The notes below the pieces were generated by a model, which made no database searches, was not told the origin of the DNA, and saw nothing but the letters and a program-made list of their open reading frames with translations. DNA of 53,261 nucleotides, taken from positions 1 through 53,261 of the forward strand of contig QCSN01000011.1 of NCBI GenBank assembly GCA_003211515.1, written 5' to 3'. The stretch is from Synechococcus sp. AG-670-F04. Its GTDB lineage: Bacteria > Cyanobacteriota > Cyanobacteriia > PCC-6307 > Cyanobiaceae. The translations under genes were made by a program, and so were the position numbers. Below, in pieces: positions 1 through 53,261 of the stretch (positions within the stretch are counted from its first letter, which is position 1; each line of letters starts with the position of its first letter).

Positions 1-565
1 CTAAAAGACAACACCAAACCTTGTCAGAGAGGGCCTGCGCCAGCTTCACGGCGCTTAATACCTAGGCAAGAAAAAATACGGTAAGCCCGGAAACACCCAA
101 CAAAGAAGCGACCAAAGTCGGCATGATTTCCAGCTCAATTCACCAAGAAGGATGGCAGCTATTTCCGTTTACTCTTACGATCATCAACGTATCAGACAAC
201 ATTAAACATAAAGCCTGCTGGCAAACTAAAAGCGCAAGACAAAACCAATCCAAAGAAAAAAATTGAATCAAAAGCTTTAATGTTTTATCAAAAAGGCAAA
301 TAAAACAAAGAGAGCAAACCGTCTGTCAACCTATTGAAAGCCAAAATAGATCAAATCGTCAACACACATAACAGGTATTCAGCAGCGATTCACCCAAAGC
401 CAATAACAAAAGAGATGGTGCGCTTTAAACACAGCAATAAACAATAGAATGAGAATTATTCTGCAAAAATTATAGAACTCAAAGCTGATCAAAAAAACAA
501 CCGATCCGGCTCACAACGAAAAGCTGTAATGCCAATCACAAGGCAAAATAGGGGAGAGAGGCCTG
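1..565. other. AT-rich non-coding leader
   Basis: No convincing gene is seen here. The stretch is rich in A runs and lies upstream of the large RTX gene that starts at 566. It probably holds that gene's promoter and 5' leader. The only notable site is a Fur/Zur-like box at 450-464, listed separately. The upstream neighbour lies outside the window. Confidence 0.6.
450..464. promoter_or_regulatory. possible Fur/Zur-family box
   Basis: The 15-mer TGAGAATTATTCTGC has a 7-1-7 layout with an AGAAT/ATTCT core that pairs across the centre (5 of 7 positions). It shares its left half exactly with the better box in front of the znu genes at 10701-10715. It lies about 100 bp before the RTX start codon. 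A chance match in AT-rich DNA is quite possible. Confidence 0.3.
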
Positions 566-3500
566 ATGACCAGCTTGGACAAAAAGCTCCTGCAGACGTG
601 GAAAGCTCAACTGAGTTCCTGGGCACGGGAAGGGGATCTGCTTGAGGCATCAAAACGATCACTGCGACTGAAGAAACCGCCACGAGATCTCAAGCACTGG
701 ATTGAATCTGTCTCAACGGGAGACGATTTCAAGTTGCCTCGGATCACGCTGCTCTCAAGCGAGGCGATGCAGGGGGCCATCGGTGCCTATGCCGGCAGCA
801 CCAAAACGATTTATCTCAACCGTCAATGGAGTAAAACTGCACAAGCTGACGATGCTATTGCCGTACTGAATGAAGAGCTCGGCCATTATCTCGATGATAA
901 ATACAACCCAACAGACACTCCTGGCGATGAAGGACGTGTTTTTGCACAATTCATCCTTAATGGGAACAATGGAAACGAAAATGCCTTTGACCCAAAACAG
1001 GAAAACAACGGATGGATCCATGTTTCGGGAAACTCGATCCAGGTGGAGTTCTTAAAATGGAAAGGTACAACAGGGAACGATATTTTCCCAAATAACTTAC
1101 AAAATAATGCCGATCATGACAAACTATCTGGGTTAGGCGGAAATGATACAATCAATGGTGGAAAGGGAAATGACAAGATTGCAGGGGGAGCTGGACATGA
1201 TTCGTTAGAGGGTGGTGATGGTGACGACACCCTGGATGGAGGGGATCATAAAGATACTATCATCGGTGGAAACGGAAATGACATAATATCGCTGAAAAAA
1301 TGGGGTCACAAAGCAGATGGAGGGACTGGAAATGACTCTATTATTGGCGCAAATCAATCAGATATCATAGATGGAGGGACTGGAAATGACACACTTAAAG
1401 GCAGCGGAGGCAAAGATACGATCAAGGGAAACAACGGTAGCGACAACATCGATGGGGGAAGCGGAAATGATTTAATTGATGGGGAAAAAGGGAACGATAA
1501 AATTGAAGGTAAAAATGGTAATGACAAAATTACGGGCGGGAATGGAAATGACACTATCAATGGTGGCAATGACAATGACACAATCGATGGTGGTAACAAT
1601 AATGACAACATTACAGGCGGGAATGGAAATGACAGCATCCTGGGAATGGGCGGGGATGATTCGATTAATGGAGGTAATAATAATGACGAAATATATGGTG
1701 GAGGCGGGAATGACATTCTCAACGGAGGAAAACATAACGACGAAATCACTGGCGGCCAAGGCAATGACACAATCAATGGTGGGCATGGCACCGACATAGC
1801 CATTTTCTCAGGTGATCGCTGTGAATACACAATCAAGTATTCCAATCCATCTGCCTCACTTAATGCCAACACCATTACAGTAAGTGGCCCAGATGGAACC
1901 GACAAAATTAAAGCAGTTGAAAAACTAAGCTTTGATGATGACGATATAGACAATGTCAACGCAAGCCCCACATCGAGTGATCATACCAAAACGAGTAAGG
2001 AAGATACACCAACCACTTTGGATCACGCTGATTTTGGATCATTTAAGGATGCGGATTGCGACACACTTCAGTCCATTAAAATAACCAGACTACAAGATGC
2101 CGGCACACTCGAATTTGACTCGACAGGAGCTGGAGATTGGGCTGATGTCAACCTCAATGATGAGATCACAATCGCCGAACTCGATGCGGGTCGCCTGAAA
2201 TTCACACCTGTCAAAGATGAAAATGGAGATGATTACACAACGATTCGCTTCAAGGTAGGGGACGGGGATGTATTGAGTGAAGATGCTTACAGCCTGACCA
2301 TCAACGTTGACCCTGTTAATGATCTCCCGGTTCTCAGCAATGCTGATGGCACTCTTGCCTTCAAAGAAGGCGATGGGCCGTCCGTCCTTGATGCATCACT
2401 GAGCCTCAGCGATGTCGATGACAGCACGATTGAATCTGCCATCATCAGCATTGCAGACAATTATCAGTCCGCAGAAGATGTTCTTGGCTTCATCGATCAA
2501 AACAACATCTCTGGCTCTTACAACAGCGCCACAGGAGTGCTTAGCCTTAGCGGTTCAGACAGCCACGAAAACTACAAATCCGCACTTGAATCGGTCACCT
2601 ATAACAATATTTCAAGCAATCCAATCACAACACCACGCACCATCTCTTGGCTGGTCAATGACGGTACAAATTCTTCAACACCGGTTAGCACAACTGTCAC
2701 ACTCAATACCGTCAACAATCGCCCTGTGCTCGGCAATGCCGATGGCACACTTGCTTTTACGGAAGGTGATGGGCCGTCCATCCTCGATGCATCACTGAGC
2801 CTCAGCGATCCCGACGACAACACAATTGAATCTGCGAGCATCAGCATTACAGACAATTATCAATCCGCAGAAGATGTTCTTGGCTTCATCAAGCAAAACA
2901 ATATCTCTGGCTCTTACAACAGCGGCACAGGAGTGCTGAGCCTAAGCGGTTCTGACAGCCACGAAAACTACAAAACCGCACTTGAGTCGGTCACCTATAA
3001 CAACATTTCTAGCAACCCAACCGCATCACCACGCACCATCTCTTGGCAAGTCAATGACGGTACAAATTCTTCAACACCGATTAGCACAACTATCACACTC
3101 AATACCATCAACAATCGCCCTTTGCTCGGCAATGCCGACAGCACACTGACTTTCACGGAAGGTGATGGGCCGTCAGTCCTCGATGCATCACTCAACTTCA
3201 ATGATGTCGACAGCAGCACGATCGAATCAGCCAGCATCCAAATTTCCGCCAACCACCAAGCAACGCAGGATGTTCTTGGCTTCATTGATCAGAACAACAT
3301 CTCTGGCTCTTACAACAGCGCCACAGGAATGCTCAGTCTTAGTGGTTCCGACAGCCTCGAGAACTACAGAAATGCTCTTAGATCGATCACCTACAACAAT
3401 ATTTCTGAAAATCCTATAACGATGGCACGTACCATCACTTGGCTGGTCAATGATGGTAAAGATTCCTCCACACCGTTCAACACATCCGTCACCCTTAATG

Positions 3501-5185
3501 CCATCAATGATCGTCCTGAATTAAGCAATATTGATCAAGAGAGTATCTTCCCCATAGGAGATCAACCTGTGGTGCTTAGTACATCACTCAGCCTGAGTGA
3601 CATCGACAACACCACAATCGAATCAGCCACTGTCAGTATTACTGATAATTATTATGCAGCAGAGGATCGTCTGGGCTTCAACGATGATCCCGATGACAAT
3701 ATCTCTTGGGATTACGATAGTGAAGCAGGAACCCTCACACTCAGCGGATCCGACAGCGTTGCAAACTACAGAGTAGCCCTTCAATCAATCACGTACAACA
3801 ACACATCGAGGAACCCAACCACCGAACAACGCAGCATTTCTTGGCAGGTTGACGACGGTCAACATTCATCCGAATCAATAAAAACCCTCGTCAAAATTAC
3901 AGCTATCGGGAGACAAGCGGCCTCACCAGATCGAGATCCTGATCCGATATTGTCTCGTCCCCAAGATTCCAACACCCCAACGGATCGTCCTGCATCGGAG
4001 CAACTGAATCCTGACAACGCTGTCGCCAGCAAACCAGCTCAAAATACACAACCTGATCAGCTAGCAGAACCGAACGAATTCACAGCTGTTCCCCAACGTC
4101 CACAGGAATCAACGGAACCAAACAGTGGTAGTGCTGCTGAGATACCGGCGCCGTACAAAACCATTCAACCCGCCGATCTCCTGAGCGATCGCTCGCAGGA
4201 ACTCCCGATTCGTATTTCAACCCTGCAATCTGAAAATAGGGATGCGATTTACCATCTCAAGGCTGATTCCAAAAAAGGGACCAGAATTTTAGACCTGAAC
4301 CATAAGACGACAGGTCGAGACCAAGATCAAGAAGGTACATCAATTCAATATTCAATTGTCAGCGGAAACAGAAAGAACCTTTTTTCAATGAACAAGAAAG
4401 GCATCCTTTCTCTAAACAAAGATTGGAAAAAGTTTGCGTCCAGACAAATATCTGAAACGATCACAATCAGTTGCTCAAAGCCCGAAAGCCAGGAGCCAAC
4501 CTTTGTTCAAGCTGAAATTGTTTTCGGCAATTCATTTCAACCAAACAATTGCCTTTCGATCGGCCATATTATCCAACCGACAAACAACAAGTTTCAAGGA
4601 TCTTCTTGTCCAGATCTCTGGACTGGGCATAATGATGCCGAGTGGATTCACTCAAAAGCTGGCCATGATCACCTGCGAGGCAAAGCAGGGAACGACACAA
4701 TCCAAGCAGGAAAAGGCCACGACACAGTTCACGGAGGTCCGGGACTCGACAGTTTGAGTGGTAATAGCGGTAACGACCGGCTCAATGGACGCCGCCGTGC
4801 AGACGTCCTTCGTGGTGGGCCGGATCATGACGTATTAAAAGGCAGGCGAGGCCCGGATCTTCTTTTCGGGGAGCAAGGCGATGACACGCTCCGTGGTGGA
4901 TCAGACAACGACACACTCCAGGGGGGGCCTGGCAATGACGTTCTGCAAGGCAGTGCAGGCGATGACATCCTTGAAGGGGGCACCGGTGCCGATTTATTCA
5001 GGCTCTCAACGGGGCTCGACAGAATTATTGACTTCGATCACAATCAAGGAGATCGCATCAGCTTCGGAGCTCACATCAATCTCAGTATTCAACAACAAGG
5101 CCCAGACCTCTTACTCTCAGATCCTAATCACAATATAAATACCATCATTGAACAAACCCTTCTCGATCAGTGGAGTAATCAATAA
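566..5185 (+). CDS. giant secreted RTX/cadherin-like calcium-binding protein
   Basis: A 1539-residue protein with no classical signal peptide, as expected for type I secretion. Residues 1-160 form a globular domain with an EELGH motif (103-107) that resembles a zincin helix lacking its first histidine. Residues about 185-412 are RTX nonapeptide repeats (GGxGNDxI). Four 132-residue cadherin-like or Ig-like units lie at 585-1112, followed by a linker of low complexity and a short cadherin-type stretch. A second RTX block spans about 1349-1475. The end (GADLFRL..DRIIDFD..GDRISF) is like the C-terminal region of serralysin-type proteins. Known RTX families bind calcium outside the cell and fold after export; a role in the cell surface or adhesion is inferred. 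No secretion ATPase is seen nearby. Confidence 0.85.
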   Translation: MTSLDKKLLQTWKAQLSSWAREGDLLEASKRSLRLKKPPRDLKHWIESVSTGDDFKLPRITLLSSEAMQGAIGAYAGSTKTIYLNRQWSKTAQADDAIAVLNEELGHYLDDKYNPTDTPGDEGRVFAQFILNGNNGNENAFDPKQENNGWIHVSGNSIQVEFLKWKGTTGNDIFPNNLQNNADHDKLSGLGGNDTINGGKGNDKIAGGAGHDSLEGGDGDDTLDGGDHKDTIIGGNGNDIISLKKWGHKADGGTGNDSIIGANQSDIIDGGTGNDTLKGSGGKDTIKGNNGSDNIDGGSGNDLIDGEKGNDKIEGKNGNDKITGGNGNDTINGGNDNDTIDGGNNNDNITGGNGNDSILGMGGDDSINGGNNNDEIYGGGGNDILNGGKHNDEITGGQGNDTINGGHGTDIAIFSGDRCEYTIKYSNPSASLNANTITVSGPDGTDKIKAVEKLSFDDDDIDNVNASPTSSDHTKTSKEDTPTTLDHADFGSFKDADCDTLQSIKITRLQDAGTLEFDSTGAGDWADVNLNDEITIAELDAGRLKFTPVKDENGDDYTTIRFKVGDGDVLSEDAYSLTINVDPVNDLPVLSNADGTLAFKEGDGPSVLDASLSLSDVDDSTIESAIISIADNYQSAEDVLGFIDQNNISGSYNSATGVLSLSGSDSHENYKSALESVTYNNISSNPITTPRTISWLVNDGTNSSTPVSTTVTLNTVNNRPVLGNADGTLAFTEGDGPSILDASLSLSDPDDNTIESASISITDNYQSAEDVLGFIKQNNISGSYNSGTGVLSLSGSDSHENYKTALESVTYNNISSNPTASPRTISWQVNDGTNSSTPISTTITLNTINNRPLLGNADSTLTFTEGDGPSVLDASLNFNDVDSSTIESASIQISANHQATQDVLGFIDQNNISGSYNSATGMLSLSGSDSLENYRNALRSITYNNISENPITMARTITWLVNDGKDSSTPFNTSVTLNAINDRPELSNIDQESIFPIGDQPVVLSTSLSLSDIDNTTIESATVSITDNYYAAEDRLGFNDDPDDNISWDYDSEAGTLTLSGSDSVANYRVALQSITYNNTSRNPTTEQRSISWQVDDGQHSSESIKTLVKITAIGRQAASPDRDPDPILSRPQDSNTPTDRPASEQLNPDNAVASKPAQNTQPDQLAEPNEFTAVPQRPQESTEPNSGSAAEIPAPYKTIQPADLLSDRSQELPIRISTLQSENRDAIYHLKADSKKGTRILDLNHKTTGRDQDQEGTSIQYSIVSGNRKNLFSMNKKGILSLNKDWKKFASRQISETITISCSKPESQEPTFVQAEIVFGNSFQPNNCLSIGHIIQPTNNKFQGSSCPDLWTGHNDAEWIHSKAGHDHLRGKAGNDTIQAGKGHDTVHGGPGLDSLSGNSGNDRLNGRRRADVLRGGPDHDVLKGRRGPDLLFGEQGDDTLRGGSDNDTLQGGPGNDVLQGSAGDDILEGGTGADLFRLSTGLDRIIDFDHNQGDRISFGAHINLSIQQQGPDLLLSDPNHNINTIIEQTLLDQWSNQ
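2318..3903 (+). repeat. four 396-bp tandem units within the RTX gene
   Basis: Units begin at 2318, 2714, 3110 and 3506, each exactly 396 bp (132 codons) to the next. Each opens with an Asn-(Asp/Asn)-x-Pro pattern. The first three are clearly alike at nucleotide level (for example the shared stretch around GATGGGCCGTCC); the fourth is more diverged. They look like intragenic tandem duplications of a cadherin-like domain. Confidence 0.85.
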
Positions 5186-5473
5186 GCCATTCAATGATTC
5201 TTCGTTTAGAACCACCCCCTATTACTCGCGCCGCCTCTAGGCAGATAGACAAGCCATCTTCAGGCGAATCAAATCAAAGACGAACACTATCAAAAGCCAA
5301 ATACAAAAGAACACCTCAAGCAATTAGAGTCAAGCAAAGTGCGCTGAATTTGCTACGACGTTTATCTTGTGCTCATCATCAAATTGCCAAGTACTTTTAT
5401 GGTGGTTCATCTCAATCGTGTTTTCACAAGCTAGTTAGGCCCTCCAGCCCAAGATCCAGGCTCAACCATCACA
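5186..5473. other. intergenic region
   Basis: This gap lies between the RTX gene and the permease gene. A 109-codon open frame from 5194 overlaps the permease start but has basic, low-complexity composition and no recognisable domain, so I do not call it. No strong terminator or promoter motif is seen. Confidence 0.5.
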
Positions 5474-6430
5474 TTGGAAAAACTTGCTACCGCCTGGGCC
5501 ATCTTTCAGGGATTGCTGCTTGAGGCTCTGCCATTCCTGCTTCTTGGTGTTGCAATCTCTGGTTTGGCGCGTTGGCTGGTGCCCCAAACCAACTGGGTGG
5601 ATCGACTCCCCAGGAATCCCATCAGTGCCCCGATCATTGGAGCACTGATGGGGTTCGCATTGCCGGCCTGTGAATGCGGCAATGTTCCTGTGGCACGGCG
5701 CTTATTAGCGAGCGGCGCGCCACTAGGGACCGCCTTCGGCTTTCTTTTCGCGGCACCGGTGCTCAATCCAATCGTTCTGGCCAGCACCTGGGCCGCATTC
5801 CCAAATCAACCCTGGCTGCTGATCGCGCGTCCGCTTGGAGCCTTTCTGATCGCCTTGCTCCTCAGTGCGCTGCTGGTGCAACTTCCCGAACCACAACTCT
5901 TGGAAGGGGCACTGCTAAGCGAGCGGCGTATGAGCCAACCACTCAGCAAGCTTGGGCTGCTTGATCGCAGCAGCGGCCTGATCGGTGCAGCCCTGCCGGA
6001 CACCAAGCCGAAACGGGTGGAACGGCCGTCCATGGGTTTGATCATCGATCAAAGCAGCCGCGAGTTTCTCGACCTCCTGGCACTGCTGGTGCTGGGTTGC
6101 ATCATTGCTGCTCTTGTTCAAACCTGGCTGCCCCGCAGCTGGTTGCTCGCAGTTGGCGGAGCGCCAACGCTGTCCATCCTCGCGCTGATGATGCTTGCGG
6201 TGGTGGTGTCGGTCTGCTCCAGCGTGGATGCCTTCCTTGCACTCGGCTTTGCCGCCCAGGTCACCCCAGGGGCCCTCTTGGCCTTCCTGCTCCTGGGGCC
6301 GGTTGTCGATCTGAAACTCGCTGGTCTGTTCACGGTCCTGCTGCGACCGCGTGCCATTGCGATCACAGCGTTAGCAGCCAGCGTGGGGGTGCTCTTGATC
6401 GGTCAATGGGTCAATCTTTGGTTCCTGTAA
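5474..6430 (+). CDS. YraQ-type permease (DUF318 / UPF0718 family)
   Basis: A 318-residue integral membrane protein starting at TTG. It has about eight hydrophobic segments in two similar halves with a hydrophilic loop at about residues 145-190. The first half carries the family signature PACECGNVPVARRL after an ALMGFALP helix; the second has a matching SVCSSVDAF segment. Known members include putative transporters related to ArsP, and in many bacteria they pair with a YcgQ-type partner, as here (13 bp to the next gene). The substrate is not known from the sequence. The nearby znu genes suggest metals, but this is inference. Confidence 0.8.
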   Translation: MEKLATAWAIFQGLLLEALPFLLLGVAISGLARWLVPQTNWVDRLPRNPISAPIIGALMGFALPACECGNVPVARRLLASGAPLGTAFGFLFAAPVLNPIVLASTWAAFPNQPWLLIARPLGAFLIALLLSALLVQLPEPQLLEGALLSERRMSQPLSKLGLLDRSSGLIGAALPDTKPKRVERPSMGLIIDQSSREFLDLLALLVLGCIIAALVQTWLPRSWLLAVGGAPTLSILALMMLAVVVSVCSSVDAFLALGFAAQVTPGALLAFLLLGPVVDLKLAGLFTVLLRPRAIAITALAASVGVLLIGQWVNLWFL

Positions 6431-6443
6431 CCGGGAGGAAGGC

Positions 6444-7100
6444 ATGATCCGCAGCCTGTTGCTTCTGCTCTGGGGCTGGATCGTGCTCTGGAGCGTTCAC
6501 TCCGGCCGGCTGGATCTGCTGCTGCGCGGCGTGTTTCATAGTTTGGTGGGAGCATCGGGTGTTGCGCTCGTGCTTGCTGGAGTCGTCCTGTTTCACCGCA
6601 ACATCGCTCGACGCGAGCAGCAGGTGTCATGGCCATGGATTGCCTCCGGTGCAATGGCCATGGCTGTGTTGCTGATTCCACCCAACCCATCCTTCAGCGA
6701 CCTTGCTTCAACGCGCCCGCAAGGGCTGCCGGAACCTCCCGATCTGGCCTTTGTTCTGCCACCCGAACAACGCACACTCACCGAATGGGTTCGACTGCTG
6801 CGTGCACAGCCCGATCCAGATCTTGTCGAAGGAAGCCCCGTCAACATCAGTGGTTTCGTTCTGAAACGGGACAATCAAACCGCCCAGATCGCTCGCCTGA
6901 CTGTGCGTTGCTGCCTGGCTGACGCAACCCCTGCCGGCCTGCCTGTTGCCTGGCCAACCGGCATGAAGCCGCAAGCCAATCAATGGCTCTCCATCCAGGG
7001 GGCGATGGCTGTTGAGACGCGAGATGGTGTGAGAGTCGCTGTTGTCATTCCAAGGACCATCACGCCGATTGAGCGACCTGATCGTCCCCTTGAGCCATGA
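6444..7100 (+). CDS. YcgQ-type protein (TIGR03943 / DUF1980 family)
   Basis: A 218-residue protein with two or three N-terminal membrane helices (residues 1-75) and an extracytoplasmic domain containing the family's CCLADATP motif near residue 153. It is the usual partner of YraQ-type permeases and sits directly behind one. Its stop overlaps the next start by 4 bp (ATGA), so the three genes form an operon. The double cysteine could bind a metal, which is inference. Family assignment rests on the motif and the partner gene. Confidence 0.75.
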   Translation: MIRSLLLLLWGWIVLWSVHSGRLDLLLRGVFHSLVGASGVALVLAGVVLFHRNIARREQQVSWPWIASGAMAMAVLLIPPNPSFSDLASTRPQGLPEPPDLAFVLPPEQRTLTEWVRLLRAQPDPDLVEGSPVNISGFVLKRDNQTAQIARLTVRCCLADATPAGLPVAWPTGMKPQANQWLSIQGAMAVETRDGVRVAVVIPRTITPIERPDRPLEP

Positions 7101-8419
7101 AACGCCGGCTGTACGGACTGCTCATGGTCGCCACTCTTGTGCTGATCGCTCAGCAACAACTCCTGCAGCGACGCCCACCCCGTTTGGTAGAGATCAAACC
7201 TGAACCGATCCATTCCGGCAGTACCGCTCTGAATGTGCGATTCAGCCGGCCAATGCAGCGCAGCAGCGTGGCCACAACAAGTGTCTTAAAGCCATCGCTC
7301 AAGCATCGCTGGCTTGGCACCGACACACCGCTCCGTCTGATCGTCGATGCAGACCGGCCGATTGAAGCAGCTGTTGAACTCACGATTGCTGGAACAGACC
7401 AACGGGGAAACGCACTCCAACCCCAACGCTGGTGGTGGGACCCTCGACCGTGGTTGCTGGTGAGCCGGGTGACGGATGAAGGAGAGCAGCTGCAACTGCT
7501 GACCAGAGAGGAAAAGTGGCAACCATTAAGCCCCGTTTGGTCGCAGATCCAAACCATTGTTCCCCTCGGTAACGGGCGAGGCGTCGCCATGGTTAGCAGC
7601 GACGGCAATCGAGAAGAGAGGATTTGGTGGAAACGGCTCATACCCCATACGATTGCAACCGACCGGAGTGAACTCACCCAACCGACAGCACTGGCCCTCG
7701 AACCACTTCTGGAGAGTGATGTTCTGTTCGCCCATCTGAGCAGCAACCTGATCGGCGATCTACTCGTGCAATCTGGAGGGCTTACCCCAGGCAGTGAACG
7801 GTTCGAACTGATCCGATCCAACGGGAAACGCCAGCAACTCGACCTGCTGGCCTCAGGGCCGATGCAGCTGCTACCCGGTGGAGGTGGGCTGATTGTGCCG
7901 ACCTACAACGGCCTGACACTGCGACCGCTGATTGATACGGACAAACCTGCCCAGGTGCTTCCCGGCAGCCGCGAGGTGGGTGCACTCTGCGCAGCCTCGG
8001 GCCGCGCAGTGCTGATTCGGCACTGGCCCGACTACCGACGGTCCATCGAACTGGTCATTCCAGGATTGGCTCCCAAACAACTTTGGCTCGGTGAACAGGC
8101 AGTGCTGGCCGTGAGCTGCAACAGCAGTGGAAACCAGATCTGGGCTGTCCTCGGCAGTTGGCAGGGAGAGGAGGGTCAGCACGAAATCATCCAAATCAGT
8201 GGGGATGGAACCATTCGTGATCGTATGAACATGAGTCCATGGACGCTCAAACCAGGAACACCTCTTCAGTTCGATCCGATCAGCCAGCGGCTCCTCCTGA
8301 CAGTCACCAAGACAGAACTGGACAACGGCAGACCCGGATTGATCAATGCAACTCCCCTGTCATGGGATCGGATCCTTCCGGTTGCGATCAACGAAGCCCA
8401 GTGGTTGATCGCAGGTTGA
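7097..8419 (+). CDS. secreted/anchored hypothetical protein with Ig-like and propeller-like parts
   Basis: A 440-residue protein with an N-terminal signal anchor (residues 4-20). Residues about 30-110 resemble a bacterial Ig-like domain (pattern NVRFSRPM). The remainder has repeated strands and could form a beta-propeller. Two Cys (C near 296 and 337) are present. It overlaps the YcgQ-type gene by 4 bp and is probably a periplasmic partner of that membrane pair. I do not recognise a specific function. Confidence 0.6.
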   Translation: MKRRLYGLLMVATLVLIAQQQLLQRRPPRLVEIKPEPIHSGSTALNVRFSRPMQRSSVATTSVLKPSLKHRWLGTDTPLRLIVDADRPIEAAVELTIAGTDQRGNALQPQRWWWDPRPWLLVSRVTDEGEQLQLLTREEKWQPLSPVWSQIQTIVPLGNGRGVAMVSSDGNREERIWWKRLIPHTIATDRSELTQPTALALEPLLESDVLFAHLSSNLIGDLLVQSGGLTPGSERFELIRSNGKRQQLDLLASGPMQLLPGGGGLIVPTYNGLTLRPLIDTDKPAQVLPGSREVGALCAASGRAVLIRHWPDYRRSIELVIPGLAPKQLWLGEQAVLAVSCNSSGNQIWAVLGSWQGEEGQHEIIQISGDGTIRDRMNMSPWTLKPGTPLQFDPISQRLLLTVTKTELDNGRPGLINATPLSWDRILPVAINEAQWLIAG

Positions 8420-8468
8420 GCATGATTCAGCAGCTGTTTTTACAGCCTGATTGAGCTGCTGGATCCCC

Positions 8469-8546
8469 ATGGGTCTGGAGATCCTTGTGCTGGTGATGAT
8501 TGCTCTGCTCACGCTGCTATTGATCTCGGATCAGGGCTCTGGATGA
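8469..8546 (+). CDS. possible 25-residue membrane peptide
   Basis: The frame ATG...TGA encodes MGLEILVLVMIALLTLLLIS plus a short polar tail, which is a single hydrophobic helix. It begins 49 bp after the propeller-like gene and ends 16 bp before the convergent His-rich gene. An inverted repeat (8428-8435 with 8454-8461) lies just upstream. A genuine small membrane protein is possible, but chance hydrophobic frames of this size occur. Confidence 0.35.
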   Translation: MGLEILVLVMIALLTLLLISDQGSG

Positions 8547-8558
8547 CCCCGATCCGAG
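8525..8558. terminator. 8-bp inverted repeat between convergent genes
   Basis: CTCGGATC (8525-8532) and GATCCGAG (8551-8558) are perfect complements separated by 18 bases. It lies between the plus-strand operon and the end of the His-rich gene. There is no T tract on either side, so termination is only inferred from position. Confidence 0.3.
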
Positions 8559-8562
8559 GCGA

Positions 8563-9723
8563 TCAGAAGCTGAAGGTCACGCCTGTACCGACGTGATGTT
8601 GCCAACCTTGCCCCCAGCCGGGAGCATCGACATCGCTATAGGTGGGCCTCCAGTGCGCGAAGACAACGGCATCTCCGATCGGAACAGAAACCTCCAGCTC
8701 ACCTGCGAAATCGGTGCGCTGATCCAACCCCGAATAGCTACCGGGTACATAGAAACGGGGCCCAGCATCAAGGGTGATGTTGACCTGATCGACGTTGAAG
8801 CCAACACCAACTCTCGGGTCCGTGTAGTTCCCCATCCAGACACCATCGGATTCCCAGCCCTGGCGATGGGACAACGACAGGAACACTCCATCGATAATAT
8901 CTTCGATGCCATCCCCTAGGGCAAAGTCGACATCACCATCGCCAAGGGCCCAAACCAGCTCAGCACCCACCTCGTTCTTCAGACCCTGAATGTCATCTCC
9001 TTGATCACGGGTGACGTAATAAGGCAACCAATCAACAGACAAACTCAGACGGTCGTTGGGTGCGTAGCGGACCTGCACGAACCCACGAACGTCTGATCTC
9101 TTCAGCCTGCTGTCATGGGATCCGTGATCGTCATGGCCGGCATGGTCGTCATGTTCTCCATGGTCGTCATGATCATCGTGCGCTTCGCGTGCCTTCCTGG
9201 CTAGGCGGCGTTTGGCCCGGTGGTGATGGCCATCATGGTCGTGATGATCATGATCAGCGTGATCATCATGATCATCGTGATCAGCATGGTCGTCGTGATC
9301 AGCATGATCATCGTGATCAGCATGATCATCGTGGTCGTCGTGATCACCGTGATCGGCATGGTCATCGTGATCGCCGTGATCATGGATGTGCACCTTTCCG
9401 TAGAAGTGCTCGGCTTCACCCCAAACGATGGAAGGCCCAACAGCCGCTTCGATCGTAAGGCTGCCACCATTTCCAAGCCCCCATTCGAAAACCCCACCAA
9501 ACAGTCCGTCGAACGCGTAATGCGACGGACTTCCCTCCAAATTGGTTTCCAAGCCACCATGGCCCTCAATCGTGAGGACGGGAGTGAAGTCGAACTCACC
9601 GGCCTCCAGCGCTTCTCCACCACCACCGCCGTGGGAGCCATGGGCCAACACTGGAGACGGCGAAACAAGGGGAAGGGCGAGAAGAGCGAGGAGGGAAAAA
9701 CGAAAACGAGACATTCGGGTCAT
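8563..9723 (-). CDS. His/Asp-rich outer-membrane-like protein, probable zinc binder
   Basis: About 386 residues from ATG 9723 (9714 is an alternative; a TTG at 9753 would add residues ahead of the signal peptide). The N-terminus is a signal peptide ending near PVLAHGSHG. Residues about 109-157 and 171-200 are almost pure HD-type repeats (HDDHADHDDH), a strong metal-binding composition. The rest alternates aromatic and polar residues like beta strands, and the protein ends GTGVTFSF with a terminal Phe, as in outer-membrane barrels. It lies 38 bp behind znuA on the same strand and presumably shares its promoter and Zur control. Zinc capture at the surface or in the periplasm is inferred from composition and context. 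Confidence 0.75.
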   Translation of the reverse strand: MTRMSRFRFSLLALLALPLVSPSPVLAHGSHGGGGGEALEAGEFDFTPVLTIEGHGGLETNLEGSPSHYAFDGLFGGVFEWGLGNGGSLTIEAAVGPSIVWGEAEHFYGKVHIHDHGDHDDHADHGDHDDHDDHADHDDHADHDDHADHDDHDDHADHDHHDHDGHHHRAKRRLARKAREAHDDHDDHGEHDDHAGHDDHGSHDSRLKRSDVRGFVQVRYAPNDRLSLSVDWLPYYVTRDQGDDIQGLKNEVGAELVWALGDGDVDFALGDGIEDIIDGVFLSLSHRQGWESDGVWMGNYTDPRVGVGFNVDQVNITLDAGPRFYVPGSYSGLDQRTDFAGELEVSVPIGDAVVFAHWRPTYSDVDAPGWGQGWQHHVGTGVTFSF

Positions 9724-9761
9724 CACAGAAGGGGGCAAAAGAGATATGAACAATCAGGTGG

Positions 9762-10700
9762 TCAACGGATCGCCTTCCATTGCGTTCCGAGTTGCTCTGC
9801 AACCACGCGATCGCAGCTACCGCCCTGCCCTTTGACGAAGGTGCAGATGTTCAGGGTTGCCGTCGAAACAGCCGATTGACCAGGAGCCAACCCCTCGGCA
9901 TAGAGAGGTGTTGATGCGATCGGCAAACCTGTACTGCGGCTGATACGTTTCAGCGTTTTGGTTGTGGGAACTGAGCCTGCAAAAATTGTTTTGGCCTCAG
10001 ACGCCTTCACGGCCTCCGTGATCTTTTTCAAGCTGGAGGGACGAAGAACGCCTCCTGTGGTGTAGCTGTCCAGCATCGTGATCTGCTCGATGCCGTAGCG
10101 GTCGGTGAGATGGCTGTAAGCCTTGTGGTCTGTTACGAGAACACGTTTCGGCTGGGGGAGACCATTGACCTGAGAGGCGCCCCACTGATCAAGATTGGCG
10201 AGGACGGCTTGAGCCTTCGATGCCCGTGCAGCCAGAGCTGAGCGTTCATCAGCAGGAAGGATCGGGGCCAGATTGTTAGCAACAACCTTGACGATCGCCG
10301 CAGTGTTGGCTGGCGAATGCCAAACATGTGGATCATTGCCTCTGTAAGCAGGTAAGGCGACTTCCCCAACGGCAACGATTTTCCCAGAACTCGAAATCTT
10401 CTTCGCAGACGGGGTCAATCCAAAGCCAATGTGCACCACGAGCGCAGCGCGGGACAAAGCCTGCCTGTCACTTGGTTTCAACCGATATCCGTGGGGGTCA
10501 CCACCGGGCGGGATCAAGCAGGTCACCTTCGCCGAAGAGCCAGCGAGGGTGCGGGTGAGGTCACAGAGAGTGCCGTCGACTGCCACAATGCTGGGTTGTG
10601 CTGCATAGCCAGGAGCTGAAGCGAAAGTGGTTGTGATGGCAACCAGAGACAGCACGACACTGGCGCGAGACAAAACCTGAGCAGACAATGGACTTTTCAA
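9762..10700 (-). CDS. znuA: zinc ABC transporter, periplasmic binding protein
   Basis: A 312-residue cluster A-I (ZnuA/TroA) binding protein. A signal peptide covers residues 1-33 (cleavage near GYAA). Candidate metal ligands are the His in GGDPHGYRL, DPHVWHS and TDHKAYSH, plus a late acidic residue. The usual His-rich loop of ZnuA after the first ligand is missing: the segment is short and nearly His-free, while the next gene encodes an extreme His-rich protein. The TTG start at 10700 directly abuts the Zur-type box. A downstream TTG or GTG cannot be excluded, though it would shorten the signal peptide. Divergent from znuC. Confidence 0.9.
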   Translation of the reverse strand: MKSPLSAQVLSRASVVLSLVAITTTFASAPGYAAQPSIVAVDGTLCDLTRTLAGSSAKVTCLIPPGGDPHGYRLKPSDRQALSRAALVVHIGFGLTPSAKKISSSGKIVAVGEVALPAYRGNDPHVWHSPANTAAIVKVVANNLAPILPADERSALAARASKAQAVLANLDQWGASQVNGLPQPKRVLVTDHKAYSHLTDRYGIEQITMLDSYTTGGVLRPSSLKKITEAVKASEAKTIFAGSVPTTKTLKRISRSTGLPIASTPLYAEGLAPGQSAVSTATLNICTFVKGQGGSCDRVVAEQLGTQWKAIR

Positions 10701-10715
10701 TGAGAATCATTATCA
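10701..10715. promoter_or_regulatory. Zur-type operator in the divergent znuA/znuC region
   Basis: TGAGAATCATTATCA is a 7-1-7 palindrome with 6 of 7 pairs complementary and close to the published cyanobacterial Zur consensus TGATAATnATTATCA. It sits in the 83-bp region between the divergent znuA and znuC starts, so one repressor dimer pair could control both. Binding by zinc-loaded Zur is inferred from the known regulation of znu genes. Confidence 0.8.
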
Positions 10716-10783
10716 TAATGTTCAAATTCAAGCCCGCCATCAACAGCAATTGATCCGCATCACAAACTGAACCAAACCGTCTT

Positions 10784-11485
10784 TTGAACAATTCCCATTT
10801 ATCCACTTGCACTGACTTGAAAGCACGCGATATGTGCTTCAGCTACGAGGGGCGGCAAACAATTCAGGATGTCAATTTGGACCTGAAGGCTGGGACTCTC
10901 ACCGCCCTCGTTGGTCCAAACGGTGCAGGAAAATCAACCCTGCTCCATCTGCTTCAGGGTCGGCTGAGCGGGACGAAAGGCCATGTGGATTGTCAATGCG
11001 AAATCGCTTTGATGCCCCAGCGAGCTGCGATTGATTGGTCCTTTCCGATCACAGTGAAACAGATGGTCAAACTAGGCCAATCCTGTCGAGCGAATCACGC
11101 CAACATCCTCAGCATTGATGAAGCTCTGGAACGTGTCGGCATGGTTGAAATGGCTTCCAGGCGTTTGAGCCGATTATCAGGCGGACAACAACAACGTGTG
11201 CTCTTAGCCCGTGCACTGATGCAGCAAACAGGGGTGTTGCTGCTGGACGAACCGTGCAGTGCGATCGATCCTCCAACCCGTGAACATCTGCTCACGGTGA
11301 TGCGGCAACAAGCTAAGGAGGGGCAAACGTTGTTGGTCAGCAGCCACGACTGGGGACGCGCCCTCGACAGTTACGACCAGGTTATTGTTCTGGATCAAAG
11401 AGTTTTAGCGTCAGGAACACCACAACAGGTGCGTGAAAAGCTAACAGATCTGACCTGCACGATGGGAAGTACTTGCTGTGATTGA
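10784..11485 (+). CDS. znuC: zinc ABC transporter, ATP-binding protein
   Basis: A 233-residue ABC ATPase. Walker A GPNGAGKST, Q-loop region MPQRAAIDWSFP, signature LSGGQQQRVLLARAL, Walker B VLLLDEP and switch His in SSHDW are all present. It energises import of metal bound by ZnuA through ZnuB. Start is TTG at 10784; a later ATG at 10832 would cut into the first strand of the domain (CFSYEG). It overlaps znuB by 8 bp. Confidence 0.93.
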   Translation: MNNSHLSTCTDLKARDMCFSYEGRQTIQDVNLDLKAGTLTALVGPNGAGKSTLLHLLQGRLSGTKGHVDCQCEIALMPQRAAIDWSFPITVKQMVKLGQSCRANHANILSIDEALERVGMVEMASRRLSRLSGGQQQRVLLARALMQQTGVLLLDEPCSAIDPPTREHLLTVMRQQAKEGQTLLVSSHDWGRALDSYDQVIVLDQRVLASGTPQQVREKLTDLTCTMGSTCCD

Positions 11486-12278
11486 TCCCAATTTCTGGTG
11501 GCTAACACCATTGCTTTTGGCCCTCCTAATAGGATTAATCTGTCCAACCACTGGTGCATTACTGATCACTCAACGGCGGATTTTACTCGCCAACTTGATG
11601 GCTCATTCCGTTTTACCAGGGCTGGTACTTGCCTTGGCATTTGAGCTTGACCCAACAATCGGCGGACTCATCAGTGGCCTGATTGGAGCCTTGCTTGCAG
11701 AAAAACTCAACCAACAATTCAAAGGCCGCGAAGAAGCCGCGATGAACACGGTCCTGGCAGGGTTCACAGCATTGGGGGTGCTGCTTGTTCCATTGCTGCA
11801 GGCTCGCGTTGATCTGGAAACCATTCTTTTCGGAGACCTGCTGGCCGCCAACAGCGCAGATCTCATCCGCACCTGCATTGCCACAGCAGCGCTATCGGTT
11901 CTTCTACTGAGCCGTTATGAGGATCTGGTCTTCATTGGTATCGATCCAGATGGTGCCATCGCGGCAAAACGACCCGTCAATCAAATTCGTTTTCTTGCAA
12001 TTGTGATCACCGCTTTGGTAGTGATCAGTGCCATCACTGCCGTCGGAATCGTTCTTGTGATCGCCTTGCTTTGCGCCCCAGTCCTCGTCCATATTGAAGC
12101 CAGTAGCAGTTTGCGAAGCTTGATGCTTCGTTCTGCAGCCACCGGCCTGTTGCTCTGCGGCAGTGGCATGACAATTGCCATGGTGGCCGATCTTCCTCCA
12201 GGGCCATTAATTGGCGTCTTGTGCGTCGTTCTCCTCCTGGCCAAAAGCACGGCATCTCAATGGAATCCATCCAATTAA
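11478..12278 (+). CDS. znuB: zinc ABC transporter, permease
   Basis: A 266-residue ABC-3 family permease with about eight membrane helices and the family patterns LLANLMAHSVLPG and GREEAAMNTVLAGFTALG. GTG start at 11478 lies inside the end of znuC, indicating translational coupling. It forms the membrane channel of the zinc uptake system. Base composition shifts to AT-rich straight after its stop, marking the start of the island. Confidence 0.93.
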   Translation: MIDPNFWWLTPLLLALLIGLICPTTGALLITQRRILLANLMAHSVLPGLVLALAFELDPTIGGLISGLIGALLAEKLNQQFKGREEAAMNTVLAGFTALGVLLVPLLQARVDLETILFGDLLAANSADLIRTCIATAALSVLLLSRYEDLVFIGIDPDGAIAAKRPVNQIRFLAIVITALVVISAITAVGIVLVIALLCAPVLVHIEASSSLRSLMLRSAATGLLLCGSGMTIAMVADLPPGPLIGVLCVVLLLAKSTASQWNPSN

Positions 12279-12575
12279 CACCCAAATTATTCAAAAACTG
12301 AGCGTCAATTAGCTGCATACAAAAAACGAATTCTATACCTTTAAATCCCATGACTAAAATCTCACCCAAAGACGAGATGATTGGCAATAAATCCTTAACA
12401 TGACGCCACACGGATTTCTTAAGGAAATTAACGCGAAACTGGATAAGATACGGATAATAGGCTTTAAGCCATTTGCGACTGATTAGACAAAATATTAGCC
12501 AATAAAGCTTTCTTCGTGACAAAACTCTATCATGAGAGAAAAGAGATGAAGAGGTAGTCACCTCACCACCAAACC
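12279..12575. other. AT-rich gap at the island's left edge
   Basis: No gene, RNA or clear terminator is seen. A GAGGT/ACCTC inverted repeat (12551-12564) lies just before the first island gene. Composition is markedly more AT-rich than the flanking core genes. Confidence 0.5.
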
Positions 12576-12863
12576 ATGGCAAGTTTTGATGATCTGGCAA
12601 ATGAACTATCAGGTAATGACGCTGAAAAGCAAGCAACAATAAAGAAAACTGCCAAAGATGATCATAACTCTGAACAAGCAATTCGCAAAGTTTGGGGTAA
12701 TCCTGAAGCGAAGATTGACAGAACAGAAAGATTTCACGATGAAAGAGTGATGTGTGTTGAGTTTATTGGCAACTATGCAACCTCAATGGCAGCACTCTCT
12801 GCCTCTTGGTTCAAAGTTAATAAGGATAAATCAGCAGCAAAAGAGGTGTTCGATATATTGTAA
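12576..12863 (+). CDS. small hypothetical protein, possibly the N-terminal piece of a broken gene
   Basis: A 95-residue, hydrophilic, mainly helical sequence without recognisable domain, starting MASFDDLANELSG. It has one Cys and no membrane segment. The following frame (offset by one) is already open before this stop and continues plausibly, so a 1-nt frameshift near 12860 could have split a longer gene. Alternatively it is a short gene overlapping its neighbour. AT-rich codon use fits the island. Confidence 0.4.
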   Translation: MASFDDLANELSGNDAEKQATIKKTAKDDHNSEQAIRKVWGNPEAKIDRTERFHDERVMCVEFIGNYATSMAALSASWFKVNKDKSAAKEVFDIL

Positions 12864-12895
12864 TCAAAGAAGAATTAGATTCACTTCAGAGTCAG

Positions 12896-13147
12896 ATGAA
12901 TGTTGAAGCGGATTCAATGATTGATACACTCTACTCTCTTGCGATGTTGGTGTGTAATAAGATGATCAAAAACCAACAGATTCTGCTAGAGAAGTGGAGA
13001 AAGAATAGAAACCCATTCAACCTTAGTGAAACTATAGAGCAAGTAAATATTTGTCAGCAAATTATTCGAGACTTCCAATCAATCAGTCGTGAGATTAAGA
13101 TGACAAGACAAGAACTTCTCGAAGAACCTGAATCATGGTTTTCCTGA
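12896..13147 (+). CDS. hypothetical helical protein ending at an in-frame TGA
   Basis: An 83-residue, helix-rich sequence (MNVEADSMIDTLYSLAML...) with no known domain. Its stop TGA (13145-13147) is followed in the same frame by 23 protein-like codons (WRYYSPGPDDPNKGDD...) that run straight into the next gene's start at 13217. The two may therefore be one gene interrupted by a nonsense codon (for example CGA to TGA). Confidence 0.4.
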   Translation: MNVEADSMIDTLYSLAMLVCNKMIKNQQILLEKWRKNRNPFNLSETIEQVNICQQIIRDFQSISREIKMTRQELLEEPESWFS

Positions 13148-13216
13148 TGGCGATACTACTCACCTGGTCCTGACGATCCCAATAAGGGAGATGATGTTGA
13201 CGACATCCTGAAGAGG

Positions 13217-13894
13217 ATGGGCGTTGACAATGAAAGCGTTGAAACAAGAGATGCTAGTGATAATGCTTGCGGGTTATTCACCACTCTCACTAACACTCTG
13301 TGGATGAAGGGTCTCTGGGTTCTCGTTATTCTGTGGATCTTTGGAAGTTGCTTGCCCGACGATCCAAAACCATCAACAATTTCATCCTCTTCTTCCACGG
13401 ATGAGATGAAACCAACACCACCCAAACCAAAACCAAAACCTCCAAAAGCATCTGCTCCACCAAAACCCGCACTCAAACCAACTCCGCCTGCACTTGCTCG
13501 TCGTCCTATAACCAATCCTGATCCACCAGCACCAGTAGTTGCTCCACCCCAACAAGCGACAATAGATGCTCCCATCACTAATTACTTGCCGAAGGGCAAG
13601 GTTACTTTTCAGTCTTACAAAACACCAGGCAAGTTAGAAACCTTCGGGTATAAGAACAACACAAGAACTAATGTCAACGGACATAGGGTTGTGGATGTGA
13701 ATTTCTCCGATGGATACGACGCCTCTTATGTTTTCTGGAGAACTGGCGCGGTTGAGATTTTCAGCATAGACGGACAAGGCAAATTGGATATGACACCAGG
13801 AACCTGGAAGAGTAATACTGAAGGTCAGGTCGTGATTACATCCAACACTGTATCTATCACTACCTTCTATGGACTAAATGTTCCCTCAAACTAA
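13217..13894 (+). CDS. membrane-anchored protein with Pro/Lys-rich linker
   Basis: 225 residues: a short polar N-terminus, one membrane helix (about 27-43, ending in a GSC motif), a long proline/lysine-rich linker (about 57-112, repeated KPKP and PPKP) and a C-terminal domain of about 100 residues with beta-like sequence. The layout resembles periplasm-spanning anchored proteins, but no family is recognised. Its stop TAA overlaps the ATG of the next frame. It is in the same frame as the 12896-13147 segment. Confidence 0.55.
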   Translation: MGVDNESVETRDASDNACGLFTTLTNTLWMKGLWVLVILWIFGSCLPDDPKPSTISSSSSTDEMKPTPPKPKPKPPKASAPPKPALKPTPPALARRPITNPDPPAPVVAPPQQATIDAPITNYLPKGKVTFQSYKTPGKLETFGYKNNTRTNVNGHRVVDVNFSDGYDASYVFWRTGAVEIFSIDGQGKLDMTPGTWKSNTEGQVVITSNTVSITTFYGLNVPSN

Positions 13895-14211
13895 TGAAAC
13901 TTCTTCTCGCAACACTTCTTTCGACTTCTTCATTATTGATCGCTTCGTGTGCTGAAGCGCAATGTAGAAATGGTTGGTGCAAAGCATGATGTACTCGAAA
14001 TAATGAATGTCTTTATGTTAAATTCATCTCAGGGAATTATCCCTATGTCACATATTGGGTAAATAGTCCTTCTGGAAAGTTTAAGGTGGAAGCGGATTGT
14101 CAGCAATTTAAATCGAGGAACGTTTATGATAGTGGGGACAAAGGTGCTTGGAATGATGCGATGCATGGGACGCTCGGAGGAAGTCACATAGAAACAGCAT
14201 GTGGTATGTGA
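13894..14211 (+). pseudogene. small secreted Cys-rich protein interrupted by one in-frame TGA
   Basis: From ATG 13894 a signal peptide (MKLLLATLLSTSSLLIASCA) leads into a Cys-rich segment QCRNGWCKA, then TGA at 13987-13989. The same frame continues without another stop for 73 codons, beginning CTRNNECLYVKFISGNYPY and ending ETACGM at TGA 14209-14211. The downstream part looks fully protein-like and keeps the Cys spacing. I read it as one 105-codon secreted protein broken by a single nonsense change. UGA recoding is formally possible but no supporting machinery is seen. Confidence 0.6.
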
Positions 14212-14233
14212 TAGTTCTAATGAAACGAGTGGA

Positions 14234-14527
14234 ATGACTGACACTAATCAATCTCATGGTTATGAGGAATTTGACCAGCAGTGGAAGGATTGTGAGAAAT
14301 TATGGACAGAAATAATTGCTGACAATAAATTCGGCGATGTAGAAACCCTTGCAATTTTGCAACAATATATCCACCACTTCGTTGTGCTGTGGCAATCATT
14401 GAACCAATATCCGAAGTTTGCTGCTCGTGGCAGAAGGAGTTCAGTGTCCTTCATCATCACTCCAAAAGGTTCGCAGGGAATCTATTTCACCAAGACAAAT
14501 AGAATCCTTATCCCTTTGAGGGCGTGA
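14234..14527 (+). CDS. small soluble hypothetical protein
   Basis: 97 residues from ATG 14234, rich in Trp, Gln and charged residues (EEFDQQWKDCEKLWTEI). No signal peptide or membrane helix and no recognised family. An upstream GTG at 14201 is less likely because it overlaps the preceding gene. It lies 22 bp behind the broken secreted gene, with a Rho-independent terminator 110 bp downstream that would close this run of island genes. Confidence 0.5.
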   Translation: MTDTNQSHGYEEFDQQWKDCEKLWTEIIADNKFGDVETLAILQQYIHHFVVLWQSLNQYPKFAARGRRSSVSFIITPKGSQGIYFTKTNRILIPLRA

Positions 14528-14636
14528 CTAAATATTGTCATAGTTGTGGTGGGTTTCTTAGATTTCTCCTATCGCAACAAAGGAAGCAGGTTTTAACTTT
14601 TCCATGTTTCCTCAACTACTTCTGCTTGACTCCATC

Positions 14637-14669
14637 AGACACGATTTTCCAATCTCGTGTCTATTTTTG
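14637..14669 (+). terminator. Rho-independent terminator
   Basis: AGACACGA (14637-14644) pairs perfectly with TCGTGTCT (14655-14662) around a 10-base loop, followed by ATTTTTG. It is the clearest intrinsic terminator in the window and closes the small-gene run that begins at 12576. Confidence 0.75.
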
Positions 14670-14747
14670 TGCCACATCTCTCTAATGGGGGGTTGCAGTG
14701 AAGGATATAGAGGTGAATAATCAGAGAGGTAATTCTACTATCTTTCT

Positions 14748-14945
14748 ATGAGACGCTTCCTCAGAGAGTTCGCAATGCCTCTTGCCATTGCTTTCCTTGG
14801 ACTTTGTATTCTATTCCAACCAATGGCATCACACGCATTTCCAGACACTATCGAGGTGGATGCTGGTGATGGTTGGCGTAGATTCTTTGGCAATAATAGT
14901 TATATTGAGAGGGCAATTGAATCAGTTGCTGATAGCTGCAAATGA
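14748..14945 (+). CDS. small secreted hypothetical protein
   Basis: 65 residues with a signal peptide (basic RRFLREF, hydrophobic core, cleavage near SHA-F). The mature part is about 35 residues (DTIEVDAGDGWRRFFGNN...) with one Cys. No family is recognised. It belongs to the set of short exported proteins in the island and has no close neighbour on the same strand. Confidence 0.5.
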   Translation: MRRFLREFAMPLAIAFLGLCILFQPMASHAFPDTIEVDAGDGWRRFFGNNSYIERAIESVADSCK

Positions 14946-15182
14946 TTAGACAAAGGGGTGGTTACTAAAACCCACCACTAGACTGACTTATAGTATTAGA
15001 TAGAATATACGAATGAATAGCATAACAATACAAACAAAGAGAATGATATCTAATAAGAGAAGTATCATCGTATTCGTAAGGGGAAGAGTCACCTCATTCG
15101 TAGGGGGGAGAGGTAGGTGGTGAAGGAGGAGTGAGTGGGAATCCTCTGTGTCTTCCCCCTCAGTAACCCTCCACACCCCCTC

Positions 15183-15404
15183 TCAGTCCTCTACAGGTGC
15201 CTTGTATCCCGTCTCCACCGCCATCACATAGCGAAGCATCTGAGAGACGCTTGTTTGCCTGTCCTTCGCAACAGACTTCAAATGAGATAGAAAGCGCTTA
15301 ACAATATTCCAAGCAAACTTCGTATCGTGCTTAGTTCGCTCCATCCATTCAATTGGTTTGTCACCTCTACGAGGAGAATCCTTTCCTAATGATTGCCATG
15401 CCAT
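15183..15404 (-). CDS. small basic protein, possible DNA-binding regulator
   Basis: 73 residues from ATG 15404, chosen because GGAGG lies 8 bases upstream; a TTG at 15419 would overlap that ribosome site. The C-terminal half (KDRQTSVSQMLRYVMAVE) resembles the strand-helix pattern of ribbon-helix-helix proteins, though I am not sure of the family. A perfect 18-bp palindrome (15443-15460) lies 39 bp upstream and could be its operator. The sequence downstream of the stop is GA/GT-rich and empty. Confidence 0.5.
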   Translation of the reverse strand: MAWQSLGKDSPRRGDKPIEWMERTKHDTKFAWNIVKRFLSHLKSVAKDRQTSVSQMLRYVMAVETGYKAPVED

Positions 15405-15442
15405 TGAGTTTGCCTCCAATGTATATACATACGCATATACAT

Positions 15443-15460
15443 ATACCTATGCATAGGTAT
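15443..15460. promoter_or_regulatory. 18-bp perfect palindrome, likely operator
   Basis: ATACCTATGCATAGGTAT reads the same on both strands. It is flanked by alternating TATATACATA-type sequence (15422-15445) and lies between the start of the 15183-15404 gene and the next divergent gene. A dimeric repressor site is inferred. Confidence 0.55.
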
Positions 15461-15480
15461 TTAGAAAATGGAGGCGTTGT

Positions 15481-15499
15481 ATTCAATAAATGATTGAAT
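15481..15499. repeat. 7-bp inverted repeat
   Basis: ATTCAAT (15481-15487) and ATTGAAT (15493-15499) are perfect complements around AAATG. It lies in the divergent region next to the 18-bp palindrome and may be part of the same control region. Confidence 0.4.
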
Positions 15500-15618
15500 T
15501 TATGGGTGAATGCGTGTGGTAATGAGTGAGAATGTTAGGTAATGCGTATAGTAGTAGCAGTCCTGGCATGATTCTGATGAAGAATCAACTCTTCTGTGAA
15601 AACCAACGCACACTGAAG

Positions 15619-15636
15619 CAAACTGGAACCAGTTTG
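15619..15636. repeat. 8-bp inverted repeat before a small secreted gene
   Basis: CAAACTGG and CCAGTTTG pair perfectly around AA. The repeat ends 14 bp before the ATG at 15651 and could be an operator or a leader hairpin over the ribosome site. No strong Shine-Dalgarno is visible there. Confidence 0.4.
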
Positions 15637-15650
15637 GGTTCACTCCTGTG

Positions 15651-15935
15651 ATGCGTCTCTCTCTCCTCTCCCTGGTTCCGATCGTCGTTGCCAGTTTCTC
15701 CTCTGCAGCAGTTGCTCAGAAGTCTCACCACTATTCAATGTCTGTTGATGAGTGGAGGGATTTATTCAGCAGACAACCAACAATGGTTGAAGGAGCGTGC
15801 GAAAAGGGGAGAGAATACAACGGCATCAATAAGTCTTACTTTTGGGTTCTTGAACAGGCGATTCCTTACAATGGTGCTGCTTCGTTTTATGTGCTTCATG
15901 AAGAGATTCTCAAGGTCTGCCCTGATGTCTGGTGA
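15651..15935 (+). CDS. small secreted hypothetical protein
   Basis: 94 residues from ATG 15651 (GTG 15648 directly before it is an alternative). A signal peptide covers about residues 1-22 (cleavage near AVAQ). The mature domain of about 70 residues has two Cys (GACEKG and KVCPDVW) that could form a disulphide and is rich in aromatic residues. It resembles the many short exported proteins of marine Synechococcus, but no function is known to me. Confidence 0.6.
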   Translation: MRLSLLSLVPIVVASFSSAAVAQKSHHYSMSVDEWRDLFSRQPTMVEGACEKGREYNGINKSYFWVLEQAIPYNGAASFYVLHEEILKVCPDVW

Positions 15936-16341
15936 GAGATTCTCTGAGTAATTAAAGACACAACGAAACACCGAACAGGATACTCCCTTTTCAGTGGTGA
16001 TTCTTCTCTTTCACCTATCTCGCAGTGAAGCACATAATCGAATCTCACTTATCTCTCGTCTGCTGACTCGGGATCCCGTAGGAGAGTTCAGTTGGAGCGA
16101 CTTGAGGATGAGAATCTAATCAGCGTGCCTGGTCTGATGATTCAGTGGTATTTAGAGATGTTCCAGACCTCACACTGGACCTCTCCGCAGTTTCAAACCA
16201 ACCTCCCTATCTCATAACCCCTTCTCCTATGACAATGGTATGACACCGATTTAAGATAATGTTAGATTGACACTTACTACCTTTAAGAACCCAGTATCTG
16301 CAGGGGTTTCCAGCAGTTTTGCTTAGAGGTAGATCGGCGAT
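15936..16341. other. non-coding gap with inverted repeat
   Basis: No gene or RNA is recognised. It includes one member of a 13-bp direct repeat TCTCATAACCCCT (16210-16222, again at 16347-16359) and the start of a long palindrome at 16325. It may contain further decayed sequence. Confidence 0.4.
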
Positions 16342-16349
16342 CTACCTCT
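16325..16349. repeat. 25-nt near-perfect palindrome
   Basis: Arms of 12 bp (AGAGGTAGATCG and CGATCTACCTCT) flank a single G. It overlaps the 3' end of the decayed hydrolase-like gene. No T tract follows on either strand, so it is not a typical terminator. Confidence 0.7.
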
Positions 16350-17377
16350 CATAACCCCTCCCAATAAAAAAAATCACGCCATGACCACGCTCCCGTATAA
16401 GGCTAATCTTCTCCATGAGGACCGGTATTGTCGTGGTTTGTTTCCCAAAACCAGCAAGGATTCCAATCTGTGTAGGAATACGCCATTCACGCGCTTTGCG
16501 CAGAAGCCGGTTGATCAAGATCACAAGTAAATCCTTTCACTGAATAGGCATAGTTTTGGACCACAAGCTCATCAATCAGCTCAACCATCGCCCAAAGCTC
16601 CCAAACCTGCAACCACAGGTTGTAGGCCTGACGGAACGGACCCGGTGACAGACTGATTCGAACTGGCAGCTGCTCCGCTGCCAAGGTGGTTCGCAACTCG
16701 CGTAAGAGACTTGTTAAGTGCTTGCGCCGCCAGGTCATCCAATTGCGATCGGTGTGATTTCTTGGCGGCGGTGTACCGAACTGTCGTCCATATAACTCTT
16801 GTGTATACGTGTCAGAGCCAAATTTCACAGGCCTGGCGAAGTGATCATCAAGCTACAGTCCATACATCGAACAGCGCTTGAGGGTTTCGACAACCAATCC
16901 GATCAACCGATTCCGCACAGCGGGATGGGCAGGATTAAGCCAAGCCATGCGGTGGTTCCCATGCATCTTCATCCAACGCTGACCATTGGATTGCGCCAAA
17001 ACCCATTCAGGAGTGCGCTGAACAACCTCTGAATCAGAGGGCTCCATCAAGCCGTATTCATCAAACCAAGGCATCACCTTGATTCCACGTTTCAGGCCTT
17101 CTTCAGCAATCGCGCAAATCGGGTCCAGATCAAGTCCGGCTTTTTTGAGCTGTGGCTCAACTGGCGCATAGAAACTGGCATGAAACGTGGTACCGCGGCT
17201 CCAGACGCTCGGCAGAACACGGTCAAATCCAGCTCTCTGCAGCTTTTGCATCGCCGCACGAATCTTCAGCTTGCTGTACTACAGCTTGCTCGGATTATTT
17301 GTAAGCCAGACCCCCATGGTTTGACGTGTCTTAAGCAAAGAGTCCAGTCGAGTCTGGGCCCGTAATGGAAGTATCAT
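16342..17377 (-). pseudogene. decayed glycoside-hydrolase-like protein (GHL10 / DUF187, YngK-like)
   Basis: One frame on the minus strand runs from about 17377 to 16487 and matches the family pattern: TMGVWLTNNPSKL, AGFDRVLPSVWSRG, PWFDEYGLMEP, AWLNPAHPAVRN, then LDDHFARP and VVQNYAYSVKGF. It is broken by TAG at 17279-17281 and by TAG at 16853-16855, where the family has GLQLDDH, so CAG became TAG. After about 16500 the frame shifts and continues as WRIPTQIGILAGFGKQTTTI to GHGVIFF, where an 8-T run again shifts the frame. It is clearly a dead gene; intact members are secreted hydrolase-like barrels. Confidence 0.8.
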
Positions 17378-17797
17378 TCCCAGGCAAAAAGTTGAAATAA
17401 GGCTGAAACATGCGCAGTTCCATAAAAACTTTGTGAGGCGTAAAGTAGCCGCATGTTAATCCTTCTGATCATAGCCGAGAATGCACTACATCACTTCATT
17501 CCTTGCATTACAAAACGATCTTATTTAATCAAGAACGAATTGATCAAGGGCAAGCCCATCGCAAGCATCCATCATGGGGGATAGGGCATTCAAGATTAAA
17601 AACAATCCAGCCGCCTTTCAATGAAATCTCAATCACTGCCCATACTTAGCCCAAGAGGATTTTGATCTTGATGTACGCAAGTCTTCTAAACTACCAACCA
17701 AATACCAACTGGCCTCTTAAACAATGAACCACCACAGCTCAATATTCCAAAAAATAAAATAGCTGAGCATTTAAATTGCCAGAGGCCGAAAGGATGG
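17378..17797. other. AT-rich gap before the PilB-like gene
   Basis: No gene, RNA or strong motif is seen. It holds the former start of the decayed hydrolase-like gene and presumably the promoter of the ATPase gene. The island's right edge falls around here. Confidence 0.4.
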
Positions 17798-19534
17798 TTG
17801 CGAAAGACTTTCGAATTGACAAGGGAACCAACAACAGCTATCAAGGGAGAAATCACTGCATCAATGCTTGAACAAGGCAATTACTCTTATGCCACTGTTC
17901 GAGAACTTGTTGACGAATATTTTTCTTTGCAGTGGTGCCGTGAAAATATTGTCGTACCAATTGGCATTGATTTCAACAAAAATATTGGCACAGAGAAGTT
18001 AACAGTTGCGATCGGCAACCTTGCATTTCTGGCCACGATTGGAGATTTCATTAAATATCGTGCAGAGGCAGGGGGCTTGGAGTGTCAGTTTATTGAATTA
18101 GCACCAAATACAATTGAAGATATTCTCGATCATGCAGCGAGAGAAAAGCGGATCCGAAATAACAATCCTTTTGGAGACCATATCGCCAAGAATGGTGATC
18201 CAAAACAAATTGACGATGATGCGACTGGTCTAAATTTTTTTGACCATGACGATTTCCAATTTGACGACATTGAATCTGATCAGTTGGCTGATATCCTTCC
18301 GATTGATCTTTCCTCAGATCCATCCGAAAGCAAGGTTGAACATTCAGCGAAAAAAATACTAATTTACATGCATCATTCTGGGACGTCTGATCTTGTTATT
18401 GAGCCCGGAGTCGACGAATACAGACTCCGCACACGACACGACGGCTTGATGCAACATCCAATCAGCATGAGCCACGCCGCTGGCGTTCACGTGATCGCAT
18501 GTATTAAAAAAATGGCAACCATGGATCATCTAGACCAGTTTTCTTTCCAAAAAGGAACGATTAATTGCACCCATCAAGGCCATAGGATGACCTTGCTTTG
18601 CTCAACGATTGGCGCAAAAAAAGGCGAGATTCTTATAGTTAAAAAAATCCGAATAGCATCCAAAAAATTAACTCTTAATTCGTTGATTACAAACAATCAA
18701 ATCTGCAATGATTTTCGATCAATGATCAACCAGGGTAATGGCGTCATTATGATCGCAGGCCCGAGAGGCGCCGGAAAATCAACAACTCTGGCGGCAGTTC
18801 TGCAAGATATTGATTCCGACGAACGACGCACTGTTACAGCAGAGGATCCGATCACTTACGATCTTGGCGGCCACATCCAACAAGTCTCTATCGATCGCTC
18901 AAAAGGACAGACTTATGCAGAATTGCTATCTCACTTTGTAGAACAGGATGCAGATACTATTTTTATTGGTGAAGCTTTAGATCCAGACACTGCTGCATCC
19001 TGTCTGGCTGCAGCTGAGAAAGGCCATCTGATCTTTACGACGCTGCACACCAGCAATGCAGCATGCGCCATCAAACGTTTAATCGATATGAGAATTCCGA
19101 GCCACAAAATTAATGCATCATTGCGTGGCGTTCTTGCGCAACAACTTCTGCGTAAAGTCTGCCCTGAATGCAGCTCAGAGCGTCCCATTAATGAACAAGA
19201 AGCACAGTTAACAACACTTCCTACTGGCACCATTGTGCGGTTTGCCAGAGCCCTGAATCGCGAAGAACAACAACAACGCAAAGACAGCGGCACACTCTGC
19301 GCGCTTTGTCATGGTCGGGGTTATCACGGACGCATTGCAGCCTATGAATTTCTTCAAATCAATCCATCGATGATGGAGGTTATTAATGCCAGTAAATCCG
19401 CAATTAAAATCCAGGAAGAAGCCATCAAAAATGGAATGACAACATTGAGAAGTCATTCCAGTGAACTCATTCGACAGAAACTCACCACAATCTCTGAATT
19501 CACAAGAATCTATGGGGCTCAAATTTACAACTAA
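17798..19534 (+). CDS. PilB/GspE-type secretion ATPase, orphan
   Basis: 578 residues with an N-terminal GspE-like domain (SYATVRELVDEYFSLQW) and a C-terminal motor domain. Walker A is GPRGAGKST (321-329), the Asp box TAEDPITYDLGG, the His box TLHTSNA, and a four-Cys zinc motif C455-x2-C458 ... C501-x2-C504. The Walker B region reads FIGEALDPDT, where the family has GEIRDxET, so the conserved Arg is lost and an Ala-Leu replaces Ile-Arg. The start is uncertain (TTG 17798, or ATG at residue 24). The protein would power type IV pilus or transformation pilus assembly, but no pilT, pilC or pilin gene is in the window. Its stop overlaps the convergent prs stop by 4 bp. Confidence 0.75.
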   Translation: MRKTFELTREPTTAIKGEITASMLEQGNYSYATVRELVDEYFSLQWCRENIVVPIGIDFNKNIGTEKLTVAIGNLAFLATIGDFIKYRAEAGGLECQFIELAPNTIEDILDHAAREKRIRNNNPFGDHIAKNGDPKQIDDDATGLNFFDHDDFQFDDIESDQLADILPIDLSSDPSESKVEHSAKKILIYMHHSGTSDLVIEPGVDEYRLRTRHDGLMQHPISMSHAAGVHVIACIKKMATMDHLDQFSFQKGTINCTHQGHRMTLLCSTIGAKKGEILIVKKIRIASKKLTLNSLITNNQICNDFRSMINQGNGVIMIAGPRGAGKSTTLAAVLQDIDSDERRTVTAEDPITYDLGGHIQQVSIDRSKGQTYAELLSHFVEQDADTIFIGEALDPDTAASCLAAAEKGHLIFTTLHTSNAACAIKRLIDMRIPSHKINASLRGVLAQQLLRKVCPECSSERPINEQEAQLTTLPTGTIVRFARALNREEQQQRKDSGTLCALCHGRGYHGRIAAYEFLQINPSMMEVINASKSAIKIQEEAIKNGMTTLRSHSSELIRQKLTTISEFTRIYGAQIYN

Positions 19535-20526
19535 CGGAACATGGAGCTCACTGAACTTTCCTCGTGAATGCGCCAGATCGCCTCTCCCAACATTCTGGCA
19601 ACGGAGAGAACCTGCAGCTGAGCGAAGGTGCGGTCTTGTGGAATTGGGATGCTGTTGGTGACAACAACCTGTTCGAACAAACCCTCGGCTGATAAGCGTT
19701 CGGATGCCGGTGGTGAGAACACGGGATGGGTGGCACAGGCCAGGACGCGCTTGGCGCCCTGTTGACGCAGCAGACGCGCACCAGCGCAGATCGTGCCGCC
19801 GGTATCGATCATGTCGTCAATCAGAATCGCGGTCCGTCCTGCTACATCACCGATCACGGTCAGGCTCTCGGCCATGTTGTGGCCTGTTCGCCGCTTATCA
19901 ATGATCGCCAGCGGAGCATCATGCATTTGCTTCGCGAAGGCACGGGCACGTGCCACACCGCCCACGTCGGGGGACACCACAACGATGTCACCGAGATTTT
20001 GCGTCGAGAGATAGTCCACCAGCACCGGTGATCCATAAATGTGATCACAGGGAATGTCGAAATAGCCCTGGATCTGAGCGGAATGCAGATCCATGGCCAA
20101 AACCCTGTCCACGCCCGACTTCACCAGCAGATTGGCCGTCAGCTTGGCTGTGATCGACTCGCGTCCAGCTGTCTTGCGATCTGCCCGGGCGTAACCGTAG
20201 TAAGGCACCACAGCGGTGATCTGGCGGGCAGAGGCCCGTCGGCAAGCATCCACCATGATCAACAACTCCATCAGGTGGTCGTTGACCGGAGCACAGGTGG
20301 GTTGGATCAGAAAAACATCACAGCCCCTGATCGATTCCTGAATCTGGACGTAAAGCTCACCATCGGCGAACCGCTTGCAGACCCGTGGACCATCGGGAAC
20401 CCCGAGATAGGTCGCGATTTCACGAGCCAGCCCAGGGTTTGAAGTACCGCTGAACAACCGCAGTCGGCGGGTATCAGGAGTGATCTTCTCCTGCTCAATG
20501 CGGGCTGCGGTCAGGAAGCTGGTCAC
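19531..20526 (-). CDS. prs: ribose-phosphate pyrophosphokinase
   Basis: 331 residues from GTG 20526, chosen to match the usual cyanobacterial N-terminus (TSFLTAARIEQEKI); the frame is open further upstream without family similarity. It makes PRPP from ribose 5-phosphate and ATP for nucleotide, His and Trp synthesis. Present are the flexible loop YYGYARADRK, the metal-binding segment VLAMDLHSAQIQGYF and the PRPP loop ILIDDMIDTGGT. It is convergent with the PilB-like gene with no intergenic space. Confidence 0.95.
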   Translation of the reverse strand: MTSFLTAARIEQEKITPDTRRLRLFSGTSNPGLAREIATYLGVPDGPRVCKRFADGELYVQIQESIRGCDVFLIQPTCAPVNDHLMELLIMVDACRRASARQITAVVPYYGYARADRKTAGRESITAKLTANLLVKSGVDRVLAMDLHSAQIQGYFDIPCDHIYGSPVLVDYLSTQNLGDIVVVSPDVGGVARARAFAKQMHDAPLAIIDKRRTGHNMAESLTVIGDVAGRTAILIDDMIDTGGTICAGARLLRQQGAKRVLACATHPVFSPPASERLSAEGLFEQVVVTNSIPIPQDRTFAQLQVLSVARMLGEAIWRIHEESSVSSMFR

Positions 20527-20582
20527 GGCGCCCGCGGGACAAGTTCTGCTGTAATCCGATGGTAGTGGTGAGCTGGGGGGCC

Positions 20583-21116
20583 ATGTCCACAGATTGTGTG
20601 GTGCTTGTGGGAGCAGGACCGTTGCCTGAGTTGCAAATGCGACGCAGCGCCGAAGCACTGGCGACGGGCGGAAAGCGCGCTCTGATCAGCCATGCCGCCG
20701 GCGAATCACCCCATGACGTCCTCCGGAACGTGGCGAATCAGCACGTGATCCTGCGTCTGAGTGGAGATGCAGCACGCTGGCACCCGCAAGCGGGCAGCTG
20801 GCTCGAGGCCCTGGCTGATTGGAACTGCCCCGTCCTTTTTCTGGTTGGTGGAGACGCCGATGGGGGGATACCCGGAACCGCGGCGTCGTACATCGCCCTT
20901 AGCCAAAAGCTTCGTGTTCCCCTGATTGGCATTGCCCAGGTGGATGGGGCCTGGGATACGACAGCACGACGACAGGACCAGCTTCCCTGGTGCGGATGGA
21001 TTCCAGCAGCGAATCACCCAAGACATGACGATGGACGCACCGCCCTTGCGGATGTCATCCGCAGCGGTCGTCTTACGGCTTCTTCGGCCAGAGCGGCAAA
21101 GCCTGGCCAGGCTTGA
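20583..21116 (+). CDS. conserved hypothetical protein
   Basis: 177 residues from ATG 20583. The N-terminus (CVVLVGAGPLPELQ) looks like a first strand-loop-helix of an alpha/beta fold, and further strands follow (VLFLVGG, VPLIGIAQV). No catalytic motif or family is recognised. It is divergent from prs (56 bp) and its last 44 bp overlap the end of the LCP gene on the other strand. Confidence 0.5.
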   Translation: MSTDCVVLVGAGPLPELQMRRSAEALATGGKRALISHAAGESPHDVLRNVANQHVILRLSGDAARWHPQAGSWLEALADWNCPVLFLVGGDADGGIPGTAASYIALSQKLRVPLIGIAQVDGAWDTTARRQDQLPWCGWIPAANHPRHDDGRTALADVIRSGRLTASSARAAKPGQA

Positions 21117-22035
21117 GTTGGCGCAGTGGCTGGTTCTTAAGCTTTGGAGCCAGACGCAACTGGCTGAATTCCAGCGGAGGGGGACTGGCAATCACAGCCG
21201 CGGCCAGGCTGAGCATCTCTCCGGTGCTCAGGTTCGTCTCAAGCTGACCGCTCACTTCATCGAGCAGTCCGCGCATGCTGATGATGCCGCTGGGAGCCTG
21301 CATCTGCTCAACCACGGCTCGAATCAAAATCTGCTGACGCCTGCGGCGGTTGACGTCATCGCCACTGCCTTTGAGGTAACGAACGAGTTGCTCTGCCTGG
21401 GCTCCGTTCAGGCTCTGGCGGCCAGCCTGAAGGTCAACGCTGAAGCCCTGGCTGTTGTCACTGCCTTGATAGGTCTGATTCAGGATCACATCAACCTCTC
21501 CGAGGTTGTTGACCACGGTTCGCAGGGACTGGCGCGGCATCACCACATAACGCTGCAAAGACTGCTCGGGCAAACCGAGGATGTCCCGGATGGCATCGGC
21601 CATCAGTGCCACACCTCCAGTACGCCAGAGACCGCCCAAGGCCATCGGTGAATCACCTCCAGGCAACTTCACGGCCAGTTCCGTCGGCAACTGCAGTATC
21701 TGCAGTGGCTGGGACGCATCAATCCGGATCAACAACAGAGCATCCGCATTGGCAGGCCCCCTGGGTGCCGCCTGATTGCTGGGATCGCGAAGGTTGTCGG
21801 CATCTGCACCAATCAGCAGCAGCGTGATCGAGCCCTCTGGGTACAACGCCAGGCTGGAAGGGTCACTCACGCTCGGAGCAGCACCCTTGGCGACCCGATC
21901 CGGCTCAGGCCAGAGACTGCTCAGCAACCAACCCGTTGCCCCCACACTCAGCGCAAGAACAACAATGCGCAGCACAGCACGGAGCGGCGAACGGCCCAAC
22001 CACCGGTTTAAACGCCCTTGATCGGAAGCGGTCAT
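21073..22035 (-). CDS. LytR-CpsA-Psr (LCP) family protein
   Basis: 320 residues from ATG 22035 (MTASDQGRL), followed by a membrane anchor at about 22-40. The LCP domain shows [30 protein letters not shown] and the Arg-rich [11 protein letters not shown] motif. LCP enzymes transfer lipid-linked glycopolymers onto cell wall or surface acceptors; in cyanobacteria the acceptor is not established. Divergent from the vinyl reductase gene (79 bp apart) and convergently overlapping the hypothetical gene. Confidence 0.85.
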
Positions 22036-22114
22036 CGTCCGTGAGCACCGAAGCGCCGCCCAGTTTCGCTCAAGAGGCTCCTCCTTAGCTTGTGAAACCC
22101 ACGTCTCAAATTCC

Positions 22115-23143
22115 ATGACACTGCGCCATGACTTCCGCAGCCGTCCACCGGAACAGGTGCGCGTGGTGGTCTTCGGTGCAACCGGCTACATCGGCCGTTT
22201 CGTGGTGAAGGAATTGGTCCAGAGGGGCTACCAGGTGGTGGCGTTCAGCCGGGAGCGCAGTGGGGTAGGCGGTCGGGACAACCACGAGCAAGTCAGCGCA
22301 AGCCTGGCTGGAGCAGAGGTCCGCATCGGTGACGTCACCGATCCACAATCACTCGCTGCAGAGGCCTTCGATCAACCCACAGATGTTGTGGTGTCCTGTC
22401 TGGCCTCACGCAGCGGAGGCCGGCGAGATTCCTGGGCGATCGATCATGAAGCCACCCTGAACACCTACCGGGAGGGACGCAAAGCCGGCGTTGCCCATTA
22501 CGTGCTGCTCTCTGCAATCTGCGTGCAGAAACCACAGCTTGAGTTTCAGAAAGCCAAGCTCGCGTTTGAGGCGGCTCTGAAGGACGACGCGGAGATGACC
22601 CACTCGATCGTCCGTCCGACAGCATTTTTCAAGAGCTTGGCGGGGCAGGTGGAGATCTGCAGGAAAGGCGGTCCCTACGTGATGTTCGATGGCGGAACCC
22701 TGGCCAGCTGCAAACCGATCAGCGAAGCCGACTTGGCCCGGTTCATGGCGGACTGCATCCATGACCAGACCAAGATCAATCAGGTGTTGCCCATCGGTGG
22801 GCCCGGCCAGGCCCTCAGCGCCCGTGAGCAGGGCGAGATGCTGTTCCGGGCCCTGGGACGCAAACCATTTCTTCTGTCCGTACCGATTGGACTGATGGAT
22901 GCTCCGATCGCGCTGATCGAAGGCCTTGGTCAGCTGTTTCCCGGACTGCAGGACAAGGCTGAATTCGGACGAATCGGTCGGTATTACGCCAGCGAATCGA
23001 TGCTCGTCTGGGATGACGACGCCCAGCGCTACGACGCCGATGCCACTCCCTCCTATGGGGAGGACACCCTTGAACAGTTTTTCGAGCGCGTGGTGCGGGA
23101 CGGAATGGCTGGGCAGGAACTGGGGGATGCGGCGTTGTTCTGA
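22115..23143 (+). CDS. divinyl (proto)chlorophyllide 8-vinyl reductase, BciA/DVR type
   Basis: 342 residues. An NAD(P)-binding [10 protein letters not shown] motif lies near residues 21-30. The sequence follows plant DVR closely: [60 protein letters not shown] and the C-terminus [16 protein letters not shown] and GMAGQELG. It reduces the C8 vinyl group during chlorophyll a synthesis. Its presence fits a marine Synechococcus, whereas Prochlorococcus keeps divinyl chlorophylls. It lies 32 bp before malQ. Confidence 0.93.
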
Positions 23144-23175
23144 ACAGGCCATCCTGAAAAAGAATCAACAACCTG

Positions 23176-24792
23176 ATGGATCAGCAGACGCCGCCACGGG
23201 CACGCACCAGCGGGGTGCTGGTCCATCCCACCGCTTTTCCCGGCAGTCCGGTTTGTGGAAGCTTCGGTGGGCCAAGTCGGCGCTGGTTGCACCTGCTTGC
23301 CGAGCACGGCATCGGTGTGTGGCAGCTCCTCCCCCTGGCCCCGCCTGATCACACCGGATCGCCCTACAGCTCCCCTTCCTGCTTTGCCTTGAACCCCTGG
23401 TTCCTGGATGCCGATGATCTGTGCAACGAGGGATTCATCACAAGGGAGGCCGCGGCCTCTCTCCCCGGAGCAGCTGCACCGCCTGAGGGTGGTGAAAGCC
23501 TCGATTTCGAACTGGCGACCCAACGCAGCCATGCCATGGCCGCTGCCCTACTGGTGGCATGGCCGGAACAGGACAACACACGACAAGAGGAGTTTGAGCA
23601 GTGGTGCCAGCAGCAGCGTTGGCTCGAGGATCACGTGTTCTTCGTGGTGCTCCATCAGCAATTCGGCGATGCCTGGTGGACCTGGCCGAATGACCTGGCC
23701 CGTCATCGCCCTGGACACCTGCGGCAATGGGCAAGCGACCATGGCGATGCGCTGCTGCAAGAGCGTTTGGTGCAGTGGCATCTCGACAGGCAGTGGCGGG
23801 CGATCCGGCGGTTGGCGAACGACCTCGGTGTACTGCTGTTCGGGGATGTGCCGTTCTATGTGAGTGCGGACAGTGCGGACGTCTGGAGTCACCGCTCGTT
23901 GTTCACGATTGAGGCCGATGGTCGACTCGTGACCCAGAGTGGTGTTCCGCCGGATTACTTCTCCGAGACCGGTCAGCTCTGGGGCTCTCCGGTCTATCGA
24001 TGGGGACGCCACAGGCTGACGCAATTCCGCTGGTGGCGGCATCGGATCGGACGGCAGCTGGCGCTCGTGGATCTGTTGCGCCTCGATCATTTCCGGGCCC
24101 TGGCTGGCTTCTGGGCCGTCCCTGGGAGCGATCAGACAGCGGAAAACGGTCGCTGGGAGCCGTCACCGGGCCGATCTCTCCTGCACAAGCTTCGCCAGGA
24201 CTGCGGTGGGGCGCTGCCGCTCATCGCGGAAGACCTCGGGGTGATCACCCCGGATGTGGAAGCACTGCGCGACGACTTCGAGTTGCCGGGAATGAAAGTG
24301 CTGCAATTCGCCTTCGATGGCATCCCAGACAACCCTTACCTGCCCGAAAACATCGTTGGAACCCGCTGGGTTGTCTACACCGGGACCCACGACAACCCCA
24401 CCACGCTGGGCTGGTGGCAGAACCTCGATCACGACAGCCGATCCCGCATTCTTGCGAGGGATCGGCGCAGCGAGGATGCACCGGCATGGACCCTGTTCGA
24501 CATGGCTTTCGCCACAAGCGCCGGGTTGGTTGTGGCACCGCTTCAGGATCTTCTACATCTGGACGATCAGGCGCGCTTCAACACACCGGGCACCAATACC
24601 GGGAACTGGATCTGGCGTCTTCCGTCCTTTGACGCCCATTTGATGGGGGCATTGAAGGGCTACGGCGAACGCGGCGCCGTCTGGGGACGCACCCTTGCAG
24701 GATCCGCCGGTCTCCGCGGAACAACCGGTTCACGCGAAACAGCCGGTTCACGCGAAACAGCCGGTTCACGCGAAACAGCCTCGATGCGATAA
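23176..24792 (+). CDS. malQ: 4-alpha-glucanotransferase (GH77)
   Basis: 538 residues. It moves alpha-1,4-glucan segments in glycogen and maltodextrin metabolism. GH77 catalytic regions are present: RLDHFR (nucleophile Asp near 304), IAEDLG (acid/base Glu near 352) and GTHDNPTT (Asp near 405). The N-terminus shows LLHPTAFPGSP-like and SPYSSPSCFALNP segments. The conserved domain ends near GYGERGAVWG; the last 30 residues are a GSRETA tandem tail from an 18-bp triplicate repeat. The final 133 bp overlap the RodZ-like gene on the other strand. Confidence 0.95.
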   Translation: MDQQTPPRARTSGVLVHPTAFPGSPVCGSFGGPSRRWLHLLAEHGIGVWQLLPLAPPDHTGSPYSSPSCFALNPWFLDADDLCNEGFITREAAASLPGAAAPPEGGESLDFELATQRSHAMAAALLVAWPEQDNTRQEEFEQWCQQQRWLEDHVFFVVLHQQFGDAWWTWPNDLARHRPGHLRQWASDHGDALLQERLVQWHLDRQWRAIRRLANDLGVLLFGDVPFYVSADSADVWSHRSLFTIEADGRLVTQSGVPPDYFSETGQLWGSPVYRWGRHRLTQFRWWRHRIGRQLALVDLLRLDHFRALAGFWAVPGSDQTAENGRWEPSPGRSLLHKLRQDCGGALPLIAEDLGVITPDVEALRDDFELPGMKVLQFAFDGIPDNPYLPENIVGTRWVVYTGTHDNPTTLGWWQNLDHDSRSRILARDRRSEDAPAWTLFDMAFATSAGLVVAPLQDLLHLDDQARFNTPGTNTGNWIWRLPSFDAHLMGALKGYGERGAVWGRTLAGSAGLRGTTGSRETAGSRETAGSRETASMR

Positions 24793-25658
24793 GTCCCCTT
24801 GCCGACCGCCTCCGGCTTTTGGGCATCGCCATTCCAGAGCACCTGATCGGTCGGAGCCAAAGGCGGTTCAATGCTGAGCAGCACCGGAGGCAACAGCTGG
24901 AGCGTCAATTCCCCAGCACCGCCTTTGAGGTTGATCCGATCCCCCCCTCGACTGGACACCACGAGTTGACGGGGCTCACTCAACTTGATCTGGAGCAGCC
25001 CGATCTGAGCCGGAAGGTCACCCTCAAGCCACTCGATCGGGCGGCGTTCCGCAGCCTGCTCCAGAGGCCGCAAACCCTGAACAACGGATTGACCACGGAT
25101 CGATACGCTTTTCGATGTACCTCCCGATGCACCTTGCCGGGTGAGCTGTGCCAGATCAGCTCGTACCGGCTCCAGGGCCAAGCTGTTGCGTTGTGCCAGA
25201 TCCTGCTGCTGACGGTTCAAGGCAAGGAGGCTGACCGCGATAACCAGCACATACACCAACGTGCCCTGCCAGGTAGTGAAAACGTCGATGCTCCCTGGAG
25301 TGAAGCGACGCAATCTCCCCGCACCATTCTGACGGGCCGCTGCCCGAGGGGGCAACACTGGATCCAGGCACCCAGGCGTCAGATCAAGACGCCGTTCAAG
25401 CTGCGGCAGCATGGATGCCAGATAGGCACGCTCGGGCAAACGGTCCTTCCAGCCTCGCTCCAACGCTTCAATCACCGGGGTGGTGATCCGGGTTTCATTG
25501 GCCAGATCGCGAAGCGTGAGACCCATCGCTTCGCGACGGCTTCGCATCAAAGCCCCCAAATCGCTGGTGCTCTGCACCGCAGAAGTCTCAGGATCTGAAT
25601 CGAGTCGATCGTTGAGGCGAGAACGCCGCCACCAGGGCCGGGGAAGCTTCAGTCGCAT
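24660..25658 (-). CDS. RodZ-like helix-turn-helix membrane protein
   Basis: 332 residues from ATG 25658. A cytoplasmic HTH (about 33-100: LGALMRSRREAMGLTLRDLA, RAYLASMLPQLE) is followed by one membrane helix (about 147-165: GTLVYVLVIAVSLLAL), a linker and a C-terminal beta domain like DUF4115. In RodZ proteins this links MreB filaments to the envelope and cell shape; here the role is inferred. The last 44 residues are a SREPAV/Pro-rich tail encoded inside malQ. The start overlaps the pseudouridine synthase gene by 10 bp. Confidence 0.75.
   Translation of the reverse strand: MRLKLPRPWWRRSRLNDRLDSDPETSAVQSTSDLGALMRSRREAMGLTLRDLANETRITTPVIEALERGWKDRLPERAYLASMLPQLERRLDLTPGCLDPVLPPRAAARQNGAGRLRRFTPGSIDVFTTWQGTLVYVLVIAVSLLALNRQQQDLAQRNSLALEPVRADLAQLTRQGASGGTSKSVSIRGQSVVQGLRPLEQAAERRPIEWLEGDLPAQIGLLQIKLSEPRQLVVSSRGGDRINLKGGAGELTLQLLPPVLLSIEPPLAPTDQVLWNGDAQKPEAVGKGTYRIEAVSREPAVSREPAVSREPVVPRRPADPARVRPQTAPRSP
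24725..24778. repeat. three perfect 18-bp tandem repeats coding on both strands
   Basis: CCGGTTCACGCGAAACAG occurs three times without change. On the plus strand it encodes GSRETA units of MalQ; on the minus strand SREPAV units of the RodZ-like protein. It lies wholly in the overlap of the two convergent genes. Confidence 0.95.
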
Positions 25659-26401
25659 GGTCTTGGCGGCTTGGAGCGGGACGCGCCGCCAACGAGCAGT
25701 GGCTCCCATTGTCTCTTGGGGAGCTCTCGCCAACAGCCCTCTTCCAAATCACCAAGCTGCACATGGGCAATGGCCGTGCGCTGCAGATCCAGGACGGGAT
25801 GCCCCAGGGATTGGGCCACCCGACGAATCTGGCGGTTGCGCCCCTCCTGGAGCACCACCTCCAGAACACTGCTTGCGCCCTCTTGCGCGAGCCTCCTGAC
25901 CGTGGCGGGACGGGTCAGCCGCCCATCAAGGAAGATCCCCCGTCGCCACTGCTCCAGAACCGACGCATGGGGTCGACCACGCACCCGGACGCGGTACGTC
26001 TTTTCATGGTCGTAGCGGGGGTGGGTCAACGCCAGGGTGAGTGCTCCGGCATCGGTGAGCAGCAGGGCCCCACGACTGTCGGCATCAAGCCGCCCCACAG
26101 GATGCAACCCCTGCCGATGGGCCCGAGGCAGCAGCTGCAGCACGGTGGTGCGCCCCTGGGGATCGTGACAACTACTGATCACACCAATCGGTTTGTTCAA
26201 TAGCAGCACGCGGCGCTGGGCCGGAAGCGCCAGCCGACGGCCATCCACCTGAATGATCTGGCTGTCGGGGTCCGCCTGATCACCCAACTGAGCCGGCGAA
26301 CCATCAACGGTGACCCTGCCGTCGAGAAGCCACTGTTCGGCGTGTCGACGTGAGCACAACCCAGCTGACGCGATCAGCTTCTGCAATCGCTGACGGGTCA
26401 T
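25649..26401 (-). CDS. RsuA/RluB-family pseudouridine synthase
   Basis: 250 residues with an N-terminal S4 RNA-binding domain (RLQKLIASAGLCSRRHAEQW) and a synthase domain whose catalytic Asp lies in HPVGRLDADSRGALLLT. Later motifs are EKTYRV and LQEGRNRQIRRV. It isomerises uridine in rRNA, most likely 23S as in RluB/E/F; the exact target cannot be told. ATGA overlap (26398-26401) with the kinase gene upstream. Confidence 0.9.
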   Translation of the reverse strand: MTRQRLQKLIASAGLCSRRHAEQWLLDGRVTVDGSPAQLGDQADPDSQIIQVDGRRLALPAQRRVLLLNKPIGVISSCHDPQGRTTVLQLLPRAHRQGLHPVGRLDADSRGALLLTDAGALTLALTHPRYDHEKTYRVRVRGRPHASVLEQWRRGIFLDGRLTRPATVRRLAQEGASSVLEVVLQEGRNRQIRRVAQSLGHPVLDLQRTAIAHVQLGDLEEGCWRELPKRQWEPLLVGGASRSKPPRPCD

Positions 26402-27540
26402 GGAATCGGCATGCTTTTGGGGAGCAGCAACTCAACGCAGGTTCCGCCACCGGGGTGGTTGCGCGCCTCAACCCTGCCTCCATGATTCACGGCGATCTGT
26501 TGAACGATGGCCAGACCGAGACCACTGCCACTGCGGGCGGATCGGGCCCGGGACGGATCGCCGCGATAGAAGCGGTTGAACATATTGCCAAGGTCTGACT
26601 CGCTCAGCCCCTGACCATGGTCGCGGATGGACAGCATCCACCAGCCACCACTGGGGCGAATGACGACCTCGACGACAGCTCCATCGGGGGAGTAGCGAAG
26701 TGCATTGTCGAGAAGGTTGAGCACAGCCCGATGCAGTCGGGGACGGTCCCCCATCAAGGGGCCTGGTTCGGACTCGTCGAACCGCAACTCCACCTGGCGT
26801 GTCTCTGCAAGGGGGCGAATACTGCTCCAGGCGCCTTCGACAAGGTCGGAAAGGGAGAGGGCCGAATAGGTCCCACTGGCCTGAGGAAGACTGTTTTCAA
26901 GCCTTGAGAGCTCGAGGAGATCCTCCACCATCAGCTGCAGACGGCGCAGCTCTCGCTGAAGACGCTGAACCAAAACAGCATCCCCATCGTCAACAGCCAG
27001 CTCCAACCGATCGCTGACCAGCATCAGAGCTGTGAGTGGTGTTTTCAGTTCGTGGGCCACATCGCTCACCCAGCGCTCCTGCTGTTGCTGCTGGGCCTCC
27101 AGGGACTGACGGCTCTGAACCAGCACGAGCAACCACTCATCAGATCCAGGCAACACCAACGCCTCCAGGGGCTCACCGCGTTGATCCCACTCACTGCGGA
27201 GGGGGCGCTGTTGGTAACGCGTGCTGGTGATCACCTCATCGAGCTGAGGAATCGCCAGCACTTGCTGAATCGGCAGTCCACGAACGAGGAGATTGCGCGA
27301 AATGCTCAGCAGCCGCTCCGCCCTGGCATTGATGTAGGCGATGGTGAGATCCGGCGCCAGAATCAACCACCCCTGGGTGGCATCATCAATCCAGGCGAGG
27401 AGTTGAGGTGTGTTGATGGCGCCGGCTGAAAACTTTGGCGACCCAGGGCTAGGCGACGATCGTTTCGCCCTTTGGCGCTGAACGGCCAGGGTGAGCACCA
27501 CACCCAGAACCAAGCCCAAAACAGTGGAGGAGAGAGTCAA
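26398..27540 (-). CDS. PhoR/SphS-type sensor histidine kinase
   Basis: 380 residues from a TTG start: one N-terminal membrane helix (4-20), a PAS-like domain (about 45-140, QGWLILAPDLTIAYINARAERLL), dimerisation box with phospho-accepting His163 (SDVAHELKTPLT), and an ATPase with N box (LHRAVLNLLDNALRYS), G boxes (RDHGQGLSESDL, GSGLGLAIVQ). The single helix and PAS fit the PhoR type. It lies 4 bp behind its response regulator. Control of phosphate genes is inferred from similarity; no Pho box was identified. Confidence 0.85.
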   Translation of the reverse strand: MTLSSTVLGLVLGVVLTLAVQRQRAKRSSPSPGSPKFSAGAINTPQLLAWIDDATQGWLILAPDLTIAYINARAERLLSISRNLLVRGLPIQQVLAIPQLDEVITSTRYQQRPLRSEWDQRGEPLEALVLPGSDEWLLVLVQSRQSLEAQQQQQERWVSDVAHELKTPLTALMLVSDRLELAVDDGDAVLVQRLQRELRRLQLMVEDLLELSRLENSLPQASGTYSALSLSDLVEGAWSSIRPLAETRQVELRFDESEPGPLMGDRPRLHRAVLNLLDNALRYSPDGAVVEVVIRPSGGWWMLSIRDHGQGLSESDLGNMFNRFYRGDPSRARSARSGSGLGLAIVQQIAVNHGGRVEARNHPGGGTCVELLLPKSMPIP

Positions 27541-27544
27541 ACGC

Positions 27545-28267
27545 TCAGCCGAAGCGGTAGCCGAAACCCCGCACCGTTCGAATTAATTCAGGCGCTGAAG
27601 GTTGCACCTCTATCTTCTCGCGTAACCAGCGGATATGCACATCCACTGTTTTTGAGTCTCCCATGAAATCAATTCCCCAGATCTTCTCAAGTATCTGATC
27701 GCGGCTCCAAACCTGCTTTGGTTTCGTGATAAACAGCTCAAGAATCTTGTACTCCTTTGGCGAAAGATTCAGATCATTTCCATCACGAGTGACTCGACAT
27801 TCGTTAATGAACAAGCAGAGATTCGCGTAGGAGTAGGTTGCCTGGACCGGATCATCAGTCCGCTGACGTGCACGGCGGAGGAGGGCTCTACAGCGGGCCA
27901 CGAGTTCCCGCAGACCAAACGGCTTGACCAGATAATCGTCCGCCCCTACCTCAAGGCCAAGCACGCGATCGGTTTCGCTGTCCCTGGCACTGATCACCAG
28001 GATTGGTGTGTTGTTGTTGAAGCGCCGCAGCTCTCGACAGAGATCAAGCCCCCCCAGACCTGGGAGCATCAGATCCAGGACAAGCAAGTCAACAGGCTGG
28101 CGAGGCTCCTCCATGAGCAAACCCAGCGCTTCGGATCCATCAGCACAGGTGAGCACATCAAAGCCCTCAAAACGAAGCGCCTCTCCGACGGTTTCGCGAA
28201 TGCTTTCGTCATCTTCAACGACCAGAAGCCTGCTTGTCGCAACTGGACCGACAGGGCGCTCGGACAC
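27545..28267 (-). CDS. PhoB/SphR-type response regulator
   Basis: 240 residues. Receiver domain with acidic pair EDD (18-20), phosphorylated Asp65 (VLDLMLPG), Ser/Thr position in VISARD and Lys in YLVKPF; then an OmpR/PhoB winged helix (SPKEYKILELF, SRDQILEKIWG, VDVHIRWLREKI, IRTVRGFGYRF). GTG start. It pairs with the kinase just downstream. The same strand run contains the upstream small membrane protein, kinase, pseudouridine synthase and RodZ-like gene. Confidence 0.9.
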   Translation of the reverse strand: MSERPVGPVATSRLLVVEDDESIRETVGEALRFEGFDVLTCADGSEALGLLMEEPRQPVDLLVLDLMLPGLGGLDLCRELRRFNNNTPILVISARDSETDRVLGLEVGADDYLVKPFGLRELVARCRALLRRARQRTDDPVQATYSYANLCLFINECRVTRDGNDLNLSPKEYKILELFITKPKQVWSRDQILEKIWGIDFMGDSKTVDVHIRWLREKIEVQPSAPELIRTVRGFGYRFG

Positions 28268-28336
28268 CAGAGAAAAGGAAACATTGCTTCAGTCTGGCCC
28301 GCCATCTCGAGTCAGTCAGGAAGCAGCGAACTTTGA

Positions 28337-28756
28337 TCAAAAAAACTCGTCGAAGTTGTCGAAATCAACCGCCTTGAAATTCCCCTGCTCCACTTGCTGC
28401 ATCAAGCGCTCGAGTTGCACCCAAAGAGCACCGCCGGTCAGCAGCGATAGGACCAGTGCCACCAGAAGCGCTGCACCAGCAGCGAAACCGAAGATCTGCA
28501 GGCAACAGCCAATAAACAGTGTCACCCCGATCAAAATTCCTGAGTAGCTGATGGTGATTTCCGGCGTCCCCAGGGGCAGCAAGGGCAGACGGTCCTGTTT
28601 CCAGCCATCGAGCTTCAACTGAACCAAACGGGAGAACGTGAGGCCGCAGAGAACTCCCATGAGCAGCCCGAGACCTGCCAACAGATAAGGGGGCTGGGCT
28701 ATTACAGCCATCTGAAGCAGCATCTCGAACTGCTCAGCCGTCATCTCGTCGGGCAT
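28337..28756 (-). CDS. conserved hypothetical membrane protein
   Basis: 139 residues with about four hydrophobic segments (22-40, 68-90, 92-110) and an acidic, Phe-rich C-terminus (AVDFDNFDEFF). No known family or catalytic motif. It ends 69 bp before the response regulator start on the same strand and may be co-transcribed with it. Confidence 0.55.
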   Translation of the reverse strand: MPDEMTAEQFEMLLQMAVIAQPPYLLAGLGLLMGVLCGLTFSRLVQLKLDGWKQDRLPLLPLGTPEITISYSGILIGVTLFIGCCLQIFGFAAGAALLVALVLSLLTGGALWVQLERLMQQVEQGNFKAVDFDNFDEFF

Positions 28757-28797
28757 TCAGACCATGAATGTTGAGCCGCGACATTAGCGATGTTGGA

Positions 28798-30027
28798 TCA
28801 AGGTTCCCAACTCTGTGAACCCAGGAAGGTGAGCTCCACAAAATCGCTGGCCTGATGATCGCTGCGATCCATCTGCAGCGTGAACCCTCCGACATCCAAA
28901 TCCCGAATGGATTCCAACGCACCAATGAGGGATTGACGCGTTGGATTCGCACCGGCCCGCTCCAGGCCCTCAGTGATCAACTTGGCGGCGAGGAACCCCT
29001 CAAGGCTTGTGAAACCAAAGCTGGGGTCATCGGCATGACTGCGCATGAGCCTCTGATAGTCCGCAACCACTGGAATCCAACGGTTCCAAGGGAACGGCAC
29101 AACCTGCGCAACACCGATCCCGTTCGATTCCCCCGCTGGCATCGCCTGCTGCAAAGCCTTGGTGCCGACGAAGGACACATTCATGATCTGAGCCCAACTT
29201 CCCTTCTCCCGCAGAGCCGACGCCAATGCCGCAGAGCTGACGTAAGTGGAGACGACGATCACGCCATTGGGCTCAGCTACCATTAATTGCCGTACGGCTT
29301 CAGACACCTGGTTGGAATTGCGTTGCACCGTGGCTGTAGCCACCGGTTTCAACCCATGGGATTGAAGAGCCGCCAGTGCGCCATTAAGACCATCTTGGCC
29401 GAAGGCGTCGTCCTGGTAAACCACGGCGATGCGGTGGTGGGCATCCCTCACCAACTCATCGACCATCGCCGCAATCTCCTTGCGGTAACTGGCCCGAAGG
29501 TTGAACACCATCCGCAACTCGGGTTGACGGAGCAAGCTGGCGCCCGTCATCGGAGCAATCAAAGGAACATCCGAAGCCTCGATCATCGGCAACACCACCT
29601 TTGTTGTCGGCGTCCCCACGTAACCGAACAAGGCCAGAAGGTCGGGGCGTTGAAGCAGGGTCTCGGTGTTGCGCAGCGTCTTTTCCGGCTCGTACTGATC
29701 GTCAAGACTGACCAAACGAATGTGGCGGCCATGGACACCACCTTTTCGGTTGACCTCATCGAACCAAGCCATGGCTCCCCGCTGATAGTCAAGCCCCAAC
29801 TGGGCGGACGGCCCGGTGAGCGGCAGAGACTGTCCCAAAACCAACTCAGCTTGATCAGCTGCGACAAGGCCTGAGGACGGCTCTGGACGAATGGCTGCCG
29901 CTGAAACGCGCCCAGAGTGCGGCGTCACGACTCGAAGCATCAGCACAGCGGTGCAGGCAAGCAGAGCACCCGTGGCCAAAGTGAAGCCAGTGCATGTCCG
30001 CTGATGGCCCCGAGGAAACAGAAGCAC
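28798..30027 (-). CDS. ABC-type branched-chain amino acid/urea-like periplasmic binding protein
   Basis: 409 residues from GTG 30027 with an uncleaved or signal helix at about 15-33. The Peripla_BP_6 fold shows in VLGQSLPLTGPSAQLGLDY, FDEVNRKGGVHGRHIRLVSLDD, GYVGTPTTKVVLP, PLIAPMTGAS and AVVYQDDAFGQDG. Such proteins bind amino acids, amides or urea. No ABC permease or ATPase gene follows; the next gene on this strand is 41 bp away and unrelated. Instead it diverges from, and overlaps by 24 bp, an ion-channel-like gene. It may serve as a sensor rather than a transporter subunit, which is inference. Confidence 0.85.
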   Translation of the reverse strand: MLLFPRGHQRTCTGFTLATGALLACTAVLMLRVVTPHSGRVSAAAIRPEPSSGLVAADQAELVLGQSLPLTGPSAQLGLDYQRGAMAWFDEVNRKGGVHGRHIRLVSLDDQYEPEKTLRNTETLLQRPDLLALFGYVGTPTTKVVLPMIEASDVPLIAPMTGASLLRQPELRMVFNLRASYRKEIAAMVDELVRDAHHRIAVVYQDDAFGQDGLNGALAALQSHGLKPVATATVQRNSNQVSEAVRQLMVAEPNGVIVVSTYVSSAALASALREKGSWAQIMNVSFVGTKALQQAMPAGESNGIGVAQVVPFPWNRWIPVVADYQRLMRSHADDPSFGFTSLEGFLAAKLITEGLERAGANPTRQSLIGALESIRDLDVGGFTLQMDRSDHQASDFVELTFLGSQSWEP

Positions 30028-31233
30028 TGGAACATCCTTGCCGTCGTTTCAATTCTGCTCGCCGCTCTGCTGGCTGTCTCAGGGATCAACCAGCTGGATG
30101 TTGGGCGGGTACCGAGTCGTGACGCACTGCGCCTCGCCTCCTCCTCCCGAGCTCTGACCACCGATACGACTCGATTGCCGAGCGACGGCTGGAGCCCGTT
30201 GCGCGGCCAGAAGCTCACGGATCGAGAAACGGTCACGGATCAGCAGGCCCTCGAGCAGGCGAATTACCACGTACAGGTGGGGGTCTATGCCACCAGCACC
30301 TACGACCTTGATCTAAGTATCCCGAGCTTCTCATCCAACGGCTACGTGTGGATGCGCTGGGGGGAGGCACTGCAGCAGTACCTGGACGAACAGGACCAGA
30401 CCATCCATGAAGGCGTCACTCTTGTGAACAGCCTGCTCTCGGATGCCGATCCGGTGCTAACGCCGCTGTCGAAGGCCCCGCTCAAGGAAAAGAACGGCTC
30501 CTACTACCAGCTGTTCACGTACGTGGGTCGGTTTTACATCGACAAAGCGTATTTTCGCCACTTCCCTTTCGTGACCGTAAGCCTGCCGTTGGTGCTCGAA
30601 ATGGAGGATGTGAACGGCCAACTGGATTACCCCAACTTCCGCTTTGAACCGGACACCCAGAACAGTGGAATGGGATTGTTTGCCGAGATCATCGGCTGGT
30701 TGAACAGGGGCTGGTCAATCGCCGAGTATCGACACAACTACGCCACCAATTTCGGCTTGGGCGGTAGCGCCGATGGCTACAGCCTGATCGTCTACGACAT
30801 TTCCTTTGGCACCTCATCCTGGTCCGCCTTCTGGAGGTTGATGCTTCCGCTCCTAGTGGTGATGGCGATGGTGCTGCTGGTGTTCAAGGTTCGCGCTGAT
30901 GAGCAGGATGCCAGGGCTGGGATCCCGGTCACCGTGCTGCTCACCCTGGTGTTCCTGCAGCAGACGTATCGGGAGGAACTTCCCGACCTTCCCTACCTCA
31001 CCTTCCTTGATCAGGTGTATGTGGTGGCCTATATGGTGACCTTGCTTGCCTTTGTGCTGGTGATCTTCATCGGACGTCGTTACGGTGAAATCGACGAAAT
31101 GCCTGAGGGACCTCAAAAAGAGATCAAGCAGAATCAACTACAACGGCTTGATGAAATCTGGCCCTTAACGATGGTGATTTTCAGCTCGATCAGCATCCTG
31201 GCTTGCTGGTTCACCCAACCCACAGTGAGCTGA
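30004..31233 (+). CDS. pentameric ligand-gated ion channel (Cys-loop type) homologue
   Basis: 409 residues from ATG 30004. A signal/anchor helix spans 10-28. Residues 88-270 look like the channel family's beta-sandwich: YHVQVGVYATSTYDLD then a W at 119, and YFRHFPF (183-189) at the Cys-loop/Pro-loop place. Four helices follow: M1 278-296 with the central Pro, M2 306-320 (AGIPVTVLLTLVF), the M2-M3 loop ELPDLPYLTFLD (325-336), M3 332-357 and M4 386-403. Compared from memory with GLIC, the order, spacing and motifs agree. The FPFD signature is FPFV here. It would be an inner-membrane ion channel opened by a ligand in the periplasm; ligand and ion are unknown. Divergent from a periplasmic binding protein. 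Confidence 0.75.
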   Translation: MAPRKQKHWNILAVVSILLAALLAVSGINQLDVGRVPSRDALRLASSSRALTTDTTRLPSDGWSPLRGQKLTDRETVTDQQALEQANYHVQVGVYATSTYDLDLSIPSFSSNGYVWMRWGEALQQYLDEQDQTIHEGVTLVNSLLSDADPVLTPLSKAPLKEKNGSYYQLFTYVGRFYIDKAYFRHFPFVTVSLPLVLEMEDVNGQLDYPNFRFEPDTQNSGMGLFAEIIGWLNRGWSIAEYRHNYATNFGLGGSADGYSLIVYDISFGTSSWSAFWRLMLPLLVVMAMVLLVFKVRADEQDARAGIPVTVLLTLVFLQQTYREELPDLPYLTFLDQVYVVAYMVTLLAFVLVIFIGRRYGEIDEMPEGPQKEIKQNQLQRLDEIWPLTMVIFSSISILACWFTQPTVS

Positions 31234-31277
31234 ACTTGACCAGTGAGCTGAACTTGACCGGTGAGCTGAACTTGAGC
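31224..31277 (+). repeat. three 18-bp tandem repeats at the channel gene's stop codon
   Basis: AGTGAGCTGAACTTGACC occurs at 31224-31241 and 31242-31259 exactly, then with two changes at 31260-31277. Each unit carries a TGA in the channel gene's frame; the first is the actual stop (31231-31233). The repeat also lies before the RlpA-like gene. Confidence 0.9.
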
Positions 31278-31355
31278 GATGACGGAGTTCTTTCATGGCT
31301 GGACGGAACCGCTTCAATGTTTTCAGGCGGTGCATGGCGATTGAGACACCCAACG

Positions 31356-31856
31356 ATGAAACTCCTTCTGCTCATGCTGCTTGCTGGCGAAGCAGCACTG
31401 GCGCAACAAGCGGAACAACTTGTATCTCCAGGGCTGAACCAACCCAATCATCGCGCCGCTGAACATCCACTGGCGATGGAGGAGGTACCACGATTGCTGC
31501 CACTGCCGCCGCCGCTGGTACCGCTACCGGTTGAGCCGACCCGAACGGAGCCACCAGGCTCGATTCAAGTGGTGCATGGGGCAGCGAGCTGGTATGGGCC
31601 TGGCTTCTACGGACGGAGTACCGCTAATGGTGAACGACTGCAGAAAGGAAGCCTCACCGCCGCCCACCGCACACTTCCCTTCAACACCTTGGTTCGTGTT
31701 ACGAATCTGGCCAATAATCGGTCCGTGGTGGTGAGAATTAATGATCGTGGACCGTTCAAGCACCACCGAGTAATCGATCTTGCCCATGGAGCAGCCCACG
31801 AACTGCAGATGATGCAGGCAGGAGAAGTTCCCGTAAAACTAGAAATCCTGAAGTAA
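31356..31856 (+). CDS. RlpA-like double-psi beta-barrel protein
   Basis: 166 residues from ATG 31356 with a signal peptide (MKLLLLMLLAGEAALAQ). ATG 31317 would add 13 residues; a still longer frame would run through the tandem repeat and is unlikely. After a proline-rich linker (about 48-65), residues 75-165 form the RlpA domain: GAASWYGPGFYGRSTANGERL, LPFNTLVRVTNL, VVVRINDRGPF and RVIDLAHGAA. Known members act on peptidoglycan at division sites; no lipobox Cys is present here, so it is probably soluble in the periplasm. Confidence 0.88.
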   Translation: MKLLLLMLLAGEAALAQQAEQLVSPGLNQPNHRAAEHPLAMEEVPRLLPLPPPLVPLPVEPTRTEPPGSIQVVHGAASWYGPGFYGRSTANGERLQKGSLTAAHRTLPFNTLVRVTNLANNRSVVVRINDRGPFKHHRVIDLAHGAAHELQMMQAGEVPVKLEILK

Positions 31857-32105
31857 ACGCTACTTCATCCAAAGGATACATTTGCAACATAACATCTCCA
31901 AGAACTAAATTCTAAAAGAATTAGCTTTTAATCTTGCAAGAAAACAAGATCACAACCACGTCCAAGGAAGCTAAACAGACGCGGAGTTTCAATGATCAGA
32001 TTTGACACGATAAAGAAAGATTGAGCAGATAAACAGAGGTTCAATATTCCATTAAAAAGTTGACTATTTTTCTTTTAACATTCATTCAATTTTGAGCACA
32101 TCTGT
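31857..32105. other. AT-rich intergenic region
   Basis: The gap lies between convergent RlpA-like and UbiB-like genes. A short palindrome AATTCT-AAA-AGAATT (31908-31922) is followed by an AT-rich tract and may take part in termination. Nothing else is seen. Confidence 0.4.
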
Positions 32106-33755
32106 TCAAACAGCTGCAAGCGGATTCAGCTGCTGGAGCAGGCCACCCGCCATTCGAGCCGGACCAAAAGTGCGGGCAATCAAACCGGCAAGAGCACGGG
32201 CATCGTCGGTGTGAAGACGGTTGTCACGAATCAAGGTCAGGAGCAGTCGGCGACGCAGATCGGCACCATCACGACTGAACAGCAAGCGCAGACCGGCACC
32301 GGCTACAGGAATCAAATCCTTGCCAGGGGTCGGCGCATCTTGACCAACAACCTGCAACAGGCTTTCAAGGCGATCGATGCGTAGACGACCGTTGCTATCA
32401 AAAATCACCTCCAGCAACTTGTCACGCATCTCGCGGGTGTCGCCGGCTAGAAGTCGTCGTGCGACGTAGGGGTAGGCAACGGCAATGATCCGGAATTGCG
32501 GATCAAGACGCAAAGCCAGGCCCTCCTGGCTGACGACAGCACGGATGATCAGAGCGAAGCGTGCCGGCACGCGAAAGGGGTAATCGAACATCAGCTCCGA
32601 AAACCGATCCGTGATCGCCTTGAAATTGAATGACCCCACCGAATCGCCGAGGCTTCCCCCCAGCACTTCTTCCAGAGCAGGGACGATCGGATCAAGCTTT
32701 GCCGTTGGGCTGAGAAAACCCAGATCTTGGAAATCCTCGGCAAGAGCAACAAAATCCTTGTTGATCAGATGCACGACGGCACCTGTCAAGGTCAGACGAT
32801 CGTGGTCGCTGATCGAATCCATCATGCCGAAATCGACATAGCCGATATGACCGAGATCTCCACTGCGTCCGTTGCGAGCAAACAGGTTGCCTGGATGGGG
32901 GTCGGCGTGGAAATAACCGAATTCAAGAAGTTGCTGCAGACCGCTGATCACACCTGTTCGGATTAGCGCCGTGGGATCGAGATGCTGGGCTTCGAGCTCT
33001 GAAGCATCACGCATCTTGGATCCTTCCACCCAGGCGGTCGTCAACACCCGCCGCGAGCTCAGCATCCGTTCAACGCGAGGAATATAAACGGCAGGATTGT
33101 CTGCGAAAAGAACAGCGAAACGCTCGGCATTATTGGCTTCAAGTTCGTAATCAATCTCCTCAAACAGACTGCGTCCAAACTCATCGATAATGCCGCCAAG
33201 ACCAAAACCAAGATTGAGTGGGAGCAGTGGCGCCGTGAGGGTTCCCAGCAGCCGAATCAGAACCAGATCGCGGCGGAGAATGAAGCTCAGACCAGGCCGC
33301 TGCACCTTGACGGCAACCCAGGCCTGACCCTGCAGGCGTGCTTTATAAACCTGGCCAAGGCTGGCCGCGGCAACAGGCCGATCGGGAAACTCCTCGAAAA
33401 GCTGATCGGCAGGGGCGCCGAGCTCGTCCTCGATGCGTTGCAGTGCGATGGAGTGGTCGAAGGCAGGCAGGTCGTCCTGCAGTCGCGTCAGCTCCTCAAG
33501 CCAGTCGCGTCGCACGAGATCCGGCCGGGTTGACAGGGCCTGTCCGAGCTTGATGAAACAAGGACCGAGATTCGTCAAGGTATTGAGAATCCGCCGAGCC
33601 AGACCCTTCTGAACATCCTGATTCGAACTGGACCCCTGGAGAAGCAGAACAAAAACGAGCCCCCCAAGCGACCACAACACGTGGACCAGTCGCGGAATAG
33701 CGATCCACGGGCGTAGGAGCAACCACAGGAGATCGCGACCGGGGTCGTAACGCAT
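32106..33755 (-). CDS. UbiB/ABC1 (AarF) family atypical kinase
   Basis: 549 residues from ATG 33755. The family's motifs are FIKLGQALSTRPDLV, the Ala-rich loop AAASLGQVYKA, Lys in VAVKVQRPG, EIDYELEANNAERF, the catalytic HADPHPGN and the metal-binding YVDFGMMD. Such proteins support quinone synthesis or lipid handling as ATPases; cyanobacteria carry several copies and plastids use them in plastoglobules. The exact partner is unknown. Hydrophobic segments occur near the N-terminus (about 10-40). Confidence 0.9.
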   Translation of the reverse strand: MRYDPGRDLLWLLLRPWIAIPRLVHVLWSLGGLVFVLLLQGSSSNQDVQKGLARRILNTLTNLGPCFIKLGQALSTRPDLVRRDWLEELTRLQDDLPAFDHSIALQRIEDELGAPADQLFEEFPDRPVAAASLGQVYKARLQGQAWVAVKVQRPGLSFILRRDLVLIRLLGTLTAPLLPLNLGFGLGGIIDEFGRSLFEEIDYELEANNAERFAVLFADNPAVYIPRVERMLSSRRVLTTAWVEGSKMRDASELEAQHLDPTALIRTGVISGLQQLLEFGYFHADPHPGNLFARNGRSGDLGHIGYVDFGMMDSISDHDRLTLTGAVVHLINKDFVALAEDFQDLGFLSPTAKLDPIVPALEEVLGGSLGDSVGSFNFKAITDRFSELMFDYPFRVPARFALIIRAVVSQEGLALRLDPQFRIIAVAYPYVARRLLAGDTREMRDKLLEVIFDSNGRLRIDRLESLLQVVGQDAPTPGKDLIPVAGAGLRLLFSRDGADLRRRLLLTLIRDNRLHTDDARALAGLIARTFGPARMAGGLLQQLNPLAAV

Positions 33756-33758
33756 CAA

Positions 33759-34011
33759 GAGGCTGAATTTGATCCCAGACTTTAAGGAAAACTGCAGGGG
33801 ATGATGCGCCTAGTGACTGACACTCTTTCAAATGTTTTAAGACGACTGAAGTCAAACAACTGGCCATGAGATCGAACAACATCCAGGTGTTGCCGAATCT
33901 GAGGCTTTGTGCTTGGAACTGGCGAGCAACCAACAGAACAGGCAAGAACGATCGATGCGCCAAACCAGGAACAGCTTTTAGACCGATCACGTTTCACCTC
34001 AACAACCCTCA
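33759..34011. other. intergenic region
   Basis: No reliable gene. A minus-strand frame (33782-33997) could encode a short lipoprotein-like peptide but lacks support. No RNA gene or strong terminator is seen. Confidence 0.4.
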
Positions 34012-34545
34012 GTGATTTGGGTCGGCACCCCCTTCCTAAGGGAAACCATCTGGTTTAACCACGGCCAAAAGGACTTCATCCAGGTCACCAACAAGAGCAA
34101 CAATGAATTAGTTGGAGACGATGGTGACGACTTTTGACATAGGTCAAATCAATTCAAGGATGACCTGAATGGAGGTTCTGGCGATCACACGGTGTTTGGC
34201 GATCACTTGGTGTTTGGCGATGGAGGAAACGACAAACTGATCGGCGATATCGGTGATAATCGAATGCTTGGCGGGCCAGGCCAAGACCGGATCAGTGGAG
34301 CAGAAGGTGATGACAACCTTCAAGGTGGAGACGGAAACGATCTACTCCTAGCGGGGCATTGATCAAACATGCACTTCGGCGATGCAGGTTCTGATCACTT
34401 CGGCCTGATGAAACAACATAATTAGAATATGATGAGTGATTTTGATCCCAGAGAAGGCGATCAACTTCTGATTCGTCAGAAATATTTCAGCAGCGTTGAA
34501 ATTTCACTGGCTGGCAGAGACAACAATAGAGAAGCACAATTCTGA
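34012..34545 (+). pseudogene. relic of an RTX calcium-binding protein
   Basis: A single frame from GTG 34012 to TGA 34543-34545 carries RTX-type repeats (VFGDGGNDKLIGD, MLGGPGQDRISGAEGDDNL, GGDGNDLLL) and the typical end MSDFDPREGDQLLI. It is broken in frame by TGA 34135-34137, TGA 34360-34362 and TAG 34423-34425. The N-terminal bulk expected of such proteins is missing. It is probably the remains of a larger secreted protein like the one at 566-5185. Confidence 0.75.
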
Positions 34546-34879
34546 CTCAAATCAAAATAAGGACTCACCGGCATCCAAGCAAAAACCAATACGACCACTA
34601 ACGAAATCATGGGAGCAATTGAACTGATTTGAAACACAGAAACACACCGAAAGCAGACAAAATACACTTCTAAGTTTTGCACTAAGCAATCAACGCCATG
34701 CTGATCGATCGATGTTCAGAAAGGAACAAATCTGACCCTCACTGCACAGGGAACGCCCCTCAGCCAGGGGGGCATCGAGAACACAACCCTGCAGGACGAC
34801 AGTTATGGGGCGATGACGTTGCTCCATAGGAGCAGACTGTCGCCTCGGTAGTTTCTGATCAGAGACACTCTCGGTTGCG
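34546..34879. other. intergenic region
   Basis: No gene is recognised. A G/C hairpin (CCCCT...AGGGG around 34755-34770) lies about 110 bp before the decarboxylase start and may be a leader hairpin. The first part is AT-rich and continuous with the RTX relic. Confidence 0.4.
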
Positions 34880-36316
34880 ATGGGGCTGCTGTCATCCCTG
34901 CAGCAGGACGTAGGACGATGTCTGTTCCTTCCCGCCCACGGCCGCGGTGCAGCGCTTCCCAACTCCTTTCGACGCCTTCTTCAGAGAAGGGCTGGGTATT
35001 GGGATCTGCCGGAACTCCCACACATCGGGGGGCCTCTTGAGAGCGAAGGCGCTGTAGCGGAAGCGCAGCAGCAGGCAGCTGAACACGTTGGGGCACAACG
35101 TGCCTGGTTCGGTGTCAACGGTGCCACAGGCCTGTTGCAAGCCGCTCTTCTGGCCATCACACGACCGGGCCAAGCGGTGCTGATGCCCCGCAATGCTCAC
35201 CGCAGCTTGCTCCAGGCCTGCCTGCTTGGTGAGCTCACCCCTGTGCTGTTCGATCTGCCATTTCTGAACGATCGAGGCCAAGCGGCTCCTTTAGATGCGG
35301 AGTGGCTGATCAATGTGCTGGGCGCACTGCCCCTGCCAACCAAAGCCATCGCCGCTGCCGTGTTGGTCCACCCCACGTATCAGGGATATGCAGGCGATCT
35401 CAAACCGCTGATCCATTTACTGCATAACGAGGGATGGCCTGTGCTGGTCGACGAGGCGCACGGCAGCCATTTCCTGACGGATGTGGATCCGTTGCTGCCG
35501 CGTTCCGCCCTGCATAGCGGCGCGGATCTGGTGGTGCACTCCCTCCAGAAATCCGCAGCAGGCCTCGCCCAAACCGCCGTCCTCTGGCAGCAGGGTGATC
35601 GGGTGGATCCCACTCGGGTGGAACGCAGTATTGGCTGGCTGCAAACCACAAGTCCAAGCGCACTGCTGCTGGCATCCTGCGTCTCCGCCCTGAATGAATG
35701 GCAGCAGCCGCAGGGCCTGCGCCGACTGAAATGCCGGCTCGATGACGCCAGGCACCTCACCAAGCGCCTGCGTCGCTCAGGACTGCCCCTTCTCAGCAAT
35801 CAGGACCCGCTGAGGTTGGTTCTGCACACCGGTGCGATCGGGATCAGCGGGCTTGACGCTGATGCATGGTGGATGCCACGTGGGCTGATCGCTGAGTTAC
35901 CGGAACCCGCCACCGTGACCTTCTGTCTGGGCCTTGCGAAGCATCGTGGCCTGGAACAGCGGTTGCGCAAAGCCTGGACATCCCTGCGTTCCGCCCATCC
36001 GGATCGGGGCGCCCAGGCAGCGTTCGAGCCGGCACCGCTGCCCCTGGTGGGGATCCCAGACAGGTCCCTGGCCATGGCCTGGCGTGCAGAGTGTGAAACC
36101 GTACCTCTGGATGCTGCGGAGGGTCGGATCGCCGCTGAGCTGGTCTGCCCTTATCCCCCAGGTATCCCCCTTCTGGTTCCGGGCGAACGGCTCGACCGGC
36201 AGCGTCTCGAATGGCTGCGACGGCAGCGCATCCTTTGGGGAGATCAACTACCAGAGCGGATCCGAGTGGTTCGCGCCTCAGAACCCGCCCATGAACCAGT
36301 TGCGGGACATGGGTGA
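34880..36316 (+). CDS. Orn/Lys/Arg decarboxylase family protein (PLP, fold type I)
   Basis: 478 residues. The N-terminus LFLPAHGRGAALP corresponds to the family's H-G start, and GPLESEGAVAEAQQQAAEHVGA, FGVNGATGLLQAALLA, VDEAHGSHF (cofactor Asp near 190) and HSLQKSAAGLAQTA (PLP Lys224) follow. Known members decarboxylate arginine, lysine or ornithine to polyamine precursors. The substrate cannot be told, and this short form lacks the N-terminal wing domain of the enteric enzymes. The stop codon sits in a 15-bp palindrome (36308-36322). Confidence 0.85.
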   Translation: MGLLSSLQQDVGRCLFLPAHGRGAALPNSFRRLLQRRAGYWDLPELPHIGGPLESEGAVAEAQQQAAEHVGAQRAWFGVNGATGLLQAALLAITRPGQAVLMPRNAHRSLLQACLLGELTPVLFDLPFLNDRGQAAPLDAEWLINVLGALPLPTKAIAAAVLVHPTYQGYAGDLKPLIHLLHNEGWPVLVDEAHGSHFLTDVDPLLPRSALHSGADLVVHSLQKSAAGLAQTAVLWQQGDRVDPTRVERSIGWLQTTSPSALLLASCVSALNEWQQPQGLRRLKCRLDDARHLTKRLRRSGLPLLSNQDPLRLVLHTGAIGISGLDADAWWMPRGLIAELPEPATVTFCLGLAKHRGLEQRLRKAWTSLRSAHPDRGAQAAFEPAPLPLVGIPDRSLAMAWRAECETVPLDAAEGRIAAELVCPYPPGIPLLVPGERLDRQRLEWLRRQRILWGDQLPERIRVVRASEPAHEPVAGHG

Positions 36317-36574
36317 CCCATGGGTGAACTGTGAATTGAAGCGATCAGATCGCCATGGAGCGCAAACAGAGAGAGGGAGTGCAACTCGATCACCGTCAAA
36401 ACACCAAAAAATCGCGCCGCCCAAACCTGACAACACAGCGAGGAACGTCCAGGTCGCGTGAAGACCATTTGATCGATCGAGGGCATAACCGCGCGTAAGG
36501 ATCATGCGCTGATCAGAAGCTGACGCGATTGTTACGCTGATTTCATCAGCTCCAGGGCCGCCGTAGGTGCACAG
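36317..36574. other. intergenic region
   Basis: No reliable gene on either strand. The palindrome CATGGGTGACCCATG (36308-36322) reaches in from the decarboxylase stop. The cdsA promoter is presumably here. Confidence 0.4.
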
Positions 36575-37495
36575 GTGATCAGCGAGGCCGTTCCCTCTAC
36601 GCCGCATCGGCCTCAGAAAAGAGGTTCTCTCCGCAAACGCCTGATCAGTGGCTGCGCAGCCGGGGGCTTTGGATTGCTGGTGGTGGGATTGGGTGGTTGG
36701 TGGTTCACGCTGGCGGTGTGCGTGATCGTGCATCTGGGCCTGCTTGAGTTCTTTCGGATGGCCCAGTTCAAGGGGATCCGTCCAGCCACAAAGACAACCC
36801 TGGTCGCTTGCCAAGTTCTGCTGCTCAGCACCCAATGGGCCGTTCAGGGCGGCCTCCCTCAGGTGTTGGCCGATGCCGTGTTGCCGCTCTCCGGTGCAGC
36901 GATCTGTGCCTGGCTGTTATTGCAGCCGATCACCGGATCCATTGCCGACATTGCAGCGTCAATCTTCGGACTCTTCTATCTGGGCTTTCTTCCCAGCCAT
37001 TGGGTGCAGTTGCGCAACTTGAGCGACCCCCTGCTGACACCAGCCCTGGCCCAGCTTCCAACAGACTGGACCTGGTGCAGCAGCGGCCTCGCCATCACGC
37101 TCTCGACCTGTTTGATGATCGTGGCCAGCGACATCGGCTCCTGGGGTTTTGGCCAATGCTTCGGGAGGCATCAACTGTCGCCGATCTCCCCAGGCAAAAC
37201 CGTAGAAGGTGCCCTGGGTGGCGTGATCTGCTCCATGGTGCTCGGTCTGCTGAGTGGTCGACTTCTGGGTTGGCCACTGATGGGGCTGCCGGGGATGCTG
37301 CTTGGTGCCCTCGTCGCCCTGATCGCCCTGGTCGGCGACCTTACGGAATCGATGATGAAAAGGGACGCTGGCGTCAAGGACTCCGGCGATGCACTGCCTG
37401 GGCACGGCGGCATCCTTGATCGGATTGACAGCTATCTGTTCACCCCTGCTGTCGTGGTCTATGCCATCACCCTGGTGCGCTCCATCCCGGGGTGA
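36575..37495 (+). CDS. cdsA: phosphatidate cytidylyltransferase (CDP-DAG synthase)
   Basis: 306 residues from GTG 36575 with about eight membrane helices. The C-terminal family signature is complete: SMMKRDAGVKDSGDALPGHG followed by GILDRIDS. SDIGSWGFGQCFGRHQLSPISPGKT matches the metal-binding loop. It makes CDP-diacylglycerol from phosphatidate and CTP for phosphatidylglycerol synthesis at the membrane. Convergent with the DUF2993-like gene, with a perfect 8-bp hairpin across its stop. Confidence 0.93.
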   Translation: MISEAVPSTPHRPQKRGSLRKRLISGCAAGGFGLLVVGLGGWWFTLAVCVIVHLGLLEFFRMAQFKGIRPATKTTLVACQVLLLSTQWAVQGGLPQVLADAVLPLSGAAICAWLLLQPITGSIADIAASIFGLFYLGFLPSHWVQLRNLSDPLLTPALAQLPTDWTWCSSGLAITLSTCLMIVASDIGSWGFGQCFGRHQLSPISPGKTVEGALGGVICSMVLGLLSGRLLGWPLMGLPGMLLGALVALIALVGDLTESMMKRDAGVKDSGDALPGHGGILDRIDSYLFTPAVVVYAITLVRSIPG

Positions 37496-37507
37496 TCAGC
37501 CCGGGAT
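37484..37507. terminator. hairpin between convergent genes
   Basis: ATCCCGGG (37484-37491) pairs with CCCGGGAT (37500-37507) around eight bases that include the cdsA stop. There is no T tract, so termination is inferred from the strong stem and convergent setting. Confidence 0.45.
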
Positions 37508-37523
37508 CAATTCGGAATGATCG

Positions 37524-38162
37524 TTAGGGCGTGACATTGGCATCCCCGGAAAGATGCAACATGCCCCCCTGAAGCTGGGCTTCAACGATGCGGATCGTTG
37601 GATCCATCGGGAGAGCTGTTTCTTGATCGCCATCCACAGGACGCAGCACCACTGTGTTGTGACCGGCCTCCAGAAGAAAACGTCTCCGAGCCGGATCCTT
37701 GTGGGCGGCAACGGGAGCCTGCAATTCGAGCACGTCGTTGTCGATCACAAGCCCGCCCAGTGTGGTCAAGCCCATCAGTTGTTCCGAGAGCCAATCCCCT
37801 AGCCAGCGCCAAGGCTCACCGAGCAAAGCCTGATTGAGATCACGCCCTGTCAGTGTCACCTGGCCTTTCAAGGCAAAGGGCTCCTGCAGCGCCACCATTT
37901 TGTCGGGACGCAGCAGTGAGAGATCAATCTGAACAGGACCGCTCGTCAGTTCCGCGTGTTGAAGAGGCAAACCCTGAAACAGAACGTCGCGGGCGGTCAG
38001 GCTTGCCCCCTCCAACCTGCCCCGCAGCAAGCCGAGCCCTGAGCCATGCAATTGCAGTTGCAGATCTCCAACGCTGTCGCAGCGGCTGCGTATCCACAGC
38101 GTCAGACCGCTGGCGATTAGCTGCAGAACAGGTCCTGAACGGGGGGAGTCGGCTGCATTCAT
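37524..38162 (-). CDS. DUF2993-like (LmeA-type) lipid-binding protein
   Basis: 212 residues from ATG 38162. Repeated amphipathic strands (SVGDLQLQLHGSGLGLLRGRLEGASLTARDV broken by turns) resemble the elongated DUF2993 fold found in many cyanobacteria; later parts include LKGQVTLTGRDLNQAL. No signal peptide is obvious. A role in lipid binding is suggested only by the family. ATGA overlap with the alpha/beta hydrolase upstream. Confidence 0.6.
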   Translation of the reverse strand: MNAADSPRSGPVLQLIASGLTLWIRSRCDSVGDLQLQLHGSGLGLLRGRLEGASLTARDVLFQGLPLQHAELTSGPVQIDLSLLRPDKMVALQEPFALKGQVTLTGRDLNQALLGEPWRWLGDWLSEQLMGLTTLGGLVIDNDVLELQAPVAAHKDPARRRFLLEAGHNTVVLRPVDGDQETALPMDPTIRIVEAQLQGGMLHLSGDANVTP

Positions 38163-39028
38163 GGGCTGAGACGATCCACACAACAATCGGCGACACGCTG
38201 AGGATTGTCGAGATGGGGAAGATGACCGCAACCTTCAAGGGTTTCCCCCGGTTGCTGAAGGATGGCGAGGGCCTCCTCCTTCAGGGCGGAGCGGAGAATC
38301 CGATCGCTATCCCCCCAGATCACATGCAAAGGCTGGCGGGGCAGCGGCTCGCCGCAGCCTCCAAACCCACCACTTCGAGCAAATGCAGCCAGCGCCAAGG
38401 CCCAGTTCGGACATTTCAAGTGCAGCGAAGCAATCTGCTCCTCCGCCGGTCCGACACTCGCATCTGGATCTGCAAAGGCCTGGCGGCAGAGGCCACGACG
38501 CACCCCTGGCCGACCCAGGAACCAGGCCCCGATCCGGGCCAGCAAAGGAGGAACGGGCATCGGCCGACCCGAGAGGCCTGCTGGGGCGAGAAGAAGAAGG
38601 GAACGAACGCGATCCGGCTGTCGACGGGCCAGTTCTACGGCGACCGATCCACCCATCGAGGCACCGATCACACCAACACCGGCAGCATCGGACGCAGGCA
38701 TGCGCTGGAGCAAAGCATCCAGATGGCGCATCACAGCGTTGGGTCCATAGACCGAGCCTGCGGGTCGCGGTGAAAAGCCGAATCCAAACAAATCGGGAAT
38801 GAACAACTGAAACGTGGACGACAGCAGAGGAGCGAGACGCCGAAATTCCAGGAAGCTGCTATCGAATCCATGCAGCAACAGAACCGGTGGTCCTTCACCG
38901 AGCACAGCCACCGGGAAGGGGTCCTCGACATCGAGTTCGGTCATTGACCACCACTGAACTTCGCCAACCAGAGCTTTGGCCTGAGGATCGAGCAGGCCAG
39001 GACGAAGATCCTCGAGCAGCTGCTTCAA
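38159..39028 (-). CDS. alpha/beta hydrolase
   Basis: 289 residues from TTG 39028, supported by the TTGA overlap with the upstream gene's stop; ATG 38944 is an alternative. The oxyanion-site LLLHGFDSSF, nucleophile Ser124 in GASMGGS, acid in IWGDSDRIL and His in EGCGHLPHLDNP make a complete catalytic triad. The substrate is unknown. It is the third gene of a tightly overlapping cluster that starts with clpC. Confidence 0.88.
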   Translation of the reverse strand: MKQLLEDLRPGLLDPQAKALVGEVQWWSMTELDVEDPFPVAVLGEGPPVLLLHGFDSSFLEFRRLAPLLSSTFQLFIPDLFGFGFSPRPAGSVYGPNAVMRHLDALLQRMPASDAAGVGVIGASMGGSVAVELARRQPDRVRSLLLLAPAGLSGRPMPVPPLLARIGAWFLGRPGVRRGLCRQAFADPDASVGPAEEQIASLHLKCPNWALALAAFARSGGFGGCGEPLPRQPLHVIWGDSDRILRSALKEEALAILQQPGETLEGCGHLPHLDNPQRVADCCVDRLSP

Positions 39029-40125
39029 GGGGCTGCAGGGCTGAGTTCAGCCGCACCAACCAGGGCTTCAAGCAAAGCACCTGGGGTGACAGGGAATGGG
39101 AGATGGTGAAGATCGGAGCCATCCCGACAAGCGAAGGCGCAGACCTGCTGCAATTCACGGAGAGAAGCCTCGGCAAGGCCGAAATCTTCAAGGCAGACCG
39201 GCAGCCCGAGGGACTGCAGGAGGGGAAGGAGCTGTCGGTGAGCCTGGGCGGCAAGACGATTCGCGCCCAGGCGCTCCTCCAAACGCAACTGCACCAGGAT
39301 TCCGAAACCCACTTTCTCGCCGTGAAGGGAACTGTGGCAGGCCTCCAGCTGAGTCAGTCCGTTGTGGACGGCATGGGCCGCAACGGTGCGGCATCGGGCA
39401 CCACCAAGACCTCCCATCACTCCAGCGGTGAGGGCGCAGGCTTCCGCCACCCGCACCCAGGCCTCGCCTGAAGAATTCTGGAGAGCCTCAACACTGTCGA
39501 TCATCAACTGATCGCGAAGCACCCTGGCCATCTGCACAGCCTGCTGCACAAGACCATCAGGACTGTCCCCGCTGCTAACAGATGCTTCGTACCACTTCGC
39601 CAATGCATCAGCAATTCCACTGGCCAGCGTCCGGGCTGGAGCCTGACGCACGAAGGCGTGGTCAAACAGCAGAAGGTCGGGACAACGATCGAGGACAACA
39701 TCCTCCTGAAAGGCCCCAAGTGGTGTGTACAAATTGGATAACGCTGTCCAGCCAGCACAGGTGGATGCACTGAGTGGAACCGTGATGCAAGCAACGCCAA
39801 GGCGATCGGCCAACAGCTTCCCGGCATCAAGAACCTTTCCACCACCGGCGGCGATCACGGCATCACAGGTTGAACTTTGAATTTCAAGTCGCTGCAGATC
39901 CTGTTCGCAGCAATCGAACTCCAATAGGCCAACAAGGGGGTCGAGGCCAGCAGCGCGCAGATCGCAATGCATGGCATCACGATGCACGGCTGTGGCGGCG
40001 CTACGGCCAAGCAGCAGCGGACGAATGCAAAGGGCTGAAATTCTGTCGAGTGAAGCAGTCCAAGCACCTTCTCCCCTCACCACCGCGGCTGGCGCGATGG
40101 TGTGAGAAAAGATCGTGTTGATCAT
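39025..40125 (-). CDS. iron-containing alcohol dehydrogenase family (glycerol dehydrogenase-like)
   Basis: 366 residues. The nucleotide-binding AAGGGKVLDAGKLLAD (near 92-107), substrate pocket VPLSASTCAGWTALSNLY, metal-site Asp in SGIADALAKWYE and His residues in AAHAVHNGL and HGEKVGFG fit the GldA group. It would oxidise a small polyol or reduce a related aldehyde or ketone with NAD(P); the substrate is unknown. The ATG shares one base with the clpC stop. Confidence 0.8.
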   Translation of the reverse strand: MINTIFSHTIAPAAVVRGEGAWTASLDRISALCIRPLLLGRSAATAVHRDAMHCDLRAAGLDPLVGLLEFDCCEQDLQRLEIQSSTCDAVIAAGGGKVLDAGKLLADRLGVACITVPLSASTCAGWTALSNLYTPLGAFQEDVVLDRCPDLLLFDHAFVRQAPARTLASGIADALAKWYEASVSSGDSPDGLVQQAVQMARVLRDQLMIDSVEALQNSSGEAWVRVAEACALTAGVMGGLGGARCRTVAAHAVHNGLTQLEACHSSLHGEKVGFGILVQLRLEERLGANRLAAQAHRQLLPLLQSLGLPVCLEDFGLAEASLRELQQVCAFACRDGSDLHHLPFPVTPGALLEALVGAAELSPAAP

Positions 40126-42686
40126 CAGACGCTGGCACCGGCGAGTTGAGGAGTGGCTTCTGCACGACCTTTGTGGCGTACAACCACCTTTTTGTTCTCG
40201 TCTACATCCACCTCAGCGTGATCGCCATCCTTCACGCGACCAGACAGCACCTCTTCGGCCAAGGAGTCTTCCAAAAGCCTCATCACAGCACGACGAAGCG
40301 GACGAGCTCCGTAAGCAGGGTTGTAGCCCTCCTCAACAAGCCGCTCCTTGAATGCATCGGAAACGGTGAGAGTGATGCCCTTGTCTCCCATGCGACCAAA
40401 GACCTCCTTCAGCATGATCTCGGCGATCTCCTTCACCTCGTCGCGACTGAGCTGACGGAACACGATAATTTCATCGAGACGGTTGAGGAATTCAGGGCGG
40501 AAGTACTGCTTGAGCTCCTCGTTCACGAGGGAACGAATTCGTGTGTACTGAGAATCCTCAGCGCTCTCTCCGGAAAATTCAAAACCAAGGCCACCGCCTC
40601 CTTTTTCGATCACCTTCGAACCGATGTTCGAGGTCATGATCACGAGAGTGTTCTTGAAGTCGACCGTCCGGCCCTTGGAGTCGGTCAGACGTCCATCCTC
40701 GAGCAACTGAAGCAAGAGGTTGAAGACATCGGGATGAGCCTTCTCAATCTCATCGAACAGGACAACGGTGTAAGGACGGCGGCGGACGGCCTCGGTCAAT
40801 TGACCGCCTTCGTTGAAACCGACATAGCCCGGAGGCGAACCGATCAGCTTGCTGACGGTGTGGCGCTCCATGAATTCAGACATGTCGAGGCGGATCATCG
40901 CCTCCTCACTTCCGAAGAAATATGCCGCAAGCGATTTGGTGAGCTCGGTTTTCCCAACGCCGGTTGGACCAGAGAAGATGAAGCTGGCGATGGGTCGGTT
41001 CGGATTTTTCAGACCAACGCGTGCACGGCGCAGAGCCTTGGAGACAGCTTTGACAGCCTCGTCCTGGCCGATCAGCCGCTGGTGGAGGGTCTCTTCCATG
41101 TTCAGCAATTTCACAGACTCACTTTCTGTGAGCTTCTGAACGGGCACACCTGTCCAGGAGGCGACGATCTGAGCGATGTCTTCCTCATTGACCATGGGTG
41201 AGCTGTCCGGTGCCTCCGATGGGATTGACAATTCAGAGGTCTCAGCAGGCGTATCGCCACTTGGCTCAACAGCAGCAGCTGGAACGTCGCTGCGATTGTT
41301 CTGCAGAAGGGAACGAATCTGCTCACGCAGTTCGACTTCCCTCTCGCGCAACTCTCCAGCCTTTGTGAAATCCTGATCGCGAACGGCGACTTCCTTCTGC
41401 TTCTGCACAGAACGCAGCTCCTTATCAACCTCTTTGGCCTCAGGAGGAAGCTTCGAATTCAGCAAGCGCACACGCGAACCCGCTTCATCGATCAGATCGA
41501 TGGCCTTATCCGGCAGAAAACGATCAGAGATGTAGCGGTCACCAAGGGTGGCAGCGGCAACAAGGGCGTCGTCTGTGATCTTCAGCCTGTGGTGCTGCTC
41601 ATACCGCTCGCGAAGACCCTTGAGGATCTCAATGGTGTCGTCGATAGAGGGCTCCCCAACGTTGACCGGCTGGAAACGACGCTCAAGGGCCGCATCACGC
41701 TCGATGTGTTTTCTGTATTCGTCGAGGGTGGTGGCACCAATGCACTGAAGCTCACCTCGGGCCAGAGCAGGCTTGAGGATGTTGGCCGCGTCGATCGCAC
41801 CCTCGGCAGCACCGGCCCCGATCAAGGTGTGGACTTCATCGATCACAAGGATGACGTTTCCAGCGGACTTGATCTCTTCCATGATCTTCTTCAGGCGTTC
41901 CTCGAATTCACCTCGATATTTCGTTCCGGCCACAAGGAGTCCGATATCGAGAGTGAGGACACGCTTTTCTTCCAGGATGTCTGGAATTTCGCCCTGCTGA
42001 ATGCGTTGCGCTAGTCCCTCAGCGATCGCCGTCTTACCAACCCCTGGTTCGCCAATTAAGACTGGATTGTTTTTAGTGCGTCGACCCAGGATCTGGATGA
42101 CCCGGTCGATTTCGTTATGACGGCCCACCACGGGATCGAGTTTGGCTTCGGTCGCCAACTGCGTGAGGTTGCTGCCGAACTCATCGAGTGTCGGGGTCTT
42201 GGTTGACCCCTTGGCACCGCCCCCACCCCCACCACCTGCCGTGACTTCGGCGGTCTCACCGAGCATGCGGATCACCTGGGTACGAACTTTGGCGAGATCA
42301 ACGCCCAGGTTTTCAAGGACCCGTGCAGCTACTCCTTCACCTTCACGAATCAAGCCGAGCAGAAGATGCTCAGTGCCGATGTAGTTGTGGCCGAGTTGAC
42401 GGGCTTCTTCTAAAGACAGCTCAAGGACCCGCTTGGCCCGTGGTGTAAAGGGAATTTCAACAGCGACAAATCCAGATCCGCGGCCGATGATTTTTTCAAC
42501 CTCGACACGGGCATCTTTGAGGTTGACGCCCATCGACTTGAGGACTTTGGCAGCAACGCCCGTACCTTCACCGATCAGTCCAAGCAGAATTTGCTCAGTG
42601 CCCACAAAATTGTGACCCAGTCGTCTTGCCTCTTCCTGGGCAAGCATGATCACCTTGATGGCCTTCTCGGTAAACCGTTCGAACAT
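40125..42686 (-). CDS. clpC: ClpC-type AAA+ chaperone
   Basis: 853 residues: two Clp N repeats (about 1-145), a Gly-rich linker (150-157), AAA1 with Walker A GEPGVGKT (212-219), a coiled middle domain (about 410-490, short ClpC type), AAA2 with GPTGVGKTE (near 572) and a C-terminal D2 domain. The UVR-like region and length match ClpC, not ClpB. It unfolds proteins for ClpP in the cytoplasm. It heads a minus-strand cluster of four genes with 1- to 4-bp overlaps. Confidence 0.97.
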
Positions 42687-42869
42687 CGTTGAGGCCGATG
42701 CGTAGATGAAACCACGCTATCAGGGTTAACAGCGTGATGCGATGGTTCGGTCTGTTCGGTCACTTTCCAGTCACAGACTGGGAACACAAGCAGGTAATTA
42801 TCAATGAACGATCAAAAATGTGGCGTTATTTTTGTTTCCTGTGGAGGGTTAACCGAACACATCAACCCG

Positions 42870-43322
42870 TCACACTCGGCCCGCCATTGAGCTCAGGTTT
42901 AGCCATTTGATCAGGGCATCGCCGCCATTGCTGTAGTAACCGCTGCGGCAACCGGCAGTCCTGAATCCAAAGCGCTCATAGAGCGCAATGGCAGGGTCAT
43001 TGCTGGCATCCACCTCCAAGGTGGCCTGGGTGGCCCCGTTGAGCAGGGCACGCTCCAACAGAGCCCGCAACAGCGATGCTCCGTGACCCAGGCACCGATG
43101 ACTCGGATCAACTGCCAGCACAGTGATGTGCAGCTCATCCACCACCAGCCACCCGCACGCTATGCCGAGCAGCTGATCCGCATCGGCAAGACCGATACAA
43201 AGGCGACGGGGATCGACCAGTTCCCGACGCCACTGCTCCTGACCCCAGAGCCCACCGGTGCTGCTTTGATCCAAAGCGATGCAAGCGGCTAGCCAGCTGA
43301 CATCGAGATCGAATGGGCGCAT
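42870..43322 (-). CDS. rimI: GNAT acetyltransferase, RimI-like
   Basis: 150 residues. The acetyl-CoA loop is HRCLGHGASLL (near 77-87), followed by ATLEVDASNDPAIALYERFGF, the usual RimI/GNAT end pattern. RimI acetylates the N-terminus of ribosomal protein S18; the precise target here is inferred from family and from its place near lysA. Divergent from lysA (57 bp). Confidence 0.8.
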   Translation of the reverse strand: MRPFDLDVSWLAACIALDQSSTGGLWGQEQWRRELVDPRRLCIGLADADQLLGIACGWLVVDELHITVLAVDPSHRCLGHGASLLRALLERALLNGATQATLEVDASNDPAIALYERFGFRTAGCRSGYYSNGGDALIKWLNLSSMAGRV

Positions 43323-43379
43323 GGCTGCGGAAAGTCCTGTGGACCGACTTCCTAGATTGCCCCTCTACGCCGGTCCGTT

Positions 43380-44759
43380 TTGACTCAGACCATCACCAGC
43401 CAGCGTCCCTTCGAGGCGAATCGAGATCTCCAGAGTCCCAATCGAAATCTCACTCCGCTGACCACTTGCCTCGACGACAAGGACCAACTCAGCGTTGGAG
43501 GCTGTGGGCTCAGCGACCTGGCACAACGATACGGAACACCTTTATATGTCCTTGACGAGACCACGCTTCGAGCCACATGCCGGGCCTATCGCGAAGCGTT
43601 GAAACGTCACTACCCCGGCCCATCACTGCCAATTTACGCCTCGAAAGCAAACAGTTCGCTGTTGATGAGCAGCCTGGTGGCCTCGGAGGACTTCGGTCTG
43701 GATGCTGTTTCAGCATGTGAGCTGATGACCGCGCTGCAGGGTGGCATGCCTGGCGAGCGAATGGTCTTGCATGGCAACAACAAGTCAGACGACGAACTGC
43801 TGCTTGCTTACAACAACAATGTCACCATCGTTGTCGACAACCAGCACGATCTCGATCGACTGGCTGTCCTCGTGCCAGCTGGAGACGACCCCGCACGCCT
43901 GATGCTGCGGTTCACCCCTGGCATTGAATGCCACACCCACGAGTACATCCGGACCGGCCACCTCGACAGCAAGTTCGGCTTCGATCCCGACCAACTCGAG
44001 CCGGTGCTGAAGTCTCTCGCCGGTCAAGCGTGGGCCCGACTCACCGGCCTTCATGCCCACATCGGATCACAAATTTTCGAGCTGGAACCCCACCGGGACT
44101 TGGCAGCGGTCATGGCCGATGCCCTGAAACTGGCCCGCAGCCTGGGCCATCCGGTTCAAGATCTCAACGTGGGCGGGGGTCTGGGGATTCGTTATGTGGA
44201 ATCCGACGATCCACCAAGCATTGATCAATGGATTGAGGTTGTTGCGCAAGCGGTTACGACAGCCTGTCGCGATCGCGAGCTCGAGCTTCCCAGGCTGATG
44301 TGCGAACCCGGCCGTTCCCTGGTGGCCACCGCGGGGCTGACGCTCTATTCGGTTGGTTCACGCAAGACGATTCCCGGCGTCCGTACCTACGTGGCGGTTG
44401 ATGGTGGCATGAGCGACAACCCACGTCCCATTACCTACCAATCGCTCTACACCGCTTTGCTGGCAGACCGGCCGTTGGCCGAAGCCGACGAAACGGTGAA
44501 TCTCGTCGGCAAGCACTGTGAGTCGGGCGATGTGCTTCTAAAGGATCTGCCGCTGCCTACCACCACAAGCGGAGACGTGGTGGTGGTGTTCGCCACCGGT
44601 GCCTACAACGCATCGATGAGTTCGAACTACAACCGCATTCCAAGACCAGGCGCTGTGATTGTTCAAGACGGACAGTCAGAGCTGGTTCAGAAACGCGAAC
44701 AGCCGGATGATCTGCTGCGCCACGACGTCTTACCGGAGCGCTTCAGGGCGGTACGTTGA
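43380..44759 (+). CDS. lysA: diaminopimelate decarboxylase
   Basis: 459 residues from TTG 43380. PLP Lys89 lies in IYASKAN; further motifs are GLDAVSACEL, HGNNKSDDEL, SKFGF, GLHAHIGSQI, LNVGGGLGI, EPGRSLVA and CESGDVL (catalytic Cys). It makes lysine from meso-diaminopimelate. First gene of a plus-strand run with cdaA, uppS and bioB. Confidence 0.96.
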   Translation: MTQTITSQRPFEANRDLQSPNRNLTPLTTCLDDKDQLSVGGCGLSDLAQRYGTPLYVLDETTLRATCRAYREALKRHYPGPSLPIYASKANSSLLMSSLVASEDFGLDAVSACELMTALQGGMPGERMVLHGNNKSDDELLLAYNNNVTIVVDNQHDLDRLAVLVPAGDDPARLMLRFTPGIECHTHEYIRTGHLDSKFGFDPDQLEPVLKSLAGQAWARLTGLHAHIGSQIFELEPHRDLAAVMADALKLARSLGHPVQDLNVGGGLGIRYVESDDPPSIDQWIEVVAQAVTTACRDRELELPRLMCEPGRSLVATAGLTLYSVGSRKTIPGVRTYVAVDGGMSDNPRPITYQSLYTALLADRPLAEADETVNLVGKHCESGDVLLKDLPLPTTTSGDVVVVFATGAYNASMSSNYNRIPRPGAVIVQDGQSELVQKREQPDDLLRHDVLPERFRAVR

Positions 44760-44781
44760 AAACAGCGGGGGGCGGGACTGA

Positions 44782-45621
44782 GTGAACGCATTGGCGGGCA
44801 TTAACCCGCGACTGGTTCTTGTCGTTCTCGATGTCCTCTTCGCCTCCGCTGTTGGTTTTCTGCTGTTTTCAAGGGTCAATGAAGCCAGAACCCTTTGGCT
44901 TCTGCGTGGCTACCTGTTGCTGGTGGCCACGGCTTGGTTCGTTCAGCGGTTCGCCAATCTTCCCCTGACCTCGAAGCTGGTCGATGCTCTCGTCCTCGCT
45001 TGTTCGCTGTCCCTCGCCATTCTCTGGCAGGGAGAGCTGAGGCGCTTGATGGAATTGCTCGGCACCGGACGGCTTGCCGTTCTCCTGGGCAACCCACAGA
45101 AAGAATTCCGGGCAACGGCTGGGACCGTGGCGCAGATCACCGAAGCTGCCGGCAGGCTCTCCCAATTGCGGCGGGGAGCGTTAATCGTTGTGGACCTCGG
45201 CAGCGACCTGCGTCCTGAGGACTTTCTCAACCCGGGAATCGGCATCGACGCCCAGCTGAGCCGAGAGTTGTTATTGAACCTGTTTGCCGTCGATACCCCT
45301 TTGCACGATGGAGCTGTGCTGGTGCGCGGCAACCGAATCGAAGCCGCCGGCGTGATTCTCCCTTTGTCACGACACAGCGTCAGCCGTTACGGCACCCGCC
45401 ATCTCGCGGCCCTTGGCATCACAGAGCGATTTGACCGATGCATCAGCATCGTGGTCTCCGAGGAAACAGGAACCCTCTCGCTGGCCAACCAGGGGAAGCT
45501 TGAACGGCCGATCACCAGCAGCCGATTGCAGGAACTGCTGCGCGAACTGTTCAGCACAGCCGAAGCCCTGCCACCCGGCAGGCGTAGCGTGGGCAACTCA
45601 CCGTCTGAATCGCTGTCTTGA
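44782..45621 (+). CDS. cdaA: diadenylate cyclase, CdaA type
   Basis: 279 residues from GTG 44782: three N-terminal membrane helices (about 10-85) and a DAC domain with DGA (176-178) and GTRH (204-207) motifs, both intact. It makes cyclic di-AMP from two ATP at the membrane. No CdaR or GlmM gene follows here. 22 bp from lysA and TTGA overlap with uppS. Confidence 0.93.
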
Positions 45622-46400
45622 GCCGACCACCGGCAGCCAGCACCGACGCAGCTGTCCGTTCCACCTGCCCACCTGAACTGGATCCGCAGCGATTGCCTGC
45701 CCATGTGGCCGTGATCATGGACGGCAATGGCCGCTGGGCGGAATCCCGCGGTCTGCCAAGGGTGATGGGCCATCGGGCTGGAGTGGAAACCTTGAAATCA
45801 ACCCTGCGCTTATGCAGCGACTGGGGAATCTCGGCGCTGACCGCCTATGCCTTTTCCACGGAGAACTGGTCTCGCCCGGGAGATGAAGTGAACTTCCTGA
45901 TGACCCTGTTCGAGCGCGTTTTGCAGAAGGAACTCAAAGCCCTTGAAGCCGAACAGGTGCGCATTCGTTTTCTTGGGGATCTCGATGGGCTGCCGCACAA
46001 ATTGCAGGAGCTGATCGCCGATGCAACCCAACGCACAGAGGCCAACAGCGGCATCCATCTCAACGTCTGCACCAACTACGGCGGGCGGCATGAACTGGTG
46101 CGTGCCGCCCGCCGCCTGGCCGAACAGGCTGCTGCCGGACAGCTTGATCCAGAAAGCATTGATGAAAACCGCCTGGCCGGAGAACTGTTCACAGCGGGAG
46201 AACAGGATCCAGATCTCCTGATCCGCACCAGCGGCGAGCACAGGATCAGCAACTTCCTGCTGTGGCAACTCGCTTATGCAGAGATTCACGTCACGGAAGT
46301 GTTCTGGCCGGACTTCAATGCCCAGGCTCTAATTCAAGCCCTGAAGGATTATCAAAGCCGTATCCGTCGTTTCGGCGGTCTCGATCCGATCACACCATGA
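45618..46400 (+). CDS. uppS: isoprenyl (undecaprenyl) diphosphate synthase
   Basis: 260 residues from TTG 45618. Motifs [10 protein letters not shown] (catalytic Asp35), [32 protein letters not shown] and [18 protein letters not shown] match cis-prenyltransferases. It makes the lipid carrier for wall and glycan synthesis. The start overlaps the cdaA stop, and its stop overlaps the bioB start by 4 bp. Confidence 0.96.
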
Positions 46401-47416
46401 CCGTTGCGATCCGCCACGACTGGACAACAGCTGAAATCCAAACGCTGCTGGAACTGCCGTTGATGGAACTGCTCTGGCGGGCCCAAACCGTGCATCGAGA
46501 AGCGAATCCTGGATACAACGTGCAACTGGCTTCGTTGCTGAGCGTCAAAACCGGTGGATGCGAAGAGGATTGCGCCTACTGCTCCCAATCCATCCACAAC
46601 AGCAGTGATATCAGTGCCTTTGAGGCGCAGATGCAGATTGAGCCGGTGCTGAAACGCGCCAGAGCCGCGAAGGATGCTGGCGCCGATCGGTTCTGCATGG
46701 GATGGGCATGGCGAGAGATTCGCGATGGAGCACCCTTCGAAGCGATGTTGGAGATGGTGCGAGGGGTGAGGGGCATGGGGATGGAGGCCTGCGTCACCGC
46801 CGGCATGCTCACCGACCAACAGGCGGAACGGCTGGCCGAAGCGGGTCTGACCGCCTACAACCACAATCTCGACACCAGCCCGGAGCACTACGACCGGATC
46901 ATCACCACCCGCACCTTTCAGGAACGGCTGGAAACTCTTGAGCGTGTTCGTCGCGCAGGGGTGACGCTGTGCTGCGGAGGCATCATCGGCATGGGGGAAA
47001 CGCTGCGGGATCGAGCCTCGATGCTTCAGGTGCTGGCAACCATGAACCCGCATCCGGAAAGCGTTCCGGTGAATGGGCTGGTGGCCGTGGAAGGCACCCC
47101 TCTGGAGGGACAGGACGCCTTTGAACCACTGGAACTGGTTCGAATGGTGGCCACGGCTCGGATCCTGATGCCGCACTCCAGGGTGCGCCTCAGTGCAGGA
47201 CGAGAGTCAATGAACCGTGAGGCGCAGATTCTCTGTTTGCAAGCGGGTGCCGACTCAATCTTCTACGGGGATGTACTGCTCACCACCGGCAATCCTGACG
47301 TCGAGGCCGACCGACAACTGTTGGCGGATGCTGGAGTAAACGCCTCGTGGGCGGAACAGTCACGAGACGCCAATCTCGCGACCACGGCTATACAAACTCA
47401 ACCAAATCGGCGGTGA
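46397..47416 (+). CDS. bioB: biotin synthase
   Basis: 339 residues from ATG 46397, chosen by the ATGA overlap with uppS. Radical SAM cluster C55-x3-C59-x2-C62 (CEEDCAYC); [16 protein letters not shown] and RLSAGRES are the later conserved segments with cluster-binding residues. It inserts sulphur into dethiobiotin. The last 29 bp overlap the end of the convergent giant gene. Confidence 0.97.
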
Positions 47417-50400
47417 GCGCTGGGGATGACTCAAAGATTGCGAGCACCCCGCCGTCACCACCCAGGCCACGACCGGGTCCATTTTGGTTGAAGTAGAGCA
47501 ATCCAGGTTTGGACTGGTTCTTGTTGGCTCGATAAATAAAGTCAACACCTGAGCGTCGCAGCTGATTAAACCGCTTTTTATTGATCGCCACGCCAAAATC
47601 TGGTGCTGATTGGAGATCAAAACCCTCCGCTTGAATTTTCAAACGATCAACCGAAATATCAAAGGCCGTAATCAGATCAGCGCTAGATTGATTGTATTTC
47701 TGTCTTGACTTCACAAGAACATCATTTCCTGAGGGCTTCGGTAAATCAGGGCCAAGTCCACCTATCGGGGGGGCATCATCAAGAGATGATTCATCAATGT
47801 TCTTGATGCTTAATTGAACCCGCCTGGAAGCGGTATTACCAAGGGCATCAACCGCAGAAACAGTGAATAGGTAGCGCTGTTGGAGCTCATAATCCGGATC
47901 ATCGAGCAAGGTCACCGCACCACTGAGGAAATCAATGGAGAACCGGCTGGAATCATCGTCCGCAGAGGCGTCAAAGTTGTAGGTCACTGCCGTTGCATCG
48001 GTGGCTTCAGCTTGATAAACAATCTGTCCGTCGCCCGAATGCTCAGAAAGCCTTGGAGCCTTCCCCCTCGATACAAATACTGGGGCCTCATCATCAAGAT
48101 CATTCACCCTAAAGCGCACTTTTCGAGTTGAAGAATTCCCAGCGACATCAGTGGCGGTGATGGAAAATGAATCCGGCATATCCTGATCTTCAAAATCAGG
48201 ATCTGAGAGAAAACGCACGACCCCAGTTTCAGGATTAATCAAAAAATGAATAGAATCATCAATGTCATAAACAACCGGAGATATATCATCGCTCAGAGCG
48301 GTGTAAACGATTTGATTATTACCACTATTTTCGTCCAACGCTGTCGACTCCTTGGGGGAGATGAACTGCGGCGACACGGTATCCAATGTGAACGTTAGGG
48401 GTTCAGACAAGGATGAGCGATTATCAGCAAAATCAATGGAACGAACTGTCAGTTCATAGTCTGAATCCTTGGTGATCGGTTCAGACACAGCAAACACCCA
48501 ATCACCTGAATCATCCACAACCTGACGCCCAATAGAAGAACCATCAAGAAACAGTTGAACAACCGTGCCGGGTTCGGCAGTGCCGATGAATTCAGGTGTA
48601 TTGACATTCGTGATTTGATCGGCACCGCTAACCCCCGAGTCGGAAGATGAGGACATCTGCGGGATAGCAGGTGTGGCCGGAGGATTCGTGTCAGGAATCA
48701 CCTTGATGGTGTAGGCAGTTCCAAGAGTTTCACCAGCACCTTTTGAATCCTCCACGCGCAGAACAAGCGAATGCGAACCAAGATCCGCATCGGAGGGATT
48801 GCCCTCTAAGAGGCCCTTCGAATTCAGACGCAACCAACTTGGCCCCTCCTCGATGGAAAAGGAGAGGGGATCGCCATCGCCGTCAAAGGCCAAATCAGCA
48901 ATCGACGCTGAATAGGCTTCAGATGCATACGCAGGATCCAACACCCAACTTGTCGACTTCCAGGTCGGGGGCAAATTCGTTGTGCGCTTTCGAACAACAC
49001 GAAAACCCCAATCAAAGGATTGCTCCGCTGGCGCCTTTGGGGTTAAGGGAGACAATGCACCCATCGAGCGCTGAGTGGCCGGCTGCATAAAACTGCCCCC
49101 TTTCCGGTAGCGCCCCGGCATCCCTGAAGAGAAAGTGCCAACATCATCCAGCCATTCCCAAGCATTTCCTGCCTGGTCAAAGGTTCCATAGGGACTGGGC
49201 TTGTTATAAAGACCAACAGGTGATAAGCCATCAAAGGTGGAACCAAGAATGTTGGCCTGATCTGGAGGCAGAAGCTCTTCCTGATTCGGGAACAAGTTTA
49301 AACCAGGATCTGGACTCTCGCGGTAAAGGGCTGCTTTAACCCACTCAGCATGGGAGGGAAGTGCGTAATCGCCCTGATCAAATGATTGCTGATTGCGCTC
49401 AATCACCGCAAATTTATTATCACCTTGGCGTGGCTTCATGGTGTACACACCATCTTCGGTACTACCGGTCGACAGCCAGTTCACATAACGAGCAGCATCC
49501 CAGAAACTGACATAGGTGACTGGATGATTGGCCAATTCAGGAACAACCGAGTAGGTGTAATCTCCAGAGACACCATTTCTAACGATCCCACCCAAACCTT
49601 TTGACAAATCGGTATCAGCCATCTTTTCGTTATAAAGCTGATAATCATCAACCGATGCAACAGAGCTCAGGAACTGGGCGTATTGTTCATTGGTAACTTC
49701 ATACGTACCAATATAAAAATCATAATCAGGCAAAGGATCACCAGAGACTGCATCGATGGGAGCATCGACTCCCGGGAGAGCACGAACCAGAACACTTGGC
49801 ATCACAGGCAAAGCTTCAGCCACCTGAAATGACCAAAGGTCACCTTCGATGATGGAACCACTGGAGGTTTCCGTATCAATCCTCCAGTAATAGGTACGGC
49901 TGGGAATCAAATCCTCAGGTGGTATATAAATGTTTTTGGCTTGCGAACTGACCAACGTGAGGTTGCTTGAATCATCACCAAGGTAGACATGATTTAGGAC
50001 AACATCCTGCCCTTCAAGCCACATCAAATCAGCATCAGGCTTAACAGTGGTTGAACCATTTGGCGCAATCGGGGTCCTCGCTTTCTTTGTACGGTGGCCT
50101 GGAATCCAATAGGAATCAGCACCAAATTCATAGGCGCCACTATCGGGGGCATTTCCCTGATAACCGTCAGTGACACCAGGGAGATGCATACCAAAATCAA
50201 TAAGAGGTGAACCTTCCCGTGGCCTGAAATCAAAATTTTCTGGGTCACGCAACTCTTCTTTGATTAAGGTTGAGCGTATATTTTGATGCTGGCCTGAATT
50301 GCTTAAAAAGGAATTGCCAATCGCCTGATTCGGTGAACCAACGCCAAAGGCACCAGGCATACGGTCAAAAGCATTGTTATGAATAGTTGAATTGACATGG

Positions 50401-53261
50401 CCAAGGCGCCGGTTCTTATCCTTCCCATAAACCGATGGTTTGTATCGACACTCCCACTCCAAGCAACCAGGAGTGGAATCCAGATAACCATAAAACTTGC
50501 CACGTTCAGCACTTAAATCGTAGGCGAAATTAGAAACCAATGTGTTATTCATGATCTTGTGCTGATCACCCTTCATTCTCATCCCACGGCGCGTTTGCCT
50601 TGCAACATTGTGATGAGCGGTGCCGCGAATGCCAGCGGGGCTTCCATCAAATCGAATGCCATTGCGGCCTGGAGCGTCGTGGATCCAGTTGTAGGCGACC
50701 AAAGCTCCTTCTTGAGATGACGCTGGCACCTGAATACCTGAGATATCCCCATCGCCATGGAACGAGTGAATGTGGTTGTATCGCCATACAGAAGAATCAC
50801 CGATTTTTCCACCACCACCGAAGCCAAAGGTATGAAATGTATTTCTCTCAACATTCATACGAGCAGCCGCGGTGACCCTCAGGGCTCCACGATCGCGAAC
50901 ATTATGCAAATAACTATTCTTCAATTCCAATCCAGGGCCTGCAGCACGCAGAAAACCACTGATGCCATTGGCAAATTCGGAGTTGATAAAACTAATGTTG
51001 GAATCGGGAATGCTTTCCAGTTCCGGCCGACCTTTCAGGCTGACTGGTTGAATGCGGTTATCATAAAGAGGGCGTTGTCCATCCTTCAACATCCGACCGT
51101 CATAGGTTGGATAAAGAAAGCGCATCTGATCAAAATTCAAATTCGTCGATCCATCAAGTTCAAAAACTCCAGTATGAAAGGAGATCCCATTAAAGTTTAA
51201 ATATGATGAGTTCTCGATCTCAAGTAACAAGTGATAATCAGCATCTGGATATTGATCAGGATCAGCGATATAGGAGGTTGAACGATCCCAGGCACGTGCC
51301 TGCAAGTCACTGAGGTTGGGATCCTGCTGATCAGGCAGCCAGACGTAGAGGTCTCCTGATTCCTTGTCGTAATGCCATTCCTGAGGGCGATCCAGAAATC
51401 CCAAGTGGCCCTCGAGATGATAATGAAACTGCTTAGTTCCCTGGACAGGTCCATTTTTGGTGGGCCAGAGATCTGCAGTCTCAACAGAACCATCGTTGCC
51501 ACTGGTCCAGTTGAAATTGTTCAGGGCCTTCTGGCCAGGACTGCGTAGCCACAATTCAAAGTTTGGATCAATATCAAAAGATGATTCACCAGCCTTGTGA
51601 TTGATAATCTCACCAGAATGAGTCAGGCCAAAACTCTTGTGAGGCACCAGCATGGCGCCATCGACACTGAAGCCAAGATCAGACAAACGTTGTTGACTTT
51701 CATAATTGGTATACACATTTGGCAACTCAGAATCAACGAGGCCGAGAGCTCGCGTTCCGTCAATATCCCAGTAACTATCTGGTGTTGCATTTCGGCGATC
51801 AGAATCATCAAACCGATCCCATTCCTTCGTGATATTCGGCCAACGAGCCGCTGTTAACATCTGGCCATCCAGATAGAGCTGAGAAACATCAAAATTTAAA
51901 TTCGTCTTCCAGATGTTGCCGTCATGCTTGATCCAAGGCGTGTTGATCGCCTCAGCACCAGTAATCACAACATCTTCATCATCAAAGCTTTTAAATGTAA
52001 TCGGAGCATCAACTGCACCATGGACATCTTGAAAACGAAGACGCTCTCGATAAGTACCGCCGCGAATCGCAACAACATCACCCGGCCGAACTACATCAAT
52101 CGCCTGTTGAATGGTTTTAAACGGCTGAGTCTCTGTTCCCGGAGCCGCATCATCCCCACTGTTGGAAACAACATAAGTGCGAGATGTTTCCACCAGGGAT
52201 TCAGCTGCAAGACTGAGCTCGGCTGTTGCTGTCGAAGCAGATGTGAACTGCGGCGCGCTGCCATCTACGACCAGGGACAAATCCTCTGATATCGACAACA
52301 CCGAACCATCCGCATCCAGCTCGCGTACAGAAATGCGATATGCACCATCAGTGAAAGCCGACGCCTCAGGCACACTGAAGCTCCAAATCCCATCACCATC
52401 GGTTCGGGTCTCGGCCAACACCGCACCATCAACCAACAGCTCCAGCCGTGCATCAGCACCCGCTTCACCGCTGAGTTGCGGCGTTCTGGTGTTGATCAAA
52501 CCCTCGCTATCGGAGATTCCGTTCTCTGCCTCGCCGATGAGGAAAGGTGCACTCAGACGCTCAACCGTTGCAGGCTCAGCAGAACCCTGAGGTTCAGAAC
52601 CATCTGGGAAAGAATCGCCTGAACCGGGATCGCCCAAATCTGAAGCATCTGAATCCGGAACAACTAAATCAGTAGGGTCTGAATCTGGAAGTTCTGAACT
52701 AAGAAGTTCTGAATCTGCGGCATCTGCATCAGGACCATCTGACTCCAGCGGTGCTATGGACGGCTCACCTTGTTCATCGACAGGTGCATCCGTTCCCATG
52801 ACAGATTCATCCTCAGCCACCAATGGATTGCCTGTGATGGAGTCCGGCTCCTCCAAGACGGAGCCCAGTCCAATGACATCGCCCGCAGTATCAGCTTCAC
52901 CGGTGGGAGCGTCGTCAGAGGCAAAACTCTCCTCGACACTTAACGCACTGATTCCAGCTTCACCATTGAGATCAGGGTCCGGATCGCTGGTCACCTCCCA
53001 TGTCAGGGACACATCAACGGGCAATTCACTGCGATTGCCCGCTGCATCCGTTGCCGTCACCAGAAATGACACGGATTCCGGCAACTGCCTCGCCATCTCT
53101 GCACTCAATCGCACCTCTCCCGTGCTCGCGTCAATCGTTAAACCAGTCAGTGGTGCATCTCCAGACGCCTCAAGCCCATAGGTGAACGCAGACGCATCGG
53201 TGGCAACGGCCGAATAAATCAACTGGCTGGCTGCGGCGTCTCGCTCTTCAACCGATGCCGC
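47388..53261 (-). CDS. giant secreted multidomain protein (beta-helix, FGE-like, cadherin repeats), 5' end outside window
   Basis: The frame is open to the window edge, so the true start is upstream; at least 1957 residues. Counting from the first in-frame start-type codon (53222): a cadherin-like unit, an acidic linker (about 78-225), an Ig-like unit (about 228-330), a right-handed beta-helix (346-1032, starting [20 protein letters not shown]), a fibronectin-like part, an FGE/sulfatase-modifying-like domain (1141-1411), an Ig-like domain, and three cadherin-type units. The end ([16 protein letters not shown]..., terminal LVEFV) resembles C-terminal export signals of other large marine Synechococcus proteins. 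The FGE-like part lacks the catalytic Cys. A surface or glycan-binding role is inferred. Confidence 0.8.

Follow-up and report, generated by a model that had tools for sequence, protein, structure and literature searches.

Does a periplasmic binding protein encoded back to back with a pLGIC homologue serve that channel as a separate sensor, or are the two genes neighbours for some other reason? The question arises from a stretch of 53,261 nt (contig QCSN01000011.1 of Synechococcus sp. AG-670-F04, hereafter the window; the genome, coded G000, is represented by an assembly of 130 contigs that is 68% complete). The channel homologue (P0001, 409 aa), whose nearest named relatives are Synechococcus records, is encoded by an open reading frame at 30004..31233 on the plus strand, and the Peripla_BP_6 binding protein (P0002, also 409 aa, with a signal-peptide-like N-terminus) by one at 28798..30027 on the minus strand. 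The two divergent start regions overlap by 24 bp (30004..30027), from the ATG of the channel at 30004 to the GTG at 30027 from which the binding protein presumably starts, and tblastn matches of both genes overlap likewise in genus relatives (L002, L003, L020-L024).

The channel was assigned to its family by profile, alignment and fold model. It matches PF02932, the Pfam transmembrane model of neurotransmitter-gated channels, with 28.3 bits, just above the cut-off of 28.1, and among solved structures ELIC is the closest to it (E 2.9e-7, residues 172-360). A fold model of low confidence (mean pLDDT 52.5; a second model, at 57.8, is of low confidence too, because few close relatives could be aligned) retrieved 50 listed PDB rows, every one a pLGIC or a pLGIC chimaera, with a best E of 4.7e-12; the fold-model matches of 30004-31233 are thus pentameric channels, in keeping with the earlier reading of the locus. 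Hydropathy gives transmembrane-like stretches at residues 7-34, 272-300, 332-361 and 384-404, and the pore helix M2 (DARAGIPVTVLLTLVFLQQ, residues 302-320, 30907..30963 on the plus strand), which carries an acidic residue at -2', was placed by alignment with ELIC. The order beta-sandwich, M1 with its Pro, M2, M2-M3 Pro, M3 and M4 is found in the protein (the low-confidence fold model included), together with FPF at residues 187-189 (F187-P188-F189) and LPDLP in the M2-M3 loop. Hydropathy and alignment also delimit an N-terminal hydrophobic helix, residues 9-31 (30028..30096, plus strand), named M0 here, in which W9, A13, A20 and L23 are invariant among seven aligned sequences.

The available text of the pLGIC inventory of Jaiteh et al. 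(PMC4795631) gives 100% conservation for the loop Pro, 93% for the [F/Y]PxD Asp and 94% for the pre-M1 Arg, the last two forming a salt bridge. By eye, the beta6-beta7 loop Pro is kept in the 101 aligned channel rows, an alignment from which L002 (undetermined residues), two short L004 pieces and duplicate rows were excluded. The Pro-loop of the window channel reads F-P-F-V (30562..30573, plus strand), Val190 replacing the Asp that is usual by Table 1 of the same inventory, and Thr replaces the pre-M1 Arg; by eye, none of the aligned clade-A rows has either residue. Five convergent rows have Arg or Lys and no Asp, and the UrtA-paired rows have Asp and no Arg. That only channels with a binding protein have lost the pair was considered and rejected, since unpaired sister rows also lack one or both residues. 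With the Asp and the pre-M1 Arg both missing, the window protein is, by its sequence, a divergent member of the pLGIC family, and its interdomain coupling must therefore differ, which could mean unusual gating or no gating. The sequence-only reading had credited the channel with the full Cys-loop order; this holds for the sandwich, the FPF loop and the order of the transmembrane helices, and fails for the coupling Asp and the pre-M1 Arg. M2 is among the most conserved stretches of the protein, and the window channel and its near relatives retain the acid at -2'. Because an acidic residue at -2' of M2 is the rule for cation selectivity, the channel is probably selective for cations.

The minus gene matches the Peripla_BP_6 profile with 186.9 bits (cut-off 31.7); its product, presumably periplasmic, has 4kv7 (E 8.7e-58) and 3lop (E 4.5e-55) as nearest solved relatives. 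It is like UrtA and LivJ/LivK in fold and family, and unlike them in having no adjacent permease genes and in its pocket: the positions of LivJ Thr102 and Glu226, which I take to be amino-acid contact residues, are Gly and Ser, respectively, in 55/55 related binding proteins. Likeness to LivJ consequently gives no support to amino acids as the ligand, and the earlier suggestion that the pair senses amino acids or related nitrogen compounds is a weak one. The NtcA-type site GTAN8TAC has a single match in the window (1.27 expected), far off at 13850, hence there is no sign of nitrogen control.

Conservation of the pair was followed in 300 genomes of the family, with cut-offs of E<=1e-3 for the channel and E<=1e-10 for the binding protein. 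Channel homologues, near or distant, were found in 104 of these genomes and binding-protein matches, some of them distant and UrtA-like, in 58. At 52% identity or above there are 49 channel rows (45/300 genomes), and in 44 of them the binding protein is encoded no more than 600 bp away and always divergently. The unpaired rows come from G102, G206, G218, G304 and G270, the copy in G270 being at a contig edge beyond which its partner would lie; the first four genomes (4/45) have the channel and no binding-protein match, which counts against a partnership. Among the 16 rows at 35-49% identity, the binding protein is convergent in 5, divergent in 1 and not adjacent in 10; the convergent ones are those of a second channel clade (5/5 rows). 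Flanking genes vary between genome groups, and the pair thus stays intact in changing surroundings. Within the genus, where a ubiB locus could be read in 30 of 34 genomes, the pair lies between ubiB and a 139-aa gene in 8 (with an extra gene in the window); at the other 22 loci the flanking genes abut, neither partner being found within the 1.5-kb flanks. The sister channel clade has other neighbours and no binding-protein partner, and this too counts against a partnership. Adjacency in related genomes, from which the earlier reading had argued in one genome, is nevertheless confirmed: the genes stay together (44/49 rows) and, within the genus, occur jointly at 8 loci and are jointly missing at 22. 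As a further point against a partnership, no such binding-protein neighbour was found at 15 channel loci in 14 genomes outside the family, 10 of these loci having been searched with both binding-protein profiles and L027-L031 with one, and the pairing therefore looks confined to the family in this sample.

Several loci of the survey deserve separate mention. L006, on a contig filed as Phycisphaerae (MED835), has the same pair, its channel and that of G266 being almost identical; since it groups inside Synechococcus next to G266, it is treated as mis-binned, the bin being probably mixed. In L208 and L212, from relatives G653 and G647, the channel copies are broken or incomplete; 17 kb of G653 yielded no binding protein, and that of G647 is damaged or partial. 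In the window, a gene at 31203-31856, presumably RlpA-like, lies between the channel and ubiB; where such a gene was found in relatives (L002, L020, L021, L022, L024), it is placed beyond ubiB. An 18-base unit, agtgagctgaacttgacc, occurs in three nearly identical copies across the channel stop codon (31224-31277). At 24660-24792, short SRETAG tandem repeats that end a malQ-like gene overlap in antisense with matching SREPAV repeats that end the converging gene.

Trees of the channel (101 rows) and of the binding protein (56 rows, FastTree only) show the same groups by eye. Two pairs lie side by side in G159 and G208 and on two contigs in G267, and in all three genomes the binding protein beside each channel belongs to the same lineage as that channel. 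Pairwise distances for the two proteins correlate at 0.92 (49 pairs), a value reached in 0/2000 permutations and to which the species tree may contribute in part.

Two peptides are candidates for the points of contact. Channel residues 38-53 (SRDALRLASSSRALTT), between the N-terminal helix and the beta-sandwich, form a conserved stretch in which comparison of paired with unpaired channels singles out a candidate docking peptide, R39-D-A-L-R-L44 (R[DE]x[LV]RL; 30118..30135, plus strand); the other is the carboxy-terminus of the binding protein, W407-E-P409 (28801..28809, minus strand). R[DE]x[LV]RL occurs in 51/51 channels with an adjacent binding protein and in 0/50 without, and W-x-P ends 48/48 listed full-length pLGIC-paired relatives, 49/49 with the window protein, neither 51/51 nor 49/49 being a set of independent counts, since the rows share ancestry and the data had been seen when the peptides were picked out. 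Left out of the W-x-P count were L087 (24% identity, 3.6 kb from the nearest channel and with another ending), the contig-edge L004 and L033, which have no C-terminus, L002 and the broken copies L101 and L212. In place of the channel peptide, the two lineages within clade A that have no partner read TDSLQL, TDKLQL, RDTLRP or, in L043, a degraded form, although their identities to the window channel (61-67% in the sandwich, 68-77% in the transmembrane part) resemble those of paired channels (medians 63% and 67%). In the partner-less sister clade the peptide is GDYLEL in 6/8 rows, GDYLAF in L081 and RDSLHL in L071; the last, a near-miss to R[DE]x[LV]RL in a partner-less channel, counts against its being a mark of pairing. 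W-x-P is present also in the convergent group (42-45% identity) and is found in 0/6 kin that adjoin a Bestrophin-like gene; R[DE]x[LV]RL, looked for by eye, is absent from the Bestrophin-like proteins.

A later sample of 20 regions, counted without L203 and L204 (repeats of L004 and L005) and without channels lacking a readable N-terminus (L210, L212 and the first copy in L208), gave the following picture. Motif-positive channels were paired in 6/6 cases, the adjacency of L211 and L222 being already known from coordinates, and 10/11 motif-negative channels had no binding protein within 500 bp. At L207, a channel without the motif is found some 245 bp away from a binding protein, which in turn is encoded divergently from a channel that has the motif. 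All 7/7 binding proteins of the sample end in W-x-P. Because both peptides were found by inspection in related sequences, I regard them as strong predictions and not as proof.

From these sequence comparisons, a functional partnership of the binding protein and the channel appears highly probable, and I lean, with distinctly less assurance, towards the pair being a split receptor-channel in which the former docks on the latter. The Peripla_BP_6 protein would be secreted to the periplasm and close there on a small solute, its presumed ligand. Once loaded, it would dock on the pLGIC, a predicted homopentamer, probably by way of its W-x-P carboxy-terminus and of the R[DE]x[LV]RL peptide that follows the N-terminal helix of the channel. 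Docking would bias the channel to opening (or, should the effect have the other sign, to closing) and alter the putative cation flow, hence the current, at the inner membrane. That gating proceeds by direct docking is a somewhat favoured reading, to be set against four others.

The binding protein may only concentrate or deliver a ligand near the membrane, the beta-sandwich of the channel itself being the sensor, as put forward in the available text of Tasneem et al. 2004 (PMC549065). The occurrence of channels without a binding protein agrees with this; what it leaves unexplained is that the partner-specific peptides lie outside the beta-sandwich and that the channel peptide decays where the partner is missing. 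I hold this explanation to be rather unlikely, if well worth keeping in mind. Another possibility is that the two proteins never touch and merely share a pathway and a divergent promoter region. The overlapping start regions speak for it, a divergent layout favouring co-regulation, but in the second clade the genes are adjacent in convergent order and share no promoter, and I consider this improbable. That the channel homologue does not conduct and is simply an anchored receptor for the binding protein would fit the loss of the Asp-Arg coupling pair, missing by eye in all clade-A rows; it fits poorly with the high conservation of M2 and the retention of the acid at -2', and seems very improbable.

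Peripla_BP_6 proteins usually feed ABC permeases, and this one might serve a distant permease, its place beside the channel being incidental, given that BPD_transp_2 genes exist in G000 and in 5/5 genus relatives. No ABC permease was found near the pair in the six genus genomes checked (G000 and five relatives), which extends to those relatives, for the permease, the earlier observation of a Peripla_BP_6 gene with no ABC permease or ATPase beside it. The near-complete relatives G005, G009, G021, G022 and G023 have exactly two Peripla_BP_6 genes each (E<=0.001), one beside the only BPD_transp_2 permeases and the other, paired with the channel, beside none. Two Peripla_BP_6 matches pass the cut-off in G000, a third being a short piece below it; the non-channel one, which scores 395 bits with a UrtA-like profile, adjoins two permease genes. 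All PF02653 matches in G000 and the 5/5 relatives adjoin this other kind of Peripla_BP_6 gene, so that the permeases have a binding-protein gene of their own. Moreover, BPD_transp_2 (PF02653) has no match at E<=0.001 in G287 and G250, two single-contig genomes about 99% complete, in each of which one channel adjoins a binding protein and another a UrtA-like protein (a further Peripla_BP_6 match in G287, its third, is weak at 32.8 bits). Since the presence of the binding protein follows that of the channel as well, service to a distant permease is hardly to be expected. The partnership of channel and binding protein thus draws its support from their joint presence at one site, a second orientation, parallel trees, permease-free genomes and the two peptides.

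Binding proteins beside bacterial pLGICs have precedents. The available text of Tasneem et al. (PMC549065), whose ART-LGIC set includes a Synechococcus sequence, describes bacterial ART-LGICs fused to an N-terminal PBP-I domain (Magnetospirillum, Bradyrhizobium) and others with stand-alone PBP-II or Cache neighbours, for which cooperation was suggested. The present pair is like these in bringing a pLGIC core together with a periplasmic binding protein, by fusion or neighbourhood; it differs in that the partner is a separate Peripla_BP_6 protein, the stand-alone neighbours being called PBP-II there, and in the orientation switch, permease-free genomes and peptides, which are not found in that text. 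DeCLIC, as presented in the available parts of PMC9897478 and PMC12664993, is likewise a pLGIC with an extra periplasmic sensing part, a fused jelly-roll domain there and a separate binding protein here. With ELIC and GLIC the window channel shares the beta-sandwich and four transmembrane helices, the FPF loop and the M2-M3 prolines; unlike them, it has a conserved N-terminal helix and linker peptide and lacks the FPxD Asp and the pre-M1 Arg. The novelty that the sequence-only reading saw in a split pair is therefore smaller than claimed, stand-alone binding proteins beside bacterial pLGICs having been described since 2004 (PMC549065, same text), although the Peripla_BP_6 variant and its evidence appear new. 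Judged by titles and abstracts, searches of the open literature listed no paper on the pair, the peptides, or the UrtA-like and Bestrophin-like versions considered below. The arrangement is thus of a known kind, and this version of it, with the evidence for it, appears to be new within the literature searched.

Native ligands and roles are, to my knowledge, established for few bacterial pLGICs. A separate and specific sensor partner would offer a handle on both, as it could be purified and screened for ligands and the peptides could be mutated. If the docking reading is true, it would add an alternative to the glutamate-receptor type of fusion as a means of linking an ion pore with a binding-protein fold, in hosts, the marine picocyanobacteria, that are major ocean photosynthesizers.

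Kindred arrangements exist in the same family. In a distant channel clade (about 25-27% identity), a UrtA-like binding protein lies directly downstream, in tandem, at 9/9 loci (L004, L107, L108, L109, L131-L134, L199); one of these partners scores 443.5 bits against TIGR03407 (NCBIfam), below the cut-off of 492.75, and the UrtA-paired channel possibly senses urea or an amide. Of 13 listed binding-protein rows away from a channel, seven were examined, and a Bestrophin-like gene is directly downstream in 7/7; the Bestrophin-like neighbours passed the Pfam cut-off in 4/4 cases tested. At these loci (L095-L101), where the binding-protein relatives stand beside the Bestrophin-like membrane protein, a PstS-like protein follows it in four, and the binding-protein gene of L101 is broken into two frames. 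Given the pLGIC pair and the UrtA-like and Bestrophin-like neighbourhoods, at least three kinds of neighbourhood in the family bring a binding protein next to a putative channel. A tentative generalization, which I would not yet call probable, is that picocyanobacteria have a class of binding-protein-gated channels in which soluble proteins freed from importers plug in by short peptides, the UrtA-like and Bestrophin-like versions included, receptor and pore having come apart and been paired anew on several occasions.

The partner-less sister clade has a neighbourhood of its own. At L072, L073, L074, L077, L082 and L083, a PLP decarboxylase, a membrane protein and, last, the channel are encoded in a co-directional row, with an MFS-like transporter before the channel in L072, L073, L082 and L083 (Pfam-tested in L082). 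The membrane protein gave a weak dCache_1 match, below the cut-off, in 2/5 cases tested and none in 3/5. The decarboxylase passes the NCBIfam histidine decarboxylase cut-off of 305 in 3/3 cases tested (334.4, 366.2 and 389.8), hence a hint that the sister-clade pLGIC may be linked to histamine. In G301 (L073), the sister-clade row adjoins the binding-protein/channel pair.
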